The notes under the pieces were generated by a model. It ran no database searches, was not told the DNA's origin, and saw only the letters and a program-made list of their open reading frames with translations. The position numbers and the translations under genes were made by a program. Positions 1-49,567 of a stretch of DNA of 49,567 bases are shown here, piece after piece (position 1 is the stretch's first letter; every line of letters begins with the position of its first letter). The stretch comes from an uncultured Flavobacteriales bacterium (GTDB lineage Bacteria > Bacteroidota > Bacteroidia > Palsa-965): positions 1 through 49,567 of the forward strand of contig CAIQQJ010000013.1 of the NCBI GenBank assembly GCA_903873905.1, read 5' to 3'.

Positions 1-1982
1 GCTTCCGTATAATTTTTCCTATAAACATTTAATCCTGCTTTATTCATCAAAGCCTGTTCATCATCGGGGGAAAGAGCAAGCGCTTTGTCATAATAGGATT
101 CGGCCCTTTTATCATCGCCTTCTTCCAGCCACAAATATCCAAGATTTGTTAATGCTGGAACGAATTGAGGATAATCATCCAAAACATGTTGAAACTGCGC
201 TCTTGCATCTGATTTTTTTTGTTGCGTGGCCAGCGATAAAGCATATTTGCTTCTGAAGTCGGGATAATATGGAGCAAGAGCCACTGCTTTTTTATAAAAT
301 ATTTCCGCAATTGCAGGATCTCCCAATGAAAAATAGCCTTCGCCAATTCGATAGGCGGTCCATGCATCAGCATTGTCAAATGATGTACGAGTCAGCAAAC
401 TATCCAGCGCAAATTTCCCATCGCATCGTTCCACCACGCTTTTTATTCCTGCAAAATTATTTTTCAAAAAATAATAATGAACAAGATCCTCAAAATTTTT
501 CCGAACGAGTTGAGTGGAAGTTTCTGGCAAATATTTTTTTGCTGAATCCAAAAATTGCGGATCATGTTCCACTTTTTCGAATTGTTGCAAATAAGCGCGC
601 GCCTTAATTTGCGAGGATGGATTTTTATCGTTCACCGCATACAAGCCAAGAAATTTTTTCACACCAGCAATGTCAGCCTGTGCGTCTTTTGAAGGTTTGC
701 GAATGAAATGATCATGAACGGTAACGTGCGGAATGTCAATCGCGCCTGAGCGAGGTAGGTGACAGGAAACGCAATTGTTTTTCGCTACAGAAAGATGTTG
801 TGGTGTGTCTGAACAGTTATTCAATTTGCTTTTTCCTGTTCCATGACAACTTGAACAAACGGAATTGAAATGTTCATCGGGAGTTCCTTGAACCGTTACG
901 TGCGGATTATGACAGGTTACACACGTAAATGCATCCTTGTACGGACGCAAATTGTCGCTTGGATTTTTTGTTATTTTTTCTTCTGTTACCAAAAAACATT
1001 GCGACATTTTCAAACGTTCCGCATGTGAAGCCATGATGAATTGATCTTCCGCTCCCTCGTATTTCGGCATAAACACCGTTTCATAATCTGAAAGTTTCAT
1101 ACCTGGACGAAAATCAAAAAAAGATTTTCCCGGCATCAACACCGCATTTCCCTGCAAGTGGCATCGCTGACAAACATCGAATTGTAAATCGGGAGAAAGT
1201 TTTGCAGGATTGACAATTGTGTAATCAATGTACTTCGAAGTATCAACAATATTTCCCGCCATTTTTTGCGCCACATGTAAAGAACCAGGACCATGACAAC
1301 GTTCACAATTAATTCCATTGGGAATTTCAGAGAATTTATTTTCTGATCCTTCCACAAATCCTGGAAACGAATTATGACACGTCATGCATTCCAAACCGAT
1401 CTTTCGTTCGAAGCGCGAATTGAATCCCTTCTCAAATCCAGGTGGCAAATCCCATTCTCCTTTTTGCGCGTAATACGTCATGGGCATTTGAAAAACATAA
1501 CCATTCACATTTCTCATATGCGAGTTCGTATGTTGACCCGAACCTATAATATAATTTACTTTTTCAGTGCGAGAATAAACGGTGTCTTTCCCTTCTAATC
1601 GAAATTCCGTCATGAACATCGCGCTGTCACGGAAATAGGAATGATACGACATATTATTGGTCGCATCATGAATGACAGATTCCTTTCCAAATTTCCCAAC
1701 CGATTTATTTGGAGAAGCAAGATCAAATGATTTTCCCATTCCTGTATGAATGAAAGTCGCGTAAATATTTTCGTGACATTTCCTGCAGGTTTGCATGCCC
1801 ACATAATGAACGGAATCATTGTGATTGAGAAATGGATCTTGTTGCTCGTTTGTTGTTTGTCCCGAAGGAATGCCTTCGGCATTGCCTGTTTTTTCACTTC
1901 CACAGAAAGAAACACCAAATGCAATTCCTAAGAATAGAAATAGGATGGCAGGAATCCGAATATAGTTTCGGTTTAATTTCAT
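1..1982 (-). CDS. Heptaheme cytochrome c with C-terminal TPR domain (3' end beyond window)
   Basis: One uninterrupted reading frame of 660 codons runs from an ATG at 1982 to the left edge without a stop, so the gene is truncated by the window, not broken. The N-terminus has a hydrophobic segment (about residues 10-26) ending at Cys27, so it is exported and possibly lipid-anchored, although the lipobox (VSFC) is imperfect. Seven CXXCH haem-binding motifs start at about residues 66, 199, 226, 271, 354, 376 and 404. From about residue 540 the protein becomes TPR-like, with repeated A-x-Y-x-K-A-L helices. The haem part resembles the cytochrome c554 / doubled-CXXCH superfamily, whose members carry electrons or reduce small nitrogen or sulfur compounds. 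The substrate cannot be read from the sequence. It is transcribed alone, with a 155-nt gap to the GNAT gene. Confidence 0.85.
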   Translation of the reverse strand, partial: MKLNRNYIRIPAILFLFLGIAFGVSFCGSEKTGNAEGIPSGQTTNEQQDPFLNHNDSVHYVGMQTCRKCHENIYATFIHTGMGKSFDLASPNKSVGKFGKESVIHDATNNMSYHSYFRDSAMFMTEFRLEGKDTVYSRTEKVNYIIGSGQHTNSHMRNVNGYVFQMPMTYYAQKGEWDLPPGFEKGFNSRFERKIGLECMTCHNSFPGFVEGSENKFSEIPNGINCERCHGPGSLHVAQKMAGNIVDTSKYIDYTIVNPAKLSPDLQFDVCQRCHLQGNAVLMPGKSFFDFRPGMKLSDYETVFMPKYEGAEDQFIMASHAERLKMSQCFLVTEEKITKNPSDNLRPYKDAFTCVTCHNPHVTVQGTPDEHFNSVCSSCHGTGKSKLNNCSDTPQHLSVAKNNCVSCHLPRSGAIDIPHVTVHDHFIRKPSKDAQADIAGVKKFLGLYAVNDKNPSSQIKARAYLQQFEKVEHDPQFLDSAKKYLPETSTQLVRKNFEDLVHYYFLKNNFAGIKSVVERCDGKFALDSLLTRTSFDNADAWTAYRIGEGYFSLGDPAIAEIFYKKAVALAPYYPDFRSKYALSLATQQKKSDARAQFQHVLDDYPQFVPALTNLGYLWLEEGDDKRAESYYDKALALSPDDEQALMNKAGLNVYRKNYTE

Positions 1983-2137
1983 TTCAGAAAATCAAGAATT
2001 GGAAATCTGCACATCAGCAATTCGCACAATTATTTTTATTTATTTTTTTCTGACGCTATTTCCATACCGCTTCATTTTATTTTTTGTCAGACTAAATAGC
2101 CTGGCGCGCTGGAAGTGGCGGAGAAGGTGTATCGAAA

Positions 2138-2677
2138 TCAGTGCCCTTTTCTAACTAACTGCATCAGTAATTCATCCACAAAGGTATCTCCCACTCGGAT
2201 CCACTCTTTTTTGATTCCAGTAATGGTGAAATGATGTTTTTTGAAAAGGTGAATGCTTTGCTCATTATCCACGGTTACATTACAATACAACTGATGCAAA
2301 TGCAATTGGGTAAAACAATATTGAATGAGCAAATTCAAAGCTTCCGTAGCATAACCTTTTCCACGATCCATTTTTTCAGCCACTAAAATTCCAATTCCTG
2401 CCCGCTGGTTTTGTGGATCAAAATCGAAAAGATCAATCGCTCCAACATCAAGACCATCTCTTGTGGTAATCATCAAACGCAATTGCTTATTCGTATGAAG
2501 ATCCAAATGTGAAGAGGCAATATATTGCTCGAGAACAAACCGCGAAAATGGAGTTTGTGTATTGCTCATCACCCAAATCGCAGTGTCATTTTCCCATTTG
2601 TAAAGCATTTCCACATCCTGCGGTTCAAGCGCTCGCAAACGTATTCGTTCACCTAAAAGAAGTTGGACTTGAATCAT
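2138..2677 (-). CDS. GNAT family N-acetyltransferase (RimJ/SpeG type)
   Basis: A 179-residue protein with the GNAT fold typical of RimJ/RimL and SpeG-like enzymes. It opens with an L-x-x-R-x-R-L-R-A-L-E-P segment. The acetyl-CoA binding signature is visible around residues 100-112 as D-R-G-K-G-Y-A-T-E-A, followed by the N-x-x-S-I-x-L-F-K-K-H-F acceptor helix near residues 138-150. The family transfers an acetyl group from acetyl-CoA to a protein N-terminus or a polyamine. The acceptor cannot be predicted here. The start at 2677 is an ATG with an A-rich leader and no Shine-Dalgarno sequence. Neighbours on the same strand are unrelated, so it is probably monocistronic. Confidence 0.85.
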   Translation of the reverse strand: MIQVQLLLGERIRLRALEPQDVEMLYKWENDTAIWVMSNTQTPFSRFVLEQYIASSHLDLHTNKQLRLMITTRDGLDVGAIDLFDFDPQNQRAGIGILVAEKMDRGKGYATEALNLLIQYCFTQLHLHQLYCNVTVDNEQSIHLFKKHHFTITGIKKEWIRVGDTFVDELLMQLVRKGH

Positions 2678-2745
2678 TTTTTAAAGATAGAAAAAAAGAT
2701 GTGCTGATAGGCTGATGTACCGATGAAAAACTTGAATAATAATTT

Positions 2746-2832
2746 GGGCGTGTCCCTACGGGTCGGGCTTTACGCTTTTACTCCTTCCCAACAATGCTGT
2801 TGGGACGGGGTAACCGCTTCAATCCCTCACGC
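2746..2832 (+). repeat. REP-like interspersed palindromic element, copy 1
   Basis: The element starts GGGCGTGTCC, contains TCGGGCTTTACGC and ends CTTCAATCCCTCACGC. These three blocks recur in the same order at 39952-40019. Between the second and third block lies an 8-bp perfect hairpin, TCCCAACA (2786-2793) with TGTTGGGA (2798-2805) and a 4-nt loop. The hairpin sequence differs completely from the other copy while the flanking blocks are kept. That pattern fits a short non-autonomous mobile or REP-type repeat rather than a conserved gene. Confidence 0.7.
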
Positions 2833-2944
2833 AAGAGAAGAAATTTCTATTTGTCAAATGATATTTTTAACTTTTATACAGAATTTACTTTCAAAAAAAC
2901 ATCATTCACAAGAATTGATCCTTTACCTATCTTTGGTTCTCAAA

Positions 2945-2993
2945 ACTCAAATTTCAAATCTCAAATTTCAAATCTCAAATCTCAAATCTCCCA
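2945..2993 (+). repeat. Heptanucleotide tandem repeat (TYTCAAA)n
   Basis: Six consecutive 7-nt units, ACTCAAA, TTTCAAA, TCTCAAA, TTTCAAA, TCTCAAA, TCTCAAA, followed by a degenerate seventh (TCTCCCA). The array ends 7 nt before the GTG start of rsmE. Confidence 0.9.
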
Positions 2994-3000
2994 ACTAATC

Positions 3001-3702
3001 GTGCATACATTTTTCTTTCCCAATCTTTCCGAAAACATCATCACACTCGATGAAGATGAATCAAAGCATGCCGTTCGTGTATTGCGACTTGTGGTAGGAA
3101 ATGAAGTGATGCTGGTGGATGGAAAAGGTAATCGTGCATTCGCCACGGTGAGTGAAGACCATCCGAAAAGATGTTCCTTGGAAATCAGAGAGCGAAAAAA
3201 AGAAACAACCGATCGCAATTACAAACTGCACATTGCCATTGCTCCAACCAAAAACCTTGATCGCCTCGAATGGTTTATTGAAAAAGCAACGGAAATCGGA
3301 ATTGATTCAATAATCATGATTGGTTGTGATCATTCCGAAAGATTTACGGTGAAGTTGGATCGAATGGAAAAAGTTACGGTTTCCGCAATCAAACAATCGC
3401 AACAGAGTTGGCTACCGGAAGTATCAGGCGTTATTTCCTTCAAGGAATTTCTAAAAAGTGTTCCTGCCTCTGCCCACAAATTCATTGCGCATTGCTATGA
3501 AACAGAAAAAAAAACTTTGAAGTCGGAATTAAAACCTGTGGGTGATATTTATATTCTCATTGGTCCGGAAGGTGATTTTTCTCCAACTGAAATCGATTTG
3601 GCAATTGAGAAAGGTTTTGTTCCCGTTTCCCTGGGCGAAAGAAGATTAAGAACGGAAACAGCAGCTTTGGTCGCAGTCATGAGCGTGCATCTTTCTGTTT
3701 GA
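3001..3702 (+). CDS. rsmE: 16S rRNA (uracil(1498)-N(3))-methyltransferase RsmE
   Basis: A 233-residue SPOUT-class methyltransferase that uses S-adenosylmethionine to methylate N3 of U1498 in 16S rRNA. The start is taken as GTG at 3001, giving the family N-terminus (M-H-x-F-F); the frame is open further upstream but only through the heptamer repeat, with no family similarity. Visible signatures are H-A-V-R-V-L-R near residues 23-29, the central A-P-T-K-x-x-R-x-E-x-x-x-E-K-A-T-E-I-G segment, and the C-terminal trefoil-knot motifs I-G-P-E-G-D-F (about 187-193) and L-G-x-x-x-L-R-x-E-T-A (about 212-222). The length matches the family. It is monocistronic, with 145 nt before the next gene. Confidence 0.93.
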   Translation: MHTFFFPNLSENIITLDEDESKHAVRVLRLVVGNEVMLVDGKGNRAFATVSEDHPKRCSLEIRERKKETTDRNYKLHIAIAPTKNLDRLEWFIEKATEIGIDSIIMIGCDHSERFTVKLDRMEKVTVSAIKQSQQSWLPEVSGVISFKEFLKSVPASAHKFIAHCYETEKKTLKSELKPVGDIYILIGPEGDFSPTEIDLAIEKGFVPVSLGERRLRTETAALVAVMSVHLSV

Positions 3703-3847
3703 TTTTAAATTTCGGTAAAATGGAAAAAATCCAATTTCAACTCTTACTTCCAATTCATTTTTTATCCACTTCAATGTTCCCATAATTATTTCTCCATTGC
3801 ATTTGGGAATCGCGCCTCACAAGTATTTTCACACGACAAATTGATAA

Positions 3848-5293
3848 ATGGTTTTCAGCAGCTCAATATTTCTTACCCGTTTCCTGCCGCTGCTGTTGCT
3901 GATCTATTTTATCGCAGACAAAAAATACAGAAACACAATTCTGCTCACCGCCAGCATCATTTTCTATAGCTGGAAAGCTCCGCGATTTATTTTCATGATC
4001 CTCGGAACAACTTTACTTGACTTTTTTCTGGTAAGGAAAATGTTTGGGGCGAATAGTCAAAAAAGAAAACGTGTATTTCTCATTCTTTCTCTTTGCATTA
4101 ATCTTGGACTACTGGTCTATTTTAAATATTGCGGTTTTTTCGTTGAGAACATCAATGAAATCGTTTCCTGGTTTGGAGGAAATCCGCTGCAATGGACAAA
4201 AATTGTAATGCCAATTGGAATTTCGTTTTATACTTTCGAAAGCATGACTTATGTGATCGATGTATATCGCGGAATTCATGAGCCACAGAAAAAATTCTCC
4301 TCTTACCTACTCTACATTATTTTATTTCCAAAACTAATTGCCGGACCAATTGTTCGTTATCACCAAATCGCGGATCAATTAAATGAACGAAACGAAACAA
4401 ATGAAGACCGCTTGATTGGATTTATCCGTTTCTGCACAGGACTTGCAAAAAAAGTTTTGATTGCAAATTATCTTGGTGAATATGCAACACAAGTTTTCGG
4501 TTCATTCGACGGAAAAATACATGGAATGGATCCCGCAACACTTCACACTTCCTCTGCATGGATCGGAGCACTTGCATTTACATTCCAACTCTATTTCGAT
4601 TTTTCAGGTTATTCCGATATGGCAATTGGTCTTGCAAGAATGTTTGGATTTCGATTGCCGGAAAATTTCAATCAACCCTATCTCGCCGACAGTATTACTG
4701 ATTTCTGGAAACGCTGGCACATGACACTTGGTGCATGGATGAAAAATTATCTCTACATCCCACTTGGAGGAAACAGGGTAACACAAGGGCGAATTTATCT
4801 GAACCTATTTATTGTTTTTCTTATTTCCGGTTTTTGGCATGGAGCATCTTGGAATTTTATTTTGTGGGGTTGCTGGCACGGATTTTTTCTTGTCATCGAA
4901 AGGCTTTTTCTTTTGAAATTGTATAAGAAGGTTTTCAGGCCAATTCGAATTCTGTTTACTTTTTTCTTTGTGTTGATTGGTTGGATTATTTTCAGTGTAA
5001 AAGATATCGGAGCTGGTTTTCATTATATCGCCGCACTTTTTGGTTGGGGAAATCACACAGACAATTTAGAAATCAATTTCGAATTGATATTCATCCTTGG
5101 CATTGCCATTTTCTTTTCCATTTTCTCCTATTGGAAATGGACTTCCCAATTCAGCGATCGTTGGTATGAAGGAACCTTTCAAAATAAATTCGCATTACCC
5201 TTATCAGTTTTTGTTGGAATATTCTTATTCTGGATCTCCTTGAGTTATGTGACCACTTCGAATTTCAATCCTTTTATCTATTTCCGATTCTGA
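3848..5293 (+). CDS. MBOAT family O-acyltransferase (AlgI/DltB-like)
   Basis: A 481-residue polytopic membrane protein of the membrane-bound O-acyltransferase family. AlgI and DltB relatives move acetyl groups across the inner membrane toward extracytoplasmic polysaccharides. Visible family features are F-P-K-L-I-A-G-P-I-V-R near residue 160, F-x-F-Q-L-Y-F-D-F-S-G-Y-S-D-M-A-I-G near 245-265, and the catalytic-type G-F-W-H-G-A-S-W-N motif with invariant His331 and a second His at 344. The stop overlaps the next gene's ATG by one base (TGATG), so the pair is translationally coupled. The downstream partner is AlgJ/AlgX-like, supporting an exopolysaccharide O-acetylation unit. The acceptor glycan is unknown because no polymer biosynthesis genes flank it. 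Confidence 0.92.
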   Translation: MVFSSSIFLTRFLPLLLLIYFIADKKYRNTILLTASIIFYSWKAPRFIFMILGTTLLDFFLVRKMFGANSQKRKRVFLILSLCINLGLLVYFKYCGFFVENINEIVSWFGGNPLQWTKIVMPIGISFYTFESMTYVIDVYRGIHEPQKKFSSYLLYIILFPKLIAGPIVRYHQIADQLNERNETNEDRLIGFIRFCTGLAKKVLIANYLGEYATQVFGSFDGKIHGMDPATLHTSSAWIGALAFTFQLYFDFSGYSDMAIGLARMFGFRLPENFNQPYLADSITDFWKRWHMTLGAWMKNYLYIPLGGNRVTQGRIYLNLFIVFLISGFWHGASWNFILWGCWHGFFLVIERLFLLKLYKKVFRPIRILFTFFFVLIGWIIFSVKDIGAGFHYIAALFGWGNHTDNLEINFELIFILGIAIFFSIFSYWKWTSQFSDRWYEGTFQNKFALPLSVFVGIFLFWISLSYVTTSNFNPFIYFRF

Positions 5294-6600
5294 TGATAAA
5301 AAGAGAACATATCACACGCTATTTGCTCCTATTGGTCATGGGAGTATTGCTTTTGCCACTATTTCAAGAGAGCACAAGCATTTTTAGCGAGCGCCCCTTG
5401 AAAGGATTTTTTACACCTGCAAAAAGTCCAATTGTCAAATTGGAAAATTGGTGGGACGGTACATTTCAAGATAGTTTTGAATTAGCACATAACGAACAAT
5501 TCGGTTTGCGAAATGCATTCGTCCGCCTTCACAATCAATGCGAATATGAAATATTTAAACGCGCTTCGACAAGTGGAGTGATTGTTGGGAAGGACGATTA
5601 TTTATACGAAATCAGTTATATCAAAGCATACAATGGGGAAGATTTCATTGGAGAACCTACTATCAATGAGATGACCCGCAAATTAAAAATATTGCAAGAC
5701 ACATTGGCAAAAAGAAACATCACACTCATCGTCGCAATTGCTCCAGGTAAAGCAAGTTATTTTCCTGAATATATTCCTGATGCATTATTGTCAAAAGGGA
5801 AAAACACCAATTATAATTCATTCAACAAATCACTTATAGCAGCTAGTGTCAATTACATTAATTTTTCTCAATGGTTCATTAATCAAAAAAAATCTTCCCT
5901 CGTACCACTCTATCCTAAAACAGGAATTCACTGGAGCAATTACGCAGCAAATCTCGCAGCTGATTCACTTATTGGTTATATCGAATCGAAACGTGGAATT
6001 GATATGCCTTCCTTGAAAAGGGATGGCTTTTATTGGTCCGACTCGCTCATCATTCCTGATGATGATTTAGGATTGGCTATGAATCTGCTATTCCCAATTC
6101 ATCCTTTAAAAATGGCTTATCCATGGTATGATTTCGAAAAACCAGAGAATAAAACGAAAGTGAGAATGATGTTAATTTCCGATAGTTTTGGATGGCACCT
6201 TTTTGGAATTGGACTAGTACCACATGCCATGTCAACAATAGATTTTTGGTATTATAATCAGCAAATTTATCATGCTGGAGAAAAACCTCTTGGTGAAGAG
6301 CAAGATATGAATGCCTGTCTTGAAACAGAACGTAACCAAGTTGTCCTTATTCTTTCAACCGAACCAAATCTTTCCAAATTAGGCTGGGGATATATTGACG
6401 AGGCCTACAACTATTTTGTGCTCAAACAAATAAGTCAGGAAGAGAAAAAAATGCTAAGGGCTGATTTTTTGACAAAAATAAAAACGGATAAAACCCTGCT
6501 TTCTGTTTTAAAATTAAAAGCAGACTCATCTAAAATCACACTGGATTCCATGATTCAATTACATGCCACTTACATGACAGATCAGAAAACCAGAAAATAA
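5293..6600 (+). CDS. AlgX/AlgJ-like SGNH-type acetyltransferase
   Basis: A 435-residue protein with a single N-terminal membrane anchor (about residues 8-25) and an extracytoplasmic SGNH-like domain. Such proteins take the acetyl group delivered by an MBOAT partner and place it on polysaccharide. Features resembling AlgJ/AlgX are G-K-D-D-Y-L-Y-E near residue 98, T-G-I-H-W-S-N near 215 (in the position of the catalytic D-x-H-W motif, with Ile instead of Asp), and I-S-D-S-F-G near 296 as the nucleophile Ser block. The loss of the usual Asp makes the exact catalytic set uncertain. The gene overlaps the MBOAT gene by one base and is convergent with the subtilase downstream. Confidence 0.8.
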   Translation: MIKREHITRYLLLLVMGVLLLPLFQESTSIFSERPLKGFFTPAKSPIVKLENWWDGTFQDSFELAHNEQFGLRNAFVRLHNQCEYEIFKRASTSGVIVGKDDYLYEISYIKAYNGEDFIGEPTINEMTRKLKILQDTLAKRNITLIVAIAPGKASYFPEYIPDALLSKGKNTNYNSFNKSLIAASVNYINFSQWFINQKKSSLVPLYPKTGIHWSNYAANLAADSLIGYIESKRGIDMPSLKRDGFYWSDSLIIPDDDLGLAMNLLFPIHPLKMAYPWYDFEKPENKTKVRMMLISDSFGWHLFGIGLVPHAMSTIDFWYYNQQIYHAGEKPLGEEQDMNACLETERNQVVLILSTEPNLSKLGWGYIDEAYNYFVLKQISQEEKKMLRADFLTKIKTDKTLLSVLKLKADSSKITLDSMIQLHATYMTDQKTRK

Positions 6601-6613
6601 TTTAAGAATTATT
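6596..6613. terminator. AT-rich hairpin between convergent genes
   Basis: AATAATT (6596-6602) and AATTATT (6607-6613) form a 7-bp stem with a 4-nt loop that covers the stop codons of both convergent genes. It is weak because it is all A/T, but its position suggests a bidirectional transcription end. Confidence 0.35.
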
Positions 6614-8381
6614 CCACCACAAGTCTGTACGCCCTGGAAGAAACGTCACCACAATTTACCTGCACAAAATAAACACCAGAAGGCAAGACACTGATATCAA
6701 GTTGGAGCATATTATTTCCCTTCAATATATTTTCAGGAAAAGCAAGAACTGTTTGTCCAAGCATATTGACAAAATTAATGGAAGACTTCCCTTCTATCAT
6801 TGCAGAAAACGAAATATGAATTGTTTGATCTGCAGGATTAGGAAACATTTCCAAAACTGAAATATTATTTTCAATATCATTTACAGTAGCTGAAGGCGAA
6901 CAATCATAAGTTTGGACAGCCATAAGTGCATTATATAAATTCAATCTTCCGTTTGAAGTGCATTTTCCATTGAGCGAAACATTCGGATCAACACTGCTCA
7001 AAAGAAAATTTCTTACAACAAGTGCAACACTATCCGGTTTGTTTTTGTAATCCGTAATCATCTGTGAACATCCGGCAGCGTACATCAGCGCAACTGCTCC
7101 TGCAATGTGTGGTGAAGCCATTGAAGTTCCAGTGAGTGAACCATACCCATTTCCAGGAATGGTGGATTCAATTTGTGTTCCCGGCGCGCCAATATCAATG
7201 GTTGTTGTACCATAACCTGCATTGGAATATTTCACATCGGTACTGGTAGTGTTGGTAACCGCAAGCATGAAATTACTTGAACATGCAGTAGGAATATCTC
7301 CCACCGCATCAATATTCCAATTTTGATTTGCCGTGGCGGCCGCGCTTAAAATACCAACCACGCCCATTGAATCATACATCGCGCACCAAAGCGGATAAGC
7401 AGAAGGTTGACCCAAATCAACACCAAAAGAGGAATTTGTAGAAACGACAAAAGTACCTTTTAAACCATTTGTATTATTATACAACTTACGCGAATCAAAA
7501 ATATAGGTGTAGGCTTCCACCACTTGCGCTTCCGTTCCATCGGAACCCATGATCGGCATAATTTTCACGCCCCAATTGACACCAGCCACACCAAAACCAT
7601 TGTTGCCTTTCGCACCTACAGTTCCACATACATGTGTACCATGTAAATCAGAAATTATTGCACCATTACTATTGTATGCATTCCAACCGTCAAAATCGTC
7701 AATGTAGCCGTTGTTGTCATCGTCAATTCCATTGTTGGGAATTTCACCATAATTTTTTTTGAAATTCAGATCTTGATGAAACAAATCAAATCCAGCATCA
7801 ATTACAGCAACTACAATTGTATCTCCTTGTGCAGTCATTCCTCCTGTAGTAATATCCCATGCTTCGGGTGCATCAATGTCTGCATCAGGAGTTCCTCCAG
7901 TTTGACCTGTATTATTCATATCCCACATCAATCCAAATTCTACATCATTCGGAATTGTTGTTCGGTGCGCCACATAATGATTGTATTGTGCAAGTTGTAT
8001 TTCATTAAATTTTTTCGCTGTTGCAAGTGCTAGGTCCAAATTTGTTCCATCTGAAAATGTCAAGGTCCAAATGCGCATGCTTTTGGCATTGTTCAATGCG
8101 GTAACAATAACAAAACCCTTGGAAGCAAATTTTTCTTCAAGTTCTCCCATAACAACATCAGGGCGCAACATTACAAGCAATTGGTTCGGAACATACGCTC
8201 CCGGATTTACGATTATTGGATACTGGGGGATTTCAGCATCAACAAAATTATTTTTTGTCAACAAGGGTCCAACATGGATTGCAATATCGCTGGCCATAAT
8301 AGGATCATTCACCACCGATTGCGCAAGTAGAAACCCAAACGGAATGCACGTGCAAAGAATGGCAGAAACTATTTTTTTCAT
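6609..8381 (-). CDS. Secreted S8 (subtilisin-like) serine protease with T9SS type A sorting domain
   Basis: A 590-residue exported protease, started at the ATG at 8381 because this gives a clean signal peptide (M-K-K-I-V ... F-L-L-A-Q). The subtilase catalytic triad is visible: Asp near residue 194 (V-I-D-A-G-F-D), His near 247 (H-G-T-H-V-C-G) and Ser near 420 (G-T-S-M-A-S-P-H). A calcium-type acidic loop, N-G-I-D-D-D-N-N-G-Y-I-D-D, lies between Asp and His. The last 75 residues, starting at F-P-N-P-A and containing L-P-S-G-V-Y-F-V, are a T9SS type A C-terminal sorting domain. The protein is therefore expected to cross the outer membrane and be attached to the surface or released. It is transcribed alone, divergently from the helicase gene. 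Confidence 0.95.
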   Translation of the reverse strand: MKKIVSAILCTCIPFGFLLAQSVVNDPIMASDIAIHVGPLLTKNNFVDAEIPQYPIIVNPGAYVPNQLLVMLRPDVVMGELEEKFASKGFVIVTALNNAKSMRIWTLTFSDGTNLDLALATAKKFNEIQLAQYNHYVAHRTTIPNDVEFGLMWDMNNTGQTGGTPDADIDAPEAWDITTGGMTAQGDTIVVAVIDAGFDLFHQDLNFKKNYGEIPNNGIDDDNNGYIDDFDGWNAYNSNGAIISDLHGTHVCGTVGAKGNNGFGVAGVNWGVKIMPIMGSDGTEAQVVEAYTYIFDSRKLYNNTNGLKGTFVVSTNSSFGVDLGQPSAYPLWCAMYDSMGVVGILSAAATANQNWNIDAVGDIPTACSSNFMLAVTNTTSTDVKYSNAGYGTTTIDIGAPGTQIESTIPGNGYGSLTGTSMASPHIAGAVALMYAAGCSQMITDYKNKPDSVALVVRNFLLSSVDPNVSLNGKCTSNGRLNLYNALMAVQTYDCSPSATVNDIENNISVLEMFPNPADQTIHISFSAMIEGKSSINFVNMLGQTVLAFPENILKGNNMLQLDISVLPSGVYFVQVNCGDVSSRAYRLVVE

Positions 8382-8482
8382 TGGAAAAGGCTTACACAAG
8401 TTTACGAAATTTCAAGCGGAAATGCCAGTGAAATCAAGCCACAGAACTAATTGAATTTATTTTCCAACAATTCCTCATTTCC

Positions 8483-8525
8483 CCAATTACCCTAATTACC
8501 TTAGTTACCTCATTACCTAATCACC
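8483..8525 (+). repeat. Tandem 8-9 nt repeat (NTAATTACC)n before the helicase gene
   Basis: Five units: CCAATTACC, CTAATTACC, TTAGTTACC, TCATTACC and TAATCACC, followed by TTTCC and the start codon 6 nt later. A related array, ending in the same 12-mer AATCACCTTTCC, precedes the gene starting at 41128 on the other strand. Confidence 0.85.
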
Positions 8526-8536
8526 TTTCCCCATCA

Positions 8537-11500
8537 ATGCAAGAATCAGAAAAACAATTCACCGTTTACAAATCATCGGCAGGCTCAGGCAAAACATTCA
8601 CCTTGGTGAAGGAATATCTGCGTATTGCATTGTCAGACACATTCGATCCGCCACAGCGTTACAGGAAAATTCTCGCCATCACTTTTACCAATAAAGCGGC
8701 CGCCGAAATGAAGGAGCGGATTATTTCTGCCCTTAAGGAACTCGCAGATCCCAAAGCAGGAATAAATTCGCCTTTGGCAATTATCTTGAAAGAAGAATTG
8801 AAGCTAGATGCATTCACATTAGCTGTACGCTCGAAAGATTTGCTTCGTGCGATTCTTCACAATTACACAGATTTTGCAATTGGTACCATTGACAGTTTCA
8901 CACATCGCATCATACGCGCGTTCTCACATGATCTGAATTTACCTGTCAATTTCGAAGTGGAAATGGATTCCGAAAAACTGATTCGTGAAGCGGTGGATAT
9001 TTTGATCAGTAAAATTGGTGTGGATGACAAGCTCACTGAAATTCTGGTGAAATTTTCAGAAACCAAAACAGAAGAGGAAAAAACTTGGCAAATTGAAAAT
9101 GAACTTCGCTATGCTGCGAAAAATCTATTAAAGGAAGATGCCGCAAGAAGTGCAGATAAACTACGCGAACTTTCCATTGATGATTTTATGAATATTGCTT
9201 CAAAACTTCATAAAATGAAAATCGCTTTTGAAGAAAATGTCGGAAAGATTGCAAAATCCGCCATCAAGCTTATTCAAAATTCTGGTCTCTCAATCGATGA
9301 CTTTTCATATACAAAAGCAGGAATCGCAGGAAGACTTTTAGCTTATGCGAATAATGACCTTGAGAAATTCGGTGAACCAAATAAGAATATTGAAAAATCA
9401 ATTGCTAGCGGCAAATGGAATTCTGGAACTGCAACTAAGGATGCAAAAGCAATTATTGAAACTATCAAATTTGAACTAGAGACGTATTGGAAACAATTGG
9501 AGGAAATTGTTGAACATGAATTCCCAACATATGTTTTCCGAAAAATGTTGCGCAAGAATATTTATTCGATTGCTGTGTTAAGTGAAATCGAAAAAATCAT
9601 TTTCAATTTTCGTAATGAACAGAACATTCTTCATATTTCAGAATTCAACCGCATTATTTCCAAAGTTGTTTTTGCTGAACCCGTTCCATTTATTTACGAG
9701 CGCTTGGGGGAAAAATATTCAAACTATCTAATTGATGAATTTCAGGACACTTCGTTGGTGCAATGGCATAATTTGCTTCCATTGATTGAGAATTCACTTG
9801 CAGGAAACCATTTCAATATGCTTGTTGGCGATGGCAAACAAGCTATTTATCGATGGCGCGGCGGTGAGGTAAGTCAATTTGCAAATTTGCCGAAAGTGAT
9901 CAATCATTTGGATAATCCATTGATTACAGAACGCGAACAAAGTTTAGTTAGGAATTACGAACCGCGTCATCTTTCAAAAAATTATCGAAGCAAAGCGGAA
10001 ATCATTCAATTCAACAATGCATTTTTCAGAAATCTTTCTGAACAACTTTCAGATTCAGGAAAATTAATCTATGACCAACTTGAACAGGAATTTGATCCAA
10101 CAAATACTGGTGGGTATGTTCGAATTGAATCGTTGAATCTGGAAAAGGATAATAAATCGGAACCATTTGTTGAAAAAACAATTGCACTTGTTCAGCAATT
10201 GGCCAAAGAAGACTGGCCCTTATCTGAAATTGCGATTCTAGTCAAGACCAATAAAGATGGTTCCTTGATTGCAACCAATTTGCTTAAAGCTGGAATCCCC
10301 GTTTTATCTTCGGAATCCTTATTGCTGAAGCAATCACCCATTGTTTCATTTATGGTTTCCATTCTTCGTTGCATTGATCATCCAGCGGAAGAATTGGCAG
10401 GCGCTCAAGTATTGGAATATCTTGTTGCCTCAAAAAAAATAAGCGGTCCATTGCATGAACGATTGAAACAATTCGGAGATCATAGAAATAATTTAAAATC
10501 ATTTCTTGCAGAACATAAAATCACTTTTGATCCAATTCGATTCGCACGATTGCCATTCTATCAGCGTTGCGAAGAAATCATTACTTGCTTCGGTCTCGGT
10601 GAAAAGTCAGATTCGTATTTGTTGTTTTTTCTCGATGAGATTTTGAATTACAGCAATAGCAGAAATAAAGACAAGCAGGATTTTTTCGCTTGGTGGGAAG
10701 ATAGAAGTAGAAAAGCATCCGTTGTTGTTCCTGAAGGAATGAATGCTGTAACGATCATGACCATTCATAAATCAAAAGGACTAGAATTTCCTGTTGTAAT
10801 TTTCCCTTTTGCAAATTGGAAACCTATCGGCAAACCAGATGAGAAATGGATTGATTTTGAGGACCCAGAAATCCCTGGCTTGACAACTGCTTTGATCCCG
10901 ATTACCAAAGATCTCATGAAAACGAATTTCAAATCAGTTTACGAGGAAGAGCAGGATAAATTAATGCTCGATGACATTAATGTTTTATACGTTGCAATGA
11001 CACGTGCTGAGAAGCGCCTTTATGTTTTCACAGAAGATATTTCACTTAGAAAAAGTGAGCCCACTGGTGTTAGTCCATTTTTCCCGCGCGCATTGAATGC
11101 AATGAAAAATCCTTTTGTAGAAAATATTTCTGAAACAGGAAAAATTGTTCCACCAGAATTGTCAAAAGTAATTCCTCCGGAGTGTATCAGTCCAGATAAC
11201 CTTGAAAGTCATATTTGGGAAAACCGCGTTCGTATTCGCTCAAATAGTTCTGATCATTGGGATGCAGATGATGCAAATGGAAGTCGTGACAAAGGAAATT
11301 TGCTGCACGAAATTCTTTCTGAAATCAATACAAAAGAAGACATTGATTTTGCTTTGGAAAATGCAATATTAAATGGGCTCAGTGATTCCTCAGAAAGGGA
11401 TAGCATCAAAACACTTCTAAATAAATTAATTGATCTCCCAGAATTGAGTTCTTGTTTCAATGGAAAAGGGAAAATCAGAAAAGAAACGGAGTTGCTTCTT

Positions 11501-11704
11501 CCAAATGGCAAACGATTGCGTCCTGATCGCGTTATTGAAAACTCAGAAGAAACAATTATCATTGATTACAAAACTGGCCAAGCGAATCCATCTTACAAAA
11601 AACAGTTGGATCGATATGCAGAAGTTTTGAAAGAAATGGGTTATGGAAAAATTCAGAAAAAAATCGTTTATACAGAAACGCTGACGGTGGAAAGTTGGAA
11701 TTGA
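8537..11704 (+). CDS. UvrD/REP helicase with C-terminal RecB-type nuclease (AddA-like)
   Basis: A 1055-residue superfamily 1A helicase-nuclease for processing double-strand DNA ends. Walker A is S-S-A-G-S-G-K-T (residues 13-20), Walker B is D-E-F-Q-D-T-S (about 400), followed by G-D-G-K-Q-A-I-Y-R-W-R-G, N-Y-R-S-K, the motif V block M-T-I-H-K-S-K-G-L-E-F-P and motif VI V-A-M-T-R-A-E-K-R-L-Y-V. The C-terminus carries a PD-(D/E)XK nuclease with G-N-L-L-H (about 920) and I-I-I-D-Y-K-T-G-Q (about 1005-1013). This layout matches AddA/RecB beta subunits. The second nuclease subunit often encoded next to it (AddB-like) is not in this window. The start ATG lies 6 nt after the nonamer array. Confidence 0.93.
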   Translation: MQESEKQFTVYKSSAGSGKTFTLVKEYLRIALSDTFDPPQRYRKILAITFTNKAAAEMKERIISALKELADPKAGINSPLAIILKEELKLDAFTLAVRSKDLLRAILHNYTDFAIGTIDSFTHRIIRAFSHDLNLPVNFEVEMDSEKLIREAVDILISKIGVDDKLTEILVKFSETKTEEEKTWQIENELRYAAKNLLKEDAARSADKLRELSIDDFMNIASKLHKMKIAFEENVGKIAKSAIKLIQNSGLSIDDFSYTKAGIAGRLLAYANNDLEKFGEPNKNIEKSIASGKWNSGTATKDAKAIIETIKFELETYWKQLEEIVEHEFPTYVFRKMLRKNIYSIAVLSEIEKIIFNFRNEQNILHISEFNRIISKVVFAEPVPFIYERLGEKYSNYLIDEFQDTSLVQWHNLLPLIENSLAGNHFNMLVGDGKQAIYRWRGGEVSQFANLPKVINHLDNPLITEREQSLVRNYEPRHLSKNYRSKAEIIQFNNAFFRNLSEQLSDSGKLIYDQLEQEFDPTNTGGYVRIESLNLEKDNKSEPFVEKTIALVQQLAKEDWPLSEIAILVKTNKDGSLIATNLLKAGIPVLSSESLLLKQSPIVSFMVSILRCIDHPAEELAGAQVLEYLVASKKISGPLHERLKQFGDHRNNLKSFLAEHKITFDPIRFARLPFYQRCEEIITCFGLGEKSDSYLLFFLDEILNYSNSRNKDKQDFFAWWEDRSRKASVVVPEGMNAVTIMTIHKSKGLEFPVVIFPFANWKPIGKPDEKWIDFEDPEIPGLTTALIPITKDLMKTNFKSVYEEEQDKLMLDDINVLYVAMTRAEKRLYVFTEDISLRKSEPTGVSPFFPRALNAMKNPFVENISETGKIVPPELSKVIPPECISPDNLESHIWENRVRIRSNSSDHWDADDANGSRDKGNLLHEILSEINTKEDIDFALENAILNGLSDSSERDSIKTLLNKLIDLPELSSCFNGKGKIRKETELLLPNGKRLRPDRVIENSEETIIIDYKTGQANPSYKKQLDRYAEVLKEMGYGKIQKKIVYTETLTVESWN

Positions 11705-11825
11705 GTTGCCAATTAATAATGGTTAACACAATTTTACAAATGATCACAAGCAAGTATTTTCAAAATCAATATTTTACCGAAAACAATTATTAATTTGCAC
11801 ATTATTCATTAGCACATAAAACAAA

Positions 11826-12314
11826 ATGCCTTCATTCGACATTGTCAATAAGATTGACACACAAACATTGGATAATGCAATCAACAGCGCGCGTAAAGAA
11901 ATATTCGGCCGTTTTGATTTCAAGGGAACGAAAAGTGAAATTGATCTCAACAAAAAGGATCTTACTTTAAATATTCTTACAGAAGATGAAATGCGTTTGC
12001 AATCCATCGTAGATATTATTCGCAACAGAATGATCAAACAACAAATTGATCCGCGTTGTATTGATGAGGGAAAAGAACATTATGCGTCTGGAAACATGGT
12101 GAAGAAAGATTTGAAAATCAAGCAGGGTATTGACAAGGATACAGCGAGAAAAATTCAAAAAGACATTAAAGAATCAAAACTGAAAGTCCAAGCACAACAA
12201 ATGGAAGACACCATTCGTGTCACAGCGAAAAAAATTGATGATTTGCAAGAAGTAATTTCATTGGTAAGAAAAGGAAATTACGAATTGCCGATTCAATTTG
12301 TGAATATGAAATGA
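11826..12314 (+). CDS. yajQ: YajQ family nucleotide-binding protein
   Basis: A 162-residue cytoplasmic protein matching YajQ over its whole length, starting M-P-S-F-D-I-V and ending with E-L-P-I-Q-F-x-N. The block G-R-F-D-F-K-G-T near residues 28-35 is characteristic. The fold is two ferredoxin-like domains. Family members have been reported to bind cyclic di-GMP in some proteobacteria and otherwise to bind nucleotides; the role in Bacteroidota is not established. It stands alone between the helicase gene and a convergent membrane operon. Confidence 0.95.
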   Translation: MPSFDIVNKIDTQTLDNAINSARKEIFGRFDFKGTKSEIDLNKKDLTLNILTEDEMRLQSIVDIIRNRMIKQQIDPRCIDEGKEHYASGNMVKKDLKIKQGIDKDTARKIQKDIKESKLKVQAQQMEDTIRVTAKKIDDLQEVISLVRKGNYELPIQFVNMK

Positions 12315-12332
12315 TGTGAACCTATTTCACAT
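12314..12332 (+). terminator. Hairpin after yajQ
   Basis: ATGTGAA (12314-12320) and TTCACAT (12326-12332) form a 7-bp stem with a 5-nt loop immediately after the stop codon. There is no strong U tract, so termination efficiency is uncertain. A second 14-bp palindrome, TTCTTAATTAAGAA (12339-12352), overlaps the stop of the convergent gene. Confidence 0.4.
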
Positions 12333-12341
12333 TTACCCTTC

Positions 12342-13124
12342 TTAATTAAGAATTTTTACAACATCATCCAATTTGCCTTCAGAGCTAAACTGAATTATTA
12401 TGTGATCGGAAGGAAACTCTTTTTGGATTTTATTTCTCTCCGACTCAAAATATTTTATTATTTCCGGATCCTCTGAAGCTTTACCCATAAGTGTATAGGT
12501 TATTGCGTAATTACCGACCCCTTTTTTCACATAGATGTCAATGCTTTTATCATTGGTGAATTCACCAACATCTTCTAAAGTCTTTGCAATTTTATCAAGT
12601 TCAGCAACTGTAATATTTGAACTTTTATAATAAATTTTATTTTCAGTCAATCCATATGCCTTGCAGGAAGAATTAAGTGTAACATCTGTAAAATATAATC
12701 CAGAAAAAATGAGTGCGCATAAAATCACTAAGGAAATTGAAGTCACTCCCGCCACTCTCCATCCACTGAAATATTTTCCACCTTTTTTCAAATGAGTTTC
12801 AATATTTCTTCCTTGATAATAATAAACCAATCCATAAGCAATTCCTGTATAGATTAAGGGAATCAATTGGTTGGGGATTTTTACAGAAGTAGGCATCTTC
12901 ATGACCATCCATAAAAGCAATATGCTCACAAGAATACTGATCAGCCATGCCATCTTGGCTTTTGCAGGCTCACCAAATATTTTAAAATTATGAGCCATAA
13001 TATATCCCGCTGCAAGTGGGCCGCCCAAAAAAGTGGCAATATAAATTGGTTTTTCACGAAATATTTTTGGAAGTTCTTGATGCGTATCTAACATCGATTC
13101 TACATTTGGTTTACTAGATTCCAT
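12342..13124 (-). CDS. Hypothetical membrane protein with C-terminal soluble domain
   Basis: A 260-residue protein I do not recognise. It has a polar N-terminus of about 25 residues, then four predicted membrane helices (roughly residues 26-46, 60-76, 85-103 and 125-146). A soluble C-terminal domain of about 110 residues contains one Cys (about residue 153) and mixed alpha/beta character. The N-terminal half looks like a small integral-membrane module of the kind found in uncharacterised Bacteroidota proteins. It is 6 nt downstream of another small membrane protein on the same strand, so the two probably form an operon. No function can be assigned. Confidence 0.75.
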   Translation of the reverse strand: MESSKPNVESMLDTHQELPKIFREKPIYIATFLGGPLAAGYIMAHNFKIFGEPAKAKMAWLISILVSILLLWMVMKMPTSVKIPNQLIPLIYTGIAYGLVYYYQGRNIETHLKKGGKYFSGWRVAGVTSISLVILCALIFSGLYFTDVTLNSSCKAYGLTENKIYYKSSNITVAELDKIAKTLEDVGEFTNDKSIDIYVKKGVGNYAITYTLMGKASEDPEIIKYFESERNKIQKEFPSDHIIIQFSSEGKLDDVVKILN

Positions 13125-13130
13125 AGTATT

Positions 13131-13505
13131 TTATAATAAGTGAATTAATATTCTATCTTCTCTTGCAGTTTTATAATTCAAAACATAAACTTTTTCTAAA
13201 CCAGGTAACTTTTGAGTCTGCTCAATTTTTAAATCCAATAATGTTACTTTTTTTTGTTTACCAATTTCGTGTAGGATAATTTCAAAGCAAACAAACCACA
13301 ATAGAATTGGAATCCCAATTGTGATCAATTTAACCAACAGTGATTTCTTTGAAACAAGAACTAATATAGTTCCCAAAAGAAAAAATGCCATACCAATCAT
13401 CAACTTAAAAACATCAAAACAAATTACCCAACCGCAAATAATCAGAACTATTCCAAAGAAGAATTTCATGTTTGGATTTGTTTGGGAAACGTTGCTTGTA
13501 GACAT
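13131..13505 (-). CDS. Hypothetical small membrane protein
   Basis: A 124-residue protein without recognisable family. The ATG at 13505 is chosen over an upstream in-frame TTG because it gives a normal polar N-terminus (M-S-T-S-N). Three hydrophobic segments (about residues 14-31, 33-50 and 57-77) are followed by a soluble tail of about 45 residues ending H-L-L. The stop is 6 nt before the start of the larger membrane protein, which suggests co-translation and a joint function. Upstream, only 14 nt separate it from the stop of the SBBP protein gene, so all three may be one transcript. Confidence 0.65.
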   Translation of the reverse strand: MSTSNVSQTNPNMKFFFGIVLIICGWVICFDVFKLMIGMAFFLLGTILVLVSKKSLLVKLITIGIPILLWFVCFEIILHEIGKQKKVTLLDLKIEQTQKLPGLEKVYVLNYKTAREDRILIHLL

Positions 13506-13519
13506 AAAGAAAAACAATA

Positions 13520-15832
13520 TTAATTTCGAATGAACTGCAAAACATGAATGGTTGAATCAACATCTGCTATTTTCAAAAAATAAATCCCAGACGATAAATA
13601 ACTCACATCAATTGAACTGACACTACCCTCCTCTGTCACCATCACTCTACCTAATGCATCCATTATTTCAATTTTAGCACTCGTGCCCATTAGTGTAGTG
13701 ATATTAATAATTCCATTGGAAGGATTCGGAAAAACAGCTATCGAATTATCCTCGTCGACTGAAATTGTATTTGTTGAAATTAACTCTTCACTCATTCCGA
13801 ATTTAACAACATATCCGTCACAATTAGATCCATTCGTGTTTTGAAAAGCATTCGCAACAGGAAGATTTGTACTATACGTATCGCCACAAGCAATTACATT
13901 CGTATCTGCGTCAACTGTAATCCCCAGCAAGGCGTCAAGCCCATTTCCTCCCAAGAAAGTTCCAGAAATCATTTGTCCGGTAGTGTCCATCTTAATTACA
14001 AAACCATCACTATTTGCAGCGTAAATCGATTGAATTGCATTTGCACTTACAGGAAATGTCGGACTTTCTGTTTGTCCACAAACAAAAATATATTTCCCCA
14101 ATCGACATATTCCCCATGCAACATCTTGCCCTCCTCCACCAACAAATGTTGACCAAATCAATTGGCCATTCACGTCAAACTTAGAAACGTAAACATCCTG
14201 TTGTCCCATCAAGGTTGACTGAAAAACAGTTCCTTGAATTGGAAAATCTGCACTGTAAGTAAATCCTGTCATGTATAAATTCCCCAGTTCATCAGAAACA
14301 ATTCCGTTGGCATCTTCATTATTTGTTCCACCAAAAAATGTAGCATAATGCCGCGCTCCATTCATTCCGAATTTCACAAGATAATTATCAGGTTGATTCA
14401 ATAAACTAACTTGCCACGCATTTGCAGTTACAGGAAAATTAAAACTTCTTGTTCCTCCAACAAAAGTAATTTCCCCTTGAGGACTCACACAAATTGCATG
14501 TATATCTTCCGGACTACTTCCTCCGTAATAAGTTGACCATTGCACATTCAATAAATTATCAAACACAGTAAGTGAAGCATCAATTTGTCCTCCCATTGTT
14601 CCTTGATAACCACTAGAAGCAAAAGGTAAATCTATAGATGTTGTGGAGCCGCCAAGAACAATTTCATTTGCTGGCCCTTTGGTAATGCACAATCCTTGAT
14701 CACTTCCAGTTCCACCGTAATAGGTTGAACGAATCAAATGTCCTGCGCTATTGAGTACAAGAAGGAACGCATCATAACCACCATGATTACTTGCTTGTGT
14801 TGGAAATAACATTGGAAGGTCAGTACTGTTCGTCATTCCAGCAATTACAAAAGTGGAATCAATTGCGACGATCTGATTTGCCCCGTCAAAATTTGTTCCA
14901 CCATAATAAGTTGACCAAATACAATTTCCAATTGAATCAAACCGTGTGATGATTGCATCATAACCTAGTGTCAATGTATCCTGCATCGCACCTGGTGTTG
15001 TAGGAAAATTCAAACTTCCAGTTCTCCCTGTAACAACAACACCATTAGTATTTGTTAATGAAATTCCAAATAGATCCTCAGCACTATTGCCGCCGAGATA
15101 CGTCAGCCAACTGATAGAAGAAATTTGTGTTTGATTGTTTCCATTTGACGCCTTCAAAAAATAATCAGATGTCTGCAAAAGTGAGCCAAGTCTTCTATCG
15201 TGTTGTTTTGAAATACAACCCGACCTATTTTTATCTACTGCTTCATCAAACGAGCCAGCCACAGATGTGAAAGAATTCCCTTCTCCATTTTGCCATTGGC
15301 TTACATTTGATCCATACACTTCAAATGAAATTTGAGAAGGGATTTTGGATTGTGTAATGACCAATTTTTTCTCAACGGATCCATCATGCGTAGTAAACTC
15401 AAGATCATTTCCATCAACTGCATTTTGATAAATGATTTTGCCGTATTTTTTTGCAGCTATTGTTCCAACAGGAAAATAAAAAAGACAATTGGAATTTTCC
15501 TGGATTTTTCCTTCAGGAATTATTTGCAACCCATTTTCAAAATAGAAATCGGTTCGATTCACATGTCCAACGGAATCATTTTGCACTACGGAATATCCCC
15601 GATCAGAAAAATAGTAGGTTAAAATTCTTCCTCTCAGGATAAATCTAATCGCAGGATCTACGCTTTCCTTTTTAGCCCGTCCTCCACGCATAACCAGTGA
15701 ATCAGAATTTGTCCGTTGAGAAGTAATCTGACCAACATTTTCCTCGAAACTTAATTTCGAATGAAAATCACGTTTCACTTCCGCAAATAGAAATGAGGGA
15801 AGCAAAAGTAAAACGCAAAATAGCCTTCTCAT
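13520..15832 (-). CDS. Secreted SBBP beta-propeller repeat protein with T9SS type A sorting domain
   Basis: A 770-residue exported protein started at the ATG at 15832 (a TTG lies four codons upstream). The signal peptide is M-R-R-L-F ... F-L-F-A. The first 200 residues resemble the N-terminal region commonly found before SBBP repeats, beginning with F-E-E-N-V-G-Q. From about residue 230 to 680 come about eight SBBP units with recurring T-Y-L-G-G / S-T-Y-Y-G-G and D-A-F-L/ D-A-I-I blocks, each followed by G-x-T-x-S-x-x-F-P, predicted to fold as a beta-propeller. The C-terminal 75 residues (V-F-P-N-P-S-N-G ... L-S-S-G-I-Y-F-L-K-I) are a T9SS type A sorting domain. The role is unknown; surface adhesion or binding is likely. 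Confidence 0.93.
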   Translation of the reverse strand: MRRLFCVLLLLPSFLFAEVKRDFHSKLSFEENVGQITSQRTNSDSLVMRGGRAKKESVDPAIRFILRGRILTYYFSDRGYSVVQNDSVGHVNRTDFYFENGLQIIPEGKIQENSNCLFYFPVGTIAAKKYGKIIYQNAVDGNDLEFTTHDGSVEKKLVITQSKIPSQISFEVYGSNVSQWQNGEGNSFTSVAGSFDEAVDKNRSGCISKQHDRRLGSLLQTSDYFLKASNGNNQTQISSISWLTYLGGNSAEDLFGISLTNTNGVVVTGRTGSLNFPTTPGAMQDTLTLGYDAIITRFDSIGNCIWSTYYGGTNFDGANQIVAIDSTFVIAGMTNSTDLPMLFPTQASNHGGYDAFLLVLNSAGHLIRSTYYGGTGSDQGLCITKGPANEIVLGGSTTSIDLPFASSGYQGTMGGQIDASLTVFDNLLNVQWSTYYGGSSPEDIHAICVSPQGEITFVGGTRSFNFPVTANAWQVSLLNQPDNYLVKFGMNGARHYATFFGGTNNEDANGIVSDELGNLYMTGFTYSADFPIQGTVFQSTLMGQQDVYVSKFDVNGQLIWSTFVGGGGQDVAWGICRLGKYIFVCGQTESPTFPVSANAIQSIYAANSDGFVIKMDTTGQMISGTFLGGNGLDALLGITVDADTNVIACGDTYSTNLPVANAFQNTNGSNCDGYVVKFGMSEELISTNTISVDEDNSIAVFPNPSNGIINITTLMGTSAKIEIMDALGRVMVTEEGSVSSIDVSYLSSGIYFLKIADVDSTIHVLQFIRN

Positions 15833-15980
15833 GAGAATTGTCAAGATGTTTAGTGATCAATGTCTACCAAATTTACCCCATTTTATCGTGACTTTGTATT
15901 GTTGAAATATTTTCGGCTTAAAATTTATTCCAAAGTGCGAATTTGATGGTTCAGAATAGAAAAAAGTTTAATTCAGACTC

Positions 15981-17015
15981 ATGATGGAAAGGATTACAAA
16001 AATTTCAAAACTCCTATTCTTTATTCTATTGGTAATAGGATTCCTGCTGATTTCTCGGTCATTTCTTGTTCCCTTTCTTTACGGCCTAATCATTGCGCTT
16101 GTTGTTTATCCAATTTGTAAACGAATAGAAAAAAAAGGAATTGCCAGAAGTATTGCCATTTTGATTTCCATTTCACTTGTCTTGCTGCTTTTCTTGGGAA
16201 TCATTTTTATTCTCGCACTTCAAGTGAATGAATTGAATAAGGAACTGCCGCAATTAGTTCAAGGTGCCAACGAGGAACTCCTCAAAGGTCAAAATTGGAT
16301 TGTTAGCAATCTTGGTATTTCACTAACGGAACAAAACAATATGTTTATCGACTACAAAAAAAGCGTGAGTGGAAATATCAGTGGCTTTCTTTCCGGTACT
16401 GCAATGGGACTCTTTAATCTTGTAATCATTCCAGTTTATGCAAGTCTGATATTATATTTTAGAAATATAATTGTTGATTTTGTAATTTCAATCGTTGGAA
16501 CAAAATATAAAGATGAACTGCCTGGCATCTTAAATGAAGCAATTCAAACCTATTACAGATACATAAAAGGAATGATTTTCGTTTATCTGACAGTAGGAGT
16601 TTTGAATAGTATAGGACTTTTTTTACTTGGTGTAAAATATCCTTTGTTGTTTGGAATGCTCACGGCTTTCATGACCATCATTCCCTATTTTGGGATTATC
16701 ATCAGTTCCTTACTCCCGATCAGCATTACATGGATGGAAACCAAAAGCATTTACATTCCACTTGGTATTGTTGGTGTTTTTTCATTCGTACAATATCTTG
16801 AAGCCTACTTTATCTTCCCCTACATTGTAGGAAAACAATTAAATATCAATACACTCTCATCCATCATTTTGATAATTATCGGTGGTATGATTTGGGGTGT
16901 TTCAGGAATGATTTTATTTCTCCCCTACATTGCCTTATTGAATCTTGTTTCTAAACAAATGGAGGAATTCAAACCCTTCCGTATTTTACTAGAAAATCCA
17001 ACAGTAAAAAAATAA
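15981..17015 (+). CDS. AI-2E family transporter (PerM/TqsA type)
   Basis: A 344-residue polytopic inner-membrane protein of the AI-2E (UPF0118) family. It has two N-terminal helices, a cytoplasmic or periplasmic helical segment (about residues 85-130), and a C-terminal bundle containing L-x-G-x-x-Y-P-L-L-F-G-M-L-T-A-F-M-T-I-I-P-Y-F-G near residues 215-240. Family members export small molecules such as autoinducer 2 or act in Na+/H+ exchange, and the name does not prove an AI-2 substrate. Two ATGs occur in tandem (15981 and 15984). The gene is monocistronic and convergent with the P-type ATPase. Confidence 0.9.
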   Translation: MMERITKISKLLFFILLVIGFLLISRSFLVPFLYGLIIALVVYPICKRIEKKGIARSIAILISISLVLLLFLGIIFILALQVNELNKELPQLVQGANEELLKGQNWIVSNLGISLTEQNNMFIDYKKSVSGNISGFLSGTAMGLFNLVIIPVYASLILYFRNIIVDFVISIVGTKYKDELPGILNEAIQTYYRYIKGMIFVYLTVGVLNSIGLFLLGVKYPLLFGMLTAFMTIIPYFGIIISSLLPISITWMETKSIYIPLGIVGVFSFVQYLEAYFIFPYIVGKQLNINTLSSIILIIIGGMIWGVSGMILFLPYIALLNLVSKQMEEFKPFRILLENPTVKK

Positions 17016-17049
17016 TTCACTCACATCGGAAAAGGAGATTGGAATACTT

Positions 17050-17076
17050 CAATTCAGAATCGAATTTTTTGAATTG
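17050..17076. terminator. Inverted repeat between convergent genes
   Basis: CAATTCA (17050-17056) and TGAATTG (17070-17076) form a 7-bp stem around a 13-nt loop between the stops of the permease and the P-type ATPase. It may end transcription from both sides, but it is AT-rich and weak. Confidence 0.35.
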
Positions 17077-17079
17077 GTG

Positions 17080-19617
17080 TTACCCAATAGATCTAGATTT
17101 ACTGTATCTGAAATATTTTACAATCTCAAAAATGGCCAATGTTCCAAGTCCGCCAATAACAGATGGAATAAAGTGACGTAAGCCTGGATTTTCAAATTGG
17201 AAAATTTCCTGCAACCAAGGAATTTCAATAACAAGAAACAATACAAGCACAGTTCCACCAAGAATAATGTTGGCGGCTCTATTGTGCGCCATCAGTGTAT
17301 GTAAAAAATTACGTGTGCGAGAAAGATTGGTAAGGATTAACCCCACATTGGCAAGAATGAGACTTACAAAAGTAATTGCCCGTATTTCATTATCAGAATG
17401 TCCTTCATTGATTGTTGCATAATAAACAATAATCACAGCAGAAAAAGTCAAGATGCCTTTAAAAAGGCTTCTTAAGATTTTGTCACGCCCGAAGAACTTT
17501 TCATTCTGTTTGCGTGGCATTTTTTTCATGATACCAGCTTCTTCAGATTCTGTTTCAAATGCAATCGTGCAGGAAGGATCTATAATCAATTCAAGAAAAA
17601 CAATGTGAATTGGCAAAAGCAAAATGGGCAAACTTGGCATGAAAGCAGGAAGTAAAGCCAAGCCTACAATGGGAACGTGGACTGCAAGAATAAAACTCAT
17701 TGCTTTCTGCAGGTTGTCAAATATTCTTCGGCCTAATCGAATCGCAACAACAATGGATGCAAAATTATCATCCAACAAAACCAATGAAGAAGCTTCACGT
17801 GCCACATCAGTCCCTTTTCCACCCATTGCAATTCCAATATTCGCAGCTTTAAGTGCAGGCGCATCATTCACACCATCTCCTGTCATTGCGACAACGTCAC
17901 CATTCGCCTGCAATGCCTTTACAATGCGAAGCTTTTGTGCGGGCACCACTCTTGCAAAAATTGTTGTATCCAGAATTTCTTTTTGCAGCTCATCATCACT
18001 CATTTTTTCAAGTTCATTTCCTGTGATCATCTGCCCCTCTTTTCGCAAACCAATTTGATTGCCAATACTTTTTGCAGTCAATGGAAAATCCCCTGTAATC
18101 ATGATGACACGAATTCCGGCAGAATAACATTCTTCAATTGCCTCAGGAACTTCGGGACGAATTGGATCCGCCAATCCGATTAATCCGACAAAAGAAAAAT
18201 TAAAATCCAATTGTGATTCTGGCAGGATTTCACTTTCTAGCTTCTTCACAGCGACTCCCAACATCCGCAAGCCAGCATCGGCATACTTATTTACGACGAG
18301 GGTATGCTGTTCTACTTCCTCGGTAGTCATATTACACAACTTAAATATTATCTCTGGTGCTCCCTTTGCTGCTGCTGTCAATGTTGAATCACTTTTTTTC
18401 TTAAGTACTCGGGTCATTGACAATAATTCCTTACTCAGCGCATATTCACGAAGCAGAACATATTCCTCCGCGATATTGGTTTTGTCAAACTTTTCATGAT
18501 TAATACGAATTGCTTTTTCCATAGGATCGACAGGTTCGAATTGACTTGCCATAATGGAAATGCGCGTCAATTCCTGGAAATCCAAATAATTATTTTCATT
18601 TAATTCACCTTGTAACGTTTGTTTCCCGTTGTAAAAAGCCTCGACATCCATTTTGTTTTGTGTGATCGTTCCTGTTTTATCAGCGCATAAGACAGTAGCA
18701 GATCCAAGCGTTTCAATCGCAGCAGGCTTCCTTGTCAAAACATTTTTGCGTGACATTCTCCATGCTCCCAACGCAAGAAAAATAGTCAGTACAACAGGAA
18801 ATTCTTCTGGTAAAATTGACATTGCGGAAGAAAGTCCAGTTAAAAAAGCTTTAGCGAGATTTCCTCTCGTAAAATAAAATGCAACAACTACAAGTACACT
18901 CAGAACAATACCGATAATTGCAAGTCGCCGAATGAGGATTTTCATTTCACCTTGCAATTTTGTTTCCTCCTCTTTGAGACTTTTCAAGGACTCCCCAATT
19001 TTTCCAAACTGTGAGTTAATTCCAGTTGCCGTGACTTTTGCAGTTGCCGAGCCTTGAATAATAAGGGTTCCGCTGAAAATAAATGGAAGATCATCTCCGC
19101 CTGGCTTATTTTCCAATTCATTTCCAGTGAAAGATATTTTCCTAACGGGCATTGACTCTCCAGTTAAAATTGCTTCGTTCACCAAAAGATTATTCACCTC
19201 AAGTATTGTTGCATCAGCAGAAATCCGATCACCTTCATTCAAAATCAAAATGTCATCTGGAACAACTTCACGTCCAGGTATTTTTTTCATTTCCCCGTCT
19301 CTCAAAACTGTTGCACGAGGACTTGAGAGTTTTTTCAATTCTTCAAGCGCTCTTTCTGTTTTTCTGGATTGATAAAAAGTAATTCCAATAATCACAAAAA
19401 TGGCTGAACCTAAAATCAAACCTTCCCGATAATCACCAAGAATAATATATAAGGTTCCACATGCAATCAACAAAATGAACATTGGCTCTTTCAAAACCTC
19501 CAATGCTATTCTGAAAATAGTCTTCTCTTTGGAAGATTGCAATTCATTATACCCAGAAACTTTTTGTCTTTTTTCCGCCTCTTGTGTTGTTAATCCTAAT
19601 GGCTTAGAAATTTCCAT
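17080..19617 (-). CDS. Cation-transporting P-type ATPase (P2-like, PEEFP motif)
   Basis: An 845-residue P-type ATPase. The ATG at 19617 gives the family N-terminus (M-E-I-S-K-P-L-G-L-T); an open extension upstream lies inside nth and is rejected. Hallmarks are T-G-E-S (about residue 152), D-K-T-G-T (about 312), M-I-T-G-D-x-P-x-T-A (about 525) and G-D-G-V-N-D-A-P (about 582). Membrane helix 4 has P-E-E-F-P instead of the P-E-G-L-P of Ca2+ pumps, and the fifth or sixth helix has E-L-I-I-D-P. These place it in the P2-type superfamily but not clearly with a Ca2+, Na+ or Mg2+ pump. Only one base separates its start from the stop of nth, so it is co-expressed with the DNA repair gene. Confidence 0.92.
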   Translation of the reverse strand: MEISKPLGLTTQEAEKRQKVSGYNELQSSKEKTIFRIALEVLKEPMFILLIACGTLYIILGDYREGLILGSAIFVIIGITFYQSRKTERALEELKKLSSPRATVLRDGEMKKIPGREVVPDDILILNEGDRISADATILEVNNLLVNEAILTGESMPVRKISFTGNELENKPGGDDLPFIFSGTLIIQGSATAKVTATGINSQFGKIGESLKSLKEEETKLQGEMKILIRRLAIIGIVLSVLVVVAFYFTRGNLAKAFLTGLSSAMSILPEEFPVVLTIFLALGAWRMSRKNVLTRKPAAIETLGSATVLCADKTGTITQNKMDVEAFYNGKQTLQGELNENNYLDFQELTRISIMASQFEPVDPMEKAIRINHEKFDKTNIAEEYVLLREYALSKELLSMTRVLKKKSDSTLTAAAKGAPEIIFKLCNMTTEEVEQHTLVVNKYADAGLRMLGVAVKKLESEILPESQLDFNFSFVGLIGLADPIRPEVPEAIEECYSAGIRVIMITGDFPLTAKSIGNQIGLRKEGQMITGNELEKMSDDELQKEILDTTIFARVVPAQKLRIVKALQANGDVVAMTGDGVNDAPALKAANIGIAMGGKGTDVAREASSLVLLDDNFASIVVAIRLGRRIFDNLQKAMSFILAVHVPIVGLALLPAFMPSLPILLLPIHIVFLELIIDPSCTIAFETESEEAGIMKKMPRKQNEKFFGRDKILRSLFKGILTFSAVIIVYYATINEGHSDNEIRAITFVSLILANVGLILTNLSRTRNFLHTLMAHNRAANIILGGTVLVLFLVIEIPWLQEIFQFENPGLRHFIPSVIGGLGTLAIFEIVKYFRYSKSRSIG

Positions 19618-19618
19618 T

Positions 19619-20263
19619 TTATTTGTCCAAAGATTTACTTCCAAACTTACACCAATCCAATAGTCCGCATTTTTCGCATTGAGGATTTCTTGCCATACAA
19701 ACATACCGCCCGTGCAAAATCAACCAATGATGTGCAATCGCCAATCTGTTTTCGGGAATGAATTTCATTAACTGAAGTTCCGTTTGCAAAGGATTTTTTG
19801 CATTCGTACTCAAACCAATTCTTGCGGCAACTCTGAAAACATGCGTATCAACTGCCATGGCCGGTTTATTATACACAACGGATGCAATGACACTTGCCGT
19901 TTTCCTTCCTACACCAGGAAGTTTTATTAATTCTTCAATTGAATCAGGAACTTTATTTTCAAAATTTTCAAATAACATCTTGGCCATTCCCACGAGATGT
20001 TTTGCTTTGTTATTCGGATAGGAAATACTTCTTATGAAAGTAAAAACTTCATCTGTTGAAGCCGCAGCTAATGTTTCTGCATCAGGAAATCGTTTGAAGA
20101 ATGCTGGCGTCACCAAATTCACTCGCTTGTCCGTACACTGTGCTGATAAAATAACTGCTACCAACAACTGAAATGGATCCTTATAATGCAACTCTGTTTC
20201 TGCAACAGGCATATTTTTTTCAAACCATTCAACTACCTTTTCAAAACGTTCCTTTTTATTCAT
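19619..20263 (-). CDS. nth: Endonuclease III
   Basis: A 214-residue base-excision repair glycosylase/AP lyase that removes oxidised pyrimidines. The helix-hairpin-helix motif L-P-G-V-G-R-K-T-A carries the catalytic Lys121, and the catalytic Asp139 lies in V-D-T-H-V-F-R. The [4Fe-4S] cluster ligands have the canonical C-x6-C-x2-C-x5-C spacing: Cys189, Cys196, Cys199 and Cys205. Length is normal. It is the first gene of a two-gene unit with the P-type ATPase, one base downstream. A TAccTTTG motif sits 5 nt before the ATG. Confidence 0.97.
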   Translation of the reverse strand: MNKKERFEKVVEWFEKNMPVAETELHYKDPFQLLVAVILSAQCTDKRVNLVTPAFFKRFPDAETLAAASTDEVFTFIRSISYPNNKAKHLVGMAKMLFENFENKVPDSIEELIKLPGVGRKTASVIASVVYNKPAMAVDTHVFRVAARIGLSTNAKNPLQTELQLMKFIPENRLAIAHHWLILHGRYVCMARNPQCEKCGLLDWCKFGSKSLDK

Positions 20264-20268
20264 CTAAG

Positions 20269-20276
20269 CAAAGGTA
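20269..20276 (-). promoter_or_regulatory. Putative -7 element of nth
   Basis: TACCTTTG on the minus strand (20276 down to 20269) matches the Bacteroidota -7 consensus TAnnTTTG, with the ATG 5 nt further. No TTTG was found at the expected -33 position, so this is tentative. Confidence 0.4.
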
Positions 20277-20318
20277 AGCAGCTGGATTTTTATTGCTAGT
20301 GACCAAAATCAAAATAAA

Positions 20319-20347
20319 AAAGGCGATTCCCATGAGAAATCGCCTTT
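20319..20347 (-). terminator. Rho-independent terminator of the MORN-like gene
   Basis: AATCGCCTTT (20347-20338) and AAAGGCGATT (20328-20319) form a perfect 10-bp stem with a 9-nt loop, followed on the minus strand by a T-rich stretch. It lies 18 nt after the stop of the gene at 20366 and before nth. Confidence 0.85.
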
Positions 20348-20365
20348 CAAAAAACATTTAATTGA

Positions 20366-20917
20366 TTAATTAGCTAGAACACCATTATTCCATTGTTCTG
20401 TTCCAATAAGTTGTTCTGTGTTGTCATAAAATTGCCAAGTACCATTTTTCTGGCCTGTTGATGACCAAGAACCGGTATAATTTTTTTTGCCGTTTTCGTG
20501 CCAACCTTTCCAATCACCAATACGCTCATTCGCCATATTGATTTTTCCCGCTTCAGCTTTTGCACCATTCTGATGATAATAAACAGCATCACCTGTTGTG
20601 TAATTAATTTCCGAAGAAAGTTGAGTCGCTGAACTCCAAGATTTCCAAAATCCAGTTGGAGTACCCGCATTGGTGTAATGCTCTTCAGCAAGCTTTGTTC
20701 CGTTATCGTTCCAATATTGCCAAGTACCAATTTTATGTACTTGCGACATTTTTTGGCCGATCGTTTCTTTGCTATCGTTAGCAGTAATTCCTGGATCAGC
20801 ATTATACTGACCTTGCTCGACGATTGTGCCTGCAGGACTGTAACGTACATGGTTGTATTGTGCGAATCCAAGGGTTGATGCCAATACAAAAACTGTAATT
20901 GTGATGAGTTGTTTCAT
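20366..20917 (-). CDS. Exported MORN-like (YwqK-type) repeat protein
   Basis: A 183-residue secreted protein; the ATG at 20917 gives a clear signal peptide (M-K-Q-L-I-T ... T-L-G-F-A-Q). The mature part consists of about five MORN-like units of roughly 25 residues, each with a G-x-W-x-x-W or G-T-W-Q-Y/F core (residues around 65, 90, 115, 138 and 160). This pattern is found in proteins annotated as toxin-antitoxin YwqK family antitoxins, but no toxin gene is adjacent and that label should not be taken as function. It is flanked by its own terminator. A TAatTTTG motif lies at 20949-20942 upstream. Confidence 0.8.
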   Translation of the reverse strand: MKQLITITVFVLASTLGFAQYNHVRYSPAGTIVEQGQYNADPGITANDSKETIGQKMSQVHKIGTWQYWNDNGTKLAEEHYTNAGTPTGFWKSWSSATQLSSEINYTTGDAVYYHQNGAKAEAGKINMANERIGDWKGWHENGKKNYTGSWSSTGQKNGTWQFYDNTEQLIGTEQWNNGVLAN

Positions 20918-20941
20918 GTTTGCCAATTGAAATTTGTTTAA

Positions 20942-20949
20942 CAAAATTA
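20942..20949 (-). promoter_or_regulatory. Putative -7 element of the MORN-like gene
   Basis: TAATTTTG on the minus strand fits TAnnTTTG and lies 24 nt before the ATG at 20917. No convincing -33 element was seen. Confidence 0.4.
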
Positions 20950-21046
20950 AAAATTATTGATGTTACGATTGTCCACTTTATTGTTTTCAAATAATTAATC
21001 CTAGAACATTTTAATCAATTATCATGCCTTGTACTTATAATTAGAA

Positions 21047-24000
21047 TTATTTGATCAAAGAAACGTGTCCGATGTATTTGTGTTTTTTATTAAACACATC
21101 AGTCAAAACAACTTTCCATACATAGACATCCACTTGGGCTAAATCTCCACCTTTTCCTTGAACAGATCCATCCCAAGCTACATTGATATCCGTTGTATTG
21201 AAAATCATATTTCCCCAACGATCAAAAACCCAAATTTCATATTTTGTAATTCCAAATCCCTGTCCATAGAAGCCATCATTCAAACCATCACCATTTGGTG
21301 TAAATGAATTAGGAATGAAAAATTCAAAGTCAGGCTCAATAATTATTTCAATAGTCGTATCATCAACACAACCATACTGATTGGTAACAATCAAATTCAC
21401 AGGATATGTACCTCCATATTCTGATGAATAGGTGTATTGTGTATTTGGAATATTTGCAGTGTCTATTGTCGTTGATGGATCTCCAAAATTCCAAAGCCAT
21501 GACACAGGACTTCCCGCTGACATATCAGTGAAAAGTACAGTAGGATTCAAAATTGTTGTTGGATTTGGAGAAGCACTGAAACTAGCATTCGGAACAGGCT
21601 GAACAGTAATCAAATTTGGAATCATCAAAGTTGAGGTACATCCGCCATTTGAAACAGCTGTAAGTGTAATGGAATAAGTGCCAGTAGTCGAAAAACAATG
21701 AGAAGGGTTTTGAGCGAATGAAGAATTTGATCCATCACCGAAATCCCATGTCCAACCATTTATAGTACCCGAATTAACGGTTGATTGGTCAAGGAAATTA
21801 ACACAAAGCAGAGGACAACCTGCAAGTGTGTCGGCTGAAAAAGCAACAACAGGAACGGAGGCTGTCACAACAGGCAATAAAAATGTGTCAATGCAACCAG
21901 CAGTATTTGTAACAATCAATGAAACACTATACGTAGAATCATTTGCATAAGTGTGTGTTGGATTTTGCGCTGTTGATGTAGGAGAACCATCTCCAAAATT
22001 CCATGACCAGTTTGTAATAGTTCCTGTTCCTGCAACAGAAAGATCTGTCAATACTGTTGGCACGCCTTGGCAAACAATAGTAGAACTGAAATTTCCTGTT
22101 GGCAAAGCACTAACAGTAATTGGGATTATCAATGTTGAAACACAACCTGTATTTGAAGTACAAGTCAATGTAACATTGAAAGTACCAGCAGTCGAATAAG
22201 CATAAGTTGGATTCTGAATATTTGAAGTATCATTTGTTATTGCAGTAACACCAAAATCCCAATGCCAACCAACAATACTGCCAGCTGCAACAGTAGATTG
22301 ATCTGTAAATACACTTGGAGATCCCAAACAAACTTGTGGTGCAGTAAAAGCTATAGCTGGCCCTGGATTTACAGTTACTGAAAGTGTTGCTGTGTCAGCA
22401 CATGGTCCTGGATTTGAAATAAGAATCACATTATAAGTTCCTGCAGTTGTGTAAGTATAAGATGGGTTAGTCAAATTACTTGTGTCGTTTGTTATTGCAG
22501 GAACACCAAAATCCCAATGTGAATTCACAGAATTCAAGGATTGATTGGTAAACTGCATTGCAGAATTTGTACACACGTTTGTGGCTGTAAAAGCAGATGT
22601 TGCAATAGGCGACACCAAAATGTTTTGTGTAATCGTCTGAGTACATCCTGAACTTGAGGTAATAACCAAAGTCACAACATAATTACCAGTGGCCGTAAAA
22701 GTGTGAGAAGGATTAGATAGTGCAGATGTATTATTTCCTCCCGATGAAGGATCACCAAAATCCCAAGCAGTACTTGTAATTGTAGAAGGGGCACTAATAG
22801 TTGATGTACTTGTGAAATTTACCAGTACGTTTCCACAAACTTGGTTGTACACGAATGCAGCTACAGGAAGCGGGTTTACCGTCACCTGCATTGTAACGGT
22901 GGCCGAACATCCCGAACTCGCTGTCGAAACAAGTGTAACATTATAAGTTCCTGCTGCAGAAAAAATGTGACTTGGATTTTGAAGTGTTGATGTATTGTTT
23001 GGCCCAGAGGCGGGATCACCAAAATTCCATGCCCAACTTGCAATCGTTCCTGAAGTTGTGGAAGAATTATCTGTGAACACAGTGGAGGCTCCAACACAAA
23101 CACTAGTATTGGTAAAAGCAGATGTAACTGAAGATGACGAGGCTACAGTAATGGAAGAAACAGCACAACCGTTAGCGTCAGTTGTCATCACTGAATAATT
23201 TCCAGGAGGATAACCTCCGGTAGAAATGTTGAGCGTAGAACCTGTTTGTCCAACAATAGCAACTCCATTTAAATACCACTGATAGGTTCCTCCCGCGACA
23301 ACTGGCGTAGTCAAAATCAAATTATTAGTACAGAATGATCCAGATTGTGCAACGCTATTAAAACTCGAAGTTGTATTTAACAACATATTGTCAAAATAGA
23401 AATAGGGATAACAACCGCTTGGTGTTGTGTAGCTAGCCGGCAGTGTACAAGGTGATCCAATTACAATTGCAGTAATATTTACGGGTGGAGTAAAACTAAT
23501 ATTTATCACTCCCCAATTGGGAACTGGTGTATAGTTGACTTGACCTAGAACTTGCCAAGCTGGCGATGGAGGACATCCTGTTCCTGTAAAAGGGAGATTC
23601 GCACAATTCGTTGTTCCATAAATTACAATGTCAATTGGACCAAATTCAATAACTCCATTATTACAAACTGCACCTTGCCCATCAATTGGTGTAGATGCAA
23701 TATTCATTTGCACAGTATAGGGAGTTCCAGCAAGCATTGGTGATGTAAGACAAGCGCCAACATACTCCTGCCATCCTGGACTAAAAATACAACCCAATAC
23801 TCCATTACCATTGGGAAATGGAACTAATCCTGCAGCAGTCGCAGCGCCCATCACAAATCCGCAGGTATTCATGTAATCAGATGTAGCACTGGATGCCTGA
23901 ACCCAAGATGTTGCACAATTTACTTGGGAATAACTGCTCGGACAACAGTTCATCGATTCAAAAGAAGGATTGGGAATAAGGGATGTAACCGAAGAATTAC

Positions 24001-24139
24001 CACAAACACAATCTGTAACGTCGTTCAAGTCAATTAACCCGTCGCCGTCGTCGTCAATTCCATTATTGCAAATCTCTACTTGAGCATGCAATCCAGAAAA
24101 TGAAAGCAGGACAATAAACAGTAAGTATATTTTTCTCAT
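21047..24139 (-). CDS. Large secreted protein with seven PKD domains and T9SS type B sorting domain
   Basis: A 1030-residue exported protein with signal peptide M-R-K-I-Y ... L-H-A-Q. After an acidic calcium-type loop (N-G-I-D-D-D-G-D-G-L-I-D) comes a Cys-rich, jelly-roll-like region to about residue 250 and an Ig-like unit (Y-Q-W-Y-L-N-G). Seven PKD domains follow at about 85-residue spacing, recognisable by W-x-F-G-D/V cores near residues 370, 461, 540, 625, 710, 795 and 880. The last 90 residues (F-I-P-N-S-F-T-P-N-G-D-G-L-N-D ... W-D-G) are the gliding motility-associated (type B) C-terminal domain that directs export by T9SS. It is probably a surface adhesin or matrix protein. It lies 36 nt downstream of the GT-C/TPR gene. 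Confidence 0.95.
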   Translation of the reverse strand: MRKIYLLFIVLLSFSGLHAQVEICNNGIDDDGDGLIDLNDVTDCVCGNSSVTSLIPNPSFESMNCCPSSYSQVNCATSWVQASSATSDYMNTCGFVMGAATAAGLVPFPNGNGVLGCIFSPGWQEYVGACLTSPMLAGTPYTVQMNIASTPIDGQGAVCNNGVIEFGPIDIVIYGTTNCANLPFTGTGCPPSPAWQVLGQVNYTPVPNWGVINISFTPPVNITAIVIGSPCTLPASYTTPSGCYPYFYFDNMLLNTTSSFNSVAQSGSFCTNNLILTTPVVAGGTYQWYLNGVAIVGQTGSTLNISTGGYPPGNYSVMTTDANGCAVSSITVASSSSVTSAFTNTSVCVGASTVFTDNSSTTSGTIASWAWNFGDPASGPNNTSTLQNPSHIFSAAGTYNVTLVSTASSGCSATVTMQVTVNPLPVAAFVYNQVCGNVLVNFTSTSTISAPSTITSTAWDFGDPSSGGNNTSALSNPSHTFTATGNYVVTLVITSSSGCTQTITQNILVSPIATSAFTATNVCTNSAMQFTNQSLNSVNSHWDFGVPAITNDTSNLTNPSYTYTTAGTYNVILISNPGPCADTATLSVTVNPGPAIAFTAPQVCLGSPSVFTDQSTVAAGSIVGWHWDFGVTAITNDTSNIQNPTYAYSTAGTFNVTLTCTSNTGCVSTLIIPITVSALPTGNFSSTIVCQGVPTVLTDLSVAGTGTITNWSWNFGDGSPTSTAQNPTHTYANDSTYSVSLIVTNTAGCIDTFLLPVVTASVPVVAFSADTLAGCPLLCVNFLDQSTVNSGTINGWTWDFGDGSNSSFAQNPSHCFSTTGTYSITLTAVSNGGCTSTLMIPNLITVQPVPNASFSASPNPTTILNPTVLFTDMSAGSPVSWLWNFGDPSTTIDTANIPNTQYTYSSEYGGTYPVNLIVTNQYGCVDDTTIEIIIEPDFEFFIPNSFTPNGDGLNDGFYGQGFGITKYEIWVFDRWGNMIFNTTDINVAWDGSVQGKGGDLAQVDVYVWKVVLTDVFNKKHKYIGHVSLIK

Positions 24140-24175
24140 AAACTAAATTGTTTACAAAAACTCCCTATTGAAAGG

Positions 24176-26071
24176 TTATTTTTTATTTATTTTCTCCAGT
24201 GTTCCTTTGAACTTTGCCAGTTCAATACTTGGTTTGATTTGGTATGCTTTATTCAGGTAATAAATGGCACTATTATAATCGTGTTGCTCGTCGTAAAGGT
24301 CAATAATTAACAAATGCAACTCATAGTCATTGGGGAAAATACGAAGAATTTTTGTAATAAAAGCAATAGCTTCAACCTCTTTTGAGTTTTTGACTATATA
24401 TTGTTTATAAAAAGGTATCAAATTATAAATATTGGGATCGGATGAAAGTGCCTTTTCATAGTAAAAATTGGCCTGTTCAATTTTATTGAGTTTCTGACAA
24501 ATCGTCGCCAAGTTGAATAAAACATTGGCGTCTGTACTATCAACTTTAAGGGCTTTTTGGTAATATTTTGCGCTTTCTGAATAATTCTGTTCTATAAAAT
24601 AAAGTGTCCCCAAATTATTCAGACAATTGATGTATTCTGGATAAATAGCAAGGCATTGCAGACAATAATTTTCTGCTTGTTTGAGGAGTTTTGTTTTTTC
24701 AGGGGAATCTGGTTGCGAATAAATTTTTGTCAATAGCCTGAAGGAAGCCATATCCTGAACTTTTGCCGAATTCTGAAGATGTTCTGCATCGTTTAGAATA
24801 AGCGTGTCTTCATCCTTCCAATCGGAATTTCTAGAAAAAGAACTGAAGCCAAGAACCATAACAAGTGCCACTGAAAATAGTATGGCTTTAGAATTTATTT
24901 TCGGATTGGATTTGAGCGTAACAATCCATTTGTATTTTTCAAATAATTTATAAAGAAGGGCAGCAACTACAATAGTAAAACCTGCTGATCCAAAAAACAT
25001 AAAACGTTCACCGACAATTCCAGGCATTAATTTGATTATGCCACTGGCAGCAAAAACTCCAGCCAAATAAATAATAATTCCGAAAGAAAGTAATCTGTCT
25101 TTCTTGAAATATTTTATTGCCAAATAAATTATTCCGGCATGAAAAACAATACTTACATAAGGAAAAACTGATGTCCAGTTATCAATCGGAACTTCATTAT
25201 ATCCGTAGTAGAATGACAATACAAATGGCCAAAACAATAACCGAAGGTAAACGAGGCAAACTGAAAATCCTGCTGGAATTCTCGCCCAAAAATTCTTGGA
25301 ATACAATGGATTTTCATAAAATTCATAACCCCTAACATGCGTCTCAGAATTTAAGAGATGAACCTTACCTAGTTTAATACCAATGAAAATGCTTGCAATT
25401 AATATAATTGGAATCAAAAATCTTTTCAGATCAATTTTCTTTTTTGAAGAATTTATCAGAAATAAAAATGGAATCACTGCAATAAAAACCATTATTGACT
25501 CTTTCGTCAAAAAACCTAATCCCGTAAAAAGAGCAGCCAATAACAAACGATATGTTTTTCTATCCACAAAATATTTTTGGAATTGAAGGAGCATACATAT
25601 TCCAAATACTGAAGTCAGTAATTCATCCCTCGATTTTATATTATCAACAACTTCTGTGTGGATGGGATGGACAATAAATAAAACGATTCCAAAAAAAATA
25701 ACCAGGGGTGGCGATTCAGGAAATGTAATGCTCAGGAAATTGAATAAGAAAAAAACGAAAAGTGCAAATAGGAGAATGCTGATGAAGTGACTGATGTGCG
25801 GATGCACACCGAAGACCGAATATTCTATTGCAAAAGACAAAAGTAAAACAGGGCGATATTCGTAATTGAATTCTTTTTCTTTAAAGGAATAAGAAGTGAA
25901 AACCTGCTTAATGTTTTTGATTCCGTGTTGTGTCAATTCATTTTTATCATTCACCAAATGATCATCAAGTGAATAATTGTTTTGGATGGAATTGCCATAA
26001 ACCAAAAAAGTCAAAACGATTATAATAATCGCATACTTATATTTAGAATTACCAAAGGAAAAATCCTTCAT
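24176..26071 (-). CDS. TMTC-like GT-C membrane glycosyltransferase with C-terminal TPRs
   Basis: A 631-residue protein. Residues 12-400 form a polytopic membrane domain with about ten helices; its first extracytoplasmic loop carries the diacidic pair Asp36-Asp37 in N-Y-S-L-D-D-H, as expected for lipid-phosphate-sugar dependent GT-C enzymes. A further conserved-looking block is F-I-V-H-P-I-H-T-E-V-V near residue 135. Residues 460-620 contain four to five TPR units (for example N-L-G-T-L-Y-F-I-E-Q-N-Y and L-F-N-L-A-T-I-C-Q-K-L-N). The architecture matches TMTC-type O-mannosyltransferases; donor and acceptor in bacteria are unproven. It precedes the PKD protein by 36 nt, making that surface protein a candidate substrate. 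Confidence 0.8.
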   Translation of the reverse strand: MKDFSFGNSKYKYAIIIIVLTFLVYGNSIQNNYSLDDHLVNDKNELTQHGIKNIKQVFTSYSFKEKEFNYEYRPVLLLSFAIEYSVFGVHPHISHFISILLFALFVFFLFNFLSITFPESPPLVIFFGIVLFIVHPIHTEVVDNIKSRDELLTSVFGICMLLQFQKYFVDRKTYRLLLAALFTGLGFLTKESIMVFIAVIPFLFLINSSKKKIDLKRFLIPIILIASIFIGIKLGKVHLLNSETHVRGYEFYENPLYSKNFWARIPAGFSVCLVYLRLLFWPFVLSFYYGYNEVPIDNWTSVFPYVSIVFHAGIIYLAIKYFKKDRLLSFGIIIYLAGVFAASGIIKLMPGIVGERFMFFGSAGFTIVVAALLYKLFEKYKWIVTLKSNPKINSKAILFSVALVMVLGFSSFSRNSDWKDEDTLILNDAEHLQNSAKVQDMASFRLLTKIYSQPDSPEKTKLLKQAENYCLQCLAIYPEYINCLNNLGTLYFIEQNYSESAKYYQKALKVDSTDANVLFNLATICQKLNKIEQANFYYEKALSSDPNIYNLIPFYKQYIVKNSKEVEAIAFITKILRIFPNDYELHLLIIDLYDEQHDYNSAIYYLNKAYQIKPSIELAKFKGTLEKINKK

Positions 26072-26255
26072 TTATTTAAGAAAGAAAGTTTTGAAGCCCG
26101 TTTAAAATTTCGTAGTACAATGTACGATGTACCTTTTGAAAAATCATAAACAAAAATAATGTCCACCAAAGAGGGTCGTAATTACAAAAGACAAACAACT
26201 TTTCCCAGAAAATCACTATTAAAACACGGATAAATGAACATATACAACGACTAAC

Positions 26256-27161
26256 TCATATCCATTCAATACCCTTTTTTAACAAATTCAGCGTTGTAGA
26301 CTCTGCGCTACCTGCTTCAGGAACATGGTTATAAAACCAATTTGCTTGTTCCGGAAGACTCATTAAAATCGACTCAATTCTCCCGTTGGTATCCAATCCA
26401 AACTTTGTTCCTTTATCATAAACCAAATTAAATTCAACATAACGACCACGTCGAATCAGTTGCCATTTCTTTTCCGCTTCAGAAAATTTCAACTTAGATT
26501 TTGATTGCATGAAGTGCAAGTAAATTGGAGCAAATGTTTCTCCCACAGCAATCAAAAAATCAAATAATTTTTGTTTTTCACCAGCATCTTCACCCTTATT
26601 TTCGGCTGTTAATCGATCAAAAAATATTCCACCGATGCCACGTGTTTCATTTCTGTGTGGAATAAAAAAATAATCATCCGCCCAATTTTTAAATTTTGGA
26701 TAATAAGAAGATTCAAATTTATCACAGGTGTTTTTTAATTGAGAATGAAACCAACGCGCATCCTCCACATTCGCATAATGTGGCGTGAGATCAATTCCTC
26801 CACCAAACCAATATTCACCATTTCCCAATTCAAAATAGCGAACATTCATATGAATAATCGGAACCATTGGATTGGAAGGATGAATAACAATGGAAACGCC
26901 AGTTGCAAAAAAACCTGGTTCGGAAACTTTCAATGCTTTCTGAATATTCTCAGGTAATTTTCCATGCACTGCCGAAAAATTCACACCTCCTTTTTCAATC
27001 ACATTGCCATGTTGAAGAATTCTTGTAATTCCTCCTCCACCCTCTTCCCGTTCCCATTTTTCAACAGTAAATTTTCCTTCTCCATCTTCCTTTTCCAAAG
27101 CTGAACAAATGCTTTCTTGAAGTTCCGTTAATCGGTCGGAGATATTTTCTTTGGTAATCAT
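26256..27161 (-). CDS. hemF: Oxygen-dependent coproporphyrinogen III oxidase
   Basis: A 301-residue enzyme of haem synthesis that decarboxylates two propionate groups of coproporphyrinogen III to vinyls using O2. The ATG at 27161 is preferred to the adjacent TTG. Family blocks visible are G-G-G-G-I-T-R near residue 42, H-M-N-V-R-Y-F-E near 105, G-G-G-I-D-L-T-P-H-Y near 121-130, P-H-R-N-E-T-R-G-I-G-G-I-F-F-D near 168-182 and G-R-Y-V-E-F-N-L-V-Y-D-K-G-T-K-F-G-L near 240-257. Length is normal. Presence of HemF implies an aerobic or microaerobic lifestyle. No other haem genes are nearby. Confidence 0.97.
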   Translation of the reverse strand: MITKENISDRLTELQESICSALEKEDGEGKFTVEKWEREEGGGGITRILQHGNVIEKGGVNFSAVHGKLPENIQKALKVSEPGFFATGVSIVIHPSNPMVPIIHMNVRYFELGNGEYWFGGGIDLTPHYANVEDARWFHSQLKNTCDKFESSYYPKFKNWADDYFFIPHRNETRGIGGIFFDRLTAENKGEDAGEKQKLFDFLIAVGETFAPIYLHFMQSKSKLKFSEAEKKWQLIRRGRYVEFNLVYDKGTKFGLDTNGRIESILMSLPEQANWFYNHVPEAGSAESTTLNLLKKGIEWI

Positions 27162-27236
27162 CAATGGCGGTTGGTGATTGGAGATTATTAATTACTACTT
27201 TTTCATTGATAACTGCTCACTGAAATAGACAAGCAT

Positions 27237-28880
27237 TTATTTCGCTTTGATCAACTGATAATCCACCACCTGCATAAAATGCACGGATCGGTTTTCATAT
27301 CCACATTCAGAATCACTTCGATAAAAATCAAAACCCTGTTGCAAGCCTTCTCCTTTTAATGCAGGAAGTTTCAGGTAAAAATCCGTTCCATTCACATACA
27401 AAGCATTTAGAAAAAACAAACTCACATCATACCCAGCAAATGCATAAGAACTAGGATCGCCATGAAAGGCATTGTCATATTTTTTCAAAAAACGTTTGGT
27501 AGCAGCGCATGAATCATAGTCAATAAAATAGGGTGCGATAAAATGAAATTGAAGTTTCTGTAAATATTCAGGATCAAGATTGGAATATCCCATCCAAGAT
27601 GACAATCCGTAAACCATTATCACATATTTATCAGATAAGGTATTGAGGGAACGTAAGAGATCGCTTACGAAAGGTTGTGTTGTAGCACTACTTCCTGAAG
27701 GAATAACTAGAATATTGGTTTTGTCCTTTTTCAATAAAGATTCTAACCCATTCATGCCTCGGGTGGTTTTTATTGTGTCGCCACTTATCGGAAAAAGAAT
27801 CTTACTGACATTGGTTCTAAATGTATTCGCGGCCGCTTGTTCTTTTGTATTTCCACTTGTAATCATGATCACATTATCTCCAGTATGGTGCGTGCCAACA
27901 AAGATGGCCAACTGTTCCATTTGTGTGGAAAACGATGGCAAAGCTTTCGCAGCATCAGGATGTTTGAATAAAACACGATTAGCAGGAGAAACAGGAGAAA
28001 CAATTGCAACATGATGCTCATTCGCCCAATTGGAAACAGTATAAAATGGACCTGGACTTAAAGGCCCCAATATCAAATCCATGGTTTTGAATTCAGGCTT
28101 ATCAAGAATAGATTGAACTTTTGCAGAATCACCATCATCCACATCATAAACATGAAGATTCAATTTCATCCCAACTTTACGCATGGAATCAATGGCAATT
28201 AATGTTCCTTCGTAAAACTCAACAGCGGCTTCCGATTTAGCTGGAAATTCCTGTGTACCTTTTAGGATATCATCTGTATTGATATTATCCACATTCCATA
28301 ATTGCAACGGTAACATTAATGCAATATTATAAAGTGCTTTTTTATTTATTTTAAAGGCGGTATCATTCCCGTTTTTTATTGGAAGAGTAATTACTGTCGC
28401 AATATTTTTCTTTCCGGGAATCCTCAATTCTTCTCCTAATTTCAATCCCGTCTTAGCCGCTGGATTCAATTTCAAAATCGCATCTTCCGTTACATTATAA
28501 AGTTTTGCTATGCTGTATAAGGTTTGTCCAGCTTCAACTTTATGCATGAAAGTGGAGGTATCTACAGGAACGTTTTTCACAACAGCAACACGTTTCTCAA
28601 ATGGAATTCTCAATGTCTGTCCTTGCTTGATTCCATTCAAGGCATCAGGGTTTTCAAGAAGAATATCATTGACAGTCAAATTATACACTTTCGCAATCGC
28701 ATAAAGTGTCTGACTTTTTTCTACGGTATGTAAATAATATTTCTTCCCATCCACCGTCTCCGTTTTCGTAGATTTTTTCACTTCACCTTTTTGCGCAAAA
28801 GTTGGCGTAACAAATAACATCAGCAAAACCAAAACGGAAAAGCGGAAACACTTGACAATATTTATTTTCGTAGCACTCAT
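27237..28880 (-). CDS. Exported LysM protein with periplasmic-binding-protein (PBP1) domain
   Basis: A 547-residue secreted protein. The ATG at 28880 is chosen because it gives a signal peptide (ending T-P-T-F-A-Q at residue 30); a longer frame runs into guaA and is rejected. Two LysM domains, at about residues 50-93 and 111-156, have the L-Y-A/S-I-A-K-x-Y-N core and should bind peptidoglycan. The remaining 390 residues resemble a class 1 periplasmic binding protein (receptor ligand-binding) fold, with V-A-I-V-S-P-V-S-P near residue 290 and a final substrate-box-like G-Y-D-V-S-L-F-F-L-N. The combination suggests a wall-anchored sensor or structural protein; the ligand is unknown. It follows guaA by 53 nt. 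Confidence 0.88.
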   Translation of the reverse strand: MSATKINIVKCFRFSVLVLLMLFVTPTFAQKGEVKKSTKTETVDGKKYYLHTVEKSQTLYAIAKVYNLTVNDILLENPDALNGIKQGQTLRIPFEKRVAVVKNVPVDTSTFMHKVEAGQTLYSIAKLYNVTEDAILKLNPAAKTGLKLGEELRIPGKKNIATVITLPIKNGNDTAFKINKKALYNIALMLPLQLWNVDNINTDDILKGTQEFPAKSEAAVEFYEGTLIAIDSMRKVGMKLNLHVYDVDDGDSAKVQSILDKPEFKTMDLILGPLSPGPFYTVSNWANEHHVAIVSPVSPANRVLFKHPDAAKALPSFSTQMEQLAIFVGTHHTGDNVIMITSGNTKEQAAANTFRTNVSKILFPISGDTIKTTRGMNGLESLLKKDKTNILVIPSGSSATTQPFVSDLLRSLNTLSDKYVIMVYGLSSWMGYSNLDPEYLQKLQFHFIAPYFIDYDSCAATKRFLKKYDNAFHGDPSSYAFAGYDVSLFFLNALYVNGTDFYLKLPALKGEGLQQGFDFYRSDSECGYENRSVHFMQVVDYQLIKAK

Positions 28881-28933
28881 TCTATTTATCAAAAAACAAT
28901 TGGAAATCGGTAATCTTGAAATCGGTATTTTTT

Positions 28934-30463
28934 TTATTCCCACTCAATAGTAGCAGGTGGTTTTGAACTGATATCGTAAACCACACGATTAATTCCTTTT
29001 ACTTTATTGATGATTTCATTCGACATTTTTCCTAAAAACTCATATGGCAAATGACACCAATCTGCCGTCATTCCATCTGTAGATGAAACCGCGCGCAATG
29101 CCACTGCATTTTCATACGTACGTTCATCGCCCATTACACCTACACTTTGCACGGGAAGAAGAATTACTCCTGCCTGCCAAACGGTTTTATATAAATCATA
29201 CTTTTTCAAGCCTTCGATGAAGATACTATCAGCCTCTTGCAAAATGCGTACCTTTTCTTCTGTAACGTCTCCCAAAATGCGAATTCCGAGTCCTGGACCA
29301 GGAAAGGGATGCCGATGAAGAATATTGTGATCCAATCCCAAAGCATCACCAACTCTACGAACTTCATCCTTGAATAATAATCGCAAAGGCTCTACCACTT
29401 GCATCTTCATGGTTTCAGGAAGTCCTCCAACATTATGATGCGATTTGATGGTTTGTGACGGACCACCAACAGAAATGGACTCAATAACATCAGGGTAAAT
29501 TGTTCCTTGTCCCAACCATTTCACATCAGAAATTGCATGCGCTTCTTTATCAAAAACCTCAATGAAAATTCTTCCAATAATTTTACGTTTTGTCTCTGGA
29601 TCAGAAACACCTTTCAATTCGGAATAAAAACGTTTGCTTGCATCAACTCCTTTCACATTCAATCCCATGTGCTTGTAAGAATCCAACACGGTGGAATATT
29701 CATCTTTTCGCAACAAGCCATTATCTACAAAAATGCAATAGAGATTTTTACCAATGGCTTTGTGCAGTAACAAGGCGGCAACAGAAGAATCAACTCCGCC
29801 TGAAAGACCCATTACAACTTTATCATTACCAATTTTATTTTTCAAGCCTTCAACAGTATCATTCACAAAAGAACCTGGAGTCCAATCTTGTTTGCAATGA
29901 CAAATTTCCACAACAAAGTTTTTCAATAAAGCAGCACCTTCAGTGGAATGATAAACTTCAGGATGAAATTGAATTCCCCACGTTTCTTCACCATCAATTG
30001 CGTAACCAGCAAATTTCACATCAGTAGTTGAAGCAATGACTTTGAATGAATTCGGAATTTTTGTAATGGTATCGGCATGCGACATCCATACTTGGGAATT
30101 ATGCGAAACTCCACGAAACAAACGATCCGCATCATCTACATGCGCAAGATTAGCACGACCATATTCACGATGTTTGGAAGGTAATACTTCACCGCCATTC
30201 TGACTTGCCATCAATTGAGCTCCGTAACAAACACCAAGAACAGGAATCTTTTTGCGGTAAATGGAAATGTCGGGATTAGGAGCATTTGCATCGTTTACGG
30301 AACACGGACTTCCTGAGAATATGATGCCTTTTACCAATGAGGTAAGGGCTGGAACTTTATTATACGGATGAATTTCGCAATAAACATTTAGCTCACGAAC
30401 GCGTCTGGCGATCAACTGAGTGTATTGAGAACCGAAATCAAGGATGAAAATGGTTTCATGCAT
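28934..30463 (-). CDS. guaA: GMP synthase (glutamine-hydrolysing)
   Basis: A 509-residue enzyme that converts XMP, ATP and glutamine to GMP. The N-terminal class I glutamine amidotransferase has Cys79 in G-V-C-Y-G-A-Q and the His167/Glu169 pair in F-H-P-E-V. The ATP pyrophosphatase PP-loop S-G-G-V-D-S-S is at residues 221-227. The C-terminal dimerisation domain ends in K-P-P-A-T-I-E-W-E, the standard GuaA tail. It heads a unit with the LysM/PBP1 gene. No guanine or PRPP riboswitch was recognised in the leader; a -7-like TATCTTTG lies 5 nt upstream of the ATG. Confidence 0.98.
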
Positions 30464-30468
30464 GGTCG

Positions 30469-30476
30469 CAAAGATA
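30469..30476 (-). promoter_or_regulatory. Putative -7 element of guaA
   Basis: TATCTTTG (30476 down to 30469) matches TAnnTTTG. The ATG is only 5 nt away, implying a near-leaderless mRNA if functional. The -33 position reads GACT rather than TTTG. Confidence 0.35.
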
Positions 30477-30654
30477 GTTTTTAGTTCGGAGTGGGGAGTC
30501 AGGAGATTGATTCAGAATGGGATTGTAATTAACAAAAAATTCACATTCGGTTTGTTCAATTGCCAAAACGATTTCCAGGACATTCCATAAATTCAAATTC
30601 AAGGACAAAAACAATAATCATTCTTACATTTCAAACCAATCTGTAGATTTGAGA

Positions 30655-31326
30655 ATGGAAATCAGGAAAAGATTAATTGAAGCGGAAGAAAAAGCTGTGC
30701 GCTTCTTTTCAGTAATTGAAAAGCGAGGCTTAATGGTGCCTGGAAAATCGGAACACGATTTGAATATTGAGATTTTCGCATTGGCAAAGGAACTTTTTGG
30801 AATTGAAAAATTCTGGCACAAACGAATTGTTCGTGCAGGGAAAAACACATTGGAGCCCTATCGCGTAAATCCCCCCGATTTGATTTTGCAAGCAGATGAT
30901 ATTTTGTTTCTTGATTTTGGTCCCGTTTTCGAAGAATGGGAAGCTGATTTGGGGCGAACCTATGTGATTGGGCATGATCCTTTAAAAATAAAATTGCGCG
31001 ATGATATTGAAAAAGCTTGGCACGAAGCGCACCAATGGTACGGAACAAAAACAAAAATAAGTGGCGCTGAACTTTACCAATATGTGGCAGATCTCGCCCT
31101 AAAATATGGCTGGACATTCGGAAACGAACACGCAGGGCACCTCATTGGAAAATTTCCTCACGAGAACATAAAGTCTGAAATTTTTGACAATTACATTCGA
31201 CCAGAAAATATAACCGACCTGTTTGCTCCCGATCCAAATGGGAAGAAACGGGAATGGATATTGGAAATCCATTTTGTGGATAGAGAAAAAGAAATTGGTG
31301 GGTTTTATGAGCAGCTCTTAAGGTGA
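30655..31326 (+). CDS. M24 family metallopeptidase
   Basis: A 223-residue protein of the creatinase/aminopeptidase (pita-bread) fold. The ATG at 30655 is preferred to a TTG two codons earlier. Metal ligands can be traced: Asp in F-L-D-F-G-P (about residue 84), Asp in A-D-L-G-R-T-Y (about 95), His in N-E-H-A-G-H-L-I-G (about 160), Glu in L-E-I-H-F-V (about 206) and a terminal Glu in G-F-Y-E-Q-L. The family cleaves N-terminal residues or X-Pro bonds, but several members have other substrates. It is not methionine aminopeptidase by its divergent sequence. Monocistronic; carH follows after 173 nt. Confidence 0.82.
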   Translation: MEIRKRLIEAEEKAVRFFSVIEKRGLMVPGKSEHDLNIEIFALAKELFGIEKFWHKRIVRAGKNTLEPYRVNPPDLILQADDILFLDFGPVFEEWEADLGRTYVIGHDPLKIKLRDDIEKAWHEAHQWYGTKTKISGAELYQYVADLALKYGWTFGNEHAGHLIGKFPHENIKSEIFDNYIRPENITDLFAPDPNGKKREWILEIHFVDREKEIGGFYEQLLR

Positions 31327-31447
31327 GTTAGCTTTCCTTGAAAACTATTATTTGACTTGAGAACGGCAATTCTTGACTATTTGAGAATATGCCCTTCCCC
31401 TACTCTTTGTGTTCAAAACCAACCCATTCGACTACAATTATTATTTA

Positions 31448-31493
31448 TTTGGAAATCTACTTTTGTTTAGGTATTTTTGCCTAATCTTAAACA
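31448..31493 (+). promoter_or_regulatory. carH promoter with CarH-type operator (inverted repeat)
   Basis: TTTG (31448-31451), a 20-nt spacer and TATTTTTG (31472-31479) match the Bacteroidota promoter consensus TTTG-N19-21-TAnnTTTG. The inverted repeat TGTTTA (31464-31469) N18 TAAACA (31488-31493) straddles the -7 element, and a nested TTAGG-N8-CCTAA (31467-31484) lies inside. A repressor bound here would block RNA polymerase. The same outer repeat with identical spacing precedes crtI. Confidence 0.7.
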
Positions 31494-31499
31494 CTATTT

Positions 31500-32378
31500 A
31501 TGTTTTCAATTTCACAATTAGAACAATTTTCGGGTATAAAAGCCCACACAATTAGAATTTGGGAGCTGCGCTATGGGGCACTCAAACCATCCCGCTCAGA
31601 AGGGAATACAAGGTATTACGACGACTCTCAACTGAAACGTTTGCTCAATATTGTCAGTTTGATGAAAACAGATCATAAAATTTCTCAACTCTGTTTAATG
31701 ACTGACAAACAACATTACGAACTATTGAATGAACAACTACAAAACAACCTAGACAAGGACGAGACAATAGAGTATTATATTTCCCAACTCATCACAGCTG
31801 GAATGACCTATGATGAGTCGTATTTTGAAAAGATTTTTTCAAACGCTTTGCTCCGTTATGGAATGAAAGATGTTTATATAAAAATTATTTACCCTGTATT
31901 GGTGCGCATCGGACTTATGTGGAGAACCGGCAAATTACCACCATCACACGAACATTTTATAAGCAATATTATAAGGCAAAAAATGTTCGCTGCAATCGAT
32001 GCATTGCCACCTGCACAACCATCAAAAGATACATGGCTACTCTATTTACCCAAATGGGAATTTCATGAAATAGGTCTTCTGTTTGCGCATTATACAATTC
32101 GAAAAGCAGGAAAAAGATCAATTTATTTAGGTGCAAATGTTCCGGTGGAACTCTTGGAAAGTGCAGTAAATGACATATCCCCTTCGAACATTCTTGTTTT
32201 TCATGTACACAACAGCGATCCCGCTTTAACTGATAAATACTTTTCGAGTATTGTAAAAATAGCGAAGGGGATTCAAATTCATGTCTCTGGCAATTTGCAA
32301 TTGATTAGCAAATTGAAAACAAGGAAAAACTTCCATTGGATAAAATCTGTTACTGATCTTGAGTTGCAATTAAAGTGA
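31500..32378 (+). CDS. carH: CarH-type B12-dependent MerR family photoreceptor/repressor
   Basis: A 292-residue regulator. Residues 1-70 form a MerR helix-turn-helix (I-R-I-W-E-L-R-Y-G-A-L-K-P, then N-T-R-Y-Y-D-D). Residues 85-165 match the four-helix bundle of CarH with its W-x9-E-H signature (Trp141, Glu151, His152). The cobalamin domain carries E-x-H-x-x-G (Glu187, His189, Gly192) followed by L-Y/L-G-A-N-V-P. In CarH, dark tetramers with adenosylcobalamin repress carotenoid genes and light breaks the Co-C bond. The residue after the Trp, His132 in Thermus CarH, is Arg142 here. It lies directly before the carotenoid operon, whose genes it probably controls along with itself. Confidence 0.88.
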   Translation: MFSISQLEQFSGIKAHTIRIWELRYGALKPSRSEGNTRYYDDSQLKRLLNIVSLMKTDHKISQLCLMTDKQHYELLNEQLQNNLDKDETIEYYISQLITAGMTYDESYFEKIFSNALLRYGMKDVYIKIIYPVLVRIGLMWRTGKLPPSHEHFISNIIRQKMFAAIDALPPAQPSKDTWLLYLPKWEFHEIGLLFAHYTIRKAGKRSIYLGANVPVELLESAVNDISPSNILVFHVHNSDPALTDKYFSSIVKIAKGIQIHVSGNLQLISKLKTRKNFHWIKSVTDLELQLK

Positions 32379-32386
32379 TTTCTTTC

Positions 32387-32416
32387 TGTTTAACTATTTA
32401 TTATTATTTATAAACA
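32387..32416 (+). promoter_or_regulatory. Second CarH-type operator before crtI
   Basis: TGTTTA (32387-32392) N18 TAAACA (32411-32416) repeats the inverted repeat found before carH with the same spacing and the same distance to the start codon. The -7 region (TATTTATT) is weaker than in front of carH, so this could be an internal promoter or a roadblock site. Confidence 0.6.
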
Positions 32417-32422
32417 CTGTTA

Positions 32423-33907
32423 ATGTCCAAAATTGCAATAATTGGCGCAGGCTTTTCAGGTCTCAGTGCTGCAGCATACCTCTCGGCTGCTGGACATGAA
32501 GTGCATGTATTTGAAAAAAACGAACAGCTTGGAGGTAGAGCAAGACAACTCCGTACAACATCAGGCTACGTTTTTGATATGGGACCAAGTTGGTATTGGA
32601 TGCCTGGTGTTTTTGAAAAATTCTTTGCCGATTTCAATTTGAAGGTCGCCGACCTATACGAATTGAAACGCTTGAACCCTTCATTCGACATGGTGTTTAA
32701 GGATAACGAAACCATTGGCATTCCAGATAGCTATAAGGAATTGTCAACTCTTTTCGAATTGATTGAGCCAGGTAGTTCGGCAAAGCTCAATAAATTCATG
32801 AAGGAAGCGGAATACAAATACAAAATAGGAATGGACAAACTGGTTTACAAACCAGGATTATCATTGTCAGAATTTGCAGATGTCGATTTGTTTAAAGGAA
32901 TTTTTCGCTTACAAGTATTTTCTTCCTTCCGAAAACACATCCGAAAATATTTCAAACATCCGAAACTCATCACATTGATGGAATTTCCGGTTTTGTTTTT
33001 GGGAGCAATGCCAAAAGACACACCTGCCCTCTACAGTTTGATGAATTATGCCGGATTAAAATTGGGCACGTTTTACCCAATGGGTGGATTTGGAAAAATA
33101 ATCGATGCAATGGTGGACGTAGCAAAAAATAATGGCGTCCATTTTCATGTAAATGCCAACGTCAAGAAAATCGAAATTGAAAACAAACTGGTAAAAAGCA
33201 TAGAAGTAAATGGAGCCTCATTGGAATTTGATGGCATAATTGCTTCAGCGGATTACCATCACATTGAATCGAAATTACTTCCCAAGGAATTCAGAAATTA
33301 TGAGGAGAGCTATTGGAATAAAAAAACATTTGCACCATCCTGTTTGATCTATTTTTTGGGTGTCAACAAGAAAATCAATTCACTTCACCATCACACACTT
33401 TTCTTTGATGAAGATCTTGCGGACCATGCTCAGGATATTTATAAAAAACCGAAATGGCCTTCGAATCCTTTGTTTTACGTCTGCTGCCCTTCAAAAACAG
33501 ATGACTCGGTTGCACCGATAGGCCATGAAAATCTTTTTTTCCTTATGCCACTTGCTCCTGGATTGGAAGACACGGAGGAATTACGGGAGATTTATTTCGA
33601 AAAAATGATGTTGCGAATGCAACAACAAACTGGAGAAAATATTATTGACCATATCGATTATAAAAAAAGTTATTGCATCAAGGATTTTGTTACCGATTAC
33701 AATTCTTTTAAGGGAAATGCATATGGTCTTGCCAATACATTAATGCAAACAGCCATTCTTAAACCAAAAATCAAAAACAAGAAAATTAAAAACCTTTTTT
33801 ATGCAGGACAATTAAGTGTACCAGGACCCGGCGTTCCTCCCTCTCTCATTTCAGGAAAAATCGCTGCCGATCAATTAATCAAACAACTAAAAAAACAGAA
33901 ATCATGA
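32423..33907 (+). CDS. crtI: Phytoene desaturase
   Basis: A 494-residue FAD enzyme that desaturates phytoene stepwise toward lycopene. The N-terminal dinucleotide-binding fold reads I-G-A-G-F-S-G-L-S-A-A, then V-F-E-K-N-E-Q-L-G-G-R-A-R. The C-terminal bacterial-type CrtI signature is Y-A-G-Q-L-S-V-P-G-P-G-V-P-P-S-L-I-S-G-K-I-A-A. Length is typical. It is the first biosynthetic gene of the operon, 44 nt after carH, and its stop overlaps crtB in ATGA. Confidence 0.96.
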   Translation: MSKIAIIGAGFSGLSAAAYLSAAGHEVHVFEKNEQLGGRARQLRTTSGYVFDMGPSWYWMPGVFEKFFADFNLKVADLYELKRLNPSFDMVFKDNETIGIPDSYKELSTLFELIEPGSSAKLNKFMKEAEYKYKIGMDKLVYKPGLSLSEFADVDLFKGIFRLQVFSSFRKHIRKYFKHPKLITLMEFPVLFLGAMPKDTPALYSLMNYAGLKLGTFYPMGGFGKIIDAMVDVAKNNGVHFHVNANVKKIEIENKLVKSIEVNGASLEFDGIIASADYHHIESKLLPKEFRNYEESYWNKKTFAPSCLIYFLGVNKKINSLHHHTLFFDEDLADHAQDIYKKPKWPSNPLFYVCCPSKTDDSVAPIGHENLFFLMPLAPGLEDTEELREIYFEKMMLRMQQQTGENIIDHIDYKKSYCIKDFVTDYNSFKGNAYGLANTLMQTAILKPKIKNKKIKNLFYAGQLSVPGPGVPPSLISGKIAADQLIKQLKKQKS

Positions 33908-34740
33908 AACCGCTATTTGATGATGTATCTGTGCAATGTAGCAAGATCACAACTCGTGCCTACAGCACAAGTTTTTCCTTAGGAATCTATTTCCTGAAAA
34001 ACTCTTTACGCAATCCAATTTATTCCATCTATGGTTTTGTCCGCTTTGCCGATGAAATCGTAGACAGCTTTGAAGGCTACAACAAGAAACAACTACTTGA
34101 AAAATTCAGGTTCGATACATTTGAAGCCATAAAACAAAAAATTTCATTGAATCCAATTTTGAATTCCTTTCAGAAGGTTGTGCATCAGTACAACATCAGT
34201 ATGGATCTCATAGAAACATTCCTGGAAAGCATGAAAATGGACCTACAGGATATTGAATATTCAAAAGAAAAATACGACCAATATATTTTAGGTTCAGCAG
34301 AAGTTGTTGGCTTGATGTGTTTACATGTTTTCACCAATGGAAATCTAGAAATGTATGAGGAGTTAAAACCAAACGCCATGAAGCTTGGGGCCGCTTTTCA
34401 AAAGGTAAACTTCTTACGAGATATGAAAGACGATTATCAAATTCTTGGAAGAACCTATTTTCCAAATGTGGATATGAGTCAATTCAGCAATCAAGCAAAG
34501 CTAGCTATTGAAAGGGAAATTGCCAGTGATTTTCGCGAGGCTTTGGCTGGAATAAAGAAACTTCCCGAATCCTCAAGAGGTGGCGTATTTCTTGCCTACG
34601 TTTATTACAATGCACTATTCAAAAAAATAATAAACGTTCCTGCTCATCGCCTATTGACAGAAAGAATTCGAATTGGGAATGGAAAAAAAATCGGTCTTAT
34701 GCTCAATAGCATGTTGCAATTCAAAATGAACATGGTATGA
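33904..34740 (+). CDS. crtB: Phytoene synthase
   Basis: A 278-residue enzyme that condenses two geranylgeranyl diphosphates to phytoene. The two Mg2+-binding aspartate motifs are visible: D-E-I-V-D at residues 50-54 and D-M-K-D-D at 173-177, the latter followed by G-R-T-Y-F-P. The N-terminal S-T-S-F motif is also present. The start shares four bases with the crtI stop (ATGA) and the stop shares four with the next gene, so translation is coupled on both sides. GGPP must come from a crtE outside this window. Confidence 0.96.
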   Translation: MKPLFDDVSVQCSKITTRAYSTSFSLGIYFLKNSLRNPIYSIYGFVRFADEIVDSFEGYNKKQLLEKFRFDTFEAIKQKISLNPILNSFQKVVHQYNISMDLIETFLESMKMDLQDIEYSKEKYDQYILGSAEVVGLMCLHVFTNGNLEMYEELKPNAMKLGAAFQKVNFLRDMKDDYQILGRTYFPNVDMSQFSNQAKLAIEREIASDFREALAGIKKLPESSRGGVFLAYVYYNALFKKIINVPAHRLLTERIRIGNGKKIGLMLNSMLQFKMNMV

Positions 34741-35240
34741 AAATCATAATCGCCCTATTCTTGATTTTCACTTCCACAACGCAAGGCATTTCCAACAGCC
34801 CTTCATTAGCCGAAGTAAGAACTCTTTATCAAAAAGCAGCTACACAAGAAGAGGCTTGCAACAATTTGATTTCGATTCTTACTCCCTATAGTGAAAAGGG
34901 AAATGTCGTATTCGATGGATATAAAGCCTGTGGAACAATGATGTTGGCGAATTACACTTCTAATCCGTTCAGTAAGTACCAATATTTTTCGGAGGGCAAA
35001 TCAGGTTTGGAGAAATCAATTGAATTGGACAACAAGAATATCGAATTGCGATATCTGCGATTTACAATCCAAACCAATTTGCCCTCCTTTTTAGAATACA
35101 ACAATTCCATTAATGAAGACAAACTTTTTCTGATCAATGCCATGCCAGCAATAACAGATCTTTCATTGAAACAAACCATCATTTCCTATTTAGAAAACTC
35201 ATCGTATTTAACAGTTGTTGAAAAACAAAAATTGAAATGA
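34737..35240 (+). CDS. Unknown exported protein embedded in the carotenoid operon
   Basis: A 167-residue protein I cannot assign. Residues 1-17 are a signal peptide-like hydrophobic stretch. The rest is mostly alpha-helical, rich in Leu, Glu and Asn, with two Cys (about residues 41 and 64) and a TPR-like spacing of helices, including S-I-E-L-D-N-K-N-I-E-L-R-Y-L-R. It overlaps crtB upstream and idi downstream by ATGA, so it is translationally locked into the pathway. This placement suggests a role connected with pigment placement, carrier function or membrane stress, but no catalytic motif is visible. Confidence 0.8.
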   Translation: MKIIIALFLIFTSTTQGISNSPSLAEVRTLYQKAATQEEACNNLISILTPYSEKGNVVFDGYKACGTMMLANYTSNPFSKYQYFSEGKSGLEKSIELDNKNIELRYLRFTIQTNLPSFLEYNNSINEDKLFLINAMPAITDLSLKQTIISYLENSSYLTVVEKQKLK

Positions 35241-35803
35241 AAAAAGAATATTTAATTCTAGTTGACAATAACGATAAGCAGTGGGGCAAATTGGAAAAAG
35301 AATTGGCACATAAATTGGGCTTACTGCACCGAGCTTTTTCAATATTTATATTTAACAACAAAGGAGAATTGCTGTTGCAACAACGTGCCGATGGAAAATA
35401 CCATTCCCCTGGCTTATGGACAAATACTTGTTGTAGTCACCCTCAATTTGGTGAAGAATTAAATGACGCAGTGCCGCGCAGCCTTATGGAAGAAATGGGC
35501 ATGACAAGCGAAACTGTTTTCAGATTCAATTTTATTTACAAAGCCAAATTTGAAAATGGATTAATCGAACACGAATTTGATCACGTTTTTTTCGGCTTGT
35601 CAGATGAACTCCCCGTTCCAACAGAGTCGGAGGTAAAAGATTGGAAGTACATTTCACTTGATGAACTGGCATTTGAAATCACATTATTTCCGGAACGATA
35701 TACAGAATGGCTGAAAATATGTTTGACACAAGTGAGAGAACAAACTGCATTATTTTTAGTGGAAAAAACATTACAAAAAGCAATGAAACTCTCTCGTCTA
35801 TAA
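35237..35803 (+). CDS. idi: Isopentenyl-diphosphate delta-isomerase, type 1
   Basis: A 188-residue Nudix-fold enzyme that interconverts IPP and DMAPP, supplying the precursor pair for carotenoid synthesis. The catalytic Cys lies in T-N-T-C-C-S-H-P (Cys66) and the catalytic Glu in E-H-E (Glu111/Glu113). The Nudix-like helix is E-L-N-D-A-V-P-R-S-L-M-E-E-M-G. Length fits type 1 enzymes. The start overlaps the unknown gene by ATGA; crtZ follows after 13 nt. Confidence 0.95.
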   Translation: MKKEYLILVDNNDKQWGKLEKELAHKLGLLHRAFSIFIFNNKGELLLQQRADGKYHSPGLWTNTCCSHPQFGEELNDAVPRSLMEEMGMTSETVFRFNFIYKAKFENGLIEHEFDHVFFGLSDELPVPTESEVKDWKYISLDELAFEITLFPERYTEWLKICLTQVREQTALFLVEKTLQKAMKLSRL

Positions 35804-35816
35804 TAAATCAAGACAA

Positions 35817-36290
35817 ATGGAAGCACTTTTGATTAACGCAAGTATTGTACTGGCATCATTCTTCAGCATGGAAGGCATTGCTTGGCTCACACATAAATTT
35901 GTCATGCACGGAATGTTGTGGAGTTTACATAGAGATCACCACAAAAAGGAAACGTATTCCTTTTTCGAACGAAATGATTTTTTCTTTCTGATTTTCGCTT
36001 TACCGGGAATTGCAGGGTTGTTTTTGGGAATGCAAAATAATTACAATTATGAATTTTGGATTGGATTGGGGATCACGCTATATGGTTTCACTTATTTTTT
36101 CGTGCATGATATTTTTATTCATCAGCGATTCAAGTTATTCAGAAAATCACAAAGCAAATACATGACAGCTATTAGACGCGCACACAAAATGCATCACAAA
36201 CACATCAACAAGGAACATGGAGAATGTTTTGGAATGTTGTGGGTTCCGTTCAAGTATTTCAGAAACTCCAACCCAAATAGTCTGTTATGA
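35817..36290 (+). CDS. crtZ: Beta-carotene 3-hydroxylase
   Basis: A 157-residue di-iron membrane hydroxylase that adds 3-OH groups to the beta-rings of beta-carotene, giving zeaxanthin. The histidine clusters that bind iron are complete: H26-x4-H31, H38-x2-H41-H42, H97-x4-H102 and H123-x2-H126-H127 with H129. Four short hydrophobic segments surround them. The stop overlaps the cyclase start by ATGA. Confidence 0.95.
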   Translation: MEALLINASIVLASFFSMEGIAWLTHKFVMHGMLWSLHRDHHKKETYSFFERNDFFFLIFALPGIAGLFLGMQNNYNYEFWIGLGITLYGFTYFFVHDIFIHQRFKLFRKSQSKYMTAIRRAHKMHHKHINKEHGECFGMLWVPFKYFRNSNPNSLL

Positions 36291-37006
36291 AATATTCGTA
36301 TCTACTAATTGATTTGTGTACAATAGCGGTTCCCGTCCTTTTTTCTTTTCACCCAAAATTGAATTTTTACAAAAAGTGGAAATCATTTTTTATTGCAACC
36401 ATTCTTTCCTCCATCCCTTTTATTATTTGGGATATTATTTTCACTGAACAAAAAATATGGGGATTCAATCCTGATTATCTCACGGGTATATATTTTTTCA
36501 AGCTACCGATAGAAGAATTTCTTTTTTTCATCTGCATTCCATTCTCCTGTGTTTTTACCTACCATTGCTTGAACATTTTTTTCAAACCCAAATGGAATTC
36601 CAATTTTGAAAATATTTTTGTGCTGGGAGGTGCCATCTTATTATTAGTTGCGGGAATTGTTTTTCAAAGGCAATCCTATTCGGCATACACCTTTATCAGC
36701 TTATCCCTCCTCCTTCTGCTCCTGAAATTTGGTTTCAAAGTAACTTGGCTTCCAAAATTATTCAGCATTTATCCAATCTTATTATTCCCATTTATTATTG
36801 TAAACGGAATCCTAACAGGAACAGCGCTTGAAAATCCAATAGTATGGTATAATGACAATGAAAATCTAGGAATTAGGTTACTCACAATTCCTATAGAAGA
36901 TTTTTTTTACGGATTCGAATTGATTTTGCTGAACATTTTCATTTATGAATTCCTAAATAAAAAATTTGCAAAAAGACTCCAGTCACAAACTGAAAAAGCT
37001 GAATAA
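36287..37006 (+). CDS. Lycopene beta-cyclase, fused CrtYc-CrtYd type
   Basis: A 239-residue membrane protein with two copies of the lycopene cyclase domain, equivalent to the separate CrtYc and CrtYd subunits of actinobacteria. Each half carries the signature P-I-E-E/D-F: residues 74-78 and about 203-207. Six to seven hydrophobic helices are predicted. It closes both ends of lycopene to beta-rings, giving beta-carotene for CrtZ. It is the last gene of the operon; 56 nt later the convergent M16 gene ends. Confidence 0.93.
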   Translation: MKYSYLLIDLCTIAVPVLFSFHPKLNFYKKWKSFFIATILSSIPFIIWDIIFTEQKIWGFNPDYLTGIYFFKLPIEEFLFFICIPFSCVFTYHCLNIFFKPKWNSNFENIFVLGGAILLLVAGIVFQRQSYSAYTFISLSLLLLLLKFGFKVTWLPKLFSIYPILLFPFIIVNGILTGTALENPIVWYNDNENLGIRLLTIPIEDFFYGFELILLNIFIYEFLNKKFAKRLQSQTEKAE

Positions 37007-37062
37007 TACTTTTTAAAAAATTCTATAGACAATTGGCAATTACCAAATTGGAAATCCTTTTT

Positions 37063-38355
37063 CTACTTCCTTCCTCCCGCAACCAATTCAATCAAATCTT
37101 CCTTCTGTAAATATCGTCTCGCCAAATCACGCAACTTTTCAGGTGTTATTGTTCGAATGGTATTTACATAACGGTCGTAATATTCATAGCCCAAGCCGTA
37201 ACCCAGAATCCCTTTCAAACGATCACCAATTGCAAATGGACCATCGGTTGAACGTAGAAATACACCTATCAAATAATTCCGAACCAATTCCAATTCATCA
37301 TCACCTACCAATTCGTGTTGTAACTTATCTATTTCAAAATAAATTTCTTTCAATGTTGCATTCGTAACATCCACACCAACTTCTGTCGAGATGAAAAAAT
37401 ATCCTCCATCATACATCGACACCAAACCAGAACCGATTCCATAGGTATAACCTTTGTCTTCTCGAATATTCGCCATCAAACGCGAACCGAAATAACCACC
37501 AAGAACCGTATTTAGAACTTGCATTCCCAAATAATCTTCATGATGCTTATTGAACAAGACACGTCCCACACGAATGGCTGATTGAATTGCACCAACTTTT
37601 TCAATGGTGTGAACGCGTTGAGGATCTGAAATTGGTGTTGGTAATTTTTCATCGGAAGGTTCAGAAACCTTTTTCCATTTTGCATCTCCAAAGAATTGAT
37701 CCAACAAGGAAATAAGATTTTCAGGAATTTTCCCCGACACAATTATGGTACAACGATCTGCAGTATAATTGTTTTTGTGAAATTCAATTAATGATTCACG
37801 CGTCAACACATCAAAATCTTCCAATTTCGTAAATGTTCCATAGGCATGATGCTTTCCAAAAAGCAATTCATTAAATCGACGACGAGCAAGGGTTGAAACC
37901 TTATCACAATCAACCACAAATTTTTGCTTTTTATTCGTCAAATAAATTCCAAATTCCTCTTCAGGAAAAGAAGCATTACGAATAATATCGTTGATAACAG
38001 GAAGTGTGGATGGCAAATGTTTATTTAATGAAAACAAAGTGAAAGATGCGTTATCATATTCCGTTTCCGTTTCAATGAAGGCGCCATAAAAATCCAACTC
38101 TTCCGCGATGACTTCCGCATTGCGTGTATGCGTGCCTTCATCTAACATGTCATTCACACCCGAACACACAAGCGATTGTGACTGATGACGAATGCCAGCA
38201 CGGAAAATAAATTCGATGCGCGTTATTTCTTGCGTTCCTGCATCCAGCAAATAAACTGGAATGCCATTCGCCAAAGAAACTTTTTTGGCTTCTGCAAGAT
38301 GTATATTTTCCACTGCGTGAAATGCGGGTGGATGAAGACGGTTTAAATCTGCCAT
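37063..38355 (-). CDS. M16 family peptidase homologue lacking the zinc motif
   Basis: A 430-residue protein of the insulinase-like M16 fold. The zinc motif H-x-x-E-H that should lie near residue 65 is replaced by V-N-D-M-L, so the protein is not itself a protease. The C-terminal half keeps the R-E-D-K-G-Y-T-Y-G-I substrate-binding block near residue 290. In bacteria and mitochondria such subunits pair with an active M16 subunit, as here with the gene 51 nt upstream. It is the second gene of the pair. Confidence 0.9.
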   Translation of the reverse strand: MADLNRLHPPAFHAVENIHLAEAKKVSLANGIPVYLLDAGTQEITRIEFIFRAGIRHQSQSLVCSGVNDMLDEGTHTRNAEVIAEELDFYGAFIETETEYDNASFTLFSLNKHLPSTLPVINDIIRNASFPEEEFGIYLTNKKQKFVVDCDKVSTLARRRFNELLFGKHHAYGTFTKLEDFDVLTRESLIEFHKNNYTADRCTIIVSGKIPENLISLLDQFFGDAKWKKVSEPSDEKLPTPISDPQRVHTIEKVGAIQSAIRVGRVLFNKHHEDYLGMQVLNTVLGGYFGSRLMANIREDKGYTYGIGSGLVSMYDGGYFFISTEVGVDVTNATLKEIYFEIDKLQHELVGDDELELVRNYLIGVFLRSTDGPFAIGDRLKGILGYGLGYEYYDRYVNTIRTITPEKLRDLARRYLQKEDLIELVAGGRK

Positions 38356-38406
38356 TTTATATTATATATTTTATTCTTTTTACCAAAAACAAGAAACAAG
38401 AAAGAT

Positions 38407-39651
38407 TTAGTTCTTCCTATTAGATTTATAATGCAAGGAAGAACAATTACTTTTTTGCAAAACGTCCTTGGTGATTCGTTGAATGTCTTGTGAAGTCACG
38501 CGCAAATAATTTCCAATTTCATTGTTGATCAAATCAATATCGCCCAACAATTCGAAATACGCGAGGTTCATCGATTTATCGAGAATACTCATCTCCGCAA
38601 ACATCAATGAACTTTCCACTTTGTTTTTCACTTTGTTCATTTCACGCTCTGGAATCAAAGTGGAAGTCAGTTTTTTCAATTCCGAGAAAACTGCTTCTTC
38701 CGCTTTTTCAATTGAAACTCCAGGAGAAACTTTTCCTGAAACCACAAACAAACCTTTATCCATATCGCCCATTACAAATGCGGAAAGCTCAGAGAACAAA
38801 CGTTCCTCTTTCACCAAACGATTATAAAAACGCGCAGAATTCCCTCGCGACAAAATATCGGAAAGCAAATCCATCGCATGATAATCCTTCTCGCGCCGAT
38901 CGCACATGTGAAACGCCATTGTCAATTGATCAAATGGAACATCACGGTCAACCACCAACAAACGGTATTCTTCTTGCTTCGGCTCAACGGGCAAATTGCG
39001 AACAGGTTTTTCTCCCGATGGAATTGGTCCAAACCATTTTTCAGAAAGCGCTTTCACTTGCTCAACCGTTACATTTCCCGAAACAACCATGATTGCATTT
39101 TTCGGATTATAATGTTTTTTGAAAAACGCTTTCACATCTTCCATCACCGCTTCTTCAATTTGCTTGATCTCTTTTCCAATCGTCGACCATTTGTAAGGAT
39201 GTACTTTGTAAGCCAGCGGACGCAACATTAACCAAGCATCACCATAAGGCTGATTCAAATAGCGTTGCTTGAATTCCTCAATGACAACACTGCGTTGCAC
39301 TTCCAAACTTTTTTCCGAAAACGCCAAACTCAACATACGATCCGATTCCAACCACATGGCTGTTTCCAGATTTTCCGCAGGAAGTGTCAAGTAATAATTC
39401 GTAATGTCATTCGTGGTAAACGCATTGTTTTCTCCGCCCACCATTTGCAAAGGCTCATCATAACTCGGAATATTCACAGAACCTCCGAACATCAAATGCT
39501 CAAACAAATGTGCAAATCCAGTCCGTGCTTCATCTTCATCACGTGCACCCACATCGTATAGAATATTTACACAAGCAAGCGGCGTAGCCTCATCACGGTG
39601 GACAATTACTTTCAGTCCATTGGAGAGCGTAAATTTTTCGTAGTTGATCAT
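38407..39651 (-). CDS. M16 family zinc metallopeptidase
   Basis: A 414-residue active M16 subunit. The inverted zinc motif H-L-F-E-H is at residues 48-52 and the third ligand Glu lies in V-I-E-E-F (about 125). The C-terminal half has the F-Y-N-R-L-V-K-E-E-R region. It lacks an obvious signal peptide, so it probably acts in the cytoplasm or is exported by an unrecognised route. Paired with the inactive homologue downstream, it would form the usual clam-shaped heterodimer that digests peptides. Confidence 0.93.
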   Translation of the reverse strand: MINYEKFTLSNGLKVIVHRDEATPLACVNILYDVGARDEDEARTGFAHLFEHLMFGGSVNIPSYDEPLQMVGGENNAFTTNDITNYYLTLPAENLETAMWLESDRMLSLAFSEKSLEVQRSVVIEEFKQRYLNQPYGDAWLMLRPLAYKVHPYKWSTIGKEIKQIEEAVMEDVKAFFKKHYNPKNAIMVVSGNVTVEQVKALSEKWFGPIPSGEKPVRNLPVEPKQEEYRLLVVDRDVPFDQLTMAFHMCDRREKDYHAMDLLSDILSRGNSARFYNRLVKEERLFSELSAFVMGDMDKGLFVVSGKVSPGVSIEKAEEAVFSELKKLTSTLIPEREMNKVKNKVESSLMFAEMSILDKSMNLAYFELLGDIDLINNEIGNYLRVTSQDIQRITKDVLQKSNCSSLHYKSNRKN

Positions 39652-39703
39652 TTTGATTTTATAATGAGAAATCTGTTTGAAATAATATTTTCAATTTGTT
39701 AAG

Positions 39704-39761
39704 TGCCGATTTCCAATTAAAAAAATAAAATCGGCAATTGGAAATCAACAAATCGGCAATT
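39704..39761 (-). repeat. Cluster of short inverted and direct repeats beside tRNA-Lys
   Basis: GATTTCCAATT (39708-39718) is the exact inverse of AATTGGAAATC (39736-39746). AAATCGGCAATT occurs twice as a direct repeat (39728-39739 and 39750-39761). The cluster is just downstream of the tRNA and upstream of the M16 gene, and could fold in the tRNA trailer. Confidence 0.75.
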
Positions 39762-39768
39762 AAAAAAG

Positions 39769-39841
39769 TGTCCCCTGCGTGACTCGAACACGCGGCCCTC
39801 TCATTAAGAGTGAGATGCTCTACCAACTGAGCTAAGGAGAC
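39769..39841 (-). tRNA. tRNA-Lys (anticodon CTT)
   Basis: A 73-nt cloverleaf on the minus strand. The acceptor stem pairs GTCTCCT with AGGGGAC (one G-U), discriminator A. The D arm has AGCTCAGTTGGTAGAGC, the anticodon loop is CTCTTAA giving anticodon CTT (Lys, AAG), and the T arm has GTTCGAGTC. CCA is not encoded; the base after the discriminator is C followed by a T run, so the 3' end depends on the CCA-adding enzyme found at 45117-46598. Confidence 0.95.
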
Positions 39842-40183
39842 AATTACTACAAAGAACTTTTTACTGTACTATCGAATTTCATATTTATTGACTGCCAATT
39901 TCCAATTTTTAACTTCCTCCTGCCCCTTTTTTTCCTTCGCACTTTTTCTTTGGGCGTGCCCTTCGTACCTCAGGTCGGGCTTTCCGCGCTACACGGTAGC
40001 TTGCTTCAATCCCTCACGCATTTTTTTATTTTGCATTTCATGTTTTTTCAAAGCTTCCAACAATGCCATCATTCTCATCCACATCGGAACATACGGTTTT
40101 GACAATCGAATTTCTCGATCAATTTATGCTTGAGTTTTATTTCCTGGACTTTTCATTGGTAATCTGTAATTGGTAATTGGTAA
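39842..40183. other. Gene-free stretch with REP-like copy 2
   Basis: This 342-nt interval between the tRNA and the nitronate monooxygenase-like gene contains the second REP-like element and, near its end (about 40158-40184), an ATTACCA-type repeat. I see no gene or RNA in the rest. Confidence 0.65.
39952..40019 (+). repeat. REP-like interspersed palindromic element, copy 2
   Basis: Starts GGGCGTGCCC, contains TCGGGCTTTCCGC and ends CTTCAATCCCTCACGC, matching the flanking blocks of 2746-2832 in order and orientation. Its inner hairpin is different: GCTAC (39988-39992) with GTAGC (39996-40000). Confidence 0.7.
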
Positions 40184-41128
40184 TCAAGTATTTCTACAAA
40201 GTTCCTCTTTTACGGCGAGATACTCTTTCATAATCTCCACCACAATTTCACTCGCAGATTTTATTTCACGAATCATCGCACTCACCTGCCCAATTTCCAA
40301 TTCTCCTTCTTCCAAATCTCCTTCAAACATTCCCTTCTTCGCACGACCACGACCGAGCAAATTTTTCAATTCTTCAATAGAAGCACCATGCAATTCTGCA
40401 TCCTGAACTTCATTGAAAAATTTATTCTTGATCAAACGCACAGGAACCAATTGTTTCATCGTCAATTGTGTTTCACCTTCATTGGTTTTGACAACTGTTT
40501 GTTTAAAATTCTCATGCGCCGATGATTCTTTCGATGCCACAAAACGAGATCCTATTTGCACCGCATCTGCACCAAGAGCTATCGCTGCTACCATTTGTCT
40601 TCCCGATGCAATTCCTCCTGCGGCAATGATCGGAATACGAATCGCATTTTTCATCATTGGAATCAAAACCATTGTTGTTGTTTCTTCTCTTCCATTGTGT
40701 CCTCCTGCTTCAAAACCTTCTGCAACAATTGCATCAACACCGGCATCCACCGCTTTCTGAGCAAACTTCACATTTGCCACTACATGCACAACTTTGATTC
40801 CTTTTTCCTTCAGAATTGAAGTCCACGTTTTCGGATTTCCCGCTGAAGAAAAAACAATTTTAACGCCTTCTTCAATGATTATTTGAACATGTTTTTCAAT
40901 ATCGGGATAAAGCAAAGGAAGATTCACACCAAAAGGTTTATTCGTTGCAGCCTTGCACTTGCGAATGTGTTCGCGCAAAACATCCGGATACATTGAACCT
41001 GCACCAATTAATCCAAGTCCACCAGCATTGCTGACAGCTGCAGCCAGTTCCCACCCACTACACCAAATCATCCCAGCTTGAATGAGCGGATATTTTATTC
41101 CAAAGAGTGAAGTAATTCTGTTTTCCAT
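40184..41128 (-). CDS. FMN-dependent nitronate monooxygenase / FabK-like enzyme
   Basis: A 314-residue TIM-barrel flavoprotein. The ATG at 41128 is used; an in-frame extension upstream only translates the nonamer repeat. The start M-E-N-R-I-T-S-L-F-G-I-K-Y-P-L-I-Q-A-G-M matches the 2-nitropropane dioxygenase family. FMN-binding blocks are A-E-G-F-E-A-G-G-H-N-G (about residues 137-147, with the catalytic-type His) and A-A-G-G-I-A-S-G-R-Q (about 170-179), then G-A-D-A-V-Q-I-G-S-R-F. The same family includes enoyl-ACP reductase FabK, so oxidation of nitronates and enoyl-ACP reduction are both possible. Monocistronic. Confidence 0.88.
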   Translation of the reverse strand: MENRITSLFGIKYPLIQAGMIWCSGWELAAAVSNAGGLGLIGAGSMYPDVLREHIRKCKAATNKPFGVNLPLLYPDIEKHVQIIIEEGVKIVFSSAGNPKTWTSILKEKGIKVVHVVANVKFAQKAVDAGVDAIVAEGFEAGGHNGREETTTMVLIPMMKNAIRIPIIAAGGIASGRQMVAAIALGADAVQIGSRFVASKESSAHENFKQTVVKTNEGETQLTMKQLVPVRLIKNKFFNEVQDAELHGASIEELKNLLGRGRAKKGMFEGDLEEGELEIGQVSAMIREIKSASEIVVEIMKEYLAVKEELCRNT

Positions 41129-41157
41129 GGCATTTTTCAGAAAGAGATCAAAAGTAC

Positions 41158-41190
41158 GGAAAGGTGATTGAGGTAAATTGGGTAATTGAG
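41158..41190 (-). repeat. Tandem nonamer repeat upstream of the nitronate monooxygenase-like gene
   Basis: On the minus strand: CTCAATTACC, CAATTTACC, TCAATCACC, TTTCC. The units match the array before the helicase gene at 8483 and end in the same 12-mer AATCACCTTTCC. It ends 29 nt before the ATG. Confidence 0.8.
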
Positions 41191-41285
41191 CTAAATCAAG
41201 ATTTTGTTGAAAATCTACCCTCAATATTGGAAAACCTGGTATTCATCCTACCTATTTACCCATTCACCGCAATTACTCAATGATT

Positions 41286-41317
41286 TTTGGTGATTTGACC
41301 CAAAAAAAGTAATTTCG
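41286..41317 (+). promoter_or_regulatory. Promoter of the outer-membrane barrel gene
   Basis: TTTG (41286-41289), 20-nt spacer, TAATTTCG (41310-41317). This differs from the Bacteroidota consensus TTTG-N19-21-TAnnTTTG by one base and lies 32 nt before the ATG at 41350. Confidence 0.55.
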
Positions 41318-41349
41318 TTCATAGGTAAAAATTGTAAAACACTGAATAC

Positions 41350-42321
41350 ATGCGTAAGCTTATACTTATTTGCATTTTAGCTCTGTCTCCTTTTCTTTCA
41401 AAGGCTCAATATTATTGGGATTTTGGTGGTGGAGTCGGTGTTGCCAATCCACTTGGCGATATGGGCGGAAAAGAGCTTACAAGACGCAATTTCGTTTCCG
41501 ATTTGAAATTTCAGGAATCACGTCAGGCTGTAAATGGATTTGCCCGTTATAAAATTGGCCAATCTTTTTCCATTAAGGCAGGAATCAATTACGCCTGTCT
41601 ACGAGGAGCTGACAGCCTTTCCACAAACCCAGCGCGTCATTATCGCAACCTAAGTTTCAGAAATCAAACTTTTGAGGCAAATGCAGTATGCCAATTTTAT
41701 TTTTATGAAGTAAATGACCTTGGACACACTTACCGATACAAGGATAATTTCAGAGCATTTGTTGGTTTAGGAGTTGGAGCATTGTACCATAATCCAAAAA
41801 CTTGGTACGTACCACCAGGAGGAGATGGAAGTTGGGTGGCACTTCGTCCCTTAATGACTGAAAATCACAAATACACCAAAGTGACATTGACTATACCTGC
41901 TGAAATGGGATTTTATTTCACTGTCAACAAGCATTATCGAATTGGGTGGAATCTCACATGGGTAACAACCTTCTCTGATTATCTGGATGATGTGAGTACA
42001 CAATATGCAGATCCAGCTACCTTGGGTAGTTCACTAGCAGTTGCTCTCTCCGACAGGACAAATCATGCTGCTGCAAATACTTGGGGTTCTCACAATGGTT
42101 CTCCAGGATTTGGCAATAATTTCGGCTATGGAAACTACACAGTTGATGGCGTACAACATTTCAACAAACGTGGTGATTCAACCCACAATGATTCCTTCTT
42201 GACATCTTCTGTAGAATTCAGTTATGTAATTCGTGGTAAAAGTTCACTTTACCGTTCTCATTACAGTAATTTATTCAGCAGCCATCACGGAAAACACCGT
42301 AAAGTCAGAGCTAAGTTCTAG
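41350..42321 (+). CDS. Outer-membrane beta-barrel protein (DUF6089-like)
   Basis: A 323-residue exported protein with signal peptide M-R-K-L-I-L ... L-S-K-A-Q. The rest alternates polar and aromatic residues as expected for a membrane beta-barrel, starting W-D-F-G-G-G-V-G-V-A-N-P-L-G-D, and contains F-x-P-F-x-G-L-G-V-G-like strands around residue 135. This pattern fits the DUF6089 barrel family of Bacteroidota. The C-terminal 80 residues are rich in His, Gly and Asn. It has its own promoter and a strong terminator, so it is an independent, probably well-expressed envelope protein of unknown role. Confidence 0.8.
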   Translation: MRKLILICILALSPFLSKAQYYWDFGGGVGVANPLGDMGGKELTRRNFVSDLKFQESRQAVNGFARYKIGQSFSIKAGINYACLRGADSLSTNPARHYRNLSFRNQTFEANAVCQFYFYEVNDLGHTYRYKDNFRAFVGLGVGALYHNPKTWYVPPGGDGSWVALRPLMTENHKYTKVTLTIPAEMGFYFTVNKHYRIGWNLTWVTTFSDYLDDVSTQYADPATLGSSLAVALSDRTNHAAANTWGSHNGSPGFGNNFGYGNYTVDGVQHFNKRGDSTHNDSFLTSSVEFSYVIRGKSSLYRSHYSNLFSSHHGKHRKVRAKF

Positions 42322-42641
42322 TTTCGAATTTATCTACCAAGAAAACTTTTATAATTGAAAACCGAGGTCGATTTGATCTCGGTTTTTTTATTTTAACCTT
42401 TTCTTCATTGGGTTAGCTTAACCTGCTACTTGCCTCCTTCAAAAGCGCAATTTTACCAATGTAATTCCGCAGAGAATACTGGTTTAAACTGGACTTTGAT
42501 GCAAAAATAACAGAGGGCAGAAAGTCCACATAATCTCCTCAAATCTTACAGATTAAGAAAACAGATTGAATAGTAAAATTCAGTTGGATTCGTCTATCTA
42601 CTTTTATAGCATCAAAATTATAATATTTAATTCTACTCAAA
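42322..42641. other. Intergenic stretch before the response regulator
   Basis: 320 nt containing the terminator of the preceding barrel gene. The remaining 250 nt are AT-rich; I see no RNA gene, convincing promoter or small ORF. Confidence 0.55.
42360..42390 (+). terminator. Rho-independent terminator of the barrel gene
   Basis: AACCGAGGTC (42360-42369) and GATCTCGGTT (42375-42384) form a 10-bp stem (one G-T) with a 5-nt loop, followed by a run of T. It lies 39 nt after the stop. Confidence 0.92.
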
Positions 42642-43235
42642 ATGAACACTCCCGCCATAACAATTTCAGAAACAAAAGAATCTAGTCAACTCCCTTTGGT
42701 GATGTTGGTGGATGATTCAGAAATTGACAATTTTGTCAATAATAGAATACTTCGTCGTTATGAATTCACTGATAGGGTTTTGATTTACGTATCCTCCCCA
42801 AAGGCGATGGAATATTTGCAAAACGCGGAAAAGGATAACAAGGAATTACCCGCTGTGATTTTTCTAGATTTGAATATGCCAATAATGGATGGAGCAATGT
42901 TTCTAGAAAAATTTGAAGAATTGCCAGCAAACATAAAAGACGCTTGCAAAATCGTTGTACTCTCTAGCTCTGGAAACCCACATGACAAGTCAGCGATGTT
43001 AAGCAACAAAAATGTTTCTTCTTTTTTTAGTAAGCCATTAATTAAAGCTAACCTAGAACACATTACAATAGAAATAGCAAAAAGCAAAAAACAAAAAACG
43101 GTGACGATAAATGGGCCAAAAATAGCAGTGGCCGCAAGTTCTGTTATGAGTACCCAGAAAAAAACCAACAAAACCTCCTTTCTGTCCTTTCTAGGTTGGC
43201 CTGTCCCCTTCAACTATGATGTGAGTCTTAAATAA
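42642..43235 (+). CDS. Single-domain response regulator with basic C-terminal tail
   Basis: A 197-residue protein. Residues 15-145 are a receiver domain: acidic pair Asp24-Asp25, phospho-acceptor Asp76 in I-F-L-D-L-N-M-P, Ser108-110 in V-L-S-S-S-G and Lys131 in F-F-S-K-P-L. There is no DNA-binding or enzyme domain; the last 50 residues are Lys/Ser/Thr-rich and low in complexity. Such proteins pass phosphate or bind a partner. No histidine kinase gene is in the window, so the input is unknown. Confidence 0.92.
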   Translation: MNTPAITISETKESSQLPLVMLVDDSEIDNFVNNRILRRYEFTDRVLIYVSSPKAMEYLQNAEKDNKELPAVIFLDLNMPIMDGAMFLEKFEELPANIKDACKIVVLSSSGNPHDKSAMLSNKNVSSFFSKPLIKANLEHITIEIAKSKKQKTVTINGPKIAVAASSVMSTQKKTNKTSFLSFLGWPVPFNYDVSLK

Positions 43236-43362
43236 AAATTCTGTTTTAAGGTATTTGACTTTGCCATTTTCAAAACAGACCTCAATTCTAGTACAATTAT
43301 TACTTGCTCGAAATAGGGCAGTTCGCTATCAACTGAATTCTGCTGAAAACAATTTATGGTTT

Positions 43363-44106
43363 TTAGAAAAATTGTTTCAGCTTCGACAAGGGCTTTCTGA
43401 TCAGTGTCAGCATTCCGGGATTTAATCCATTTATTTTCCAAGCCCGACGATCTTCTCTATTTGCTCTAATGCGATTTTTCAAGGAAACATTACTCGTTCC
43501 TCCTGTTCGCATTTTCACTAATACATTTGGCAAATAAAAACTCGATATTTTATTTTTGTGAAGCATTCGCAGCATCAATTCATAATCTGCAGCTGAAACG
43601 AAACTTGTATTGAATTTTCCAAATCTATCATAACAATCTTTCCTCAAAAAAAATGCAGGGTGCGGTGGCATCCATCCCTCAAGAAATAATCCGTCCTTAT
43701 ATTCACCCGATTTCCAATTGCGCAGAACCTTGCTTGTATCCGTTCTATCTACATAATGCAAATCGCCATAAACACTGTCGACCTTTTTTTCTGAAAAAAT
43801 TTTCATCACATCCGAAAGCACATGATTAGTCGCGTACAAATCATCCGCGTGAAGAAATGCTATGACATCGCCGGTGGCAAGACTGATTCCATGATTCAAT
43901 GCGAAATAAATTCCGTCATCTTTTGAAGAAACAATTTTTGAAATTTTTAATTTGTATTGCTCTGCAATTTTCAATGTGTCATCTGAAGATGCTCCATCCA
44001 CAATAATATATTCCACATCCGCATAATCCTGCCCAATTACAGATCGAATGGTATCATCGATTGTATCAGCATTGTTGAACGAAACGGTTATGACTGAAAT
44101 TTTCAT
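43363..44106 (-). CDS. Family 2 glycosyltransferase
   Basis: A 247-residue GT-A enzyme. The ATG at 44106 gives the family start M-K-I-S-V-I-T-V-S-F-N-N; an upstream ATG at 44145 is possible but less fitting. The nucleotide-sugar site is seen as D-G-A-S-S-D-D-T (37-44) and the metal-binding D-x-D-like H-A-D-D (86-89). A conserved P-H-P-A-F-F-L-R block follows near residue 149. It resembles WcaA/WcaE-type transferases for surface polysaccharides. No other polysaccharide genes are adjacent except the GT9 gene 3 kb away. Confidence 0.93.
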   Translation of the reverse strand: MKISVITVSFNNADTIDDTIRSVIGQDYADVEYIIVDGASSDDTLKIAEQYKLKISKIVSSKDDGIYFALNHGISLATGDVIAFLHADDLYATNHVLSDVMKIFSEKKVDSVYGDLHYVDRTDTSKVLRNWKSGEYKDGLFLEGWMPPHPAFFLRKDCYDRFGKFNTSFVSAADYELMLRMLHKNKISSFYLPNVLVKMRTGGTSNVSLKNRIRANREDRRAWKINGLNPGMLTLIRKPLSKLKQFF

Positions 44107-44176
44107 AAATGAATAACGAATATACGAATGGATTTTGACACCCATTCAGATGCTAAGCGTCGAACTAATTCAATAT

Positions 44177-45046
44177 TTATACAGAAGCTTTTATCATCCT
44201 ATCTTTCCCTTGCATATCCTGTAAAAGTTGCACATCAGAAAATCCTTCCTGCTGAAACAAAATTGCTGTATCAATTCCTAACGCTTCATTTATTTCAACA
44301 TACACTGCTCCTCCCGATTTCAATTTCAATTTGCCAACTTGTGCAATTGCCCTATAAAAAAGCAAGGCGTTTTCATCGGGAACAAAAAGTGCAAGATGCG
44401 GTTCATGCTCAATGACATTTTTATTCATCTCAATACCTTCAGAAACCTTTACATAAGGAGGATTGCTGACAATAACTGTACAAGGATGAAGCTTTTCAAC
44501 ACAACTGCTATCAAGGATGTCGCCGAGGATGAAATGAATTTCACAATTCTGTTTCTCCGCATTCAATTTTGCCACTTTTAATGCTTCTTCAGAAATATCC
44601 AAAGCGTAAACGTGACAACGCGGAAGGTTTTTTTTCAAAGCGATTGCAATGCACCCACTCCCAGTTCCAATATCAAGAATTGAAAAACTCTCATTATGTT
44701 TTTTCGCATCCTCCAAAATCAATCTCACCAGTTCTTCTGTTTCCGGTCTCGGTATCAACACATCTTTTGTAACCATCAATTCCATTCCGTAAAACCAAGC
44801 TTTCCCAAGAATATGTTGAATGGGCCGCCCATGTTTCAAATCCTTAACAGCGAAATGAAATTTCAAAAGTTCAGATTCACTTACCGTTTTATCCTGCTTT
44901 GTAATTAAATCTGTTTTTGAAAATCCAATAAAATCCTCGAAACAATATTCAATAAATTTATCAATCTCCGCTTTTTCATAATGTGAATACAATTCCCCAC
45001 GGAAATATTTTATGATGTCGGAAATTTTATTTGAAGGGATTTTCAT
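44177..45046 (-). CDS. prmC: Release factor glutamine N5-methyltransferase
   Basis: A 289-residue enzyme that methylates the Gln of the GGQ motif of release factors. The N-terminal helical domain ends in L-I-P-R-P-E-T-E-E-L (97-106). SAM motif I is D-I-G-T-G-S-G-C (125-132) and the catalytic N-P-P-Y is at 195-198. Length is normal. Upstream on the same strand the CCA-adding enzyme ends 71 nt away, downstream the GT2 gene begins. Confidence 0.96.
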   Translation of the reverse strand: MKIPSNKISDIIKYFRGELYSHYEKAEIDKFIEYCFEDFIGFSKTDLITKQDKTVSESELLKFHFAVKDLKHGRPIQHILGKAWFYGMELMVTKDVLIPRPETEELVRLILEDAKKHNESFSILDIGTGSGCIAIALKKNLPRCHVYALDISEEALKVAKLNAEKQNCEIHFILGDILDSSCVEKLHPCTVIVSNPPYVKVSEGIEMNKNVIEHEPHLALFVPDENALLFYRAIAQVGKLKLKSGGAVYVEINEALGIDTAILFQQEGFSDVQLLQDMQGKDRMIKASV

Positions 45047-45116
45047 GTTCCATTTACAATTCGAGGATTTGAATATTCGAAGATTAATTCATTCCTACAT
45101 TTCAATTTTCGAATTT

Positions 45117-46598
45117 TCAAATATTCGAACTGTTTTTTCTGAAAGGCAATTCAATTGGATTTGGATTTTCAAATCCTAATACAATTTTCAATCCTTCCTT
45201 CTCCCCTGCCTTGATCATTATTTCCCAAGCGGCTTTTCTGTCATTAGAAATCTCCCCATCAAGAATAGCTTCACGAATAACTGTTTTAATATTTCCAACC
45301 TGAATGTTGGGAGAAATATTAAATGCCTTCATGATATCTTCACCTGTAACAGGAGGCTGCCAATTACGAATGTTGTCTTTTTCCTCAATCTCTTTTAATT
45401 TGGTTCTAACCAATTCGAAATTATTCAGATAGCGTTTCACACGCGCCTCCTGTTTCGAAGTGATGTCACTTTCGCACAATATCATCAAATCATCAATGTC
45501 ATCGCCTGCGTCAAACAGCAAACGCCGTATTGCAGAATCGGTTACAATTTCACTGGCAAGAACAATCGGACGCAAATGAAGTTGAACCAATTTCTGAACA
45601 TATTTCATCTTCGCATCCAAAGGCAATTTCAGATTCGTGAAAATTTTCGGAACCATTCTTGCTCCTCGATCTTCATGTCCGTGAAAAGTCCAACCGTGAC
45701 CCTCTTCGTAACGCTTTGTTGCAGGCTTTGCAATATCGTGGAGGATAGCAGCCCATCGCAGCCAAAGATTTTCGGAACGCGTGCATGCATTGTCAAGCAC
45801 TTGTAAAGTGTGATAAAAATTATCCTTGTGTGCATGTCCCTTAATTACATCTACACCTTGCAACAAACACATTTCCGGAAAAATCAATTGCAACAATCCT
45901 GAATCAAAAAGCAATTTGAATCCGACAGAAGGAACTTTTGCAGCAACAATTTTATTCAATTCATCAATGATTCGTTCTTTGGAAACAATTTTTATCCGTT
46001 CCTTATTATTTGAGATGGAGTCAAAAGAGTTTTTTTCAATGGTATAATTCAATTGTGTAGCAAAACGAATCGCGCGCATCATGCGCAAGGGATCGTCAGA
46101 ATAAGTAATATCTGGATTAAGTGGCGTGCGGATTATTTTATTTTCGATATCTGAAATTCCATCGAAAGGATCCAGCATTTCGCCATAATTATTTTTATTC
46201 AAGCTAATGGCCAGAGCATTAATCGTAAAGTCTCTGCGATCCTGATCATCTTTCAAGGAGCCATCTTCCACAATTGGCTTGCGGGAATCTCTGCTGTAGG
46301 ATTCCTTCCGGGCACCCACAAACTCAACATCCCAATCATCCAATTTAACTTGTGCCGTTCCGAAATTTTTAAAAACATGAACATGTGCCCTTGTTCTTTT
46401 CGCCACCGCTTCTGCCAATACAATTCCAACCGTTTTCACTGTTGCGTCATGACAGATGGCTACAATATCAATATCCTTGCAAGGCCTTCCAAGAATGGAA
46501 TCACGCACAAATCCTCCAATGACATAAGCGTCAATGTTTAATTTCGCGGCTTCCTCTGAAACAATTGCGAAAATAGGATGTGTAAGGTGTTTGTCCAT
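45117..46598 (-). CDS. cca: CCA-adding tRNA nucleotidyltransferase with HD domain
   Basis: A 493-residue class II tRNA nucleotidyltransferase. The ATG at 46598 is used (a TTG lies five codons upstream). The catalytic core has G-G-F-V-R-D (about 28-33) and D-I-D-I-V (42-46), followed by R-R-D-F-T-I-N-A-L-A and D-P-L-R-M-M-R-A-I-R-F-A, the RNA-binding signature. A C-terminal HD phosphohydrolase domain has L-H-D-I-A-K-P. It builds or repairs the CCA end of tRNAs, which is needed because the tRNA-Lys in this window lacks an encoded CCA. Confidence 0.95.
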   Translation of the reverse strand: MDKHLTHPIFAIVSEEAAKLNIDAYVIGGFVRDSILGRPCKDIDIVAICHDATVKTVGIVLAEAVAKRTRAHVHVFKNFGTAQVKLDDWDVEFVGARKESYSRDSRKPIVEDGSLKDDQDRRDFTINALAISLNKNNYGEMLDPFDGISDIENKIIRTPLNPDITYSDDPLRMMRAIRFATQLNYTIEKNSFDSISNNKERIKIVSKERIIDELNKIVAAKVPSVGFKLLFDSGLLQLIFPEMCLLQGVDVIKGHAHKDNFYHTLQVLDNACTRSENLWLRWAAILHDIAKPATKRYEEGHGWTFHGHEDRGARMVPKIFTNLKLPLDAKMKYVQKLVQLHLRPIVLASEIVTDSAIRRLLFDAGDDIDDLMILCESDITSKQEARVKRYLNNFELVRTKLKEIEEKDNIRNWQPPVTGEDIMKAFNISPNIQVGNIKTVIREAILDGEISNDRKAAWEIMIKAGEKEGLKIVLGFENPNPIELPFRKNSSNI

Positions 46599-46610
46599 GA
46601 ATAAGTATGG

Positions 46611-46618
46611 CAAAGGTA
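46611..46618 (-). promoter_or_regulatory. Putative -7 element of the CCA-adding enzyme gene
   Basis: TACCTTTG (46618 down to 46611) fits TAnnTTTG and lies 12 nt before the ATG. The -33 region does not match. Confidence 0.35.
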
Positions 46619-46660
46619 AGCTAGGATTTTTGTATTAATAAGATGAAGGGAAATGTTTCC

Positions 46661-47164
46661 TTATTTAATTAAAGGAGGGTTTTCACCTGTGCTCGAATTG
46701 ATGAGCTTGATTAATTTTCCAAGGTCTTCAGATGCAAGACTTGGTTGGGAAATATTGCTATAGCTACACTGAATCATTTTCGCATTTGCAATAACTTCCA
46801 GAAATACATAATGCCCATCAGTAGGTGCAAATTTATTTACTTCAAAAATATGGTCGTTCCTAATGGTTGCAACTGAATATAAAAACAAGGAATCCATTAC
46901 TTCATTCTTAATATCATAAGTTTTATTAAAAACGATTGAATCCATCTCATCGTAAACGAAATGATTCAGTGTTTGCAACTTTTTTGTTGAATCAAAATCC
47001 AAATAAATTTCATCTTGTTTTCCTGCTGAAGAATTTCCCAACTCAACACGAATATGATAAATACCAGGAATCCTGCCATGATAGACAATGGGTGGATTTT
47101 GGCAACCCAAAAAGGCCAAAATGAAAAGAGGCAAAATAATGAAAAGGGTCCTTTTTGAAAACAT
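46661..47164 (-). CDS. Hypothetical lipoprotein
   Basis: A 167-residue exported protein with a lipobox L-A-F-L-G-C (Cys21) after a hydrophobic stretch, so it should be lipid-anchored in the inner or outer membrane. The mature part is predicted to be beta-rich with many Asp and Tyr residues. I recognise no family. It is 31 nt downstream of the GT9 gene on the same strand and 62 nt before the CCA-adding enzyme gene, so it may be in one transcript with either. Confidence 0.75.
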   Translation of the reverse strand: MFSKRTLFIILPLFILAFLGCQNPPIVYHGRIPGIYHIRVELGNSSAGKQDEIYLDFDSTKKLQTLNHFVYDEMDSIVFNKTYDIKNEVMDSLFLYSVATIRNDHIFEVNKFAPTDGHYVFLEVIANAKMIQCSYSNISQPSLASEDLGKLIKLINSSTGENPPLIK

Positions 47165-47195
47165 CGGGCAAATTTACTAAATATTTTAGAAGGGA

Positions 47196-48185
47196 TTAAT
47201 CAATTTTTTCAATGACCTTTTTCGCGTCAATAGTGAGCGCACATTTAAAATGAATTTCAGGGCAAACCTTGTGGCCATGCAGTCCGCAGGGGCGACAGGT
47301 AAGTTTTTCTTCTGTTTCCAAAACATGAGACAAATCAGAAAGCGGACCAAATCCAAAGGCTGGAACGGTTGAACAATAAATTGCCGTTACAGGTGCATTC
47401 ATGGCAGAGGCAAAATGCATGGGCGCAGAATCATTCACAAAATTCATTTTCGCACCTTCCATTAATGCGGCTGATTGAAGAAAGGATAATTGTCCGGAAA
47501 GATTTGCAATGTTTGAATGAGCACTTCGCCTCAAAATATCCTCACATGTTTTTGAATCAACAGGGCCACCCAGAAGATAGATTCGGATTGTTGGTGGTAT
47601 GAGCTGAATTAATTCCACCCATTTTTCTTCAGGCCACTGTTTTGTGAACCAAACAGAAGTGGGTGCTATACAAACATAAGTTCCAAGAAGCTTGTGATAG
47701 GAAACCAATTTTCGATCGGAATCAGAAGGATAGAGTTTTGGTTTTTCTGGAAGTGTGTCAGTAAGTTGTTCTATCAATTCCAAATTCCTTCTTACTTCAT
47801 GCTTTCCCGTTCCGATTTCATGTTTTATTTTCTTTGTGAATAAAAATGAAAGCGGATTATTCTCGAAACCAATTTTTTCTTTCGCTTTTGAAAACCCCGT
47901 CAACAAGCCAGATGAAGCAAAACGATGCATGTTTACTACAAGATCATATTTTGTTCTTCTGATTCTTGACAACAACCCAAAAAGATTTCTGAGTTTCCGA
48001 TTTTTTTTATCAAAGATCAAAACCTCATTGACAAATGGATGTTCTTTCAATAAACTCTCATTTCCTTTTCTCAAACAGAAATCAATTTTTGCCTCCGGAA
48101 AAAAACGATGCAATTTTTCCAACACGGGCGTTGCAAGAACGACGTCGCCTGTGAAAGCTGTTTGTATAAGGAGTATTTTTTTCAA
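47196..48185 (-). CDS. Family 9 glycosyltransferase (heptosyltransferase-like)
   Basis: A 329-residue GT-B enzyme of the lipopolysaccharide heptosyltransferase family. The N-terminus M-K-K-I-L-L-I-Q-T-A-F-T-G-D-V-V-L-A-T-P matches WaaF/WaaC, and the C-terminal half has W-P-E-E-K-W, L-L-G-G-P and N-D-S-A-P-M-H-F-A-S-A (the sugar-nucleotide site). The start codon must be TTG at 48185: an in-frame TAA lies two codons upstream, and no ATG precedes the conserved motif. The C-terminus has a Cys cluster (C-R-P-C-G). It probably adds heptose or a similar sugar to the LPS core. Confidence 0.92.
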   Translation of the reverse strand: MKKILLIQTAFTGDVVLATPVLEKLHRFFPEAKIDFCLRKGNESLLKEHPFVNEVLIFDKKNRKLRNLFGLLSRIRRTKYDLVVNMHRFASSGLLTGFSKAKEKIGFENNPLSFLFTKKIKHEIGTGKHEVRRNLELIEQLTDTLPEKPKLYPSDSDRKLVSYHKLLGTYVCIAPTSVWFTKQWPEEKWVELIQLIPPTIRIYLLGGPVDSKTCEDILRRSAHSNIANLSGQLSFLQSAALMEGAKMNFVNDSAPMHFASAMNAPVTAIYCSTVPAFGFGPLSDLSHVLETEEKLTCRPCGLHGHKVCPEIHFKCALTIDAKKVIEKID

Positions 48186-48234
48186 AATTTAGTATTCGAT
48201 AATTTGAAATTTGAAGATTCGAGATTAGGAATTT

Positions 48235-49050
48235 CTACACCGCAACATCATATTCCCGCAATGCATTATTCAATGAAGTTTTCAAATCTGTACTTGCTTT
48301 TCTCTGACCAATAATCAATGCGCAAGGAACATTGTATTCGCCAGCAGCAAATTTTTTCGTGTAGGAGCCTGGAATAACAACCGAACGTGAAGGAACAAAT
48401 CCTTTATGTTCAACAGGTTTTTCTCCGGTAACATCAATGATTTTTGTTGAGCCCGTCAATACAACATTTGCACCCAACACCGCTTCCTTTCCCACGCGAA
48501 TTCCTTCTACCACAATACAACGCGAACCAATAAAACAGCCGTCTTCTATAATCACTGGAGCTGCTTGCACAGGTTCCAGCACGCCACCAATTCCTACTCC
48601 TCCACTCAAATGCACATCTTTCCCAATTTGAGCGCATGAACCCACTGTTGCCCATGTGTCCACCATGGTGCCGCTATCCACATAAGCACCTATGTTCACG
48701 TAACTCGGCATCATGATCACTCCTTTTGCAAGGTATGCGCCATAGCGTGCTACGGCATGTGGCACAACACGAACTCCAAGTTCAGCGTAATTTTTTTTGA
48801 GTGCCATCTTATCATGAAATTCCATTGGGCCACACTCAATCGTTTCCATTTTACGAATGGGAAAATAGAGAATGATCGCTTTTTTCACCCAATCATTTAT
48901 TTTCCACGAATCGCCATCAGGTTCAGCACAGCGCAATTTCCCTTTGTCGAGCAATTCAATTACGGCATTGATCGCTTCCTGAGTTTTGGACTCACCCAAT
49001 AATGAGCGATCGATCCAGGCTATTTCTATTGTTGCTTTAATGTTTTCCAT
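48235..49050 (-). CDS. dapD: Tetrahydrodipicolinate N-succinyltransferase
   Basis: A 271-residue enzyme of the lysine/diaminopimelate pathway, moving a succinyl group from succinyl-CoA to tetrahydrodipicolinate. The ATG at 49050 is chosen (M-E-N-I-K-A-T-I-E); the longer frame upstream shows no similarity. The left-handed beta-helix hexapeptide region is visible: Y-V-N-I-G-A-Y-V-D-S-G-T-M-V-D-T-W-A (about residues 122-139) and then V-G-I-G-G-V-L-E-P. Length matches DapD. It supplies meso-diaminopimelate for peptidoglycan. Confidence 0.97.
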   Translation of the reverse strand: MENIKATIEIAWIDRSLLGESKTQEAINAVIELLDKGKLRCAEPDGDSWKINDWVKKAIILYFPIRKMETIECGPMEFHDKMALKKNYAELGVRVVPHAVARYGAYLAKGVIMMPSYVNIGAYVDSGTMVDTWATVGSCAQIGKDVHLSGGVGIGGVLEPVQAAPVIIEDGCFIGSRCIVVEGIRVGKEAVLGANVVLTGSTKIIDVTGEKPVEHKGFVPSRSVVIPGSYTKKFAAGEYNVPCALIIGQRKASTDLKTSLNNALREYDVAV

Positions 49051-49098
49051 TTCGTGAACGAAATTACGAATAGAACACAAATGTTATCGATAAAAATC

Positions 49099-49131
49099 TT
49101 CGTAATCTGCATAATCTGTAGCTTATCTTTG
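49099..49131 (+). promoter_or_regulatory. Putative promoter of ruvX
   Basis: TTCG (49099-49102), 21-nt spacer and TATCTTTG (49124-49131). The -7 element matches TAnnTTTG exactly and the -33 element differs by one base from TTTG. The ATG lies 5 nt after the -7 element, implying a very short or absent leader. Confidence 0.5.
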
Positions 49132-49136
49132 TTGCA

Positions 49137-49550
49137 ATGGCAAGACTTCTCGCAATCGATTACGGAACAAAACGCTGCGGCATCGCAGTGAGTGATCCTT
49201 TGCAAATCATCGCGAATGGTTTGACAACAGTTCACAGCAAAGACATTCTGAATTTTCTCGAAACTTATTTTCAAAAGGAAGCTGTTGAAGTCATTATAGT
49301 TGGCGATCCGAAAAAACTGAGTGGCGAAGCTACCGATGCAACTGTCCACGTCAATGCCTTTGTAAAACAACTGCACAAGAAATTCCCCGAAATGAAAATT
49401 GAACGGATCGATGAGCGTTTCACTTCGAAAATGGCATTCCAAACCATGATCGATTCAGGATTGAAAAAGAAAGCTCGTCAGAATAAGGAATTGGTCGATG
49501 AAATTTCTGCCACAATTATTTTGCAGAGCTACATGGAAATGAAAAAATAA
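49137..49550 (+). CDS. ruvX: YqgF/RuvX family pre-16S rRNA nuclease / Holliday junction resolvase-like
   Basis: A 137-residue RNase H-fold protein. The first acidic residue lies in A-I-D-Y-G-T-K-R-C-G-I-A (Asp8), then V-G-D-P-K (about 55), I-D-E-R-F-T-S near 91-97 with the conserved E-R-x-T-S, and a C-terminal D-E-I-S-A-T-I-I-L-Q. Length and motifs match YqgF, required for 16S rRNA maturation in E. coli. It is encoded divergently from dapD, and the window ends 17 nt after its stop. Confidence 0.95.
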   Translation: MARLLAIDYGTKRCGIAVSDPLQIIANGLTTVHSKDILNFLETYFQKEAVEVIIVGDPKKLSGEATDATVHVNAFVKQLHKKFPEMKIERIDERFTSKMAFQTMIDSGLKKKARQNKELVDEISATIILQSYMEMKK

Positions 49551-49567
49551 TTACCAATTATCCCGAA

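Follow-up and report, generated by a model that had tools for sequence, protein, structure and literature searches.

Short intergenic tandem arrays before a helicase and a nitronate monooxygenase gene as probable members of one of many lineage-specific 7-9-nt repeat families

Heterocystous cyanobacteria carry STRR heptamers, several families of which are dispersed within one genome as in the genome described here, and the REP/BIME extragenic palindromes have a conserved palindromic core and are mobilised by a RAYT transposase. Heptamer direct repeats of TAACTGA were described from marine Beggiatoaceae, Cyanobacteria, and five Bacteroidetes (MacGregor, 2015; PMC4679880) and GGGNATC heptamers from Xanthomonas and Nostoc (Rehm, 2015; PMC4692102), the latter source also mentioning three Calothrix heptamers. 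The arrays analysed below are an instance of these already-known lineage-specific intergenic repeats, heptamers of which are described in both sources (PMC4679880; PMC4692102), and no paper on AATTACC-type arrays was found among the titles listed in searches of the open-licence literature. Bacteroidetes are described as initiating translation on unstructured leaders without Shine-Dalgarno (PMC3155529; PMC6847099), with S1-based start selection proposed for them (PMC3155529) and S1 invoked for the TAACTGA repeats too (PMC4679880), and the Bacteroidota -7 promoter consensus is given as TAHHTTTG (PMC6847099).

In the window, i.e., the whole stretch of 49,567 nt that was analysed, an AATYACC-family array was identified at 8473-8530 (plus strand) before a UvrD/AddA-like helicase-nuclease gene (8537-11704, plus strand; Pfam UvrD-helicase, UvrD_C, and PDDEXK_1) that was matched in 11 of 11 relatives searched. 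The first T of its five TYACC cores (TTACC or TCACC) lies at 8487, 8496, 8505, 8513, and 8521, and the spacings of 9, 9, 8, and 8 nt make it a mixed 8/9-nt array, so that the five units reported by the first-pass annotation stand while its strict nonamer period does not. TRF gave a period of 9, 6.1 copies, 71% matches, and a score of 43. From the ATG at 8537 it is 11 nt back to the end of the last core and 6 nt back to that of the 12-mer AATCACCTTTCC. Both this ATG and that of the nitronate monooxygenase (NMO) gene at 41128 are supported by relatives, which start at the same residue or close to it. The helicase array is single, with no inverted partner found in a shuffle test (p 0.32). Its leader contains 1 G in 64 nt and is predicted to be unstructured (dG -1.3 over 121 nt, z +1.28), the helicase region is not strong as a predicted RNA fold (z +1.0), and the TAHHTTTG consensus is absent from the helicase upstream region.

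The second array (41158-41195, minus strand; TRF score 36) precedes the NMO gene (40184-41128, minus strand; assigned by Pfam NMO at 1.5e-66 and by relatives) with three TYACC cores spaced 9 and 9 nt, in agreement with the three units claimed earlier. It lies 29 nt from the ATG at 41128 and 1 nt upstream of TACTTTTG (41149-41156, minus strand), a candidate Bacteroidota -7 promoter element between array and ATG, with ~20 nt remaining between this element and the ATG. The same 8-mer is found before NMO in the relative G003 (locus L150), where the array is missing. A weak inverted partner of the NMO array occurs at ~41240-41277 (plus strand; arm alignment score 11, p 0.021, 1000 shuffles), and RNA pairing between the two is not predicted (dG z -1.19). 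A heptamer array of AATTACC x4.3 (40155-40184, minus strand) overlaps and then follows the NMO stop codon, and both ends of this gene thus bear AATYACC-family arrays (40155-40184 over the stop codon; 41158-41195 upstream). A further heptamer array of TCTCAAA x7.6 (2938-2990, plus strand) starts 2 nt past a TATCTTTG -7 element (2928-2935), contains no G, and ends 10 nt upstream of the probable rsmE start (GTG 3001). The arrays at 2938-2990 and 40155-40184 and the weak partner at ~41240-41277 had been overlooked by the first-pass annotation. A low-scoring period-8 array (TTTCGAAT) at 45100-45129 precedes the start of a minus-strand gene by ~50 nt, and an Rfam search of the window returned one tRNA and nothing else.

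Both upstream arrays end, as had been reported, in an exact copy of AATCACCTTTCC (8519-8530, plus strand; 41158-41169, minus strand), in which one AATCACC unit is joined to TTTCC. When one mismatch is permitted, the window is expected to hold 0.55 matches to this 12-mer, and at least two occurred in 9 of 100 shuffles. It was found three times in the 3.93-Mb genome, one copy within a gene, so that it marks no element and was ruled out as a dispersed element itself. Among 26 AATYACC-type chains the next 5 nt were common to 12 of 325 pairs, nearly all because the unit continues; TTTCC was the sole clearly non-unit shared tail, and ~0.2 is a rough estimate for one such match among chains with non-unit tails. 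The arrays themselves exceed chance expectation, and the identical end is weak evidence.

A whole-genome search with a three-core pattern allowing 2-5-nt gaps gave 43 matches in the source genome vs 12 in a reversed control, and 0, 1, 0, 0, 2, and 2 matches in six same-genus genomes. A two-unit pattern with two mismatches showed no excess (154 matches vs 235 in the reversed control), and only arrays of at least three units were therefore counted. When merged, the matches resolved into arrays of heptamers (AATTACC, GATTACC) and arrays of octamers or nonamers (such as CAATYACC), and 24 of the 25 chains examined were intergenic. The suggestion of a dispersed microsatellite was supported in that the family recurs genome-wide, as one among many 7/8-nt families. 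A stop codon was nearest for 11 of the 16 heptamer arrays of this family, with one reading into its nearest start, and six of its eight intergenic octamer/nonamer arrays read into the nearest same-strand start. A division that places heptamers behind stop codons and octamers ahead of start codons was drawn post hoc and was rejected, as a stop codon was nearest for 8 of 12 arrays of period 8-9 in the wider sample.

That wider "random" sample of the source genome combined the window with the opening 20 kb of contigs chosen by number (495,177 readable bases in 33 of 41 stretches, eight all-N ones being left out); of its 48 arrays the window supplies 3, and two of the contigs, C115 and C59, were already on earlier pattern lists. 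Period 7 accounted for 32 of the arrays, period 8 for 15, and period 9 for 1, and no array had a period of 4, 5, or 10-12. In ten dinucleotide shuffles each of these three periods yielded ~0.1 array per replicate (~0.3 together), by which measure the arrays before helicase and NMO are real. Forty-four of the 48 arrays were intergenic vs 14.5% expected. For the 36 of these with called genes on both sides, with gene starts taken from our own simple hexamer gene caller (which called nlpC of L095 too short), the median distance to the nearest gene boundary was 6.5 nt vs 25.4 nt under uniform placement within the gap; 23 lay within 12 nt of a boundary, and the nearest boundary was a start in 16 and a stop codon in 20. 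Several unit families coexist in the genome (AAAATTC, AATTACC, AAAAGTTG, AAGTGAC, and others), and units recur at unlinked loci, with 34 same-unit pairs vs 1.19 expected (p<=0.001); the corresponding values were 16 vs 0.06 in G005, 3 vs 0.02 in G002, and 5 vs 0.14 in G012. Arrays were also observed at contig ends, e.g., 12.6 perfect copies of AACTTTTC opening contig C27 (L130 1-101), which suggests that longer arrays interrupt the assembly.

Array density and units differ genome by genome, the source species being represented by one assembly. Of the same-genus genomes, G005 contained 15 arrays over 279 kb, of which 11 had period 8, with AATTCACC as the main unit, and G002 contained 8 over 100 kb, with AAAGTCT as the main unit. 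The highest density seen was in G012 of the same class, where 80 kb (L194-L197) held 16 arrays with periods of 7-8; G006 had one array in 100 kb, and none were found in 80 kb each of G025 and G031. An array adjoining the helicase gene was present in none of the 11 relatives, one of which (G014) has a different heptamer ~170 nt upstream. Arrays occurred at the NMO junction in one of nine relatives, with other units, at the nlpC junction in one of five (AACTGAC, G003), at the junction of an MFS gene in two of five, and at the mreB-mreC junction in none of six; where relatives have any array at an orthologous junction, the unit usually differs. The G003 array upstream of nlpC (L255) has a unit one base from TAACTGA and, as judged by eye, an apparent inverted partner, and the source genome has octamers there. 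The mreB-mreC gap of the source genome measures 195 nt, and printed sequences place the mreC start a few tens of nt past the mreB stop in most same-genus relatives, for which script-computed gaps are longer because later starts were chosen. The helicase protein as query returned no named relatives, and MreB was used instead; of the 75 usable loci among 80 named Bacteroidota mreB loci, 4 had period-7 or -8 arrays in the mreB-mreC gap, the unit being different in each.

These arrays are thus nearly confined to intergenic gaps, have periods of 7 and 8 and rarely 9, reuse their units, often form pairs, hug gene ends, and are mostly missing at the junctions of relatives. It is probable that the helicase and NMO arrays are both degenerate members of one of many lineage-specific 7-9-nt families that are mostly tolerated, turn over, and are G-poor near starts. 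Strand slippage and template switching would create such arrays and turn them over quickly, and they may persist because intergenic DNA tolerates them. Slippage alone fails to account for one unit at many unlinked loci, and units would pass between loci through some copying process. Next to start codons the G-poor orientation alone would usually survive, since translation in Bacteroidota begins on leaders that are unstructured and have no Shine-Dalgarno.

The orientation data also bear on the possibility that the G-poor arrays are leader elements, i.e., single-stranded landing sites for S1 or a similar protein that set the translation rate, as proposed for the TAACTGA repeats of Beggiatoaceae. 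The C-rich strand was the coding strand in all 15 decided near-start arrays of the random sample (1 undecided), and S1 proposals exist both for Bacteroidetes (PMC3155529) and for TAACTGA (PMC4679880). At selected loci the C-rich strand was the coding strand in 12 of 16 decided near-start arrays and the opposite strand in 4 of 16, and since ordinary leaders of the source genome mostly have C>G (70%; C<G in 23%), the near-start excess is modest and the bias can mostly be put down to G-poor leaders. Random placement and orientation in the full genome had been named in the first-pass annotation as what would speak against its interpretation; placement proved strongly intergenic, while orientation was mixed. 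The helicase array, with 1 G in 64 nt of a leader predicted to be unstructured, agrees with the earlier proposal of an untranslated leader, as does the rsmE array, which by starting 2 nt past its -7 element would belong to the 5' leader. The NMO array does not, as it ends 1 nt before the probable -7 element, a position that would be upstream of the start site and outside the leader. With one array after and the other before a -7 element, no single role can be assigned per array family or unit length, and the common -7 element showed no excess before leader arrays (3 of 45; background 40 of 507). A stop codon is the nearest boundary for 20 of 36 arrays, the same genes in relatives mostly have no arrays, and the many different units imply no unit-specific protein, all of which leaves a leader function unlikely as the general explanation.

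It is also conceivable, and in our estimate rather unlikely, that every Bacteroidota genome with such arrays has a private set of 7-/8-nt units, which an active trans-acting writing or conversion process, in place of local slippage, would copy into the gaps, often as inverted pairs from stop codons, the units of a given junction being overwritten as lineages diverge.

Inverted pairs were frequent. A partner, accepted at p<=0.01 against 100 shuffles, was present for 19 of the 44 arrays of the random sample (~43%) and for 19 of 43 arrays at selected loci; in other genomes the counts were 12 of 14 (G005), 7 of 15 (G012), 1 of 6 (G002), 2 of 5 (G014), and 3 of 4 (G007). Paired arrays after stop codons might terminate transcription or protect the upstream message as 3'-end or intercistronic hairpins, with single arrays as half-lost relics. 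The source genome has 15 paired loci in the random sample and 13 among the selected loci, and of the 23 pairs between tandem or convergent genes, 21 start no more than 16 nt from a stop codon vs 54% expected, such that these pairs could have a 3'-end function. Octamer arrays with inverted partners in the mreB-mreC gap (L094 12008-12202) and the thiolase-nlpC gap (L095 4829-4964) have strong predicted folds (dG -45.5 for both; z -5.6 for mreBC and -7.2 for nlpC), and at the nlpC junction G003 has an array with a different unit. On the other side, 5 of the 28 pairs of the source genome are flanked by divergent genes and have no stop codon beside them, many arrays including that of the helicase are partnerless, the NMO pair has no predicted RNA fold, and stop proximity was not significant in G005 and G012 together (5 of 12 vs 32% expected, p 0.27). 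A comparison of complementarity between cognate arms and other arms of the same unit was mixed, and the loops at nlpC, mreBC, and NMO look unrelated by eye. Hairpin function is quite unlikely as the explanation of the arrays as a whole.

The earlier suggestion of a binding array, in which AATYACC units would be operators of one transcription factor for helicase and NMO, draws on the unit and orientation common to both arrays, on their ends near both starts, and on the position of the NMO array directly upstream of the probable -7 element, in the presumed -33 region. It is very unlikely, as spacing varies between 7, 8, and 9 nt among loci and inside arrays, the family also occurs after stop codons and between convergent genes, other units occupy like sites, and the orthologous promoters do not keep the arrays that a conserved operator would retain with its gene (helicase, 0 of 11 relatives; NMO, 1 of 9, with other units). 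Chance likeness of two low-complexity C/T/A-rich leaders is scarcely credible against the 43 vs 12 three-unit matches (0-2 per same-genus genome) and the 48 period 7-9 arrays vs ~0.3 per shuffle replicate, even though leaders in this genome are generally G-poor, AATCACCTTTCC also occurs once intragenically by chance, and the TRF scores of 43 and 36 are low. The two arrays are therefore preferably read as members of a tolerated, lineage-specific family. The link between helicase and NMO is nothing special, and a regulatory switch common to the two genes is improbable; any effect on expression would be local and incidental.

A local coincidence is in this way turned into a measurable genome-wide property, namely arrays with a sharp 7-8-nt period that are confined to gaps, with units shared within and not between same-genus genomes. 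Two old questions become testable, the over-representation of heptamers in bacteria and the spread of one unit to many loci, and matching leader repeats are not to be read as shared regulation.

As is typical of bacterial intergenic heptamer and octamer SSRs in general, the arrays are head-to-tail with units of ~7 nt, over-represented, and intergenic, with one unit at many loci. Like the described TAACTGA repeats they are short tandem 7-mers, mostly intergenic and sporadic between related genomes, with the same junction empty in some close relatives; some also stand directly before start codons and read gene-ward, as TAACTGA often does, and TAACTGA-bearing gaps of some Bacteroidetes hold other heptamers as well (PMC4679880). 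The TAACTGA unit was not among the array units listed for our sample, and in contrast to that system the arrays described here have multiple units, periods of 7, 8, and 9, many positions after stop codons, and frequent inverted pairs; nor is a majority upstream of starts in forward orientation, as reported for TAACTGA (PMC4679880), seen here (start nearest in 16 of 36, stop in 20 of 36). GGGNATC repeats differ in their G3 tracts, which form G-quadruplexes in vitro (PMC4692102), whereas the AATYACC unit has at most GG, its G strand GGTAATT(N) usually offering only GG in place of at least three G per unit. They are also reported as kept at 83% of the same junctions between two Xanthomonas species (PMC4692102), whereas most relatives here have no array. 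In common with the arrays of this genome, the GGGNATC repeats are intergenic heptamers at gene ends, their length differs at the same site in a related species, and inverted pairs are frequent, with 70 and 75 convergent ones given for two Xanthomonas genomes (PMC4692102).
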